Source of the DNA: an uncultured Actinomyces sp.
Lineage (GTDB): Bacteria; Actinomycetota; Actinomycetes; Actinomycetales; Actinomycetaceae
DNA: 40,243 bases
Reading direction: 5' to 3'
Assembly (NCBI GenBank): GCA_902373545.1
Contig: CABKMZ010000013.1
Coordinates: forward strand, 1-40,243
The translations under genes and the position numbers were made by a program. Under the pieces are notes generated by a model, which did no database searches, had not been told where the DNA came from, and saw nothing but the letters and a program-made list of their open reading frames with translations. Numbering within the stretch: the stretch's first letter is position 1; every line of letters starts with the position of its first letter. Of the stretch, positions 1-40,243 are shown in pieces.

Positions 1-340
1 CGCGCTCGATGATGGCGTGCCCCGCCTCCGTCGCGTATCCGTTGCCCCAGTAGGGTGCGCCGATCCAGTATCCGATGTCAGCGATGGTTGCCTCGGGGGA
101 GTCTGTGTCAATGCGCAGCGCGATCGAGCCCACGATTTCACCGGTCGATCCGAGCGTCACCGCGTAGCTGTCGGGTGCCGCCAGGACGGTCGACAGCGCC
201 TCGTGGGCATCGTCGATGCACTCGAAGGGTTTCCATCCGCACAGCATCCCGATGCGTGGATCGCGGGCCAGCTCGTAGAGCTCCGGTGCGTCCATATCGT
301 TCCAGGGCCGTAAGCGCAGGCGCTGAGTGTGAATGATCAT
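1..340 (-). CDS. GNAT family N-acetyltransferase (RimJ/RimL-like), truncated by window edge
   Basis: The N-terminal 113 codons of an acetyltransferase read leftwards and leave the window. The start is the ATG whose complement ends at 340. The protein opens with MIIHTQRLRLRPW, the usual beginning of the Acetyltransf_3 (RimJ/RimL) group, and has IVGSIALR followed by IGYWIGAPYWGNGYATEA, which is the acetyl-CoA binding motif A of GNAT enzymes. Members acetylate protein N-termini, antibiotics or small amines; the substrate cannot be told here. A purine-rich stretch (GGGAAAG) lies about 10 bp before the ATG on the minus strand. It is divergent from glf. The missing C-terminus lies outside the window, so intactness is unknown. 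Confidence 0.85.
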   Translation of the reverse strand, partial: MIIHTQRLRLRPWNDMDAPELYELARDPRIGMLCGWKPFECIDDAHEALSTVLAAPDSYAVTLGSTGEIVGSIALRIDTDSPEATIADIGYWIGAPYWGNGYATEAGHAIIER

Positions 341-467
341 TGGTCGTTCTTTCCCGTTGAAGGTGCAGGCTGGTAGGAGGCGACAACAGCAGGATCGTCG
401 GAACCAATCAGTGGTGGCGACATCCGGCCTCTTCAGGACTTCAACGTACACGCTAACATGACCTGCT

Positions 468-543
468 GTCCCGCACCTCAACCCGCTCATCGGAACGTAG
501 GCGGGGTCGCCTACGTCCTGGACAGCGGGTTAGCGTGCGGGAC
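468..543. repeat. Nested inverted repeat in the glf upstream gap
   Basis: This is the main content of the 347-bp gap between the GNAT gene and glf. Three coaxial arms are perfect: 468-476 (GTCCCGCAC) with 535-543; 480-487 (AACCCGCT) with 524-531; and a central hairpin 495-503 (ACGTAGGCG) with 508-516, loop GGGT. Three unpaired bases on each side separate the outer two arms. A competing pair also exists: CGCTAAC (451-457) with GTTAGCG (529-535). No T-run follows, so it is not a classical terminator. It lies about 110 bp before the likely glf -10 element. It could be an operator, a structured leader or a small RNA; function unknown. Confidence 0.6.
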
Positions 544-653
544 CACCCGACATGTCAGCAGATGGAACAAGAATAGGTGAGCGCCGCCTCTCTGTTTGAG
601 CGTGTCCGCGCCCCGGCCTCGTCCCCGTTCCAGCACGCCCTGGCCTGGGCGGA

Positions 654-659
654 TACGAT
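654..659 (+). promoter_or_regulatory. Putative -10 element of glf
   Basis: TACGAT fits the actinobacterial TANNNT -10 pattern and would start transcription near 666, leaving a leader of about 22 nt that contains the AAAGGGGAG ribosome binding site. No good -35 is visible. Confidence 0.45.
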
Positions 660-675
660 GGTGTTAATCAAGTGA

Positions 676-1830
<1,155 letters not shown>

Positions 1831-1846
1831 CGGGTTTCCTCTTCGC

Positions 1847-2785
1847 ATGGTATCGATCGTCTGGTCGGTCCTGTCGATCGCTCTCATCATCGGCGTCGGC
1901 TGGATTGCTCGCCGATGGGGTGCACTCGGCCGTGATGCCGCTGGTTCCCTCGCATCGGCAACGTATTGGGTGGCCAGCCCAGCGATGCTGTTCCACGCGA
2001 TTGTCTCGACCGGCACGTCCGGAGTTTTTGGCGCTCCGCTCGCCGTGGCCGCCGCGTCGGGTGTCGGCACCGCACTGCTCTTCGTGCTTGTCACACGCCT
2101 GTTCCTGCGCCTGTCGCGCGGGGAGACCGCTCTGGGAGCCATGGCCTCGTCCCTGAACAACGGGGCCTACATCGGCATCCCGATCGCCGTCTACGTCTTG
2201 AACGACGCCTCCGCTGTTGTTCCCATCCTGGTGTTCCAGCTGGGTTTCTTCACCCCGATGTTCTTCGTCCTGGCCGATCTGGTTGGATCGGGGCAGCGCC
2301 CGTCGGTGCTCGGCGTTGCGAAGGTCGTGGCGCGCAATCCCATGGTCATCGCAGCGGCGTGTGGCTTCCTGTTCTCCGCGGCGGGGTGGCCGATGCCGAC
2401 GCTCCTCGACGTGTCGACCTCGATGCTGGGGGCAGCCGCGCCCCCGATGATCCTCTTATCCTTCGGTGCGTCCCTCGTTGATCGTCGCTCGGCGTCCGGT
2501 GATTCCGGTATTGCGGCGACTGTCTGCGCTATCACCTGCAAACTTGCCCTCCAGCCCGCAATCGCGTGCGGCGTCGGAGTGCTGCTCGGACTGGCGGGTC
2601 CGGCCCTCATGTCGGTGACCATCATGGCTGCCCTGCCAGCCGCGCAGAACGCCTACATCGCGGCCACTCGGGCCAAGGCGGGGGAGTGCATCGCGCAGGG
2701 AACCGTTCTCGTGACGACCTTCGCATCGCTGCCCGTCGTCATCGCCATCGCGGCCATCTTCCACGGCCTGGGCGTCGTTTCCTAA
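1847..2785 (+). CDS. AEC (auxin efflux carrier) family permease
   Basis: This is a 312-residue, very hydrophobic protein with about ten predicted membrane segments in two inverted bundles, the normal size and layout for bacterial AEC transporters. The N-terminus (VLSIALIIGVGWIARRWG) and the conserved loop ASSLNNGAYIGIPIAVYVL with its N-G-IGIP signature are diagnostic. The second half ends with AALPAAQNAYIAATR, the equivalent conserved segment of the C-terminal bundle. Bacterial relatives export or import organic acids such as malate, but the substrate cannot be inferred. The reading frame is open far upstream inside glf, but homology begins at ATG 1847. Ribosome binding is weak, so translation may depend on coupling to glf 16 bp upstream. 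Confidence 0.88.
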   Translation: MVSIVWSVLSIALIIGVGWIARRWGALGRDAAGSLASATYWVASPAMLFHAIVSTGTSGVFGAPLAVAAASGVGTALLFVLVTRLFLRLSRGETALGAMASSLNNGAYIGIPIAVYVLNDASAVVPILVFQLGFFTPMFFVLADLVGSGQRPSVLGVAKVVARNPMVIAAACGFLFSAAGWPMPTLLDVSTSMLGAAAPPMILLSFGASLVDRRSASGDSGIAATVCAITCKLALQPAIACGVGVLLGLAGPALMSVTIMAALPAAQNAYIAATRAKAGECIAQGTVLVTTFASLPVVIAIAAIFHGLGVVS

Positions 2786-2896
2786 ACGGCCCGTCGCCGG
2801 ACCCGGCAGGCCCCGCCAGAGGCCTGAGCGACCCACAAACCAGCCATGGCCTCGTCAAAAAGAGGTCAAAAGCACGGTCTATATCGTGGACTGTAG

Positions 2897-2925
2897 CTGA
2901 CATCCTCGTGTAACGGCCATAGTCT
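2897..2925 (+). promoter_or_regulatory. Sigma-A-type promoter of the NSS transporter
   Basis: CTGACA at 2897-2902 and TAGTCT at 2920-2925 are separated by 17 bp, one mismatch from the TTGACA consensus and a full match to TANNNT. Transcription would begin near 2932, giving a leader of about 40 nt ending in AAGGAA (2958-2963). Confidence 0.65.
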
Positions 2926-2971
2926 GACTGAGCATTATCCCAAAATCAAACGAATCCAAGGAACACGATTC

Positions 2972-4558
2972 ATGTCATCCTCCGCATCCCGCCCCGCGCC
3001 CCGCGCGCGCGACTCGTGGAGCGGCCAGACTGGCTTCCTCCTGGCAGCCATCGGCTCGGCCATCGGCCTGGGCAACATCTGGCGTTTCCCCGGAGTCTCC
3101 TACTCCAACGGCGGCGGCGCCTTCCTGGTTCCGTACCTGGTCGCGCTGATCTTCGTCGGTATCCCCATGCTCTGGCTCGACTACGCAGTCGGACACAAGT
3201 TCCGCGGCTCCCCGCCGTGGGCGCTGCGTAAGATGATCGGCGGCGGCGAGTTCATCGGCTGGTTCCAGACCTTCGTCTGCTTCGTCATCATGGTCTACTA
3301 CGGTGCGGTCCTCGCGTGGGGCGTGCAGTACACCATCTACTCCGTGAACGAGGCCTGGGGCGCCGATCCGACGACGTTCTTCCTGGAGTCCTTCCTTGAG
3401 ACCGTTCCTGGCAACACCTTCTCGTGGGCCCCTGCATGGGCCGTCATGATCCCGCTCGCTCTCGTGTGGGTGCTCGTGCTCCTCGTCATCGGTCGCGGCT
3501 TGTCCAAGGGCGTCGAGGCTGCGAACAAGGTCTTCCTGCCGCTCCTCGTCATCTTGTTCCTCGCGCTCGTCGTCCGAGCGCTCTTCCTGCCGGGCGCCGT
3601 TGAAGGCCTCAACGCTTTCTTCACGCCGAACTGGATCGCGCTGTTCGACCCCAACGTGTGGCTGGCCGCCTTCGCGCAGATCTTCTACTCGCTGTCCGTG
3701 GGCTTCGGTATCATGCTGACCTACGCCTCCTACCTCAAGCCCAAGTCGAACCTGACGGGCACCGCTCTGGTCGCCGGCTTTGCGAACTCCTCTTTCGAGA
3801 TCCTCGCGGGCATTGGCGTCTTCAGCGCGATCGGCTTCATGGCCCACCAGGGTGGCGTGAGCGTGTCCGAGGTTGATGGCCTGTCCGGCCCGATCCTCTC
3901 CTTCGTGACGTTCCCGAAGATCATTTCGATGATGCCCGGCGGGCCCCTCTTCGGCGTTCTCTTCTTCTCGTCCCTGGTCCTGGCCGGCGTCACGTCCCTC
4001 CTCTCCCTGCTCCAGGTCGTTTCCGGCGGCCTGCAGGACAAGTTCGGCTGGTCGCCCGCCCGCTCGGCTCTCGTTCTCGGCGTCCCCGCGACTGTTATTT
4101 CGCTGGTGCTCTTCGGCACCCGCTCGGGCCTGAACAACCTCGACATCGTCGACAACTTCATCAACTCGGTCGGCGTCGTGTCCTCGGCGATCATGTTCGC
4201 GGTTCTGTGCGCGGTCGCCGGCCCCCGCCTCGGCGTCCTGCGCGCCCACATCAACTCGGTGTCCAGCGTGAAGGTCCCCTGGCTCTGGGAGCCCCTCGTC
4301 GGAATTGTTATCCCGATCGTCCTCTTCGTCATGATGGCGATGTCGATCGTGAGGATCCTGACGGAAGGCTACGAGACGTACCCGACGAGATACGTGCTGA
4401 TCTTCGGCTGGGGTTCCGTGGCGGTCGCGGTCATCGCGTCTCTGATTTTCACTCTCATCCCGTGGAAGCACCGCCCGGTGGACGCCCAGGCGACGGTCGC
4501 TCAGATTCTCGCTGACGACGCCGAAGATATCGCTTCGATTGAAGGAGGCGCCAAGTGA
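2972..4558 (+). CDS. metP: NSS-family sodium-dependent amino-acid transporter (MetP-like)
   Basis: This is a 528-residue membrane protein of the neurotransmitter:sodium symporter family, importing an amino acid with Na+. The N-terminal signature GSAIGLGNIWRFPGVSYSNGGGAF is near-canonical for the Na1/Na2 sites and substrate site in membrane helices 1-2. Eleven to twelve hydrophobic segments follow, with the conserved FYSLSVGFGIMLTYASY stretch (helix 6) and FFSSLVLAGVTSLLSLLQ (helix 8). The start ATG 2972 has AAGGAA 8 bp upstream. The stop overlaps a 56-residue membrane peptide by 4 bp, the gene order of the MetPS methionine/alanine importer known from Corynebacterium glutamicum. The substrate assignment rests on that context and is inference; the family is certain. 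Confidence 0.9.
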   Translation: MSSSASRPAPRARDSWSGQTGFLLAAIGSAIGLGNIWRFPGVSYSNGGGAFLVPYLVALIFVGIPMLWLDYAVGHKFRGSPPWALRKMIGGGEFIGWFQTFVCFVIMVYYGAVLAWGVQYTIYSVNEAWGADPTTFFLESFLETVPGNTFSWAPAWAVMIPLALVWVLVLLVIGRGLSKGVEAANKVFLPLLVILFLALVVRALFLPGAVEGLNAFFTPNWIALFDPNVWLAAFAQIFYSLSVGFGIMLTYASYLKPKSNLTGTALVAGFANSSFEILAGIGVFSAIGFMAHQGGVSVSEVDGLSGPILSFVTFPKIISMMPGGPLFGVLFFSSLVLAGVTSLLSLLQVVSGGLQDKFGWSPARSALVLGVPATVISLVLFGTRSGLNNLDIVDNFINSVGVVSSAIMFAVLCAVAGPRLGVLRAHINSVSSVKVPWLWEPLVGIVIPIVLFVMMAMSIVRILTEGYETYPTRYVLIFGWGSVAVAVIASLIFTLIPWKHRPVDAQATVAQILADDAEDIASIEGGAK

Positions 4559-4725
4559 CCGCTCCCGCTATCGCTCTGATGATCCTGACGATCCTGCTCG
4601 TGTGGGGTGGCCTCGTCGCGTCCGTCGTGCTGTTGCAGGTCCTGTCGGTGCCTACCGATGAAGAGACCGAGGCCGCGCAGCGCGCTATCGAAGCCTTCGA
4701 AGCCTTCGAAGCTGCGAAGCAGTAG
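4555..4725 (+). CDS. metS: Small subunit of methionine/alanine-type NSS importer
   Basis: This 56-residue protein starts at GTG 4555, overlapping the transporter stop (GTGA), with GGAGG at 4544-4548. It has one membrane segment (about residues 4-31, rich in Ile/Leu/Val) followed by an acidic, Ala/Glu-rich tail with the repeat EAFEAFEA encoded by a duplicated GAAGCCTTC. This matches the MetS-type accessory peptides that are required by MetP-type NSS transporters and are normally encoded directly downstream in actinobacteria. The 4-bp overlap suggests coupled, near-stoichiometric translation. Its length makes it easy to miss in automatic calls. The name is given by size, topology and position rather than by a long conserved motif. 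Confidence 0.82.
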   Translation: MTAPAIALMILTILLVWGGLVASVVLLQVLSVPTDEETEAAQRAIEAFEAFEAAKQ

Positions 4726-4734
4726 GGTGGCATC

Positions 4735-5481
4735 GTGAAGCTCGTTGCCTTTGATCTCGATGACACTCTTGCCCCCTCGAAGTCGCCGCTGCCGCCCGAG
4801 ATGGATGTGGCGCTGCGCTCGCTGCTCGATCACGTGGAGGTGTGCATCATCTCCGGTGGCCAGATGGGCCAGTTCCGCACGCAGGTGCTGGACAACCTGA
4901 ACGCCTCGGATGAGGAGCTCTCGCGCCTGCACCTGATGCCCACCTGCGGCACGCGCTACTACCGCTTTGAGGGCGGGGCGTGGGTCGAGCGTTACGCGCA
5001 CGACCTGGACCCCGTGGTCGCCGCTCGCGTTATCGACTCCCTGGAGCGTCACGCTCGTGAGCTTGGCCTGTGGGAGGAGAACCCGTGGGGCAATATCATC
5101 GAGGACCGTGGCTCCCAGATCACCTTCTCGGCACTTGGCCAGGAGGCACCGCTGGACGCGAAGCGCGCCTGGGATCCCGATGGGACCAAGAAGGCAGCCC
5201 TGCGCGACGCCGTGCAGCCCGACGTTCCCGAGCTAGATGTGCGCGGGGGCGGGTCGACCTCGGTTGACATCACGACGCGCGGCATCGACAAGGCCTACGG
5301 CATGGGCAAGCTCGTCGAGGAGACGGGGATCCCCGCCTCCGAGATGCTCTTCATTGGGGACCGCCTGGATCCCGAGGGTAACGACTATCCCGTCAAGGCC
5401 GCCGGCTACGCGACGCGCGCCGTGTCGGGCTGGGAGGAGTGCGTCGAGGTCATCCGTGAGCTCGTCGAGACTCTGAGCTGA
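4735..5481 (+). CDS. HAD-IIB family phosphatase (phosphomannomutase-like)
   Basis: This is a 248-residue cytoplasmic HAD-superfamily protein. Motif I is FDLDDTLA (residues 5-12) with the two catalytic aspartates, motif II is CIISGGQ, and motif IV is FIGDRLDPEGNDYPVK, whose aspartates bind Mg2+. The cap between them contains IIEDRGSQITFSALGQ and DITTRGIDKAYGM, which place it in the HAD-IIB (Cof/phosphomannomutase-like) branch, so it may act on a sugar phosphate. The start is GTG 4735, nine bases after the small transporter subunit. AGGGTGG overlaps that stop codon, so translation is probably coupled. A strong bidirectional terminator follows. Substrate unknown; a true mutase role is not supported by sequence alone. 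Confidence 0.85.
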   Translation: MKLVAFDLDDTLAPSKSPLPPEMDVALRSLLDHVEVCIISGGQMGQFRTQVLDNLNASDEELSRLHLMPTCGTRYYRFEGGAWVERYAHDLDPVVAARVIDSLERHARELGLWEENPWGNIIEDRGSQITFSALGQEAPLDAKRAWDPDGTKKAALRDAVQPDVPELDVRGGGSTSVDITTRGIDKAYGMGKLVEETGIPASEMLFIGDRLDPEGNDYPVKAAGYATRAVSGWEECVEVIRELVETLS

Positions 5482-5495
5482 CGCTCATATTCAAT

Positions 5496-5539
5496 CGGCA
5501 CGAGGCCGGGGCTGGGTTTCCAGCTCCGGCCTCGTGCCG
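5496..5539. terminator. Bidirectional intrinsic terminator
   Basis: Two 20-nt arms (5496-5515 and 5520-5539) pair with one G-U wobble around a GTTT loop. It separates the converging HAD gene (plus) and the SpoU methyltransferase (minus, ends 5581). TTGTG follows on the plus strand, and an AT-rich ATTGAATAT follows on the minus strand, so it can serve both directions. Confidence 0.9.
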
Positions 5540-5580
5540 TTGTGCCTGGGCAGGTTGCGACGCTTTGCGCGCGTGTGGCG

Positions 5581-6453
5581 CTACGAGGCGCCGATGCCCC
5601 GGGTCGCCCAGAAAACGACGGCCGAGGCGGCGGCGACGTTGAGCGAGTCCACCCCGTGGTCCATGGGGATCTTGACGGTATAGTCCGATGCCGCGATCGT
5701 GCGACGGCCCAGGCCGTCGCCTTCGGTGCCCATGACCATCGCCAGGCGGGCGTCCGGGGCCTGGAGGGTGGGGAGGGCGGCGAAGTCGTCGAGGGACACG
5801 GAATCGTCGGAGAGAGCCAGGGACGCGACCGTAAACCCGGCGCGCTGGAGGGCCGCGATGTCACCGGGCCAGGACTCCAGGCGCGTCCACGGCACCTGGA
5901 AAACCGTCCCCATGGACACGCGCACCGAGCGCCGGTACAGCGGGTCCGCGCACTGCGGGGTCACGAGGACCGCGTCCACGCCGAGCGCCGCCGCGCTGCG
6001 GAAGGCCGCGCCCACGTTCGTGTGGTCGACCAGGTTTTCCAGGACGACGACGCGGCGTGCGGGCTCCCCGCCGCGCGCCGTGGCCAGCAGCTCGTCGAGC
6101 GTGGGCAGCACCGGGCGCTGCATGGCAGCCAGTGCGCCGCGATGCAGGTGGAAGCCCGTCATCTGTTCCAGGACATCCTCGTCTGCCACGAAGACCGGCA
6201 GCTCCGCGCCGTCGGCGGCCCCGGTCGCCCCCTCGATGAGGGGCGTGAGGGACTCCAGCCATCGGCTCGACATGAGGAAGGACCGAGGGTTGTGGCCCGC
6301 GCGCAGGGCGCGCTCAATGACGTTGGCCGACTCGGCCATGTACAGGCCGCGCTCCGGCTCGATCTTGGAGCGCAGGCGCACGTCCTTGAGGCGCGTGTAG
6401 TCCTCCAGGCGTGGATCCGCGGACAGATCGGCGCCGGTCAGCTCAATGATCAC
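5581..6453 (-). CDS. TrmH/SpoU-family RNA 2'-O-ribose methyltransferase
   Basis: This is a 290-residue SPOUT methyltransferase that transfers a methyl group from S-adenosylmethionine to a ribose 2'-hydroxyl of rRNA or tRNA. The three SpoU motifs are complete: motif 1 NLVDHTNVGAAFRSAAALG, motif 2 MVMGTEGDGL and motif 3 IPMDHGVDSLNVAAASAV, which form the trefoil-knot cofactor site. The N-terminal third (about residues 10-110) resembles the RNA-binding extension of large SpoU proteins such as RlmB/TsnR. The exact target nucleotide is unknown. The start is GTG at 6453, eight bases after the pyrD stop with GAGGCGAG between, so it is the last gene of the pyrD unit. A shared terminator lies 41 bp beyond its stop. 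Confidence 0.92.
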   Translation of the reverse strand: MIIELTGADLSADPRLEDYTRLKDVRLRSKIEPERGLYMAESANVIERALRAGHNPRSFLMSSRWLESLTPLIEGATGAADGAELPVFVADEDVLEQMTGFHLHRGALAAMQRPVLPTLDELLATARGGEPARRVVVLENLVDHTNVGAAFRSAAALGVDAVLVTPQCADPLYRRSVRVSMGTVFQVPWTRLESWPGDIAALQRAGFTVASLALSDDSVSLDDFAALPTLQAPDARLAMVMGTEGDGLGRRTIAASDYTVKIPMDHGVDSLNVAAASAVVFWATRGIGAS

Positions 6454-6461
6454 GGCTCGCC

Positions 6462-7526
6462 TCAGGCACGCTGGAGGGCGCGGGAGACCTCGCCCGGCCA
6501 GGACGGGCCCTCGAAGATGAAAGCGGAGAAGGCCTCGACCAGGTCCGCGCCCGCGCCGATCATGCGCAGCGCGTCCTCGGGCGACGAGATGCCACCCGTG
6601 CCGATGAGAATCTGGTCGTCGTCAAGATGACGTGCCACCAGGGAGACGACCTCCAGCGCACGGGGCAGCAGGGGAGCGCCCGAGACGCCGCCCTCACCCA
6701 GGTCGTGGTTGATCGTCGTGTTCGTGGCGACGACCCCGGTCAGGCCCAGCTCTTTGGTCAGCTCAACGACGGCGACGATGTCCTCGTCGGCCAGGTCGGG
6801 AGCGATCTTGACGAACAGAGGCATGACGCGGTCGGGGGCCCCGGCCTCGCAGCCGCGGCGCGCGGCCTGCAAAATCGGGCGCAGGTGGTCGACAGACTGA
6901 AGGTCGCGCAGGCCCGGCGTGTTGGGGGAGGAGACGTTGACGACGACGAAGTCGACCCAGTGGGCCAGGACCCGCGCGCAGTACTCGTAGTCGGCGGGCG
7001 CGTCGGCCTCGGGGGTGACCTTGTTCTTGCCGATGTTCGCACCCACGATGGCGGCGCGGCCAGCGTGGGTGGAGCGCAGCTCGCGTAACTTCTCGGCGGC
7101 CGCGTCCGCGCCCGCGTTGTTGAATCCCATGCGGTTGCGCAGGCCCCGTTCCTCCATGAGGCGCCATAGGCGCGGCGCTTCGTTACCCGGCTGCGGGCGC
7201 GGCGTCACGGTGCCGATCTCGACGAAGGCATAGCCCAGGGCGCTCATGCCCAGGACGGCCTCGGCGTCTTTGTCCATGCCGGCGGCCAGGCCCAGTCGAG
7301 AGGGCAGGGTGCGGTGGCCGAGGGTGAGGGGGACTTCGGCGCCGCCGACGGTGCGCGTCGGCATGCGCTGGGGATCTACGTAGCCCAGGGTGGCCCGCAT
7401 GAGTCCCCGCGTAAGAGCACAGCGCCCTGCGAGGGAGATCGCACCCAGGCCCAGGTGGTGTGCCTGCTCCGGGTCAGAACGCGAAATGAAGTGTCGGAAT
7501 GTCCAGTTGTACGCGCGTCGGATCAT
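6462..7526 (-). CDS. pyrD: Dihydroorotate dehydrogenase (quinone), class 2
   Basis: This enzyme oxidises dihydroorotate to orotate in pyrimidine synthesis, passing electrons to membrane quinone. The 354-residue protein has the class 2 N-terminal helical extension (residues 1-40, with RHFISRSDPEQAHHLG) that docks on the membrane. The FMN site (GLAAGMDKDAEA, FVEIGTVTPRPQPGN, NRMGFNNAG) and the catalytic NVSSPNTPGLRDLQ segment are present; the catalytic base is a Ser around residues 199-200 (class 1A and 1B enzymes use Cys). IGTGGISSPEDA closes the phosphate site. The start ATG at 7526 has TACCCT ending 7 bp upstream, so a leaderless transcript is likely although the upstream gene ends only 18 bp away. 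No other pyr genes are nearby. Confidence 0.96.
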   Translation of the reverse strand: MIRRAYNWTFRHFISRSDPEQAHHLGLGAISLAGRCALTRGLMRATLGYVDPQRMPTRTVGGAEVPLTLGHRTLPSRLGLAAGMDKDAEAVLGMSALGYAFVEIGTVTPRPQPGNEAPRLWRLMEERGLRNRMGFNNAGADAAAEKLRELRSTHAGRAAIVGANIGKNKVTPEADAPADYEYCARVLAHWVDFVVVNVSSPNTPGLRDLQSVDHLRPILQAARRGCEAGAPDRVMPLFVKIAPDLADEDIVAVVELTKELGLTGVVATNTTINHDLGEGGVSGAPLLPRALEVVSLVARHLDDDQILIGTGGISSPEDALRMIGAGADLVEAFSAFIFEGPSWPGEVSRALQRA

Positions 7527-7533
7527 AGATCCT

Positions 7534-7539
7534 AGGGTA
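7534..7539 (-). promoter_or_regulatory. -10 element for leaderless pyrD transcript
   Basis: On the minus strand TACCCT ends 7 bp before the pyrD ATG, placing the transcription start at or next to the start codon. It sits in the 18-bp gap after the upstream gene. Confidence 0.5.
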
Positions 7540-7544
7540 GTTGA

Positions 7545-8312
7545 TTAGTCCCACCATGCCCACCACCAGCGCGTGGCTGTTGCGTCTCGGGTGAGGATGC
7601 GCATCTCGTCGGGTGGGATGGCGTCGTCGCCCAGCCCAAGGACGTCGGCGAGGGTGAGCCAGTGCTGGTAGGCCGGGTAGGAGGCGTCGTCGATGGGGCG
7701 TCCCGTGTGTGCGATGATCGCCGACTCGGGCACGCACACGGTGTCGATGCTGACGCGCTCGTCCCAGCGGGGAGCGCGGATGACATATCCTTCGAGCGTG
7801 AGACCGTCGATGCGGGTGGCGGCGCGCAGCAGGTCGGCGATGCGCGGCGCGTTGTTTTGCCGGTCGCTACGTGCGAGCGGGGGTAGGAGGGAGCGCAGCC
7901 TGCGCGCGTCTGCGCCCGACAGGTCGGCGAATCTGGCGTAGTCGCCCGTGTCCCAGCCCTCGCAGATGTAGGGGGAGAGCAGCGCGGTGACGTGGCGGTC
8001 GTCGAGCCAGTGCATGGGCCCGTACATGCCCTCGCGCACGGGGCCCTCCTCGGTGGGGTCCTCACTGCACGAGCAGGTCGCGGGGCTGGGCTCGGCAGAG
8101 GCCGTGGTGTCGAGCGCGGGGGAGACAGCCTCGGTGTGCGCGGACCCCCGGGGGACCCGAGCGGACGAGGCCGTGGCCAGCGCAGCGGTATCGGGGATCC
8201 AATCGGGAGGATCGGCCTCGTCGACTGAGGTGGCCGACACCGACACCGGCACCCCCTCATCGTCATCGATGCGAACATGGGAGGTGGCGGTCAGAGTGAC
8301 TGAGACGTGCAT
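7545..8312 (-). CDS. Protein of unknown function (255 aa)
   Basis: I do not recognise this family. The start at 8312 is supported by GGAAGGAC 7-8 bp upstream; the frame stays open back to 8459 but has no ribosome site there. Residues 1-25 look like a beta strand pair (VSVTLTATSHVRI). Residues 30-95 are a low-complexity Ala/Ser/Pro/Glu linker with CSCSEDP. Residues 95-255 look folded, with MYGPMHWLDDRHVTALLSPYICEGWDTGDYARFADLSG, a VIRAPRWDERVSID segment and an aromatic C-terminus WWWAWWD. No signal peptide or membrane span is visible, so it is probably cytoplasmic. It lies 18 bp upstream of pyrD. Its upstream region holds three TATCCACAGG-type boxes at 30-bp spacing, also found before yraN-comM-dprA. 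Confidence 0.8.
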   Translation of the reverse strand: MHVSVTLTATSHVRIDDDEGVPVSVSATSVDEADPPDWIPDTAALATASSARVPRGSAHTEAVSPALDTTASAEPSPATCSCSEDPTEEGPVREGMYGPMHWLDDRHVTALLSPYICEGWDTGDYARFADLSGADARRLRSLLPPLARSDRQNNAPRIADLLRAATRIDGLTLEGYVIRAPRWDERVSIDTVCVPESAIIAHTGRPIDDASYPAYQHWLTLADVLGLGDDAIPPDEMRILTRDATATRWWWAWWD

Positions 8313-8400
8313 GGCGATGTCCTTCCGTGTGGCGCGGCGGTTGTGCAGCGCCCCTCCAGGATCACGCCACGACAGCTCGCGACGCCAGCCCCGCGCGGGC

Positions 8401-8472
8401 CCCTGTGGATAGCGGGGCGACACGCCGGGGGCCTGTGGATAGAAACGATTCGGTCCCATGCCCTGTGGATGG
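8401..8472 (-). repeat. Three DnaA-box-like repeats with exact 30-bp period (site A)
   Basis: CCTGTGGAT occurs at 8402, 8432 and 8462 on the plus strand (ATCCACAGG on the minus strand), exactly 30 bp apart. The first two extend to TGTGGATAG, one mismatch from the DnaA box TGTGGATAA; the third is TGTGGATGG and sits in a terminator loop. The array is 89-160 bp upstream of the unknown gene starting at 8312. An equivalent array is at 35865-35934. Confidence 0.75.
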
Positions 8473-8483
8473 GCATGGGACCG
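8451..8483 (-). terminator. Hairpin terminator of the DUF3043 gene with a box in its loop
   Basis: Perfect 13-bp arms (8451-8463 and 8471-8483) flank the 7-nt loop TGTGGAT. It is 22 bp downstream of the DUF3043 stop, with a moderately T-rich AATCGTTTCT following on the minus strand. The loop is the core of the third 30-bp-spaced box. Confidence 0.65.
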
Positions 8484-8504
8484 TGAGCGTAGGCGAGGCC
8501 GGTG

Positions 8505-9125
8505 TTACTTCGGGAACTCGCCGCGACCCACCTGCGGGCGCGGGGAGCGCCAGCGGCGCGGCATGATCATGCGCGAGAAGGTGTAGTAGCCGGTGCCGCG
8601 CGGGATCTCATCGCGGGGGTGTTCCTGCGTGAAGGCGGCCTTGATTTTACGCCACACGAGCATGGCCTCGACGCCGGTGACGATGAAGGAGCCGTACATG
8701 AGGAGCGTGGAGCCGTAGAGGATGTAGACCTGTGTCTGCTCGGGGATCTTGTTACCAAAGAGCGAGAGGATCATGATGAGGATGATGGAGGCCAACATGA
8801 CGAGGAGAACCCACTCGGAGAACGAGTGGCGGGCATCGACGTAGTCGCGCACAAAGCGGCGTGCGCTTCCCTTGTCGCGCATGGGCAGATGCTTCTCATC
8901 ACCCGTTACCAGGGCGCGCTGTTCGGCTTCCCAGCGGGCGTTGCGCGCCGCCCTCGCTGCCCGCTTTGCTTCCTTGCGGTCGGCGGGCACCAGGGGGCGG
9001 ATACGAGCGGCCTCGGCCTGCTTGCGCTTCGGCGTGGGGCGACCTTTTTTGCCGCCGGGCGTGGTCGAGACAGGCTCAACGGTCGTCGAGGTCTCGTCGC
9101 TATTGTTCTTGCTTCGTCCAAACAC
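8505..9125 (-). CDS. DUF3043 family actinobacterial membrane protein
   Basis: This 206-residue protein is restricted to actinobacteria. The N-terminal 35 residues are polar. They are followed by GRPTPKRKQAEAARIRPLVPADRKEAKRAAR, the basic DUF3043 hallmark, then VRDYVDARHSFSEW. Two membrane helices follow (about residues 105-124, WVLLVMLASIILIMILSLFG, and 133-153, VYILYGSTLLMYGSFIVTG). The C-terminus is basic and ends RMIMPRRWRSPRPQVGRGEF. Function is unknown. The start GTG 9125 has no usable ribosome binding site but has TAGCCT ending 6 bp before it, so it is probably translated leaderless. It is divergent from the M20 dipeptidase, whose start is 58 bp away, and is followed by its own hairpin terminator. 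Confidence 0.88.
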   Translation of the reverse strand: MFGRSKNNSDETSTTVEPVSTTPGGKKGRPTPKRKQAEAARIRPLVPADRKEAKRAARAARNARWEAEQRALVTGDEKHLPMRDKGSARRFVRDYVDARHSFSEWVLLVMLASIILIMILSLFGNKIPEQTQVYILYGSTLLMYGSFIVTGVEAMLVWRKIKAAFTQEHPRDEIPRGTGYYTFSRMIMPRRWRSPRPQVGRGEFPK

Positions 9126-9131
9126 GCTCCC

Positions 9132-9137
9132 AGGCTA
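9132..9137 (-). promoter_or_regulatory. -10 element for leaderless DUF3043 transcript
   Basis: TAGCCT on the minus strand ends 6 bp before GTG 9125. It is nearly mirrored by TACCCT for the divergent dipeptidase; the sequences TAGCCTGG and TACCCTGG form an imperfect inverted repeat with 34 bp between the hexamers, so the -35 regions must overlap. Confidence 0.6.
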
Positions 9138-9171
9138 GCGGAAAGGGCACCCGCCGTGCACTTTCATGGTC

Positions 9172-9177
9172 TACCCT
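9172..9177 (+). promoter_or_regulatory. -10 element for leaderless dipeptidase transcript
   Basis: TACCCT ends 6 bp before ATG 9184 and no Shine-Dalgarno is present, so transcription probably starts at the A of the start codon. Confidence 0.6.
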
Positions 9178-9183
9178 GGGCGT

Positions 9184-10557
9184 ATGGCTGATACTTCACA
9201 CGAATTGTCGATGTCCGTTCTGAGGGAGCGCCTCGAGGCCGCTTTCCCGTCCCTGCTCGATGAGCTCACCCAGCTGGTCGCGATTCCGTCGGTGTCGTCG
9301 GACCCGGCGCACGCCGCCGACCTGGAGCGCAGCGCCGAGCACCTGCGCGAGCGTTTCGAGGCCCTGGGCCTGGAGGCGAAGGTCCTCAGTGAGAAGGCCA
9401 CCGATGGCACGCAGGGCAAGCCGGCCGTCGTGGCTCATACTCCCCGTATTGAGGGCGCGCCGACCGTCCTCCTGTACGCCCACCACGACGTCCAGCCCGT
9501 GGGCGAGCTGGACCGCTGGAGCATGGACCCCTACAAGGCCGAGGTGCGTGGCGATCGCATCTACGGTCGCGGCTCCTCCGATGACGGCGCCGGCGTAGTC
9601 GTCCACCTGGGCTCGCTGTCGATCCTGGGCGCTGACCTGCCCGTCAACGTCGTTATCTTCATCGAGGGCGAGGAAGAGATTGGATCCCCGTCCTTCACGG
9701 CCTTCCTGGACGCGCACCGCGACGAGCTGGCGGCCGACGTCATCATCGTGACGGATTCGTCGAACTGGAAGGTCGGCGAGCCTGCGGTGACGGCGACGCT
9801 GCGCGGCAACGCGATCGTGACCGTTGACGTGACGGTCGCCGATCATGCGGTCCACTCGGGCGCGTTTGGCGGTCCGCTGTTGGATTCTGTGGCGATCTCC
9901 TCGATGCTCATTGCGTCGCTGTTCGACGATGCGGGCGACGTGGCAGTACCGGGCCTGGGTGGCTCGGACCGCGCGGACGTGGATTGGCCGGAGGCCGAGC
10001 TGCGCGAGGCCGCCGGCATGGTCGAGGGCCTCCAGCTGGCCGGCTCGGGCGACATCGCCGCCCGCATGTGGACCAAGCCCTCGATTTCCGTCATCGGCTT
10101 CGATGCGCGTCCCGTCTCTAACGCGTCGAACACGATTGCCCCGCACACGCGCTTCCGCCTGTCGATGCGCACGGTGCCGGGTGTGGACCCGACCGAGGCG
10201 CAGGCCAAGCTGGTCGACTACCTGCTCGCCAACGTGCCTTTCGGCGCGCATGTTGAGGTGACGTGCGAGGACGCGGGAGCGGGCTACCAGGCCGACATGG
10301 ACTCCCCGGTCACGAAGACTCTGCACGAGTGCCTGACCGAGGCCTGGGGCGTGCCCTCTGTCAACATCGGCGTGGGCGGCTCGATTCCTTTCATCTCCGA
10401 CTTCCAGCGTATCTTCCCCGGCGCGCAGGTCGTCGTCACGGGCGTGGAGGATCCGCTGACGAACGCGCACTCGGAGGACGAGTCGCAGTCGATCCCGGAC
10501 CTGAAGGCAGCGATTCTCGCGGAGGCGCTGCTGCTGACCCGCCTGGCCTCCCTGTGA
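9184..10557 (+). CDS. M20 family metallopeptidase (dipeptidase)
   Basis: This is a 457-residue cytoplasmic di-zinc peptidase of the M20 (PepV/CNDP/ArgE) clan. Metal ligands are visible: LLYAHHDVQP (H100, D102), YGRGSSDDGAGV (D133), EGEEEIGSP (E163-E165) and the late His in TNAHSEDES. HAVHSGAFGGPLLDS marks the lid/dimerisation domain (roughly residues 205-370) and RLSMRTVPG the substrate arginine. Closest relatives hydrolyse dipeptides or N-acyl amino acids; the exact substrate is not evident. The start ATG 9184 is preferred over an in-frame GTG at 9166 because TACCCT ends 6 bp before it. The gene overlaps the glycerate-kinase-like gene by 4 bp (GTGA), so both are translated from one transcript. 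Confidence 0.93.
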   Translation: MADTSHELSMSVLRERLEAAFPSLLDELTQLVAIPSVSSDPAHAADLERSAEHLRERFEALGLEAKVLSEKATDGTQGKPAVVAHTPRIEGAPTVLLYAHHDVQPVGELDRWSMDPYKAEVRGDRIYGRGSSDDGAGVVVHLGSLSILGADLPVNVVIFIEGEEEIGSPSFTAFLDAHRDELAADVIIVTDSSNWKVGEPAVTATLRGNAIVTVDVTVADHAVHSGAFGGPLLDSVAISSMLIASLFDDAGDVAVPGLGGSDRADVDWPEAELREAAGMVEGLQLAGSGDIAARMWTKPSISVIGFDARPVSNASNTIAPHTRFRLSMRTVPGVDPTEAQAKLVDYLLANVPFGAHVEVTCEDAGAGYQADMDSPVTKTLHECLTEAWGVPSVNIGVGGSIPFISDFQRIFPGAQVVVTGVEDPLTNAHSEDESQSIPDLKAAILAEALLLTRLASL

Positions 10558-11516
10558 GGCGAGTCGTCGTAGCCGGTCGGTGGGATGGGGCCAGCCCCCT
10601 CCTGCCGACCGGCGCCGCGTTGGAAGAGATCAGCCGGGGCGTGCGCGCCGGCTGCGAGGGTGCCGACGTGGCGCTCCTTCCCTTCGGGTCGGGTCCCACC
10701 TTCGACGAGGCCGTGGCCGCCTCGCGCGCCCAGGCCTCGTTCGTGCGCGTCCCGACCGATGCCCGCTCGACCCGCGGCGCGGGCGAGCGCGTGGCGCAGG
10801 CGCTGGGCCAGCGCATGGTCGTCGTCGAGGGCGGCCACAATGCCTCCCCGGATTGCGGGCTGGGCTTCCTGGCCGGACTGGTCGGGGTGCCCGACTCCCA
10901 GGTCGTCGGCGAGGGGCTGCCCGAGGCGCTCACGCGTGCCGAGGAGCTGGTCGCGGCCAGTGGCACGGACCTGGTGTGCGCGGCCTCGACGCCGCGCCCC
11001 CTGCTGGGACTCGACTCGGTCCTGGCGGTCGCCCCCGACCTTGAGCCCATTGAGGAACAGGACACAGCCATGACGGGGCTGCTCACCGAGGCCTTCGCCC
11101 ACCGCCCAGCGCGACGCCGCGCGCTCCTGGCCGGAACAGACACCCATCCCGCGCGCGGATACGGCTCCGGTGCCGCAGGTGGCGTCGGCGCGATCATCGC
11201 CGCCAGCGGCGGGCGCATCGTGCCCACGGGTCAGCTCCTTACCGACCTTCTCGACCTCGACGAGGCGCTCAAAACCGCGAATCTACTGATCATCGCCGAG
11301 CCCGAGCTGGCCTCGCCGCTGCTGGCTACCTCGACGCTGGACTGCCTGACCGGCGCGGCCGAGCAACTCGCCCTGCCGGTCGTCGCCCTCACGACGCGCT
11401 CGAGTCTGTCGCGCTACGAGCGCGCCCAGTGGGGACTGCACGGCGTCTTCGAGACGGAGGCCTGCGTCACGCTCGAGGATGCCGGGCGGCGCATCGCGCG
11501 CACCTGGTTACGCTGA
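10554..11516 (+). CDS. Glycerate kinase-like protein
   Basis: This 320-residue protein resembles glycerate kinase family 1 (GlxK/GarK), which phosphorylates D-glycerate using ATP. Supporting segments are ALEEISRGVRAGCEGAD near the N-terminus, the glycine-rich RGYGSGAAGGVGAIIAASGG and the following LLIIAEPELA, which replaces the usual TGEG(R/K)xD. The protein is about 50 residues shorter than typical glycerate kinases, and the family's canonical acidic segment is altered, so activity may be changed or lost. The start GTG 10554 overlaps the dipeptidase stop by 4 bp and yields VRRVVVAGRWDG, the first strand of the fold. The frame is open further upstream inside the dipeptidase only by chance. 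The metabolic link to a peptidase is unclear. Confidence 0.7.
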   Translation: MRRVVVAGRWDGASPLLPTGAALEEISRGVRAGCEGADVALLPFGSGPTFDEAVAASRAQASFVRVPTDARSTRGAGERVAQALGQRMVVVEGGHNASPDCGLGFLAGLVGVPDSQVVGEGLPEALTRAEELVAASGTDLVCAASTPRPLLGLDSVLAVAPDLEPIEEQDTAMTGLLTEAFAHRPARRRALLAGTDTHPARGYGSGAAGGVGAIIAASGGRIVPTGQLLTDLLDLDEALKTANLLIIAEPELASPLLATSTLDCLTGAAEQLALPVVALTTRSSLSRYERAQWGLHGVFETEACVTLEDAGRRIARTWLR

Positions 11517-11556
11517 GCGCGCATCCCAGCTCTCGCGCGCGGCGGGGCCGGGGGAG

Positions 11557-11562
11557 TAGTGT
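11557..11562 (+). promoter_or_regulatory. Putative -10 of the erpA-like gene
   Basis: TAGTGT matches TANNNT and would give a leader of about 33 nt carrying AGGAGC (11593-11598). Confidence 0.4.
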
Positions 11563-11601
11563 GTCAAGCGCATACGTCTATTTTTCACCGTTAGGAGCAC
11601 C

Positions 11602-11955
11602 ATGTCCAAGTCCGCAACTCAGGCTCCCACCCACGAGGTCATCCTCACCGACGTCGCTGCCGCGAAGGTCAAGAGCCTCCTTGAACAGGAGGGACGCGAC
11701 GACCTGCGCCTGCGCATCGCCGTGCAGCCCGGCGGTTGCTCGGGGCTGATCTACCAGCTCTACTTCGATGACCGCACGCTCGACGGGGATGCCATCCGTT
11801 CCTTCGATGGCGTCGAGGTCGTCGTCGACCGCATGAGCGTTCCCTACCTGAGCGGTGCCACGATCGACTTCGCCGACACCATCGAGCGTCAGGGCTTCAC
11901 GATCGACAACCCGAACGCCCAGAACACCTGCGCCTGCGGCGAATCCTTCCACTGA
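11602..11955 (+). CDS. erpA: A-type iron-sulfur cluster insertion protein (ErpA/IscA/HesB family)
   Basis: This 117-residue protein has the standard length of the HesB/IscA family, which carries Fe-S clusters from the scaffold to apo-enzymes. The three conserved cysteines are present: one in QPGGCSGLIYQL and two in the C-terminal NTCACGESF. The central VVVDRMSVPYLSGATIDFAD matches the family's VDxxSxxYLxGxxIDY consensus. The start ATG 11602 has AGGAGC 4 bp upstream. The FKBP lipoprotein gene starts 19 bp downstream. Whether it should be called ErpA or SufA-like cannot be settled by sequence alone; actinobacteria usually encode one such protein next to unrelated genes. Confidence 0.93.
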   Translation: MSKSATQAPTHEVILTDVAAAKVKSLLEQEGRDDLRLRIAVQPGGCSGLIYQLYFDDRTLDGDAIRSFDGVEVVVDRMSVPYLSGATIDFADTIERQGFTIDNPNAQNTCACGESFH

Positions 11956-11974
11956 GCCGAAAGAGACTCCACCC

Positions 11975-12982
11975 ATGATGTCTTCTCTGCGCCGTTTCGG
12001 CGCCCTCGCCGGCGTGGCTGCCCTGGCCCTCGGCCTGTCTGCCTGCACCGACCTGACGTCGACCACCGCCACCTCCTCCGCGGGCGTGGCCGCCGCCGAG
12101 ATCGACTACTCCGCCTGCGCGACCGATGATTCCGCGGATCAGTCCGCGAACGTGGATCGCACCGGCACGGGCAACTTCCCCGCCGTCTCCGGCGAGGACA
12201 CCCCCGTGATCGCTGCGGGCAAGGGCGCCGAGCCCACCAATAAGGTCCTGGTCAAGACCCTCAAGCAGGGCGACGGAACGCTCGTGTGCCCCGGCGCGAA
12301 GGTCAAGGTCAACTACGTTGGCGCGCTCTGGAACGGCACCGTCTTCGATTCGTCCTACCAGAAGGGCCAGCCCATCGAGTTCTCCCTCGCGCAGGTCGTG
12401 AAGGGTTGGGGCTACGGCCTGGCGCACGCCCACGTGGGCGACCGCGTCGAGCTGGTCATCCCCGCCTCCCTCGGATACGGAGCTCAGGGTAACCCCTCGA
12501 TTCCCCCGAACTCGACGCTGGTGTTCGTCGTCGACATCCTGGGCGCGAGCACGCAGAACCTTGCGGATGAGTCCATCCTGACCGGTGCGACCGCGACCGG
12601 TGAGGAGCTGCCCGCGGGCATCACCGTGACCGGGGAGCCCGGTTCCGAGCCGACCCTGACGATCGACGAGAGTGTGACGCCCCCCACCGAGAAGAAGACC
12701 TACACGATCTACAAGGGTGCCGGCGAGGAACTGACCGCGGACCAGTCGGTCTTGTACAAGTTCACGCTGGGTGCTTTCGGCGCCAACGGACAGACCCAGT
12801 CCTCGTGGTCGCAGCCAGCTCCGATCGAGGCGTCGGTGGCCCGCGTTGAACTCGCTGGTTACACCGTCGGTTCGCGCATCGTCATCGTCGAGCCCGATCA
12901 GAACGCACCCGCTCAGTCCGGTGCGTCCGCCGGGGTCAGCGTCGCCGTCGTCGACATCGTCGGCACGGCCTCGATGCAGTAA
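11975..12982 (+). CDS. FKBP-type peptidyl-prolyl isomerase lipoprotein
   Basis: This is a 335-residue secreted folding catalyst. The N-terminus has a basic MMSSLRR, a hydrophobic core and the lipobox LSAC with the modified cysteine near residue 24, so it is anchored to the outer face of the membrane. One complete FKBP domain (about residues 85-190) shows KVNYVGALWNGTVFDSSY, the active-site VVKGWGYGLAHAHVGDRVELVIP, LGYGAQGNPSIPPNSTLVFVVDIL. A second, degenerate FKBP-like domain (about 230-335) keeps the strand order (YTIYKGAGEEL, SQPAPIEASVARVELAGYTVGSRIVIV, VSVAVVDIVGT) but lacks the catalytic aromatic residues. It could start at 11975 or 11978 (tandem ATG). Ribosome binding is weak (AAGAGA). 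Confidence 0.93.
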   Translation: MMSSLRRFGALAGVAALALGLSACTDLTSTTATSSAGVAAAEIDYSACATDDSADQSANVDRTGTGNFPAVSGEDTPVIAAGKGAEPTNKVLVKTLKQGDGTLVCPGAKVKVNYVGALWNGTVFDSSYQKGQPIEFSLAQVVKGWGYGLAHAHVGDRVELVIPASLGYGAQGNPSIPPNSTLVFVVDILGASTQNLADESILTGATATGEELPAGITVTGEPGSEPTLTIDESVTPPTEKKTYTIYKGAGEELTADQSVLYKFTLGAFGANGQTQSSWSQPAPIEASVARVELAGYTVGSRIVIVEPDQNAPAQSGASAGVSVAVVDIVGTASMQ

Positions 12983-13003
12983 GCGCCCCGCGCCACGCTC
13001 TTC

Positions 13004-13042
13004 GCATGTGGGCGGCTCCCAGTGGGGGAGCCGCCCACATGC
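13004..13042 (+). terminator. Intrinsic terminator after the FKBP gene
   Basis: Perfect 17-bp arms (13004-13020, 13026-13042) with a 5-nt loop. No long T-run follows; instead a -10 hexamer for the next gene begins 2 bp later. Confidence 0.85.
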
Positions 13043-13044
13043 CG

Positions 13045-13050
13045 TTAGAA
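13045..13050 (+). promoter_or_regulatory. -10 element of the receiver-trpD operon
   Basis: TAGAAT directly abuts the terminator hairpin of the FKBP gene, so the -35 region lies in the hairpin's loop and right arm. The leader would be about 39 nt and includes AAGGAG at 13083-13088. Confidence 0.6.
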
Positions 13051-13095
13051 TGGGGCCATCGCGTCTTCCACGCCACATACGCAAGGAGAACTTCC

Positions 13096-13491
13096 ATGAG
13101 TGAAGAAACCGTCCGCATCCTGGTCTTCAGCGACGACAAGGACAAGCGCGCCGCCGTTATTAACGGCGTCGGTGTGCGTGCTTCCAAGGACACGCCCCGC
13201 ATCGAATGGGTGGAAACAGCCACCGGCTTCGGCGTGCGCGACGCGTTTGACCAGCAGGATTTTGCGGCACTCATCCTCGACGCCGAGACGAAGAAGGAGG
13301 GCGGCATGTCGGTCGCCCAGGACCTTCAAGAGACCCGCGAGGACGTTCCCCCGATCATCTTCCTGACCGCCCGCGCGCAGGACGAATGGCTGGCCACCTG
13401 GGCCGGCGCAGCCGCCACGGTCTCGGATCCGATCGACCCGATCATCCTTCAGGAGACGGTCGCCGACGTGCTGCGTGGAGCTGCCCGATGA
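13096..13491 (+). CDS. Stand-alone receiver-like (CheY-fold) protein, degenerate
   Basis: This 131-residue protein has the alternating strand/helix pattern of a response-regulator receiver domain without an output domain. D13-D14 sit where the acidic pair is expected (ILVFSDDKDKR), D62 (LILDAET) matches the phospho-acceptor and T91 (IIFLTARA) the switch threonine. The invariant lysine before the last strand is absent: the region reads VSDPIDP. Phosphorylation is therefore doubtful, and it may be a pseudo-receiver acting by protein contact. AAGGAG lies 7 bp before ATG 13096. Its stop overlaps trpD by 4 bp (ATGA), so translation is coupled. Receiver-like genes ahead of trpD occur in other actinobacteria as far as I recall, with no assigned role. 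Confidence 0.82.
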   Translation: MSEETVRILVFSDDKDKRAAVINGVGVRASKDTPRIEWVETATGFGVRDAFDQQDFAALILDAETKKEGGMSVAQDLQETREDVPPIIFLTARAQDEWLATWAGAAATVSDPIDPIILQETVADVLRGAAR

Positions 13492-14543
13492 GCCACCGGG
13501 ACTGGGCCCCGATCATCGCCACCCTGATCGCCGGTGAAGCGCTGGACTACGACCAGTCGTACTGGCTCATGGACCAGGTCATGAGCGGCGAGCTCGGCGA
13601 GGCTCGCCTGGCCTCCTTCCTCACCGCCATGGCGATCAAGGGCGCCACCGTCGAGGAGATTCACGGCCTGGCCGACGGCATGCAGGATCACGCGGCCAGC
13701 GTCGACCTGCCCAGCCGCGCTCTCGACATCGTCGGCACCGGCGGAGACGGCTACAAGACCGTCAACATCTCGACCATGTCCGCGATTGTCGCGGCATCGA
13801 TGGGTATTCCCCTGGTCAAGCACGGCAACCGTGCCTCCACCTCGAAGTCCGGTTCCGCGGACGTCATCGAGGCCCTCGGCGTCAACCTGGACGTGGAGCC
13901 AGCCGATCTGCGCCGCATCTTCGACCAGGTCGGTATCGCCTTCCTGTTCGCCAACAAGATGCACCCGTCGATGCGTTTCGCCGCCCCCGTGCGCCGCGCG
14001 CTCGGCTTCCCGACGGCCTTCAACGTGCTGGGACCGCTGACCAACCCCGCGAAGGTGCAGGCCTGCGCGATCGGTGCGGCCAAGGAAGAAAACGCGCGTC
14101 TCATGGCCGGCGTGTACGCCTCCCGTGGCCTGTCCGCCCTGGTCCTGCGCGGCGCGACCACCGGCCTGGACGAACTGACCACCGCCGATTCGAATCAGAT
14201 CTGGATCGTCTCGGGTGGGCAGGTGAGCGAGGTCGCCTTCGACGCCCGTGAGTCCCTGGGCATGGCCTCCTCCTTGATCGAGGACCTGGCAGGCGGCGAG
14301 GCCGCCGACAACGCCGCCGTGGCCCGCGAGGTCCTGGCTGGCGGTGGATCCAGCGCCGTGCGCGACGCGGTGGCCCTCAACGTGGGTGCGGGCATCCTGG
14401 CCTGGGAGGGCCTGGACCACCCGTTGTCTGCGGATACGTTCGAGGCGCGCATGCGCGACGCGGTCGGGCGGGCTCAAGCGGCCCTGGCCGACGGCGCAGG
14501 AGCGCGCCTGGTCGAACGCTGGGCGCAGGCCTCCAACAGCTGA
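13488..14543 (+). CDS. trpD: Anthranilate phosphoribosyltransferase
   Basis: This enzyme joins anthranilate to phosphoribosyl pyrophosphate in tryptophan synthesis. The 351-residue protein has all signature elements: the PRPP loop DIVGTGGDGYKTVNIST (around residues 80-96), the anthranilate/Mg site KHGNRASTSKSGSADVIEALG, and the conserved FNVLGPLTNPA. The helical N-terminal domain (LDYDQSYWLMDQVMSGELGEARLASFLTAM) is complete. The start ATG 13488 overlaps the upstream receiver gene by 4 bp and matches the family's beginning. No other trp genes are in the window, so this enzyme is encoded apart from the pathway, but it lies about 5 kb from the DAHP synthase gene that feeds the same pathway. Confidence 0.97.
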   Translation: MSHRDWAPIIATLIAGEALDYDQSYWLMDQVMSGELGEARLASFLTAMAIKGATVEEIHGLADGMQDHAASVDLPSRALDIVGTGGDGYKTVNISTMSAIVAASMGIPLVKHGNRASTSKSGSADVIEALGVNLDVEPADLRRIFDQVGIAFLFANKMHPSMRFAAPVRRALGFPTAFNVLGPLTNPAKVQACAIGAAKEENARLMAGVYASRGLSALVLRGATTGLDELTTADSNQIWIVSGGQVSEVAFDARESLGMASSLIEDLAGGEAADNAAVAREVLAGGGSSAVRDAVALNVGAGILAWEGLDHPLSADTFEARMRDAVGRAQAALADGAGARLVERWAQASNS

Positions 14544-14555
14544 CATGCGGCGCGC

Positions 14556-16289
14556 TCAGGCGCGCAAGCGATCATACGGATGGGCGGTTGCCTGAGCCAG
14601 GAGCTCACGCAGCCGCCCGTCGCGCAGCGGGCTCATCGTGGGCTGAGCCCACGGCAGAGGGGAATCCCACTCGATCAGGCGCGTACCCGCCTCGCTCAGC
14701 TGCGCGCAAATAAGAGCCGTCTCGGCCCACGATGCGGCCTTCGCGGCCTGCCCGTCGACGGTCAGCGGCTCCGTCGCGCTCGCCACCTCGATCCACGCGG
14801 TGGGATCGGTGTGCGGGGGAACCACGAGCGAGCTGAGATAGCGCCCGTAGGACGCCACGTGCACGAGCCAGCCGGGCTCGCCGCCGTCCCTGCGCGTGCC
14901 CCACACGATGCGCGCAGCGGACAGGACCGGGCGCATCGTCGTTCGCTCAACCCCCGCCATGTAGGCGGCGAGCTCGTCGCGCGCTCGCGCTGCGGGCTCG
15001 AAGAGCCCCTGAGCGGCAAGGCGCGCCATGACGGCGGTGAGCGCGTCGGGAACGGTGAGCGAGGACGCAGCCACGGCCTCGTCGATGAGGTCGGCGCTCT
15101 GCGTCCCGGTTGCCTCTGCAACAACCCGGCCGATCGCGTTCGCGGCTCGCTTGGCGTGCGCCCGCGTGCCAAAGGGGCCCAGCGCGCGGGGCAGATCCGC
15201 CAGGCTCACGGAGGGGACAACCACCGCCCGGTTGCCCTCGCGCACCACCCAGTGCTGGTTGGCCTGGCGCCTGGATGCAGAGTTGTACGGGGGAGCCAGG
15301 GTCGCGATGTCGCGCAGCTCGCGCACGCGCGCCTCCAGCACGGAGGCGGTGGGGAAATGGCGCACCCCCGAGGAGAGGGAGACCATGCGCTGGACTTTCG
15401 TGCGCTTCTCGGCGCGCGTGTAGTAGCTGCCCACGCGCGAGCGCAGGGACGAGGCCGACCCGACGTAGAGCGCATCGCCCGCGGCATCAACGAAGTGATA
15501 GACGCCGGGGGAAGTCGGCAGCGTCGCAACGAAGTCGGGGGTGGCTGGCCTGCGCGAGGGGGCTGCGTCGCTGAGCGCGATCAGGTCTTCGACATCGGTG
15601 GCCCCCGCCGAGGACAGGAGAGCGACGAAGCCGAGCAAGACCTCGGCCGTGGCGCGCGCGTCCCCTCGCGCACGGTGCTCCGGAGTGGTCGACGTGCCGA
15701 AATACGAGGCGATCGTGCCCAGCTTGTGATTGCGCACGAGCGGGCGCGGCAGGGCCAGGCGGGCCAGCGCCAACGTGTCCACGACGCGCACGCGAGGCCA
15801 GGGACGCTGGCAGGCGCGCGCGGCGCGGCGCAAGAAACCCACGTCGAAGGAGGCATTGTGTGCGACGAGCACCGGCGCCTCCTCGCCCTCAAGACCGGCC
15901 CACTCGATGAAGCGCTCCAGGACCGGGCCGATCGGGTCGGCGTCCTCGACCATCGCGGGCGTGATGCCCGTCAGCGACGTGATGAACGGAGGGATCGGCT
16001 GGAGCGGGCGAACCAGCGACGAAAACTCGTCGGCAACGCGCCCGCCTCTCACCCGAACCGCACCGATCTCCGTGATCTCAGCGCCTGCCCCCAGGCCCGT
16101 CGTCTCCAGGTCGACGACCACCCAGTGCCCGCCCGAGGCCGGGGTGCCGACAGCATCCAAGCTCAGCTGCAGTTCGGGTCTCGCACTACGAGACAACGTG
16201 TCAGAAACGAGCTCGCGAGCATAGCGTTTGTCAGACTCTACGGGCGCGATGCTTTCCGAACAATTGCGCACGTGAGTCTCTTTCGTCAT
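14556..16289 (-). CDS. DEDDh exonuclease fused to UvrC-like GIY-YIG nuclease domain
   Basis: This is a 577-residue two-nuclease protein. Residues 54-225 are a DnaQ-type 3'-5' exonuclease: VVVDLETTGLG (D60, E62), VAHNASFDVGFL (D149) and the DEDDh pair H205/D210 in EHRARGDARAT. Residues 257-335 are a GIY-YIG domain like the UvrC N-terminus (SPGVYHFVDAAGDALYVGSASSLRSRVGSYY), followed by TLAPPYNSASRR, the UvrC-like end of that domain. The remaining 240 residues are an uncharacterised actinobacterial C-terminal region. Proteins of this architecture are widespread in actinobacteria and are suspected to act in DNA repair; no reaction has been assigned to my knowledge. The start ATG 16289 is chosen because TAGTAT ends 7 bp before it; the frame is open to 16346. 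Confidence 0.9.
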   Translation of the reverse strand: MTKETHVRNCSESIAPVESDKRYARELVSDTLSRSARPELQLSLDAVGTPASGGHWVVVDLETTGLGAGAEITEIGAVRVRGGRVADEFSSLVRPLQPIPPFITSLTGITPAMVEDADPIGPVLERFIEWAGLEGEEAPVLVAHNASFDVGFLRRAARACQRPWPRVRVVDTLALARLALPRPLVRNHKLGTIASYFGTSTTPEHRARGDARATAEVLLGFVALLSSAGATDVEDLIALSDAAPSRRPATPDFVATLPTSPGVYHFVDAAGDALYVGSASSLRSRVGSYYTRAEKRTKVQRMVSLSSGVRHFPTASVLEARVRELRDIATLAPPYNSASRRQANQHWVVREGNRAVVVPSVSLADLPRALGPFGTRAHAKRAANAIGRVVAEATGTQSADLIDEAVAASSLTVPDALTAVMARLAAQGLFEPAARARDELAAYMAGVERTTMRPVLSAARIVWGTRRDGGEPGWLVHVASYGRYLSSLVVPPHTDPTAWIEVASATEPLTVDGQAAKAASWAETALICAQLSEAGTRLIEWDSPLPWAQPTMSPLRDGRLRELLAQATAHPYDRLRA

Positions 16290-16296
16290 AGAGTTG

Positions 16297-16302
16297 ATAC
16301 TA
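16297..16302 (-). promoter_or_regulatory. -10 element for leaderless exonuclease transcript
   Basis: TAGTAT on the minus strand ends 7 bp before ATG 16289, in the 58-bp divergent gap with plsC. Confidence 0.55.
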
Positions 16303-16347
16303 ATTCGAACGCGCGCCCGCGCGCCCGCTGACAACCGAGGAGTCACA

Positions 16348-17163
16348 GTGGCGTTCTATCAGGCACTCAAAGCGACCGGTAGCCCCATCCTGAAGGCTGC
16401 GTACCATCCCTGGATTCGCGGCAAGGAGAACATCCCCGCCGAAGGCCCGGCGATCTTGGCCTCCAACCACAACGCCGTGTGGGACTCCGTGTTCCTGCCG
16501 ATGATGCTCGACCGCGAGGTCGTCTTCATGGGCAAGGCCGACTACTTCACCGGCACGGGCGTGAAGGGCTGGATGACCAAGGAATTCATGCGCGCCGTCG
16601 GTACCATCCCCGTGGACCGCACCGGCGGACGCGCCTCCGAGAGCGCGCTCAACGCCGGCCTGAAGCGCCTGCGCTCGGGTGAGCTCTTCGGCATCTACCC
16701 CGAGGGCACGCGCAGCCCCGACGGCCGCCTGTACCGAGGCAAGACCGGCGTGGCCCGCCTGGCGCTCCTGTCCGGCGCCCCCGTCATCCCCGTCGCCATG
16801 ATCGGCACGCACACCGCCCAGCCGATCGGGCAGAGGATTCCCTCGCGCACCAACATCGGCATGGTCATCGGCGAGCCCCTCGACTTCTCGCGCTACCGCG
16901 GCCTGGACAGGGACCGCTACGTCCTGCGCGCCATCACCGACGAGATCATGTACAACCTGATGCTCCTGTCGGGCCAGGAATACGTCGACCTGTACGCCGC
17001 CGACGTGAAGGCACAGCTCGCCGCCGAGGGCGCGTTCGAGGGCCCGGTTCCCTCCAACGGCCGCCCCGCACCCGGCGGACGCACCGCACCCGACGTCCCC
17101 GTGCCGACCGCCCCCGAAGAAGAACCGTCGGAGGAGGAGAACAAGGAGGATTCCTCCAAGTAA
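16348..17163 (+). CDS. plsC: 1-acyl-sn-glycerol-3-phosphate acyltransferase
   Basis: This is a 271-residue membrane-associated acyltransferase that adds the second fatty acid to lysophosphatidic acid to form phosphatidic acid. The catalytic HX4D motif is H41-D46 (SNHNAVWDS), the glycerophosphate-binding motif is YPEGTRSPDGRLYRGKTGVA (residues 117 on), and VIPVAMIGT closes the fold. The C-terminal 45 residues are a Pro/Glu-rich acidic tail without known role. The start GTG 16348 has GAGGAG at 16337-16342; upstream in-frame codons lack a ribosome site. It is divergent from the exonuclease gene and probably ends at a weak hairpin (17178-17195). Related family members can act on other acyl acceptors, so specificity is by family. 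Confidence 0.92.
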   Translation: MAFYQALKATGSPILKAAYHPWIRGKENIPAEGPAILASNHNAVWDSVFLPMMLDREVVFMGKADYFTGTGVKGWMTKEFMRAVGTIPVDRTGGRASESALNAGLKRLRSGELFGIYPEGTRSPDGRLYRGKTGVARLALLSGAPVIPVAMIGTHTAQPIGQRIPSRTNIGMVIGEPLDFSRYRGLDRDRYVLRAITDEIMYNLMLLSGQEYVDLYAADVKAQLAAEGAFEGPVPSNGRPAPGGRTAPDVPVPTAPEEEPSEEENKEDSSK

Positions 17164-17177
17164 TCGCCTCTCGCGGG

Positions 17178-17195
17178 ACGATGCTTCAGCATCGT
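17178..17195 (+). terminator. Weak hairpin after plsC
   Basis: ACGATGC and GCATCGT pair around TTCA. The stem is only 7 bp and has no T-run, so termination is uncertain. Confidence 0.4.
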
Positions 17196-17213
17196 TCCGT
17201 GGGACGGGCGTCC

Positions 17214-17244
17214 TTGGCGCAACGAAGGATCGCGCGGGTAGAAT
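17214..17244 (+). promoter_or_regulatory. Putative promoter of the PPi-phosphofructokinase gene
   Basis: TTGGCG (17214-17219) and TAGAAT (17239-17244) with a 19-bp spacer. Transcription would start near 17251, with a 54-nt leader ending in GAAAGGTGAC. Confidence 0.5.
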
Positions 17245-17304
17245 GGTCATGCCCTGCGCTCACGCGCGGGCCCGTACCTAACCAACCTGAGAAAGGTGAC
17301 ATTC

Positions 17305-18522
17305 ATGTCGGTCCGTCGTGTTGCCCTGCTGACCGCAGGTGGCTTCGCCCCGTGCCTGTCCTCCGCCGTCGGTGGACTCATCGAGCGCTACAACGAGATT
17401 GATCCCTCCGTCGAGATCATCGCTTACCAGAACGGCTACCACGGCCTGCTCACCGGCAACTACGTGCTGGTGGACGAGGAGGCGCGTAAGCACGCTGCCG
17501 TCCTCCACCGCTACGGTGGTTCGCCGATCGGCAACTCCCGCGTCAAGCTGACGAACAAGAAGAACCTGGTCGAGCGCGGCCTCGTCGCCGAGGATGAGGA
17601 TCCGCTGCAGAAGGCTGCCGAGCAGCTGCGCACTGACGGCGTTGATGTCCTGCATACCATCGGTGGCGACGACACCAACACGACGGCTGCCGACCTGGCC
17701 GCCTACCTGGAGGAGCACGACTACCACCTGACCGTCGTGGGCCTGCCCAAGACCATCGACAACGACGTGGTGCCGATCCGTCAGTCCCTCGGCGCTTGGA
17801 CCGCCGCCGAAGAGGTGTCGGAGTACTCCCAGAACGTTATCGGTGAGCATCGCTCCAACCCCCGCATGCTCATCATCCACGAGATCATGGGCCGCCACTG
17901 CGGGTGGCTGACCGCCGCCGGTTCGCAGCGCTACCACGAGTGGCTCAAGACCCAGGAGTGGGTGCCCTCGATCGGCCTGTCCAAGGAGCGTTGGGACATC
18001 CACGCCATCTTCCTGCCCGAGATGAAGATCGACCTGGACGCCGAGGCGAAGCGCCTCAAGGCGATCATGGACGAGCAGGGCAACGTCAACATCTTCCTGT
18101 CCGAGGGCGCCGGCGTCCCCGAGATTATCGCGGAGATCGAGGCCGCCGGTGGCGAGGTTCAGCGCGACCCCTTCGGTCACGTCAAGCTCGACACGATCAA
18201 CCCCGGCCAGTGGTTTGCCAAGCAGTTCGCCGAGAAGATCGACGCCGAGAAGGTCATGGTTCAGAAGTCCGGCTACTTCTCGCGTTCCTCTCGCGCGAAC
18301 GCCGACGACCTGCGCCTCATCAAGTCGATGACCGACCTGGCCGTCGAGTGCGCGTTCAAGGGCGAGTCCGGTGTCATCGGACACGACGAAGAGGACAACG
18401 ATCGTCTGAAGGCCATCGCCTTCCCGCGCATCGCGGGCGGTAAGCCTTTCGACATCTCGGCTCCGTGGTTCCTCGAGATGATGGCCGAGATCGGCCAGAG
18501 CGTCGAGCCGGCTGGCGAGTGA
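17305..18522 (+). CDS. pfp: Pyrophosphate-dependent 6-phosphofructokinase
   Basis: This 405-residue glycolytic enzyme interconverts fructose 6-phosphate and fructose 1,6-bisphosphate. The donor is read from the active site: TIGGDDTNTTA (G120-G121-D122-D123) has Asp where ATP-using enzymes have Gly, and GLPKTIDNDV (K149) carries the lysine typical of PPi-dependent enzymes. It therefore most likely uses pyrophosphate and is reversible. Other conserved segments are EIMGRHCGWLTAAGS (substrate binding) and NVNIFLSEGAG. The start ATG 17305 lies 5-6 bp after GAAAGGTGAC; an in-frame GTG at 17296 falls inside that ribosome site. The DAHP synthase gene follows after 10 bp, placing central carbon flux and aromatic synthesis in one transcript. 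Confidence 0.94.
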   Translation: MSVRRVALLTAGGFAPCLSSAVGGLIERYNEIDPSVEIIAYQNGYHGLLTGNYVLVDEEARKHAAVLHRYGGSPIGNSRVKLTNKKNLVERGLVAEDEDPLQKAAEQLRTDGVDVLHTIGGDDTNTTAADLAAYLEEHDYHLTVVGLPKTIDNDVVPIRQSLGAWTAAEEVSEYSQNVIGEHRSNPRMLIIHEIMGRHCGWLTAAGSQRYHEWLKTQEWVPSIGLSKERWDIHAIFLPEMKIDLDAEAKRLKAIMDEQGNVNIFLSEGAGVPEIIAEIEAAGGEVQRDPFGHVKLDTINPGQWFAKQFAEKIDAEKVMVQKSGYFSRSSRANADDLRLIKSMTDLAVECAFKGESGVIGHDEEDNDRLKAIAFPRIAGGKPFDISAPWFLEMMAEIGQSVEPAGE

Positions 18523-18532
18523 GTCGCTTCGC

Positions 18533-19972
18533 GTGATTCCTTCGATCACTCCCGGACGCGGCGGCGAGCCCGTGCGCAAGCCTCGCTCCCGCCGCGTCCC
18601 CGAGCGTCTGTGGTCGCCCGAGTCCGGGGAGCGCGCTCCCTGGGACACGTGGCGCGGCCTGGACGCTGCCCAACAACCCTCGTATGCGGATGCCGAGTCC
18701 GTAGCAGAGGTGACGGCTCAGCTGCGCCGTCAGCCGCCTCTCGTATTCGCGGGCGAGGTCGATGACCTACGCACGTGGATGGGTGCGGCGTCGCGCGGCG
18801 AGGCGTTCGTCCTCATGGGGGGCGACTGCGCGGAGACGTTCGCGGAGGCCACTGCCGATCACGTGCGCCTGAAGATCCAGACGCTGCTGCAGATGGCCGT
18901 GGTCTTGACCTACGGCGCGTCCCTGCCGGTCATCAAGGTCGGCCGCATCGCCGGACAGTACGCCAAGCCTCGTTCCTCCGACCTGGAGACGCGCGACGGC
19001 CTGACGCTGCCCAGCTACCGCGGCGACGCGGTGAACTCTTTTGAGTTCACCCCGGAGGCGCGCGAGCCCGACCCGCAGCGCCTCCTGTCCCTGTATAACC
19101 ATGCGGCGTCGACGCTGAACCTGATCCGCGCTTTCACGAAGGGCGGCTATGCGGATCTGCGGCAGGTACACCGGTGGAACCAGGGCTTCATGTCGAATCC
19201 GGCGTACGCGCGCTACGAGTCGCTGGCCGAAGACATCCACCGCGCGATCAAGTTCATGGGTGCCGCCGGCGTCGACTTCGAGACGCTGCGCGACGTGGAC
19301 CTGTATTCGTCGCACGAGGCCCTGCTCCTGGAGTATGAGTCCGCGATGACGCGCATCGATTCGCGCACGGGCGAGCCCTACAACACGTCCGCTCACTTCC
19401 TGTGGGCGGGGGAGCGCACGCGCGAGGAGGAGGGCGCTCACATCGAGCTGCTGTCTCGCGTGCGTAACCCGATTGGGGTCAAGCTTGGTCCGTCCACGAC
19501 GCGCGACCAGATGCTCTCGCTCATCGACCGGCTGAACCCGGACGGTGAGGATGGGCGCCTGTCCTTCATCACGCGCATGGGCGCGGGGCGCATCCGCGAG
19601 GCGCTGCCTCCGCTGCTTGAGGCCGCGCGCGAGGATGGCCGTCCGATCACGTGGATGACGGACCCGATGCACGGCAACACGATCACGTCCTCGACCGGCT
19701 ACAAGACGCGTCGTTTCGAGACGGTCATGGACGAGGTCCGCGGCTTCTTCGAGGCGCACGAGGCCTCGGGCACGGTTCCCGGCGGCCTGCACGTGGAGCT
19801 CACGGGTGACGACGTGACCGAGGTGATCGGCGGGTCCGAACGCATCGACGAACAGTCGCTGCGCGACCGCTATGAGACCCTCGTCGATCCGCGTCTCAAC
19901 CACCAGCAGAGCCTGGAGATGGCCTTCCAGGTCGCCCAGTATCTGGCGAAGGGCTCCTCTCACGTGGAGTGA
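18533..19972 (+). CDS. aroG: Class II 3-deoxy-7-phosphoheptulonate synthase (DAHP synthase)
   Basis: This 479-residue enzyme condenses phosphoenolpyruvate and erythrose 4-phosphate, the first step of the shikimate pathway. It is the plant/mycobacterial (class II) type: VLMGGDCAETFAE with the metal-binding cysteine, the conserved IKVGRIAGQYAKPRSSD, SSHEALLLEYE, NPIGVKLGPST, TWMTDPMHGNT and GGLHVELTGDDVTE. The start GTG 18533 leaves a basic N-terminal stretch; a later GTG near 18573 is an alternative. No ribosome site is obvious, so it may be translated by reinitiation from the phosphofructokinase gene 10 bp upstream. A strong terminator follows at 19988. In mycobacteria class II AroG lies beside pknL, as it does here. 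Confidence 0.96.
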   Translation: MIPSITPGRGGEPVRKPRSRRVPERLWSPESGERAPWDTWRGLDAAQQPSYADAESVAEVTAQLRRQPPLVFAGEVDDLRTWMGAASRGEAFVLMGGDCAETFAEATADHVRLKIQTLLQMAVVLTYGASLPVIKVGRIAGQYAKPRSSDLETRDGLTLPSYRGDAVNSFEFTPEAREPDPQRLLSLYNHAASTLNLIRAFTKGGYADLRQVHRWNQGFMSNPAYARYESLAEDIHRAIKFMGAAGVDFETLRDVDLYSSHEALLLEYESAMTRIDSRTGEPYNTSAHFLWAGERTREEEGAHIELLSRVRNPIGVKLGPSTTRDQMLSLIDRLNPDGEDGRLSFITRMGAGRIREALPPLLEAAREDGRPITWMTDPMHGNTITSSTGYKTRRFETVMDEVRGFFEAHEASGTVPGGLHVELTGDDVTEVIGGSERIDEQSLRDRYETLVDPRLNHQQSLEMAFQVAQYLAKGSSHVE

Positions 19973-19987
19973 GCCCGGGGCACGTGA

Positions 19988-20030
19988 CGACATCCCGGCC
20001 TCGTTCGTGACGGACGAGGCCGGGATGTCG
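19988..20030 (+). terminator. Intrinsic terminator after aroG
   Basis: 17-bp arms (19988-20004, 20014-20030) can extend by three more pairs including a wobble, leaving a TGA loop; TTTGTG follows. Confidence 0.88.
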
Positions 20031-20182
20031 TTTGTGCTAGCGGCGGAGTGAGCATCAGACACATGCCAGCGGCGGGCGGGGTGTGCCCGGCGGACCACGG
20101 TGCCGATGTGGGGCTGGAGGACATGTTGTGGTACCCGGGCTCGTCCCGCTGTTGGATGGCATGTTCGGCCCGATGGGTGGAT

Positions 20183-20305
20183 ACCTGGGCCCTTGGATGC
20201 GCACGTTAACCCTATGGGTGGAGTGTGGGCGGGGGTGCCCATGCTCCACGTGTCGGGTCCAGCTGCGCATGAAAGGGTTAGTGCGACCACCTGTCGGGCC
20301 CAGGT
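20183..20305. ncRNA. Candidate structured RNA in the aroG-pknL gap
   Basis: Coaxial pairings: P1, 20183-20192 (ACCTGGGCCC) with 20296-20305, perfect; P2, CGCAC plus TAACCCT (20200-20213, 2-nt bulge) with 20274-20285; P3, hairpin 20218-20230 with 20237-20249, 13 pairs including a tandem U-G/G-U, loop GGGGGT. The two wobbles in P3 are compatible with RNA rather than only a DNA dyad. On the plus strand a terminator-like hairpin overlaps the 3' arm of P1, so the two folds exclude each other. No known RNA family was recognised. Strand and ends are uncertain; transcription is unproven. Confidence 0.45.
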
Positions 20306-20334
20306 GACAGAGACATTGTGAAGTCCTGGGTTTT
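20299..20334 (+). terminator. Putative terminator overlapping the structured region
   Basis: CCCAGG(TG)AC pairs with GTCCTGGG (20323-20330) and is followed by TTTT. Its left arm is part of the 3' arm of P1 in the structured element. Confidence 0.45.
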
Positions 20335-20777
20335 GTGGAGTGGTGTTCAGGCCGCTTCTGGGCGTGTTGTTGTGATGTGGCTGCGGCGGGCCTGGGGTGG
20401 TCTTGTCGTGCCTGCGTTCACTGCCCGCTTCCGCGTTTGTGCTTGTTGTCTATGGCGGTACACCCGATCCGTAGGCATTGCACCTCTTCTGATCGGGTGC
20501 GTTGGTCCTGATCGGGTGCGTTGCTCGCTTGCTCGTGGCTGCCGTGGTGGCTGGCCTGGCGCTGGGTGGCCGTGGATTCCTGCGTGGCTGGCGCGCCGCT
20601 GAGCGGAGCGGCTCCGGCGAATCGGGCCATTCGGCGGGGCCGACGTTCGCGCACCAATACGCCAAAAAGCCGCCCTGCCAGCGACGCGTCGTGTCCTGAC
20701 ACCGGCAGATTCTCCCGCCTGCTGCGCTCCCTTGCGATGCCCCTCGTGCGACGCTGCGGGGGAGGCGGGCATAGCAG
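20335..20777. other. Gene-free remainder of the aroG-pknL gap
   Basis: I see no convincing gene here. Short open frames on both strands lack ribosome sites and family resemblance. The one notable structure is a 16-bp direct repeat, CTGATCGGGTGCGTTG, at 20489-20504 and 20508-20523 (19-bp period). Each copy contains GATCGGGTG, which can pair with CACCCGATC at 20461-20469. Confidence 0.5.
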
Positions 20778-20807
20778 CGGGGCGGGACCCCGAAGGATCC
20801 CGCCCCG
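20778..20807 (-). terminator. Terminator of the pknL-like gene
   Basis: Ten-bp GC arms (CGGGGCGGGA and its complement) lie 21 bp beyond the kinase stop on the minus strand. There is no clear T-run. Confidence 0.55.
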
Positions 20808-20827
20808 GCAGGGTACACACCGGGCCG

Positions 20828-22771
20828 TCACACGATGGACATGGTGACGGTTGAGCCCTTCTTGATCTTGGAGCCACCGGCCGGGTCGGTCGAGCGCACG
20901 GTGTCGAAGAAGCCGCCGAGGATCAGCTCTTCCTGGACGGTGAATCCGGCGTTTTCAAGCTTGGTGCGCGCATCCTGGCGCTGGAGTCCGACGACGTCGG
21001 GCACGGCGACCGTCTCGGGGCCCTTGGACACGGTGTAGGCGACGGAGTCGCCGCGGTACAGGGTCGAGCCCTCGCGGGTCTGCTGGGAGATGACCTGGCC
21101 CTCGGCGACCGTGTCGGAGTAGGCCTCGCTCGGAGCGGCCACGAGACCCAGCGCCTCGATGGAGCTCTTGGCCGCGGAGGAGCTCTGACCCGCCACGCTC
21201 GGGACTGTTAGCGGTTCGCGCCCCTTGGACAGGACGACGTCGACGGTCGAGTCGTGGGCCAGCGAGGTGCCCGCGGCCACGGACTGCGAGATGACCTGGC
21301 CTTGGGCAACGTCCTCGGAGTAGGCGTCGGTAATCGCTCCGATGGCCAGGCCGGCGTCGCTCAGGGCGCGAGAGGCCATATCCTGGGTGCTGCCGACCAG
21401 GTTGGGAACCTCTTTCATGTCGATACCCTTGGACACGTAGAGGAGCACGGAGGCACGCTTGTGGACCGCACCGCCCCCGTCCGGGTCGGAGTGGGTGATG
21501 AAGCCGGACTGGACATCGTCGGAGAATTCCTCCTGGACCTGGGAGGCCAGGCCGAGTGTGGTGAGTTCTTCTTGCACCTCGTCGAGGGGGCGCCCGTCGG
21601 TGGCTGGCATCGTCAGGTAGGACCCAGGGCCGTATTCGGTCCACCACCAGCGTCCGCCGATGCCGGCGGCGACGAGTAGGAGGACAACGATCGTGGCCAC
21701 CAGGATCGCGCGTGTCGACTTCTTGGTGGGGACCTGGCTGTTCGACTCCTTGGCGGAACCCGAGGTACGCACGGTGGTCACGGTCGTAGCGGCTGGGGCG
21801 GGCATGGCCTTCGTGAGGTGAGCGGAAAGCAGCTCGGTGTTCAGCGCGGTGGTCTGAGAGCCTCCCGACGCCTCAGCGCGCACGATGTCGGCGCGGCGGT
21901 TGGCGATGTCGGAAGGGATCGAGGCCGCGGCGCGTGCCACGAGTTCGATGGCGTCGGAGGCGTCAGCGGGGCGATTGGCGGGATCGCGAGCGGTGAGCGC
22001 TGCGACCAGGTCGTCGATGTCACGGGGGATCCACGCCTGGCTGGCGGACGGGCTGGGCACGTCGTCGGAAACGTGGTGCGAGGCGATCTGGAGGGGCGAC
22101 TCTCCTGCCCAGGGCACGGCGCCGGTGAGCATCTCGTAGAGCATGATGCCCACGGAGTAGATGTCGGAGCGCGCGTCGGCCTCCGCGGTCAGAGCGATTT
22201 CGGGCGCGATGTAGGCGACCGTGCCGAGCATGTTGCCCGTGGAGGACATCGACACTTCCGAGGCCGCGCGCGCCAGGCCGAAGTCGGTGACCTTCGCGGG
22301 TCCATCGGTGGGAACGAGAATGTTCTCGGGCTTGATGTCGCGGTGAATGACGCCCATGCGGTGCGCGGCGCGCAGCGCTTCGAGGATGTTGGTGGTGTAG
22401 CGCAGCGCCTGCGGGATGGTGAAGGCGCCCTGTGCGGCGAGCAGGGCGCGCAGATTCGTCCCGTCGATCAGCTCCAAGACGAGGAAGCCCTGCCCGGCGA
22501 CGACGCCCTGGTCGAAGACGGAGACGACGCCCGGGTGAACGATGCGGGCGGCGGCGCGCGCCTCGCGCCGGAAGCGTTCGACAAACGCCGCAGATTCTGC
22601 CAGGTGCGGGTGCATGACTTTGAGCGCAACGGGGCGCTCGAGGCGCTCGTCCTGGGCGATATACACGGTGGCCATGCCGCCTCGGGCCAGCCTGCGCGTG
22701 ACACGGTAGCGCTCGTCGACCAGCACTCCAATCAGCGGGTCGGTTTGGTCGTATGTTTTCTCGTCGCTCAC
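20828..22771 (-). CDS. pknL: PASTA-domain Ser/Thr protein kinase (PknL-like)
   Basis: This is a 647-residue membrane kinase. The cytoplasmic kinase domain (about 20-280) is complete: RRLARGGMATVYIA, Lys51 in VALKVM, HRDIKPEN (143-150), DFGLA (163-167) and APE-type IAPE (188-191). A 70-residue Ser/Thr/Ala linker leads to one membrane helix (354-373). Outside follow four PASTA repeats (about 383-449, 452-517, 520-585, 587-647), which sense peptidoglycan fragments or lipid II. The name PknL rests on the neighbours: an Rv2175c-like gene is divergent, and aroG and idsA flank, as in mycobacteria. The start is GTG 22771, with TAGAAT ending 7 bp before it (leaderless). PknB-type alternatives cannot be excluded by the kinase domain alone. 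Confidence 0.94.
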   Translation of the reverse strand: MSDEKTYDQTDPLIGVLVDERYRVTRRLARGGMATVYIAQDERLERPVALKVMHPHLAESAAFVERFRREARAAARIVHPGVVSVFDQGVVAGQGFLVLELIDGTNLRALLAAQGAFTIPQALRYTTNILEALRAAHRMGVIHRDIKPENILVPTDGPAKVTDFGLARAASEVSMSSTGNMLGTVAYIAPEIALTAEADARSDIYSVGIMLYEMLTGAVPWAGESPLQIASHHVSDDVPSPSASQAWIPRDIDDLVAALTARDPANRPADASDAIELVARAAASIPSDIANRRADIVRAEASGGSQTTALNTELLSAHLTKAMPAPAATTVTTVRTSGSAKESNSQVPTKKSTRAILVATIVVLLLVAAGIGGRWWWTEYGPGSYLTMPATDGRPLDEVQEELTTLGLASQVQEEFSDDVQSGFITHSDPDGGGAVHKRASVLLYVSKGIDMKEVPNLVGSTQDMASRALSDAGLAIGAITDAYSEDVAQGQVISQSVAAGTSLAHDSTVDVVLSKGREPLTVPSVAGQSSSAAKSSIEALGLVAAPSEAYSDTVAEGQVISQQTREGSTLYRGDSVAYTVSKGPETVAVPDVVGLQRQDARTKLENAGFTVQEELILGGFFDTVRSTDPAGGSKIKKGSTVTMSIV

Positions 22772-22778
22772 CTGGTCG

Positions 22779-22784
22779 ATTCTA
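22779..22784 (-). promoter_or_regulatory. -10 element for leaderless pknL transcript
   Basis: TAGAAT on the minus strand ends 7 bp before GTG 22771; there is no ribosome binding site. Confidence 0.6.
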
Positions 22785-22841
22785 TGGGAGTTTTTGGCAA
22801 ATCATAGGAGGTGCGGGCGTCGGTGCGGCGCTGTCATGGGG

Positions 22842-22847
22842 TAGTGT
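22842..22847 (+). promoter_or_regulatory. -10 element for leaderless Rv2175c-like transcript
   Basis: TAGTGT ends 7 bp before ATG 22855. Confidence 0.55.
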
Positions 22848-22854
22848 TGCGCTC

Positions 22855-23208
22855 ATGACACATGCTGACATCACCCTGTTGTCCATCGAGGACGTGTGCC
22901 GTCTGCTCGGCATTGAAGAGCGTCGCCTCAAGCAGCTGATCCGCGATCGAGTCCTCATTGATGGGCGCGACGCGAGCGGCACGCGCGGTGTCCCTCAGGA
23001 GCTCCTCGTCAAGGGGGCGAACGGGTGGGAGCCGCTGCCCTTCCTGCAGGGTACGCTCACGTTGCTCGCCGATGACGGCTTCACGCCCGAGGAGTCGCTG
23101 TCGTGGCTGTACGAGGTCCAGGATGAGCTCGGCGAGCGCCCGATCGACGCGCTGACCTCGGGGCGTCACCACCGGGTCAATCGCATCGCTTCGACGCTGG
23201 CGTTCTGA
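22855..23208 (+). CDS. Rv2175c-family DNA-binding protein
   Basis: This is a 117-residue protein with a winged helix-turn-helix N-terminus (SIEDVCRLLGIEERRLKQLIRDRVLI) and a C-terminal Rv2175c-type wHTH/helical region (LQGTLTLLADDGFTPEESLSWLYEVQDELGERPIDAL ending HHRVNRIA). In Mycobacterium tuberculosis the homologue binds DNA and is phosphorylated by PknL, which releases it from DNA; the divergent neighbour here is the PknL-like kinase, so the same regulatory pair is likely. The mycobacterial phospho-threonine sits near the N-terminus, and Thr2 and Thr7 are available here. The frame is open to 22753, but ATG 22855 is preferred because TAGTGT ends 7 bp before it. It converges on the polyprenyl synthase gene. 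Confidence 0.88.
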   Translation: MTHADITLLSIEDVCRLLGIEERRLKQLIRDRVLIDGRDASGTRGVPQELLVKGANGWEPLPFLQGTLTLLADDGFTPEESLSWLYEVQDELGERPIDALTSGRHHRVNRIASTLAF

Positions 23209-23226
23209 GAGTCCTCGCCCCGGTGT

Positions 23227-24330
23227 CTAGGCGCGCCGGGCGGTGAGGATGTCGCAGAGTTCACGCAGCATAGAGGCTGCGTCGGCGTCGACGTGTGAGG
23301 CGTCGAGCGCGCGGTGTCCCTCCTCGACCAGGCGTGCGATCTCTGCTTCGTGGGCGGCGCGCCCGTTGCGCTCGACGATCGCCGTGGCCCTCGCGATCTG
23401 CTCGGCCGAGGCCTCGGCTACCCCGAGCACCTCGGTGAGGGCTGTGCGCTCAGCGGGGGAGGAGGCCGCCCACGTGAGGGCGAGCAGGACAGTGCGCTTG
23501 CCCTCGCGCAGGTCGTCTCCGGCGGGCTTGCCGGTCACAGCGGGATCTCCGAAGACACCCAGGTCGTCATCGCGCAGCTGGAAGGCCAGGCCCCAGGGGG
23601 TCAGGATCGTCTCCAGGACCTCGATCAGTGGGAGAGCCTGCGCGAGCGAGGGAGCCCCGCAGATAGCACCCAGAACGCCGGGGTGGACCACCGAGTAGTG
23701 AGCGGACTTGTGGAGGGCGACCTCCAGGGCGGCGTCTGCACTGAGCGCGTCGGCGCGCTGGGGGTCCAGCGGGTGCTGTTCAGCCAGGATGTCGAGATAC
23801 TGGCCCAGGGCCACCTCGGCGTGCATGTCGGCGAAACGCTGGGTGAACGTCTGGACGCAGTCGGCGCGCAGCTCCAGAGCCTGCTCATCGGCCTGCGCCG
23901 TTGCCGCAGAGAAAAGGAAATCACCCACGAGGATGGCGGCATTGAGACCAAAGGCGCTCGATGACCCGATCCAGCCCGCGTCGCTGTGACGCGTCGCCAG
24001 GGCGCGGTGAGGGGTGGGCTGTCCGCGGCGCTCGTCCGCGTGGTCGATGATGTCGTCGTGGACCAGGGCGCTGGCCTGGTAGAGCTCGAGTGCAGCGGCC
24101 AGGTGGGGCACGGAGGCGTCCGCGAGTGGTTTGCCGGAGGCCAAAGCCCATCCGACGTGCGCCATGAGGGCCCGGAAACGCTTGCCTCCCGCGGCCGAGG
24201 CCAACACGGCCTCGGCGAAATTCGACGATCGCGTGGTCGCGCCCGCGCGCGCCAGGAGGCGGGCCAGGGCGGCGGCCGTCGCCTCGTCGATGTGGGGACG
24301 CAGCACGGAGAAACTCTCGCTCAGACTCAT
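23227..24330 (-). CDS. idsA: Polyprenyl diphosphate synthase (IdsA-like)
   Basis: This is a 367-residue trans-isoprenyl diphosphate synthase that condenses isopentenyl diphosphate with allylic diphosphates. The first aspartate-rich motif is DDIID (92-96), preceded by GGKRFRAL (the diphosphate-binding K50/R51/R53). The second is QLRDDDLGVFGD, followed by the catalytic GKPAGDDLREGKRTVL. The residue pattern before the first motif (ALELYQASALVHDD) suggests a medium chain such as geranylgeranyl diphosphate, but chain length is not certain. The product would feed quinone, carotenoid or cell-wall lipid carriers. The start ATG 24330 has TAGAGT ending 6 bp before it, so it is probably leaderless. It converges on the Rv2175c-like gene with an 18-bp gap. 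Confidence 0.93.
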   Translation of the reverse strand: MSLSESFSVLRPHIDEATAAALARLLARAGATTRSSNFAEAVLASAAGGKRFRALMAHVGWALASGKPLADASVPHLAAALELYQASALVHDDIIDHADERRGQPTPHRALATRHSDAGWIGSSSAFGLNAAILVGDFLFSAATAQADEQALELRADCVQTFTQRFADMHAEVALGQYLDILAEQHPLDPQRADALSADAALEVALHKSAHYSVVHPGVLGAICGAPSLAQALPLIEVLETILTPWGLAFQLRDDDLGVFGDPAVTGKPAGDDLREGKRTVLLALTWAASSPAERTALTEVLGVAEASAEQIARATAIVERNGRAAHEAEIARLVEEGHRALDASHVDADAASMLRELCDILTARRA

Positions 24331-24336
24331 AGGGTC

Positions 24337-24342
24337 ACTCTA
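24337..24342 (-). promoter_or_regulatory. -10 element for leaderless idsA transcript
   Basis: TAGAGT on the minus strand ends 6 bp before ATG 24330. Confidence 0.55.
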
Positions 24343-24421
24343 ACGGACCCTGCCAGCGCCGTGGGCGGCGAAGGCGGGGAAGATTCACACCTACCGTCAG
24401 GAAAACTACCGGGCGAGGCAC

Positions 24422-24427
24422 TAGACT
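24422..24427 (+). promoter_or_regulatory. -10 element of the principal sigma factor gene
   Basis: TAGACT would set the transcription start near 24434, exactly where a leader hairpin begins. Confidence 0.55.
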
Positions 24428-24433
24428 GGCGAT

Positions 24434-24470
24434 GGTATGCCGATTTGCGATCGGCTGAGTTTTGCATACC
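24434..24470 (+). promoter_or_regulatory. 5'-terminal leader hairpin of rpoD
   Basis: GGTATGC (24434-24440) pairs with GCATACC (24464-24470), and CCGAT (24440-24444) with ATCGG (24450-24454) inside. If transcription starts near 24434 the mRNA would begin with this stem, leaving AAAGGGA at 24478 free. It could protect the 5' end; role inferred. Confidence 0.45.
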
Positions 24471-24490
24471 CATCAATGAAAGGGACCCGA

Positions 24491-25960
<1,470 letters not shown>

Positions 25961-25975
25961 CGCATAGTTAGTCCG

Positions 25976-26013
25976 TCATGGGGGCCAGGAACACGCGTTC
26001 CTGGCCCCCATGA
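25976..26013 (+). terminator. Intrinsic terminator after rpoD
   Basis: Perfect 17-bp arms (25976-25992 and 25997-26013) with loop ACGC. Confidence 0.9.
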
Positions 26014-26087
26014 CAACATCGTCACAATGCGGTCAGCTTCGGGTGGCAGTGTCGCTTGTTGAGGGGTGTGTGAGGCAGGATGAAGAC

Positions 26088-26480
26088 ATGCTTGAGGGTA
26101 CGTTGATTCTCGTTGTGACTGTCGTCCTGGTTATCGTCGTCGCGGGTGGCGTTGTGGCGGCACTCGCGCTGTCTCGGCGCAGCGCCGACGACTGGAAGGG
26201 CGTCATCAAGCGTGAGCGTGAAGAGATCACGCAGGAGGTGCGTACCCACTCCCTGCCCAAGCGAGCGGCCGGGTCTGGCGACGGTCCCGTCGTTCCGCGA
26301 ACCTCCTCACTCGATGCGCTGCTGCAAGGTGCCGATTCGACGAGCGCCTATTTTGACGCTGATCGCCTGCCTGGCATCGACCGCCTCGAAAACGTCACCG
26401 GTCGCGTGAGTGGCCGATTTGATCGTGGCGGCAAGGGCGGTCAGGGTGGCACGGGAACTAAGGGCTCACAGGGGCACTAA
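26088..26480 (+). CDS. Small single-pass membrane protein of unknown function
   Basis: This 130-residue protein has one N-terminal membrane helix (about residues 5-26, LILVVTVVLVIVVAGGVVAALAL) followed by a basic RRS and a cytoplasmic tail. The tail carries WKGVIKREREEITQEVRTHSLPKR, a likely helix, and ends in a Gly-rich GGKGGQGGTGTKG. I do not recognise a family. The frame is open to 26010, but ATG 26088 is preferred: AGGA at 26077-26080 is at the right distance and the membrane helix begins right after. It sits between rpoD and ftsY, and its topology (one helix plus acidic/basic tail) resembles the start of FtsY itself (RRSADD is shared), which may reflect chance or common targeting. Expression is not proven. 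Confidence 0.7.
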   Translation: MLEGTLILVVTVVLVIVVAGGVVAALALSRRSADDWKGVIKREREEITQEVRTHSLPKRAAGSGDGPVVPRTSSLDALLQGADSTSAYFDADRLPGIDRLENVTGRVSGRFDRGGKGGQGGTGTKGSQGH

Positions 26481-26512
26481 CGTGTCGTGACGGGACTCGC
26501 GCTTTCATCCAG

Positions 26513-26548
26513 ATGCGTCCATGGGGGATAATGGCCCCATGGACGCAT
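26513..26548. promoter_or_regulatory. Perfect 14-bp dyad enclosing the ftsY -10 element and start codon
   Basis: Arms 26513-26526 (ATGCGTCCATGGGG) and 26535-26548 (CCCCATGGACGCAT) are exact complements around an 8-nt spacer. The -10 hexamer GATAAT (26527-26532) occupies the spacer, and ATG 26539 lies in the right arm, 6 bp after the hexamer. A transcript starting at 26539 has only half the stem; read-through RNA would bury the start codon. Confidence 0.75.
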
Positions 26549-27768
26549 TTGTTTCATTCCTTCAAACACCGTGGGCCGTTGTCGTCGCCCTGGTGCTTGC
26601 GGTGCTCATCGGCCTCGTTATCCGCGTGGCCGTCAGCTCCAAGCGCCGTTCCGCCGACGACCTGCGCCCCGCGGACCAGCCCCAGGTGCCCGTTGCCGAG
26701 GAGAGCCCAGCGCCGAGTGATGGTGCCCAGGACAGCCCCGAGCAGCCGCGCGCCGGCCCCGAGGCCGTCGAAGAACCAGCCGTCGAGGTTGAGCCGACTG
26801 TCGAGGCCGCTCCTTCCGTCGAACGCCCCGAACCCGTGCGCGGGCGCATGGAGCGCCTGCGCGAACGGCTCGCATCCTCCGGCGCGCTGGGCCGCGCCAT
26901 CCTCGGAGTCCTCAGCCGCGGCCAGCTGAGCGCCGCCGACTGGGAAGAGATCGAAGAATCCCTCCTCATCGCGGACCTTGGCCTGGAGGCCACGGACTCC
27001 CTCATGGAGGCGCTCAAGCGCCGGGTCGCCGTCGAGTCCACGACCGACGAGGCCCGTATTCGCGAGATCCTGCGCGAGGAACTCCTTGCCCTTGTCGGCC
27101 CCGACATGGACCGCTCCCTGGACCTGAGCCGCCCCGAGGTGGATGGCACGGCCAAGCCCGCCGTCGTCCTCATGGTCGGCGTTAATGGCACCGGCAAGAC
27201 CACCACGGTCGGTAAGCTCGCGCGCATCCTCGTTGCGGAGGACAAGTCCGTCCTCCTGGGCGCCGCCGACACCTTCCGCGCCGCAGCCGCGGACCAGCTG
27301 GCCACGTGGGGTGAGCGCGTGGGCGTCGACGTCCTGCGAAGCGACCGCGAGGGCGCAGACCCGGCCTCCGTTGCCTTCGAGGCTGTGCGCGAGGGTATCT
27401 CTCGCGACGTGGACGTCGTCCTCGTCGACACAGCCGGCCGACTCCAGAACAAGTCCACCCTCATGGACGAACTCGGCAAGATCAAGCGCGTCATGGAAAA
27501 GCAGGCCCCCGTGTCCGAGGTGCTCCTGGTGCTGGACGCCACCACCGGCCAGAACGGCATGAAGCAGGCGGAGGTGTTCGCTCAGGCGACCGGCGTGACC
27601 GGCATCGTGCTGACCAAGCTGGACGGATCCGCCAAGGGCGGAATCGTCGTGTCGGTCCAGCGTGCGCTTGGCGTGCCCGTGAAGTTCGTCGGCCTGGGCG
27701 AAGGCGCGGATGATCTGGCCCCCTTCGACCCGCAGGGCTTCGTCGATGCGATCGTGGGTCGCGCCTAA
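26539..27768 (+). CDS. ftsY: Signal recognition particle receptor FtsY
   Basis: This is a 409-residue SRP receptor GTPase that docks ribosome-SRP complexes at the translocon. A membrane helix (residues 11-32) is followed by a Pro/Glu-rich acidic A-domain (40-100), then the NG domain: N helices (residues 101-195), G1 GVNGTGKTTT (214-223), DTFRAAA (244-250), DTAGR (297-301) and TKLDG (359-363), closing with FVGLGEGADDLAPFD. An N-terminal membrane helix is usual in actinobacterial FtsY. ATG 26539 is preferred to an in-frame GTG/ATG codon at 26521 because GATAAT ends 6 bp before it (leaderless). It is followed by a terminator and then ffh, its partner GTPase, 101 bp downstream. Confidence 0.97.
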   Translation: MDAFVSFLQTPWAVVVALVLAVLIGLVIRVAVSSKRRSADDLRPADQPQVPVAEESPAPSDGAQDSPEQPRAGPEAVEEPAVEVEPTVEAAPSVERPEPVRGRMERLRERLASSGALGRAILGVLSRGQLSAADWEEIEESLLIADLGLEATDSLMEALKRRVAVESTTDEARIREILREELLALVGPDMDRSLDLSRPEVDGTAKPAVVLMVGVNGTGKTTTVGKLARILVAEDKSVLLGAADTFRAAAADQLATWGERVGVDVLRSDREGADPASVAFEAVREGISRDVDVVLVDTAGRLQNKSTLMDELGKIKRVMEKQAPVSEVLLVLDATTGQNGMKQAEVFAQATGVTGIVLTKLDGSAKGGIVVSVQRALGVPVKFVGLGEGADDLAPFDPQGFVDAIVGRA

Positions 27769-27788
27769 ACCCCCAATCCACGTCAGCT

Positions 27789-27824
27789 CCTCGGCCCCGG
27801 TCAGTCATACGACCGGGGCCGAGG
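27789..27824 (+). terminator. Intrinsic terminator after ftsY
   Basis: Perfect 14-bp arms (27789-27802, 27811-27824) with an 8-nt loop; no long T-run. Confidence 0.85.
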
Positions 27825-27842
27825 TGCGCTAATCTGAGCTAG

Positions 27843-27848
27843 TACTGT
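27843..27848 (+). promoter_or_regulatory. Putative -10 of ffh
   Basis: TACTGT would start transcription near 27855, giving a very short leader (about 15 nt) that still includes GGGAGA before GTG 27870. Confidence 0.45.
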
Positions 27849-27869
27849 AGCCATCTTGGGAGAACACAC

Positions 27870-29453
27870 GTGTTTGGAAACCTGTCAGATCGCCTGACCC
27901 AATCCTTCCGCAACCTGCGCAGCCGCGGGGTCCTGACCGAGTCGGACGTCGACCAGGCGATTTCCGATATTCGCCGGGCGCTCATCGAGGCGGATGTCGC
28001 CCTCCCCGTCGTTCGTCAATTCACCTCCCAGGTGCGTGAGAAGGCCTACGGTGCGGCGCGCTCCAAGGCCCTCAACCCCGGCCAGCAGGTCGTCTCTATC
28101 GTTCACGACGAGCTCGTCGAGATTCTGGGCGGCGCCACCCGTGAGCTGGCCTTCGCTCAGTCCGGCCCGACCGTCTTCATGCTGGCCGGCCTCCAGGGCG
28201 CCGGTAAGACGACGTTGGCCGGAAAGCTCGGCAAGTGGCTGCGCGAGGAAGGCAAGACCGTCCTCCTCGTGGCCTCCGACCTCCAGCGCCCCAACGCCGT
28301 CCAGCAGCTCCAGGTCGTCGGCGAGCGCGCCGGCGTCAAGGTGTGGGCCCCCGAGCCGGGTAACGGCGTGGGTAACCCCGTCGAGGTTGCGCGCTCCGGC
28401 GTCGAATTCGCCCGCCAGAGCGGCATCAACGTTGTCATTGTCGATACCGCCGGCCGCCTGGGTGTCGACCAGGAGATGATGAACCAGGCGATCGCGATCC
28501 GCGATGCCGTGAGCCCCCACGAGATCATGTTCGTCCTGGACGCGATGGTTGGTCAGGACGCCGTTTCCACGTCCACCGCGTTCCGCGACGGCGTGGGCTT
28601 CACGGGTGTCGTCCTGTCCAAGCTGGACGGCGACGCCCGCGGCGGTGCGGCGCTGTCCGTGCGCGGCGTGACCGGCGCGCCCATCCTGTTTGCTTCCACG
28701 GGCGAGGGCCTGGAGGACTTCGAGCGCTTCCACCCGGACCGTATGGCCGGTCGCATCCTCGACATGGGCGACATCCTGACGCTCATCGAGCAGGCCGAAA
28801 AGAAGATGGACGCAGAGGAGGCCGAAAAGGTCGCCTCCAAGGCGCTCGCCGGCCAGCTGACCCTCGGTGATTTCCTGAGCCAGCTTCAGCAGATCAAGAA
28901 GCTGGGCTCCATGAAGAAGATGCTCGGCATGATCCCGGGCGCGGCCCAGCTGCGCGACCAGATCGAGAACTTCGACGAACGCGAGGTGGATCGCGTCGAG
29001 GCCATCGTCCGTTCGATGACCCCCGCCGAGCGCGAGGACGTGTCCATCCTCAACGGCTCGCGCCGCGCGCGTATCGCCCGCGGCTCTGGCACGACCGTCA
29101 CCGAGGTCAACCAGCTCGTCCAGCGCTTCGAGGCGGCCCGCGAAATGATGGGCCAGATGGGTCAGATGGGCGGGGGAGTGCCCGGCATGGGCGCCCTGCC
29201 CGGTCGCGGCGGCAAGGCCAAGCAGAAGGCCAACGCCCGCAAGGCGCAGGCGCAGCGCGCTCGCGTGAAGAAGAAGGCCCGCTCTGGCAACCCCGCCAAG
29301 CGTCGCCAGCAGGAGCTCGAGGCCATGCTGCCCCCGTCGGAGCGCAGCGCCCCGCAGGGCTCGTCCTTCGGAGCTCCGACCGAGGCCCCCGCTCCGCGTC
29401 CGACGATCGACGATCTGCCGGACGACGTCAAGCGCATGCTCGGCCAGCTCTGA
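27870..29453 (+). CDS. ffh: Signal recognition particle GTPase Ffh
   Basis: This is a 527-residue cytoplasmic protein that binds 4.5S RNA and signal sequences and pairs with FtsY. The N domain (1-90) is followed by G1 GLQGAGKTT (107-115), VASDLQRPNAVQQL, VDTAGRLG and SKLDGDARGGAALS. The M domain starts near 325 with GDFLSQLQQIKKLGSMKKMLGMIPG and contains the RNA-binding SRRARIARGSGTTVTEVNQLVQRF. The Met-rich MGQMGQMGGG finger segment is present. After it comes an extra basic, Gln/Lys/Arg-rich tail of about 100 residues ending DLPDDVKRMLG, common in actinobacteria. The start GTG 27870 is set by GGGAGA and by MFGNLSDRL. The amidohydrolase gene follows after 3 bp. Confidence 0.98.
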   Translation: MFGNLSDRLTQSFRNLRSRGVLTESDVDQAISDIRRALIEADVALPVVRQFTSQVREKAYGAARSKALNPGQQVVSIVHDELVEILGGATRELAFAQSGPTVFMLAGLQGAGKTTLAGKLGKWLREEGKTVLLVASDLQRPNAVQQLQVVGERAGVKVWAPEPGNGVGNPVEVARSGVEFARQSGINVVIVDTAGRLGVDQEMMNQAIAIRDAVSPHEIMFVLDAMVGQDAVSTSTAFRDGVGFTGVVLSKLDGDARGGAALSVRGVTGAPILFASTGEGLEDFERFHPDRMAGRILDMGDILTLIEQAEKKMDAEEAEKVASKALAGQLTLGDFLSQLQQIKKLGSMKKMLGMIPGAAQLRDQIENFDEREVDRVEAIVRSMTPAEREDVSILNGSRRARIARGSGTTVTEVNQLVQRFEAAREMMGQMGQMGGGVPGMGALPGRGGKAKQKANARKAQAQRARVKKKARSGNPAKRRQQELEAMLPPSERSAPQGSSFGAPTEAPAPRPTIDDLPDDVKRMLGQL

Positions 29454-29456
29454 GCC

Positions 29457-30563
29457 ATGCTCGTCACCGGCGTCGGCCTGTGGGCCGAGGATGCGTGCGC
29501 GCGCCCTGAGTGGGTCACTGGCACGTGGTCTGTCACCGACGGGCGCATACGCCGCGTCGGCGACGATCAGCGCGAGCGCGCGCAGCACGTCGGATTCATC
29601 GTCCCGGGCATGGCTGACGCCCACTGTCATATCGGCTACTCCGACGACGGGTCTGTCTCGCCCGAGGAGATGGTGAGCCAGGCGGGTGCAACGCTTGCCA
29701 GTGGCGTGACGCTCGTGCGCGACTGCGGCGTGCCCGTCGACAACTCCGGCGTGCGTGATCTGGTCGGCCCGCGGCTCATCCGTTGCGGCCGCCACGTCGC
29801 GCGCCCCAAGCGTTACATGCGCGGCCTGCCGCTCGATGTTGAGGATCAGCGCGAGCTGCCCGGCGTTCTGGTGGACATGGCGCGCGGCTCGGACGGCTGG
29901 GTGAAGATCGTCGGCGACTGGATCGACCGCTCGGGCGGAGCCGATTCCGACCTGATGCCCCTGTGGGAGCCCGCGGTTCTGCGCGATGCGGTCGCCGCCG
30001 TTCACGAGGCCGGGGCGCGGATCGCGGTCCATGCTTTCTCTCACCGTGTCATCGACTCACTCATCGAGGCCGGGGTCGACGACATCGAGCACGGCAGCGG
30101 CATCGACGCGGACCAGGCCAGCGAGATCGCCGCCCGTGGAATCGCTGTGACGCCGACCCTGCGTCAGGTGGAGCTCTTCCGGGACTTCGCCGCGCAGGCG
30201 GGCACCAAGTACCCCGTGTATGCGGCCACGATGCAGGCCATGTACGACAATCGGCGCGAGCACTTCCAGATGCTGCTCGACGCCGATGTCCTGCTGCTGC
30301 AGGGCACCGACTCGGGCGGCTATCAGGAGCACGGCTCCATCGCGGGCGAACTGGACCTGTGGGCGCGCTGGGGTGCATCCGCTCGGACCATCATCGACGC
30401 CTCCACCTGGGTCACCCAGCTCTACCTGGGCCGCCCCGGCCTCGTCGAGGCGGGCCCGGCGGACCTGCTGATCCTCGATGAGGACCCGCGCACCGACCCC
30501 CTGGCCATGGCGCGTCCCCGCGCGGTCTACGTCGGCGGAACGCTCGCGTGGGAGCGCGCCTAA
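29457..30563 (+). CDS. Amidohydrolase family protein
   Basis: This is a 368-residue metal-dependent hydrolase. It has the flanking beta-sandwich (residues 1-45 and the last 40, ADLLILDEDPRTDP then AVYVGGTLAW) and the TIM barrel with metal ligands: DAHCHIG (HxH), a likely carbamylated-lysine position in DGWVKIVGDW, AVHAFSH, DDIEHGSGI and the aspartate of LLQGTDSGGY. This layout is seen in imidazolonepropionase/prolidase-type and other cyclic-amide hydrolases; the substrate is unknown. The start ATG 29457 is 3 bp after the ffh stop, so it is co-transcribed and probably coupled. It has no obvious functional tie to protein export; relatives occur next to ffh in other Actinomycetaceae as far as I recall. 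Confidence 0.88.
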   Translation: MLVTGVGLWAEDACARPEWVTGTWSVTDGRIRRVGDDQRERAQHVGFIVPGMADAHCHIGYSDDGSVSPEEMVSQAGATLASGVTLVRDCGVPVDNSGVRDLVGPRLIRCGRHVARPKRYMRGLPLDVEDQRELPGVLVDMARGSDGWVKIVGDWIDRSGGADSDLMPLWEPAVLRDAVAAVHEAGARIAVHAFSHRVIDSLIEAGVDDIEHGSGIDADQASEIAARGIAVTPTLRQVELFRDFAAQAGTKYPVYAATMQAMYDNRREHFQMLLDADVLLLQGTDSGGYQEHGSIAGELDLWARWGASARTIIDASTWVTQLYLGRPGLVEAGPADLLILDEDPRTDPLAMARPRAVYVGGTLAWERA

Positions 30564-30649
30564 CCGGCCAGCTCCCGGGCGTGATTGATCTAACCGCGCT
30601 GCGCTGCCGGGCTCGGAGCTCCCATGTGGGAAATTGCGCCAAATTGTGG

Positions 30650-30655
30650 CATAAT
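30650..30655 (+). promoter_or_regulatory. -10 element of the rpsP operon
   Basis: CATAAT is close to TATAAT and would start transcription near 30662, giving a leader of about 125 nt before rpsP. The leader contains the small hairpin TCCCA-CCT-TGGGA. Such long leaders in front of ribosomal-protein genes often carry feedback control; no known element was recognised. Confidence 0.5.
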
Positions 30656-30786
30656 CGCTAGCTGTACCCGGCGGTTCGTAGACCCTCTCACTGCGGATCG
30701 TCGTGTCCCGGTCCGATGCGACCCCTGTGTTTCCCACCTTGGGACGCAAAGGTCCACACCAATTCTGAAATGGAGAGACCACTCAA

Positions 30787-31245
30787 GTGGCAGTTCGAAT
30801 TCGCCTGAAGCGCGTGGGTAAGATCCACGCCGCCCAGTACCGTGTTGTCGTTGTCGATTCGCGCAAGAAGCGTGACGGCCGCGTCATCGAAGAGGTCGGC
30901 TACTACGATCCTCAGCCCAACCCGTCGGTCATTCGTATCGACTCTGAGCGCGCCCAGTACTGGCTCGGCGTTGGCGCTCAGCCCTCCGACCAGGTCCGCA
31001 ACCTGCTGGTCCTGACCGGTGACATCGCCAAGTTCAACGGCAAGGCCGACGCGGTTTCCCGCGTCATCGTCTCCGAGGCCGACAAGGCCGCCCAGGCCGA
31101 GCAGGCCATCAAGGACGCCGAGGCTGCGGCCGAGAAGTCCAAGGCTGCTGCCTCCGCCAAGAAGGCCGAGGAAGAGGCTGCTGCTGCCGCAGCTGCCGCC
31201 GAGGCCGAGCAGGCTTCTGACGAAGCCGCTGGAGAGGATGCCTGA
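30787..31245 (+). CDS. rpsP: 30S ribosomal protein S16
   Basis: This is a structural protein of the small ribosomal subunit, needed for 16S rRNA folding. The first 80 residues are the canonical S16 fold ([32 protein letters not shown], then [12 protein letters not shown] and [16 protein letters not shown]). The protein is 152 residues long, nearly twice the minimal length, because of a C-terminal Ala/Glu/Lys helix-forming tail (from about residue 97) ending EAAGEDA; such tails are common in actinobacterial S16. The start is GTG 30787 with GGAGAG at 30772-30777. It heads the operon rpsP-khpA; a terminator follows khpA before rimM. Confidence 0.97.
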
Positions 31246-31247
31246 GC

Positions 31248-31487
31248 ATGCTCGCCGACGCGCTGGAGCACCTGGTCAGCGGCATCGTTGACCACCCCGA
31301 AGATGTCGAGGTGACCCCTCGTTCGATGCGACGCGGTCAGCTTCTTGAGGTTCGCGTGAACCCCGAGGATCTGGGTCGCGTGATCGGACGCGGCGGTCGG
31401 ACGGCTCGCGCTCTGCGCACCGTCATGGGTGCGCTGTCTACGCGCGGCACCGTCCGAGTCGACGTCGTCGACACGGATCGCGAGTAA
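31248..31487 (+). CDS. khpA: KH-domain RNA-binding protein KhpA
   Basis: This is a 79-residue single KH-domain protein. The RNA-binding GxxG loop is VIGRGGRTARALRTVM, and the N-terminus LADALEHLVSGIVDHPEDVEV matches the KhpA/YlqC family. Family members bind many small and messenger RNAs with the partner KhpB/Jag and influence division and cell shape. The start ATG 31248 follows the rpsP stop by 2 bp, so translation is coupled to S16. The position between rpsP and rimM is conserved throughout Gram-positive bacteria. Confidence 0.94.
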   Translation: MLADALEHLVSGIVDHPEDVEVTPRSMRRGQLLEVRVNPEDLGRVIGRGGRTARALRTVMGALSTRGTVRVDVVDTDRE

Positions 31488-31501
31488 GACTCGCACACGT
31501 C

Positions 31502-31534
31502 ACGAAGGGGTCCGGCATTGCCGGGCCCCTTCGT
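31502..31534 (+). terminator. Intrinsic terminator between khpA and rimM
   Basis: 15-bp arms (31502-31516, 31520-31534) with one wobble and an ATT loop, followed by TGTAT. It partly uncouples rimM-trmD from rpsP-khpA. Confidence 0.85.
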
Positions 31535-31536
31535 TG

Positions 31537-31542
31537 TATCCT
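31537..31542 (+). promoter_or_regulatory. Putative -10 of rimM-trmD
   Basis: TATCCT begins 2 bp after the khpA terminator stem; the leader would be about 29 nt including GAGGAG (31567-31572). Confidence 0.5.
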
Positions 31543-31577
31543 TCGGGAAGATTCCCCGTTTATGGTGAGGAGAACCC

Positions 31578-32090
31578 ATGCAGCTCACAGCCGCTATCGT
31601 CGGCCCCGCTCACGGCCTGCGCGGCGAGGTCATTCTCGACGTTCGCAGCGACGATCCTGAGGTGTTGGCCCCCGGGGCATCCCTGGAGATCGCAGGCCGC
31701 GGCGCCGCCCTGACCGTGCGAAGCGTGCGCGTCCACAAGGAGCGCGTCCTGGCCTCCTTCGAGGAATGTGCCTCCCGCGAGGACGCCGAGGCGCTACGCG
31801 GAGCTCGACTCCTCGTCGAGGAGCACGAGGAAGAAGACGCGTGGTACCCCCACCAGCTCAAGGGCCTTGCGGCGCGCACGCCGGACGGAGAGGACCTGGG
31901 GACGGTCACCGGCCTGACCCCCGGAGCCGCGCAGGACCTGCTGCTCGTCAAGACGCCCGCAGGTACCGTCATGGTTCCTTTCGTCACCCAGCTCGTGCCC
32001 ACCGTCGACGTCGAGGGCGGCGTCGTCATCATCGACGCACCTCCCGGCCTGTTTGACGACCAGGCGGTCTCGGAGCGGGACGGCAAGTAG
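31578..32090 (+). CDS. rimM: Ribosome maturation factor RimM
   Basis: This 170-residue protein binds S19 and helps mature the head of the 30S subunit. The N-terminal RimM beta-barrel has AAIVGPAHGLRGEVILDVRSDDPEVL. The C-terminal PRC barrel has WYPHQLKGLAARTPDGEDLGTVTGLTPGAAQDLLLVK, VMVPFVTQLVPTVDVEGGVVIIDAPPGL. Length is typical. The start ATG 31578 has GAGGAG 5 bp upstream. trmD follows after one base, so the two are translated together, as in nearly all bacteria. Confidence 0.96.
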   Translation: MQLTAAIVGPAHGLRGEVILDVRSDDPEVLAPGASLEIAGRGAALTVRSVRVHKERVLASFEECASREDAEALRGARLLVEEHEEEDAWYPHQLKGLAARTPDGEDLGTVTGLTPGAAQDLLLVKTPAGTVMVPFVTQLVPTVDVEGGVVIIDAPPGLFDDQAVSERDGK

Positions 32091-32091
32091 C

Positions 32092-33453
32092 GTGCGCTTC
32101 GACCTGATCTCCATTTTCCCCGAGTACTTCGCGCCCCTGACCCTGTCCCTCATGGGCAAGGCTGAGGATGCTGGCCTCGTGTCCCTCGCATCGCACGACC
32201 TACGCGAGTGGGCGAGTGGCAAACACCGCAGCGTCGACGACACGCCCTACGGCGGCGGCGCCGGCATGGTGATGCGCGCCGACGTGTGGGCGCGCGCCCT
32301 CGACGAGGTCCTGGCGACCTCCCTTGGCACCGACGCCGCGCAGGAAACCCCGGCCTCGTCCCGTCGTGTCCTTGCGATCCCCACCCCCTCGGGCACCCCG
32401 CTCACCCAGGGCCTCGTCGAGGACCTGGCTCACGCCGATCAGATCGTCGTGGCCTGCGGGCGCTACGAGGGCATCGACGCGCGCGTCGCCGACCACTACC
32501 GCAGCGCAGGCGTGGAGGTCCTGGAGTTCTCCATCGGCGACTACGTGCTCAACGGCGGCGAGGTCGCCGCGATGGTGTTGACCGAGGCCGTGGCTCGTCT
32601 GCTCGATGGCTTTATGGGCAACCCGGACTCCCTGGTTGAGGAGTCGCACTCGGGCGCGGGCCTGCTCGAATACCCCGTGTTCACCAAGCCGCGCGAGTTT
32701 CGCTCCCTCGAGGTTCCCGAGGTGCTGCTGGGCGGCAACCACGCGGCCATCGAGCGGTGGCGGCGCGACCGCGCGATCGAAAAGACCGTGGCGGTACGCC
32801 CCGACCTCGCCCTCTCGCTCGATGCGGCCTCGCTCAGCGGCCCCGATCGCGCGACGTTGGCCTCCTGCGGTGTCGCTTACCCGCGAGCGGGCGCGGCGGA
32901 GCGGCTCGAGGTGCGACTGGCTCAGCTTGAGGACACCGTCGCGGTCAGCGAGCTCGCCGCGCGCACGTTCCCGGATGCCTGCCCGGCGAACCTGCCCCAG
33001 GAGGCGATCGACGAGCACATCGCCACGCAGCTGAGCGCGGACGTGTTTGACGCTCTTATTTCCGATCCCGAGCGTCACCGCCTGTTCGTCGCCGAGGTCT
33101 GGGGTGGCCTCGTCGGATACGTGCTCACCCACATCGGGTCCGAAGCGCTTCCGGCCGATCTCGTGCGTCCCGGACGCGTCGAGGAGGGCAGTGCCTACCT
33201 GTCCAAGTGCTACGTGGATGCGGCGTGGCGGGGCAGCGGCATCGCCGACGTCCTCCTCGAGCGCGCCGTCGCGGACGCCGGGCAGGCGGGCCACCGCGCG
33301 ATCGTGCTGGGAACCAACCGCGGCAACAAGGGGGCGCAGGCCTTCTACAAGAGGCATGGCTTCCGCAAGCGCTCGACGCGAACCTTCGACGTCGGGGGAG
33401 TGACCAACTACGACGTCGTCATGGTGCGTGATCTCACGACGCCGGTCGAGTAA
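32092..33453 (+). CDS. trmD: tRNA (guanine-37-N1)-methyltransferase fused to a GNAT acetyltransferase
   Basis: This is a 453-residue bifunctional-looking protein. Residues 1-262 are a complete TrmD, the SPOUT enzyme that methylates G37 of tRNAs to prevent frameshifts: DDTPYGGGAGMVMR, ACGRYEGIDARVA, EFSIGDYVLNGGEVAAMVL (the knot), LLEYPVFTKPREF and PEVLLGGNHAAIERWRR. Residues about 272-446 form a GNAT domain: LEVRLAQLEDTVAVSELAARTF, then motif A YLSKCYVDAAWRGSGIADVLLERAV with R380-xx-G-x-A, and motif B NRGNKGAQAFYKRHGF. Normal TrmD ends at about 240-260 residues. No stop, start or ribosome site separates the domains. The start is GTG 32092, one base after rimM. The acetylation substrate is unknown. 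Confidence 0.95.
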   Translation: MRFDLISIFPEYFAPLTLSLMGKAEDAGLVSLASHDLREWASGKHRSVDDTPYGGGAGMVMRADVWARALDEVLATSLGTDAAQETPASSRRVLAIPTPSGTPLTQGLVEDLAHADQIVVACGRYEGIDARVADHYRSAGVEVLEFSIGDYVLNGGEVAAMVLTEAVARLLDGFMGNPDSLVEESHSGAGLLEYPVFTKPREFRSLEVPEVLLGGNHAAIERWRRDRAIEKTVAVRPDLALSLDAASLSGPDRATLASCGVAYPRAGAAERLEVRLAQLEDTVAVSELAARTFPDACPANLPQEAIDEHIATQLSADVFDALISDPERHRLFVAEVWGGLVGYVLTHIGSEALPADLVRPGRVEEGSAYLSKCYVDAAWRGSGIADVLLERAVADAGQAGHRAIVLGTNRGNKGAQAFYKRHGFRKRSTRTFDVGGVTNYDVVMVRDLTTPVE

Positions 33454-33481
33454 GCGCTCGCCTCACAGGGCGCAACTGTGG

Positions 33482-33487
33482 GACAAT
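33482..33487 (+). promoter_or_regulatory. Putative -10 of rplS
   Basis: GACAAT would start transcription near 33494, right at the beginning of a structured leader of about 125 nt. Confidence 0.45.
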
Positions 33488-33494
33488 AGCCCAG

Positions 33495-33600
33495 GATTGT
33501 GCGCGGTTCATCCTGCCGCAGGGGGACACCGAGGCGCACGATCAAACGAACGAATGAGCGGGATCACCCCGCCCAACCAGGCGCTTCCGACCTGCGGCAG
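33495..33600 (+). promoter_or_regulatory. Structured rplS leader with a possible pseudoknot
   Basis: Stem P1 pairs 33495-33504 (GATTGTGCGC) with 33534-33543 (one U-G wobble). The nine bases CTGCCGCAG at 33513-33521, inside the P1 loop, are perfectly complementary to CTGCGGCAG at 33592-33600, giving a loop-to-downstream pseudoknot. A small hairpin (GCGGG/CCCGC, about 33558-33572) lies between. The downstream strand ends 7 bp before AAGGAG, so folding could control L19 translation. Feedback by L19 is inferred from known L19 leaders in other bacteria. Confidence 0.55.
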
Positions 33601-33618
33601 AGGCGTCAAGGAGAAAAA

Positions 33619-33975
33619 ATGCAGAAGCTGGACGCCGTTGACGCGCCTTCGCTGCGCGATGACATCCCGCCGTTCCGCGCGGGTGACACCCTCAAGGTGC
33701 ACGTCAAGGTTATCGAAGGCAACCGCTCCCGTATCCAGGTCTTCCAGGGTGTCGTGATCGCTCGTCGCGGTCACGGCGTGTCCGCCACGTTCACCATCCG
33801 TAAGGTTTCCTTCGGCGTGGGCGTTGAGCGTACCTTCCCGGTTCACGCCCCCACGATCGACCACATCGAGGTCGTTACCAAGGGCGACGTGCGCCGCGCC
33901 AAGCTCTACTACCTGCGTGAGCGTCACGGCAAGGCCGCCAAGATCAAGGAGCACCGCTCCGGCAAGGCCGAGTGA
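33619..33975 (+). CDS. rplS: 50S ribosomal protein L19
   Basis: This is a 118-residue large-subunit protein at the 30S-50S interface. The conserved [60 protein letters not shown] and the C-terminal [20 protein letters not shown] are textbook L19. The start ATG 33619 has AAGGAG 5 bp upstream; the frame is open to 33499 but that part is leader. A long structured leader precedes it, and a terminator follows before lepB. Confidence 0.97.
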
Positions 33976-34013
33976 GGCCAGCCGGGCCACGCGCCTTGGC
34001 ATTTTTCACGGAA

Positions 34014-34044
34014 AGGCCCGACACCGCGCGCCGGTGTCGGGCCT
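34014..34044 (+). terminator. Intrinsic terminator between rplS and lepB
   Basis: Perfect 13-bp arms (34014-34026, 34032-34044) with loop CGCGC. Confidence 0.85.
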
Positions 34045-34049
34045 CGCCG

Positions 34050-34055
34050 TATCCT
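34050..34055 (+). promoter_or_regulatory. Putative -10 of lepB-rnhB
   Basis: TATCCT begins 5 bp after the rplS terminator; the leader would be about 25 nt including GAAGGAGAG. Confidence 0.5.
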
Positions 34056-34086
34056 TGGATGGTTACACAGACATGAAGGAGAGTGC

Positions 34087-34833
34087 ATGACCTCGACTGC
34101 TAGCCCCTCGCTCGGACCGGTGCATGCGCCTTCGCTACGGGATCGCGAGCGCGCTGAGGCGCGAGCCCGGCGCAACCCCTGGGTGTGGCTGCGCGAGATC
34201 ATCGTCATTATCATCGTCGCGCTTTTGATCTCCTCGCTGCTGCGCGCCTTTGTCGTGCAGGTTTTCTGGATCCCCTCGCCGTCGATGCGCAACACCCTGG
34301 TGGAGGATGACCGTATCGCTGTCTCGCGTATCGACGCGCTGCGCTCCAACGTTCACCGCGGCGACGTCGTCGTCTTCGACGACACGCTCGGATGGCTTGG
34401 AAGCACCGATGTTGCCACCCCGTCGATCGCGCGCAAGATCGGCGAGTTCACCGGCTTCGTGCCCGGCGGTACAGAACAGACGCTCGTCAAGCGCGTCATC
34501 GGCGTGGGCGGCGACCACGTGACCTGCGAGAGCTCGTCCGGCAAGGTGAGCGTCAACGGGGTTGAGATCGACGAGCCCTACGTCGCCGACGGTCAGGTGC
34601 CCTGCGGCGAGCGTATCTTCGACGTGACTGTCCCCGAAGGCTACCTGTGGGTGATGGGCGATAATCGCTCGAACTCTGCTGACTCTCGCTACCACATGGG
34701 GGAGGGCCAGTCGCCCTTCGTCCCCGTTTCCTCCGTGGTGGGCACCGTTCAGGCCGTCATCTGGCCGACGTCTCACTGGAGCACGAACGTGGGGCACCCC
34801 GAGGTCTTTTCCTCCGTTCCCAATCCCTCATGA
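34087..34833 (+). CDS. lepB: Signal peptidase I
   Basis: This 248-residue membrane protease removes signal peptides from exported proteins. After a basic cytoplasmic N-terminus (residues 1-36) there is one membrane helix (about 37-58). The catalytic Ser66 is in WIPSPSMRNTL and the general-base Lys135 in LVKRVIGVGGD; GDNRSNSADSRYHMG (191 on) is box E. IAVSRID and RGDVVVF form the substrate groove. The start ATG 34087 has GAAGGAGAG about 6 bp upstream. It overlaps rnhB by 4 bp (ATGA). The SRP genes ffh and ftsY in the same window serve the preceding steps of the pathway. Confidence 0.97.
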   Translation: MTSTASPSLGPVHAPSLRDRERAEARARRNPWVWLREIIVIIIVALLISSLLRAFVVQVFWIPSPSMRNTLVEDDRIAVSRIDALRSNVHRGDVVVFDDTLGWLGSTDVATPSIARKIGEFTGFVPGGTEQTLVKRVIGVGGDHVTCESSSGKVSVNGVEIDEPYVADGQVPCGERIFDVTVPEGYLWVMGDNRSNSADSRYHMGEGQSPFVPVSSVVGTVQAVIWPTSHWSTNVGHPEVFSSVPNPS

Positions 34834-35501
34834 CCACCGCGTCGCGTGAGCTTGAGCGCTCGCTTGCCTCTGACTGGGGCATTGTTGCTGGCATGGACGA
34901 GGTTGGGCGCGGCGCGCTGGCCGGCCCCGTTGCCGTCGGCGTCGCCCTGATCGGCGTGCACGCCGGACCCGTGCCTGAGGGGCTGACCGACTCCAAGGCG
35001 CTCACCCCGCGCCGTCGAGACGTTCTCGTCGAGCCTATTCAGTCCTGGGTCCAAGACTGTGCCGTCGGATACGCCTCGCCTCAGGAGATCGACCGGTGGG
35101 GGATCATTGTCGCGCTGCGCCTGGCTGGGCGCCGAGCCCTCGCCGAGGTCGCGAGCCGAGGCCTCGTCCCCGGTGGTGTCCTCTTGGACGGCTCGCATGA
35201 CTGGCTGTCCGAACCCGATGACCTGTTCGGGGCAATCGACGGACCTGAGGATCCGTTCGGCGTCGTCCTTCCCGTGCACATGCAGGTCAAGGCCGACCTG
35301 TCCTGCGCCGTCGTTGCCGCTGCCTCAGTCCTGGCTAAGGTCGCGCGTGACCGTCTCATGACCGACGCCGACGACCCGGGGTACGGATGGGCTTCCAACA
35401 AGGGCTACGGGTCGGCTGCGCACGCTCGGGCCATCGCTGAGCTGGGTGTTTGCGACTTTCATCGCCGTTCCTGGAAGATGCCGACGAAGCCCACAAAGTA
35501 G
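34830..35501 (+). CDS. rnhB: Ribonuclease HII
   Basis: This is a 223-residue enzyme that cuts RNA in RNA-DNA hybrids and single ribonucleotides misinserted in DNA. The catalytic acidic pair is D23-E24 in GMDEVGRGALAGP with the G-R-G hybrid-binding motif. Further conserved segments are LTDSKALTPRRR, YASPQEIDRWGI, LLDGSHDWL and KADLSCAVVAAASVLAKVARDRLM, ending in YGWASNKGYGSAAH. The start ATG 34830 overlaps the lepB stop by 4 bp, so translation is coupled. The order lepB-rnhB-DUF2469-yraN is conserved in actinobacteria. Confidence 0.97.
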   Translation: MTTASRELERSLASDWGIVAGMDEVGRGALAGPVAVGVALIGVHAGPVPEGLTDSKALTPRRRDVLVEPIQSWVQDCAVGYASPQEIDRWGIIVALRLAGRRALAEVASRGLVPGGVLLDGSHDWLSEPDDLFGAIDGPEDPFGVVLPVHMQVKADLSCAVVAAASVLAKVARDRLMTDADDPGYGWASNKGYGSAAHARAIAELGVCDFHRRSWKMPTKPTK

Positions 35502-35543
35502 GGCGCGCCGGGGTGGCAGGGTGACCCCAGGGAGGTTCCCCGG

Positions 35544-35549
35544 CATGAT
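35544..35549 (+). promoter_or_regulatory. Putative -10 for leaderless DUF2469 transcript
   Basis: CATGAT (one base from TANNNT) ends 7 bp before GTG 35557. Confidence 0.35.
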
Positions 35550-35556
35550 GGGGTGC

Positions 35557-35856
35557 GTGAGCGAAGAAATCGAAGGTTACGAAAACAAGCTCGAGCTGGA
35601 GCTTTTCAAGGAATACCGCGACGTCATTGGCCTGTTTAAGTTCGTCGTGGAAACCGAGAGGCGTTTCTACCTGTGCAACCACGTCGACGTCCAGGCGCGC
35701 CCGGTCGGCGGCGACGTCTTTTTCGAGCTCACGCTCACTGACGCGTGGGTGTGGGACATCTACCGCTCGTCGCGCTTCGTGCGTTCGGTTCGGGTCATCA
35801 CCTATAAGGACGTGAACGTCGAGGAGCTGTCCAAGCCGGAGCTCGACATCCCCTAA
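35557..35856 (+). CDS. DUF2469 family protein
   Basis: This 99-residue acidic cytoplasmic protein is found throughout actinobacteria (Rv2901c family). The whole length matches the family: EEIEGYENKLELELFKEYRDVIGLFKFVVETERRFYLCNHVDV, then FFELTLTDAWVWDIYRSSRFVRSVRVITYKDVNVEEL ending with KPELDIP. Function is unknown. The start is GTG 35557 by comparison with relatives, which begin at the equivalent residue; in-frame ATGs at 35545 and 35548 are slightly upstream. It follows rnhB by 55 bp. Nine bases after its stop begins the second 30-bp-spaced box array. Confidence 0.92.
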   Translation: MSEEIEGYENKLELELFKEYRDVIGLFKFVVETERRFYLCNHVDVQARPVGGDVFFELTLTDAWVWDIYRSSRFVRSVRVITYKDVNVEELSKPELDIP

Positions 35857-35864
35857 GTGTTGCG

Positions 35865-35934
35865 TATCCACAGGCCCCTCGTCGTGTCGCGGCGTATCCA
35901 CAGGGTCTTCCGCGTGCCGCTCCCTATCCACAGG
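35865..35934 (+). repeat. Three DnaA-box-like repeats with exact 30-bp period (site B)
   Basis: TATCCACAGG occurs at 35865, 35895 and 35925. The nine-mers are GTATCCACA, GTATCCACA and CTATCCACA, each one mismatch from the DnaA box TTATCCACA. The last copy ends 65 bp before the yraN start codon. Orientation relative to the downstream gene is the same as at site A (8401-8472). Part of the spacer, GTGTCGC, also recurs between the two sites. Confidence 0.8.
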
Positions 35935-35998
35935 GGGCGGTTTTCGCGTTGAACGGGCAGGATGTGCGGGCGCACTGTGGTCGTGGAGGTGAGCTGAC

Positions 35999-36439
35999 AT
36001 GGATTGCTCAACACGACCCGACCGGCGGGTCCTGGGTGCGGCAGGGGAGTATACCGCGCGCCTGATCATTCAAGAGGCGGGCCTGCATGTCCTCGAACGA
36101 AACTGGCGCGACGGTAGGCGCGGAGAACTCGACATTATCGCGCGCGACGACACGGACCCGGCGCGGCCGTACACCGTTGTTGTCGAGGTGCGCACTCGGG
36201 TGGGACGAGCGCGCGGTAGCGCGCTGGCCTCGGTTGATCCGCGGAAGGTCGCTCGGTTGCGCGCGCTCACGGGTGCATGGTGTCGGCAACGAGGCCGGCT
36301 CGGGTCTCGGGTTCGCATCGACGTCGTGGCCCTGACGCTGGATGCGCAGGCGCTGCGTGCCTGGCCCGATCTGGCCGACGCGGATGTGGACCTGCGGAGC
36401 CTGGGTGCCCAGGCACTGTGGCTGCGAGGCGTGCAATGA
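35999..36439 (+). CDS. yraN: YraN/UPF0102 family nuclease-like protein
   Basis: This is a 146-residue protein with the restriction-endonuclease-like fold. Conserved segments are GAAGEYTARLIIQEAGLHVLERNWRDGRRGELDIIARD and YTVVVEVRTRVG, holding the E...D...ExK-like set (the last position is R here rather than K). Family members are thought to process DNA, perhaps Holliday-junction-like forms, but activity is unproven. The start ATG 35999 has GGAGGTGAG 5 bp upstream, the best ribosome site in this region. It overlaps comM by 4 bp. It heads the run yraN-comM-dprA-xerC, preceded by the box array. Confidence 0.92.
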   Translation: MDCSTRPDRRVLGAAGEYTARLIIQEAGLHVLERNWRDGRRGELDIIARDDTDPARPYTVVVEVRTRVGRARGSALASVDPRKVARLRALTGAWCRQRGRLGSRVRIDVVALTLDAQALRAWPDLADADVDLRSLGAQALWLRGVQ

Positions 36440-37983
36440 GCGGGCCGGGTCTTGCACGTACGTATTCGATGAGCGTTGTCGGCATCGAGGGGCATCTGGT
36501 TGACGTCGAGACCTACGCCGGAGCGGGGTTGGTCGCCTTCACGCTGGTTGGCCTGCTGGATACGTCGGTGCGCGAGGCCCGCGACCGCGTCCGTGCAGCC
36601 TTCGAGTCCTGCGGGCTGGACGTGCTGGATCAGCGCATCACGGTCAACCTGTCGCCCGCCGGCATCCCGAAGTCAGGTTCCGCATTCGATCTGGCCATCG
36701 CCTCGTCGATTGCGCTGGCTACTGGCCTGGTGATGCCGCGCGCCTTCGAGGACAGCGTGATCGTCGGCGAGCTTGCCCTCGACGGGAGCATCCAACCCGT
36801 GCGCGGAGTGCTGCCCGCCGTACTCGCCGCGCGCTCGCAGGGCGTGCGCCGCGTCATCGTTCCTGCGGCCTGCGCCCGTGAGGCTGCGCTGGTCTCTGGT
36901 ATCGAGGTCGTCGCTTTCGCCCACCTGGCCGACCTGATCGCCTGGGGCGGGGGAGAGGCAATCAAAGCGCCCTTCCACGGTCGGCTCGGCGTGCGCGACG
37001 TGTGCAGCGTCGTGGAGGCCCAGCCCCCGCTCGACATGGCCGACGTGCGCGGCCAACCCGAGGCCGTCGCCGCGATGGAGGTGGCCGCCGCCGGCGGACA
37101 CCACGTCTTCCTGCTGGGGGAACCGGGTTCCGGCAAGACCATGCTCGCCTCGCGCCTGCCCACGATCCTGCCCGACCTGGACCCCGACACCGCCCTGGTC
37201 ACGACGTCCCTCCATTCGGTCGCCGGCCTCGTGCCGACCGGGACTGCCCTCGTGCGGCGACCTCCCTTCCAAGCGCCACACCACAGCGTGACCATGGCGG
37301 CGCTGATCGGCGGTGGTTCGCGCACGCTCACTCCCGGTGCAGCGTCGCTCGCGCACGGGGGCATCCTCTTCCTCGATGAGGCCGCGGAGTTCGCGCCCTC
37401 CGTCCTGGACTCACTGCGCGAGCCCCTCGAATCCGGCGTCGTCAACCTGCACCGCTCGGGGATCCACGCGCGCTACCCGGCCGCGTTCCAGCTGATCATG
37501 GCCTCCAACCCTTGCCCGTGCGGGGGCAGGCGCGGAGGACGACGCTGCACCTGCTCTTCTCTTGCGAGGAGACGCTACATGGCGCGCCTGTCCGGGCCGC
37601 TGCTGGACCGGATGGACATTCGGATCGACGTGCACACGCCGACTCGGGCGGACATGGCGGCCTCCGGCGTGTCCGATTCGGCGACGATCCGCGAGCGGGT
37701 GTGCGCGGCCCGAGAGCGCAGCCGCCACCGCCTGGCGGGCACGCCCTGGACGTGCAACGCACAGCTGCCCGGGGCATGGATCAGACGCCACTCTGGAATC
37801 GACGCCGAGCTGGTGGCCCAGCTGGACCGGCTCGTCGACGCCGGTGCCTCGTCGATGCGCGGGGTTGACCGAATGCTGCGCCTGGCGTGGACCCTGGCTG
37901 ATCTGGATGGGACACCGACACCTACTTTCGACCACATCGTTGCAGCTCAGCAGCTGCGGAATGGACACGATCATGACAACTGA
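36436..37983 (+). CDS. comM: ComM/YifB family AAA+ ATPase (Mg-chelatase-like)
   Basis: This is a 515-residue hexameric helicase. In Haemophilus and Vibrio the family promotes branch migration during natural transformation. The N-terminal LonC-like domain (GIEGHLVDVETYAGAGLVAFTLVGL, then VNLSPAGIPKSGSAFDLAIA) is followed by the Walker A GEPGSGKTMLA, Walker B ILFLDEAAEF, sensor/cysteine region NPCPCGG with CTCSS, and LSGPLLDRMDIRIDV. The C-terminal helical lid includes MRGVDRMLRLAWTLADLDG. Length is typical. The start ATG 36436 overlaps yraN by 4 bp; the frame is open to 36277 but family homology begins at ARTYSMSVVGIEG. It overlaps dprA by 11 bp. Confidence 0.95.
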   Translation: MSGPGLARTYSMSVVGIEGHLVDVETYAGAGLVAFTLVGLLDTSVREARDRVRAAFESCGLDVLDQRITVNLSPAGIPKSGSAFDLAIASSIALATGLVMPRAFEDSVIVGELALDGSIQPVRGVLPAVLAARSQGVRRVIVPAACAREAALVSGIEVVAFAHLADLIAWGGGEAIKAPFHGRLGVRDVCSVVEAQPPLDMADVRGQPEAVAAMEVAAAGGHHVFLLGEPGSGKTMLASRLPTILPDLDPDTALVTTSLHSVAGLVPTGTALVRRPPFQAPHHSVTMAALIGGGSRTLTPGAASLAHGGILFLDEAAEFAPSVLDSLREPLESGVVNLHRSGIHARYPAAFQLIMASNPCPCGGRRGGRRCTCSSLARRRYMARLSGPLLDRMDIRIDVHTPTRADMAASGVSDSATIRERVCAARERSRHRLAGTPWTCNAQLPGAWIRRHSGIDAELVAQLDRLVDAGASSMRGVDRMLRLAWTLADLDGTPTPTFDHIVAAQQLRNGHDHDN

Positions 37984-39130
37984 CGAGTCAGTATGGGAGG
38001 GGGCCTGGTGGTCTGCCGTCGCCGAACCGGCGGACCCGGCGGCGCGCGCCGTACGTACCGTGCTCGGGGACCGGGCCGGGCGCGAGTGGCTGCAAGCCCC
38101 GTGGTCGGGGGTACCGGCCGCGTTGGGCTCGTCCACGACCGCGGATTGGCCCAAGCAGTGGAATCGGTGGCGCGAGCGCGCCCTCGAGGCAGACCCCTCG
38201 CGCGACCTAGCGCGCGTCGAACGCGCGGGCGGCGGCTTTGTGATGCGGTCGGATCCGCGCTGGCCCGCGCAGCTGGGGTGCCTGGGGGAGGACGAACCCC
38301 TGGGCCTGTGGTTCTTGGGCTCCTTGCCCGAGTCCCCCGCGTGCTCGGGATACGTGTCTATCGTCGGAGCCCGGGCGTCGACCAGTGCGGGCGGACGCTG
38401 CGCGCGCAACATGGCCTACCAGCTGGCGCGCGCGGGATACGGCGTCGTGTCGGGTGGGGCCATCGGCATCGACATTGAGGCGCACCGGGGAGCCATGGCG
38501 GGCGACGGAGCCACCGTGTGCGTGTTGGCCGGCGGCGTTCTCAACCCCTACCCTGCGTGCCACACTGAGGACTTTCGTCAGATGGTGGCGGGCCGCGGCG
38601 TGCTCATCTCCGAGGTGGCGCCCACTGCCCGACCCGCCAAGTGGCGCTTCCTCACCCGCAACCGGCTCATCGCCGCGTGGAGCGCGGCCACCATTGTCGT
38701 CGAGGCCGGGGCTCGCTCCGGCGCCCTGGCGACGGCCAGGTGGGCCTTGAGCTGCGGGCGTGAGCTGGGCGCGGTGCCGGGAGCGATCGACGCTCCGATG
38801 GCGGTGGGATGCCTCGAGCTGGCTCGCAACGGTGCGACGATCATCCGCGACGGGCGCGACGCGGCCGAGCTCGCCGGGCCCATCGAGGCAGACTCCTCCT
38901 CAACCCTCTTTGGTATGCCGGTCGAAGAAGATCAGGGGATCGATGCGCTGGCACCCGTCGCGCGCCGAGTCTTCGAAGCGCTGCCGCGCAGCGCGAGCGC
39001 CACCGTGGCCTCAATCTGCGTGTCCGCGGGCCTTGGGAGGCAGGAGGTGAACCGCGCACTCATGGACCTGTCGGTCGCCGGCCTCGTCACCTCCTCGACG
39101 CGCGGGTGGGCACGCAAGCACAGGGGGTAG
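37973..39130 (+). CDS. dprA: DNA processing protein DprA
   Basis: This is a 385-residue protein that loads RecA on incoming single-stranded DNA during transformation. The Rossmann-type DprA core (about 125-310) contains SIVGARASTSAGGRCARNMAYQLARAGYGVVSGGAIGIDIEAHRGAM, VCVLAGGVLNPYPACH, then FLTRNRLIAAWSAATIVVEAGARSGALATA. An N-terminal SAM-like region and a C-terminal winged-helix (ARRVFEALPRSASATVASICVSAGLGRQEVNRALMDL) complete the usual architecture. The start is ATG 37973 or the in-frame ATG 37961; both lie inside the end of comM and the ribosome site is weak, so coupling to comM is likely. Confidence 0.94.
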   Translation: MTTDESVWEGAWWSAVAEPADPAARAVRTVLGDRAGREWLQAPWSGVPAALGSSTTADWPKQWNRWRERALEADPSRDLARVERAGGGFVMRSDPRWPAQLGCLGEDEPLGLWFLGSLPESPACSGYVSIVGARASTSAGGRCARNMAYQLARAGYGVVSGGAIGIDIEAHRGAMAGDGATVCVLAGGVLNPYPACHTEDFRQMVAGRGVLISEVAPTARPAKWRFLTRNRLIAAWSAATIVVEAGARSGALATARWALSCGRELGAVPGAIDAPMAVGCLELARNGATIIRDGRDAAELAGPIEADSSSTLFGMPVEEDQGIDALAPVARRVFEALPRSASATVASICVSAGLGRQEVNRALMDLSVAGLVTSSTRGWARKHRG

Positions 39131-39134
39131 ACCG

Positions 39135-39140
39135 TAGGAT
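39135..39140 (+). promoter_or_regulatory. -10 element for leaderless xerC transcript
   Basis: TAGGAT ends 6 bp before ATG 39147, with no ribosome binding site; xerC can be expressed apart from dprA. Confidence 0.55.
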
Positions 39141-39146
39141 GAGCGC

Positions 39147-40058
39147 ATGAGTGAGTGCGTGGGGGAGCAGTGGGGTGAGTACCTGCGTCTGAGCCGACGG
39201 ATGAGCGAGCACACCGTGGACGCTTACCTGGGGGACCTGCGCGCGCTCCTGGAATATCTGGGCCTGGGGTGGGATGTCCTACCCGGCGAGCTCAGCGGCG
39301 CCCTCACCCAGCGCCGCATCCGTTCCTGGCTGGCGGACACGTTGGCGCGCGGGGGTGCCCGCTCGACGATCGCGCGCCACACTGCCGCCATTCGCAACTT
39401 CACCGCCTGGGCGGTGCGCGAGGAAATCTTGGCCTCCGACCCAGCCGCCACCCTCACGAGCCCCCGCGCGGACCAACGCCTGCCCACGCCCCTGGACGAA
39501 TCTGACGCGCGCGCCCTCGTGAACCTCGCCCGCGCCGAGGCCCTTGACGGAAGCCCCTCGCAGATGCGCACGTGGGCGATCCTCGAGCTGACCTACGCCT
39601 GCGGTCTGCGCGTCTCCGAGGTCTGCGCCCTCGACGTGTCCTCCCTCAACCGCGAGGCTCTGACCGTGCGCGTTCTCGGCAAGGGCAACAAAGAACGTGT
39701 CGTTCCCTATGGCCCGCCGGCGCAGGAGGCTCTCGACCACTGGCTCGTGCGAGGCCGTCCCCAGCTTGCCGGAGACGCCAGCGGCAGCGCGCTCTTCCTA
39801 GGGGATCGAGGCGGGCGCATCGACCCGCGCGTCGTGCGGTCCATGGTTCATAAGATGGCCGCGAAGGCCGGCGTCCATGACATTGCACCCCACGGCTTGC
39901 GCCACTCGACGGCCACGCACCTCCTCCAGGGCGGAGCCGACCTGCGCGCCGTCCAGGAGATGCTGGGCCACGCCTCGCTTGCCACGACGCAGCGTTACAC
40001 CCACGTGGATACCGCCAGGCTCAGCGCCATCTACCAGCGCGCCCACCCTCGCGCCTGA
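39147..40058 (+). CDS. xerC: Tyrosine recombinase XerC
   Basis: This is a 303-residue site-specific recombinase that, with XerD, resolves chromosome dimers at dif during division. The SAM-like core-binding domain (residues 5-100) is followed by the catalytic domain with all active-site residues: R155 (CGLRVSE), K179 (GKGNKER), H249 and R252 (HGLRHSTATHLL), H275 (LGHASLATTQ) and nucleophile Y284 (QRYTHV). The position after dprA in this conserved chromosomal run favours XerC over a phage integrase. The start ATG 39147 has TAGGAT ending 6 bp upstream (leaderless). The 3' end runs into a short tandem repeat that contains the stop codon. Confidence 0.95.
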   Translation: MSECVGEQWGEYLRLSRRMSEHTVDAYLGDLRALLEYLGLGWDVLPGELSGALTQRRIRSWLADTLARGGARSTIARHTAAIRNFTAWAVREEILASDPAATLTSPRADQRLPTPLDESDARALVNLARAEALDGSPSQMRTWAILELTYACGLRVSEVCALDVSSLNREALTVRVLGKGNKERVVPYGPPAQEALDHWLVRGRPQLAGDASGSALFLGDRGGRIDPRVVRSMVHKMAAKAGVHDIAPHGLRHSTATHLLQGGADLRAVQEMLGHASLATTQRYTHVDTARLSAIYQRAHPRA

Positions 40059-40099
40059 CGCGCACCCTCGCGCCTGACGCGCCTGACGCGCCTGACGCG
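40044..40099 (+). repeat. Tandem repeat at the xerC stop codon
   Basis: Two exact 19-bp copies (40044-40062 and 40063-40081) are followed by two exact copies of their last nine bases, CCTGACGCG (40082-40090, 40091-40099). The xerC stop TGA is in the first copy and recurs in every unit. This looks like recent slippage duplication. From 40100 to the window end I see no gene or strong signal. Confidence 0.85.
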
Positions 40100-40243
40100 C
40101 GTTGTGGGCGGTGCGGGGCCTGCCCGCCCGCTCACCGCCGCGCCGCGAGCTGCGCTCGGCGCGTCGTTTCGAAGCCCGGCCAGGCCCTGCAGGCCCCGCG
40201 CCGCCCGTGTTGAGCCTGGATCGTCGTTCACTCACTCACCGCC

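Follow-up and report, generated by a model that had tools for sequence, protein, structure and literature searches.

The window, by which we mean the whole 40,243-base stretch that was analysed, carries two arrays of three short direct repeats ("boxes"), which we call site A and site B. Site A has a DUF3043 gene on one side and, on the other, a gene for a 255-amino-acid protein and then pyrD. Site B has a DUF2469 gene on one side and yraN-comM-dprA on the other. In each case a short gap separates the start of the array from the stop codon of the gene before it (DUF3043 or DUF2469), which runs in the same direction. The features are listed here in order of position, with predicted promoter elements marked as putative.

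6462..7526, minus strand: pyrD (family match)
7545..8312, minus strand: gene for the 255-aa protein (no Pfam and no NCBIfam match)
8359..8364, minus strand: putative -10 of site A, TGATCC (17-bp spacer; the hexamer is identical in relatives)
8382..8387, minus strand: putative -35 of site A, TGGCGT (24 bp from the start of TATCCACAGG, at the +54..57 column peak of 122 aligned sites)
8402..8410, minus strand: site A box 3, promoter-proximal
8432..8440, minus strand: site A box 2
8462..8470, minus strand: site A box 1, upstream-most (a 13-bp hairpin, 8451-8483, follows the DUF3043 gene and has this box's ATCCACA as its loop)
8505..9125, minus strand: DUF3043 gene, upstream of site A (family match)
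35446..35856, plus strand: DUF2469 gene, upstream of site B (family match)
35866..35874, plus strand: site B box 1
35896..35904, plus strand: site B box 2
35926..35934, plus strand: site B box 3, promoter-proximal (a terminator-like hairpin, 35916-35941, has this box's ATCCAC as its loop and leads into TTTT)
35949..35954, plus strand: putative -35 of site B, TTGAAC (predicted from the alignment of 122 sites)
35972..35977, plus strand: putative -10 of site B, GCACTG (kept in relatives)
35999..36439, plus strand: yraN (UPF0102; family match)
36277..37983, plus strand: comM/YifB ORF (family match; the true start is probably internal)
37562..39130, plus strand: dprA ORF (family match; the true start is probably internal)

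The 255-aa gene and pyrD are probably on one transcript.

All six copies of ATCCACAGG reported by the first-pass annotation are where it placed them (8402, 8432, and 8462; 35866, 35896, and 35926), and the window has no others, so that they form two triplets with 30-bp steps. That annotation was also correct in placing the arrays 89 and about 65 bp from the start codons and in giving both the same orientation relative to the downstream gene. In 100 dinucleotide shuffles of the window, ATCCACAGG appeared 0.19 times on average and at most twice, and the four box pairs with 30-bp spacing in the window compare with none in 100 order-1 Markov windows. When both strands were scanned for the 7-mer TCCACAG, only the six boxes matched. 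Allowing one mismatch to ATCCACAGG gave 11 sites in the window, but the five beyond the six boxes are at the level expected by chance (the shuffles had a mean of 7.68, and 23 of 100 had at least 11).

Two of the boxes overlap potential RNA structures. The upstream-most box of site A and the downstream-most box of site B each lie inside a hairpin whose loop is ATCCAC(A) and whose stem takes up the trailing G's. Folded alone, the site A hairpin has an energy of -28.8 kcal/mol (z = -7.4), and none of 200 shuffles was as good; the site B hairpin, within a 96-nt fold, had a z of -2.0, and six of 200 shuffles were as good. Relatives at site A keep ATCCACATGG between inverted arms with the same 30-bp step. 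In another genome (G004), inverted arms with an unrelated sequence flank the box before yraN, and TTTT comes next (L015, by eye). These hairpins raise the alternative that the boxes work in RNA, as terminator loops of the preceding genes. However, boxes 2 and 3 of site A had no unusual fold (z = -0.7; three stretches of the window were folded in all), and many sites keep a constant distance between the boxes and the presumed promoter that follows them, so that the boxes would be absent from the downstream transcript. We consider a role in RNA very unlikely, and the overlap is better read as a terminator and an operator packed compactly together.

Genome contigs were scanned for the box pair (at least 120 stretches, with some Schaalia-type records contributing several). 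Seven genomes that were reached via loci of Schaalia or its relatives contain 39 exact pairs. For 30-bp pairs with up to three mismatches, there were 16 matches in S. odontolytica (G001) and 89 in eight other genomes, two of which are also among the seven. The 11-mer TTATCCACAGG has 19 copies in G001. The backwards control gave 0 for each of these counts in genomes. Across the family, 16 of 200 genomes have the exact pair (control columns, 0), and among 148 genomes of the class, the strict box at 30-bp spacing was found in G001 only. The exact 30-bp form of the array is confined to part of the family. Two sets of records that carry Schaalia-type arrays are named Xylanimonas (352_XCEL; L007/L012) and Sanguibacter (250_SKED; L018/L039/L076), and these are possibly mislabelled Schaalia.

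Both arrays of the window are present at the orthologous promoters of relatives. The site B array recurs before yraN at four loci (L012, L050, L157, and L209), and the site A array recurs before orthologs of the 255-aa protein at four others (L047, L080, L158, and L229). Most of these recurring arrays have two clear boxes rather than three. The positions are kept though the DNA between the boxes differs, which argues, together with the empty backwards controls, against chance or a functionless expansion of a repeat. Several matches outside the Actinomycetes are indeed tandem or coding repeats (L006, L016, L029, and L040), but as an account of the arrays in the window we give this explanation almost no credence.

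To describe the geometry of the sites, we used 122 distinct sites from the window, Schaalia, and other members of the family; these include orthologs from close relatives and are therefore not independent. In 38 of the 122, the upstream box and an ATG are 89 or 90 nt apart, and no other offset from 70 to 96 accounts for more than seven. An offset of 89 or 90 places the boxes near -88 and -58. Counting 24 bp from where the proximal box begins, there is a preference for T-T/G-G-A, which resembles a -35 element, and there is a weaker preference around the -10. The 122 sites were picked with up to three mismatches, so their GG columns are biased. Where the ATG is at +89/90, the promoters appear to be leaderless. 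Given their putative -10 elements, the genes in the window would have short leaders.

Which genes lie downstream? In this clade, the other pairs are not placed at random but precede competence-type genes. Neither of the two outcomes that the first-pass annotation named as refuting its proposal (arrays missing from orthologous promoters of close relatives, or motifs with this spacing at random positions) is therefore seen in the clade. In G001, box pairs precede a DUF4244 pilin-like gene (Pfam) with a TadE-like ORF (L151, by eye), Ssd/CpaE, yraN (PF02021, adjoining the array), a paralog of the SSB family (L160), an M23 peptidase, the 3-methyladenine glycosylase Tag, a WXG100 protein, a second WXG-like protein (L162, by eye; no Pfam match), a 1012-aa FtsK/EccC-like protein (FtsK_SpoIIIE above the cut-off, EccC below), a TPR protein, two proteins that by eye resemble AbiEi/DUF559, and the ortholog of the 255-aa protein. 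Tag, the type VII genes, and the TPR protein are not classical competence genes. Matches to TIGR01259 (ComEA), Ssd/CpaE, and EccC were all below the NCBIfam cut-offs. Seventeen of the 19 copies of TTATCCACAGG in G001 are upstream of genes of the competence-type set, some of which were labelled by eye; the other two are upstream of dnaA and before a GmrSD_C nuclease ORF. Two of the 17, 29 bp apart, lie 210-240 nt before a DUF559-type ORF.

The loci that we read in the eight other genomes show the same gene types as in G001. Paired boxes lie 90 nt upstream of comEA in four genomes (G001, L243; G047, L208; G117, L224; and G197, L261). In G001 the proximal box is exact and the distal box is degenerate, and the distal box is also degenerate in G117. 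For G197, comEA was the one downstream gene read among the remaining regions that were fetched. ComEC (PF03772) is present in all six genomes searched, and the TadA ATPase is downstream of a box pair in G004. In sum, the element precedes comEA-comEC (in the four genomes and, as described below, at 15 of 27 loci across the class), genes of the DNA-uptake pilus (DUF4244, TadA, and the below-cut-off Ssd/CpaE), and genes that handle single-stranded DNA (the SSB paralog and yraN-comM-dprA).

Several observations concern individual genes in this set. G197 has two copies of the comEA promoter and gene start, separated by about 3.2 kb (G197:C7:116604 and 119844; L260 and L261). The first copy is a truncated ORF of 230 aa with no family match and the second is a full ComEA, so this is either a partial duplication or an assembly artefact. 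The G197 ORF at L112 begins like ComEA without a family match and is a truncated duplicate, with the full copy in L261. DUF559-type or DUF559-like proteins repeatedly have promoters with the box pair (L391, L156, L161, L228, L075, and L033; about three are in G001) and may act on incoming DNA. Two of these (L391 and L075) score above the DUF559 cut-off and one (L033) just below it, while the AbiEi/DUF559-like proteins that were recognized by eye (L156, L161, L228, L001, and L003) have no family match. Type VII-like genes (FtsK/EccC-like and WXG100) also have box promoters, both in G001 (L031:3744-6782, L152, and L162) and in G047 (L206), with L162 and L206 assigned by eye. This hints that an apparatus resembling a type VII secretion system has a role in the uptake of DNA or in competent Schaalia cells.

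The first-pass annotation had tied the 255-aa protein to DNA uptake, replication, or repair. Among the 99 homologs listed, none has a precomputed Pfam domain. An alignment of 25 homologs shows a conserved WWxWWD at the end. In the AlphaFold2 model, the N-terminus is of low confidence and residues from about 100 to 255 form a confident domain; this model gave no usable match in the PDB. What holds of the earlier claim is the tie to genes of DNA uptake and processing, which we infer from the shared promoter alone.

We then asked how far the box extends within the Actinomycetes. For ComEA, DUF4244, and YraN, we took the 30 best-scoring loci each, from 79 genomes of the class each, so the sample is not random. 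Three comEA loci and three yraN loci were dropped because of short flanks, which left 27 of each; G001 is among the 27 for comEA. Start codons were chosen by a script that took the first one with TANNNT just upstream, or else the earliest, and that made no use of the box. Fifteen of the 27 comEA loci have a TCCACA that starts at -59..-56 (shuffles had a mean of 0.014 and a maximum of 1), the other 12 have none at these positions, and TGTGGA was not found within 200 bp upstream of comEA. TCCACAG is found within 300 bp at 14 of 27 yraN loci and 12 of 30 DUF4244 loci (and not at the other 13 and 18). In the 250 bp upstream, sense and antisense copies of TCCACAG number 29 and 0 for comEA, 23 and 1 for yraN, and 17 and 4 for DUF4244; the rest of the loci have 5 and 0, 2 and 1, and 4 and 6, but this background is mostly coding, so the antisense count is the better control. 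The distance from one TCCACA to another in these loci falls most frequently at 28-30 (11 of 31), and 17-22 forms a further cluster (9 of 31).

A second pattern, TCCACAG followed by 35-39 bases and CTAGCGT, matched 90 times in 146 genomes, versus 28 times backwards (about threefold), and had no match in G001. We read 30 of these 90 loci, and 12 of the 30 contain comEA (5), recA (3), radA (2), yraN (1), or CpaB (1). Two of the comEA assignments are by Pfam (L365 and L373) and three by resemblance; the CpaB assignment rests on SAF by Pfam, with CpaB below the cut-off. The remaining loci read have other families (DUF6338, DUF4258, kinase-like) or no assigned family. Beyond the family, exact pairs precede genes for DUF559/AbiEi_4 (L075), DUF222 (L056), and Ssd/CpaE-like proteins (L024, below the cut-off) and, by eye, an M23-type gene (L002) and DUF4244-type pilins (L004 and L068); the other matches there are repeats or, by eye, oriC-like regions. 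Three DUF222-type genes (L056 by Pfam, L062 and L108 by eye), in Mycolicibacterium and another record, have their start codon about 90 nt downstream of a box pair. A single box at about -58 is thus found widely across the class, and the strict 30-bp array seems to be its elaboration in Schaalia; the loci that lack the element in the ranges given (12 of 27 for comEA, 13 of 27 for yraN, and 18 of 30 for DUF4244) count against this.

The loci across the class also bear on whether the regulon might instead be a DNA-damage or repair response, with the uptake genes as a subset. Matches to the single box include recA (L354, L361, and L368) and radA (L364 and L367), and the Tag glycosylase is among the targets in Schaalia. 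By eye, the three recA promoters, which are from other Actinomycetes, have both the box at -58 and TGTCGG upstream of the -10, which we take to resemble the PafBC motif, suggesting dual control of recA by competence and damage. As at promoters of the PafBC (RecA-NDp) system, these are recA-type promoters with a TANNNT -10; unlike the PafBC element, which lies near the -35, the box is at about -58. However, none of comEA, the Tad pilus, DUF4244 pilin, and M23 genes, and the WXG100/EccC-like genes has a repair function, and transformation also makes use of recA, radA, and dprA. We think that a repair regulon is improbable.

Who binds the box? DnaA is a natural candidate, and the uptake genes would then be under the control of the replication initiator, for instance during replication stress. 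As the first-pass annotation had observed, the boxes in the window are close to the DnaA box TTATCCACA: five of them have one mismatch and the box at 8462 has two. The commonest forms in the arrays have 0-2 mismatches, and the commonest form in Schaalia has none. Boxes with a DnaA-like pattern around dnaA (in G001, G047, G117, and G197) include TTATCCACAGG, TTATCCACAGA, and TTATGCACAGA, and the dnaA-region boxes of five genomes are similarly degenerate; in G001, one TTATCCACAGG is upstream of dnaA itself. All eight genomes examined have a single protein with PF08299 (Bac_DnaA_C), and DnaA is universal, as a class-wide box would require. On the other hand, the base before TATCC, which was outside the search motif, is T in just 52-61% of array boxes and C in 24-35%. 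The comEA boxes at -59..-56 begin with TT[AG] in 5 of 15 cases, while G follows TCCACA in 15 of 15 (read by eye). The spacing differs as well: E. coli DnaA in vivo prefers boxes 2-3 bp apart, according to PMC11317965 and as a rule known for E. coli only, and the step here is 30 bp from start to start. The likeness to DnaA boxes is that of an asymmetric 9-mer in direct copies, and the differences from the DnaA regulon are the 30-bp spacing, the relaxed first base, the fixed place upstream of the -35, and the uptake genes as targets. The sequence would permit DnaA-type binding, but we regard DnaA as an unlikely activator and rank a dedicated one above it. A more far-reaching proposal, that DnaA directly activates a competence regulon throughout the Actinomycetes via 30-bp-phased variant boxes at -58/-88, that this couples uptake to replication status, and that the 255-aa and DUF559-type proteins are new parts of the transformation machinery, seems to us rather doubtful.

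The arrays are, in our view, quite probably operator sites of a competence (DNA uptake and processing) regulon that would be bound by a putative dedicated activator. This activator would bind the asymmetric box TATCCACAGG, with the core TCCACAG. Two or three boxes, three helical turns apart, would present it along the same side of the helix, about -58, -88, and sometimes -118 from the transcription start and just upstream of a weak -35, where it would help RNA polymerase to start. Its targets in the window would be the 255-aa gene (probably with pyrD) and yraN-comM-dprA, switched on along with genes for ComEA/EC, the pilus, SSB, and nucleases at other chromosomal positions. We infer activation rather than repression, and a single binder. 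The shared regulator proposed by the first-pass annotation is supported, as both arrays recur at orthologous promoters of relatives and the other paired boxes there precede competence-type genes. The organism in the window would be predicted to be naturally transformable; our literature search found no report of natural transformation in S. odontolytica. We found no gene for the regulator in this analysis, and the portions of the literature available to us name no direct competence regulator.

Short regulatory boxes are known from other competence systems: ComK boxes in Bacillus subtilis, the SigX cin-box in streptococci, and CRP-S/Sxy in gamma-proteobacteria. As in the ComK, SigX, and CRP-S regulons, one short element here precedes genes of the comEA/comEC, pilus, ssb, dprA, and comM types. 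Unlike in those regulons, the DNA word is different, the boxes are direct repeats at 30 bp, the promoters often look leaderless, the pilus is Tad/Flp rather than T4P/ComG, and the regulator is putative. Another close parallel is the competence system of Micrococcus luteus, which is also actinobacterial and has ComEA/EC and Flp pilus machinery, but no operator is defined for it in the parts of PMC4322843 and PMC12849477 that were available. According to PMC12849477, the upstream signals or cascade in M. luteus are still to be identified, and little is known about the control of competence in the Actinomycetota.

The observation in the first-pass annotation is right, and it is more important than was first thought. 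An operator with a fixed geometry would provide a handle for DNA-affinity capture of the regulator and would allow the regulon to be predicted in other genomes. Used as a tag, the box promoter may also place uncharacterised proteins in DNA uptake or processing, among them the 255-aa family, DUF4244, some members of DUF559 and DUF222, and the type VII-like proteins of Schaalia.
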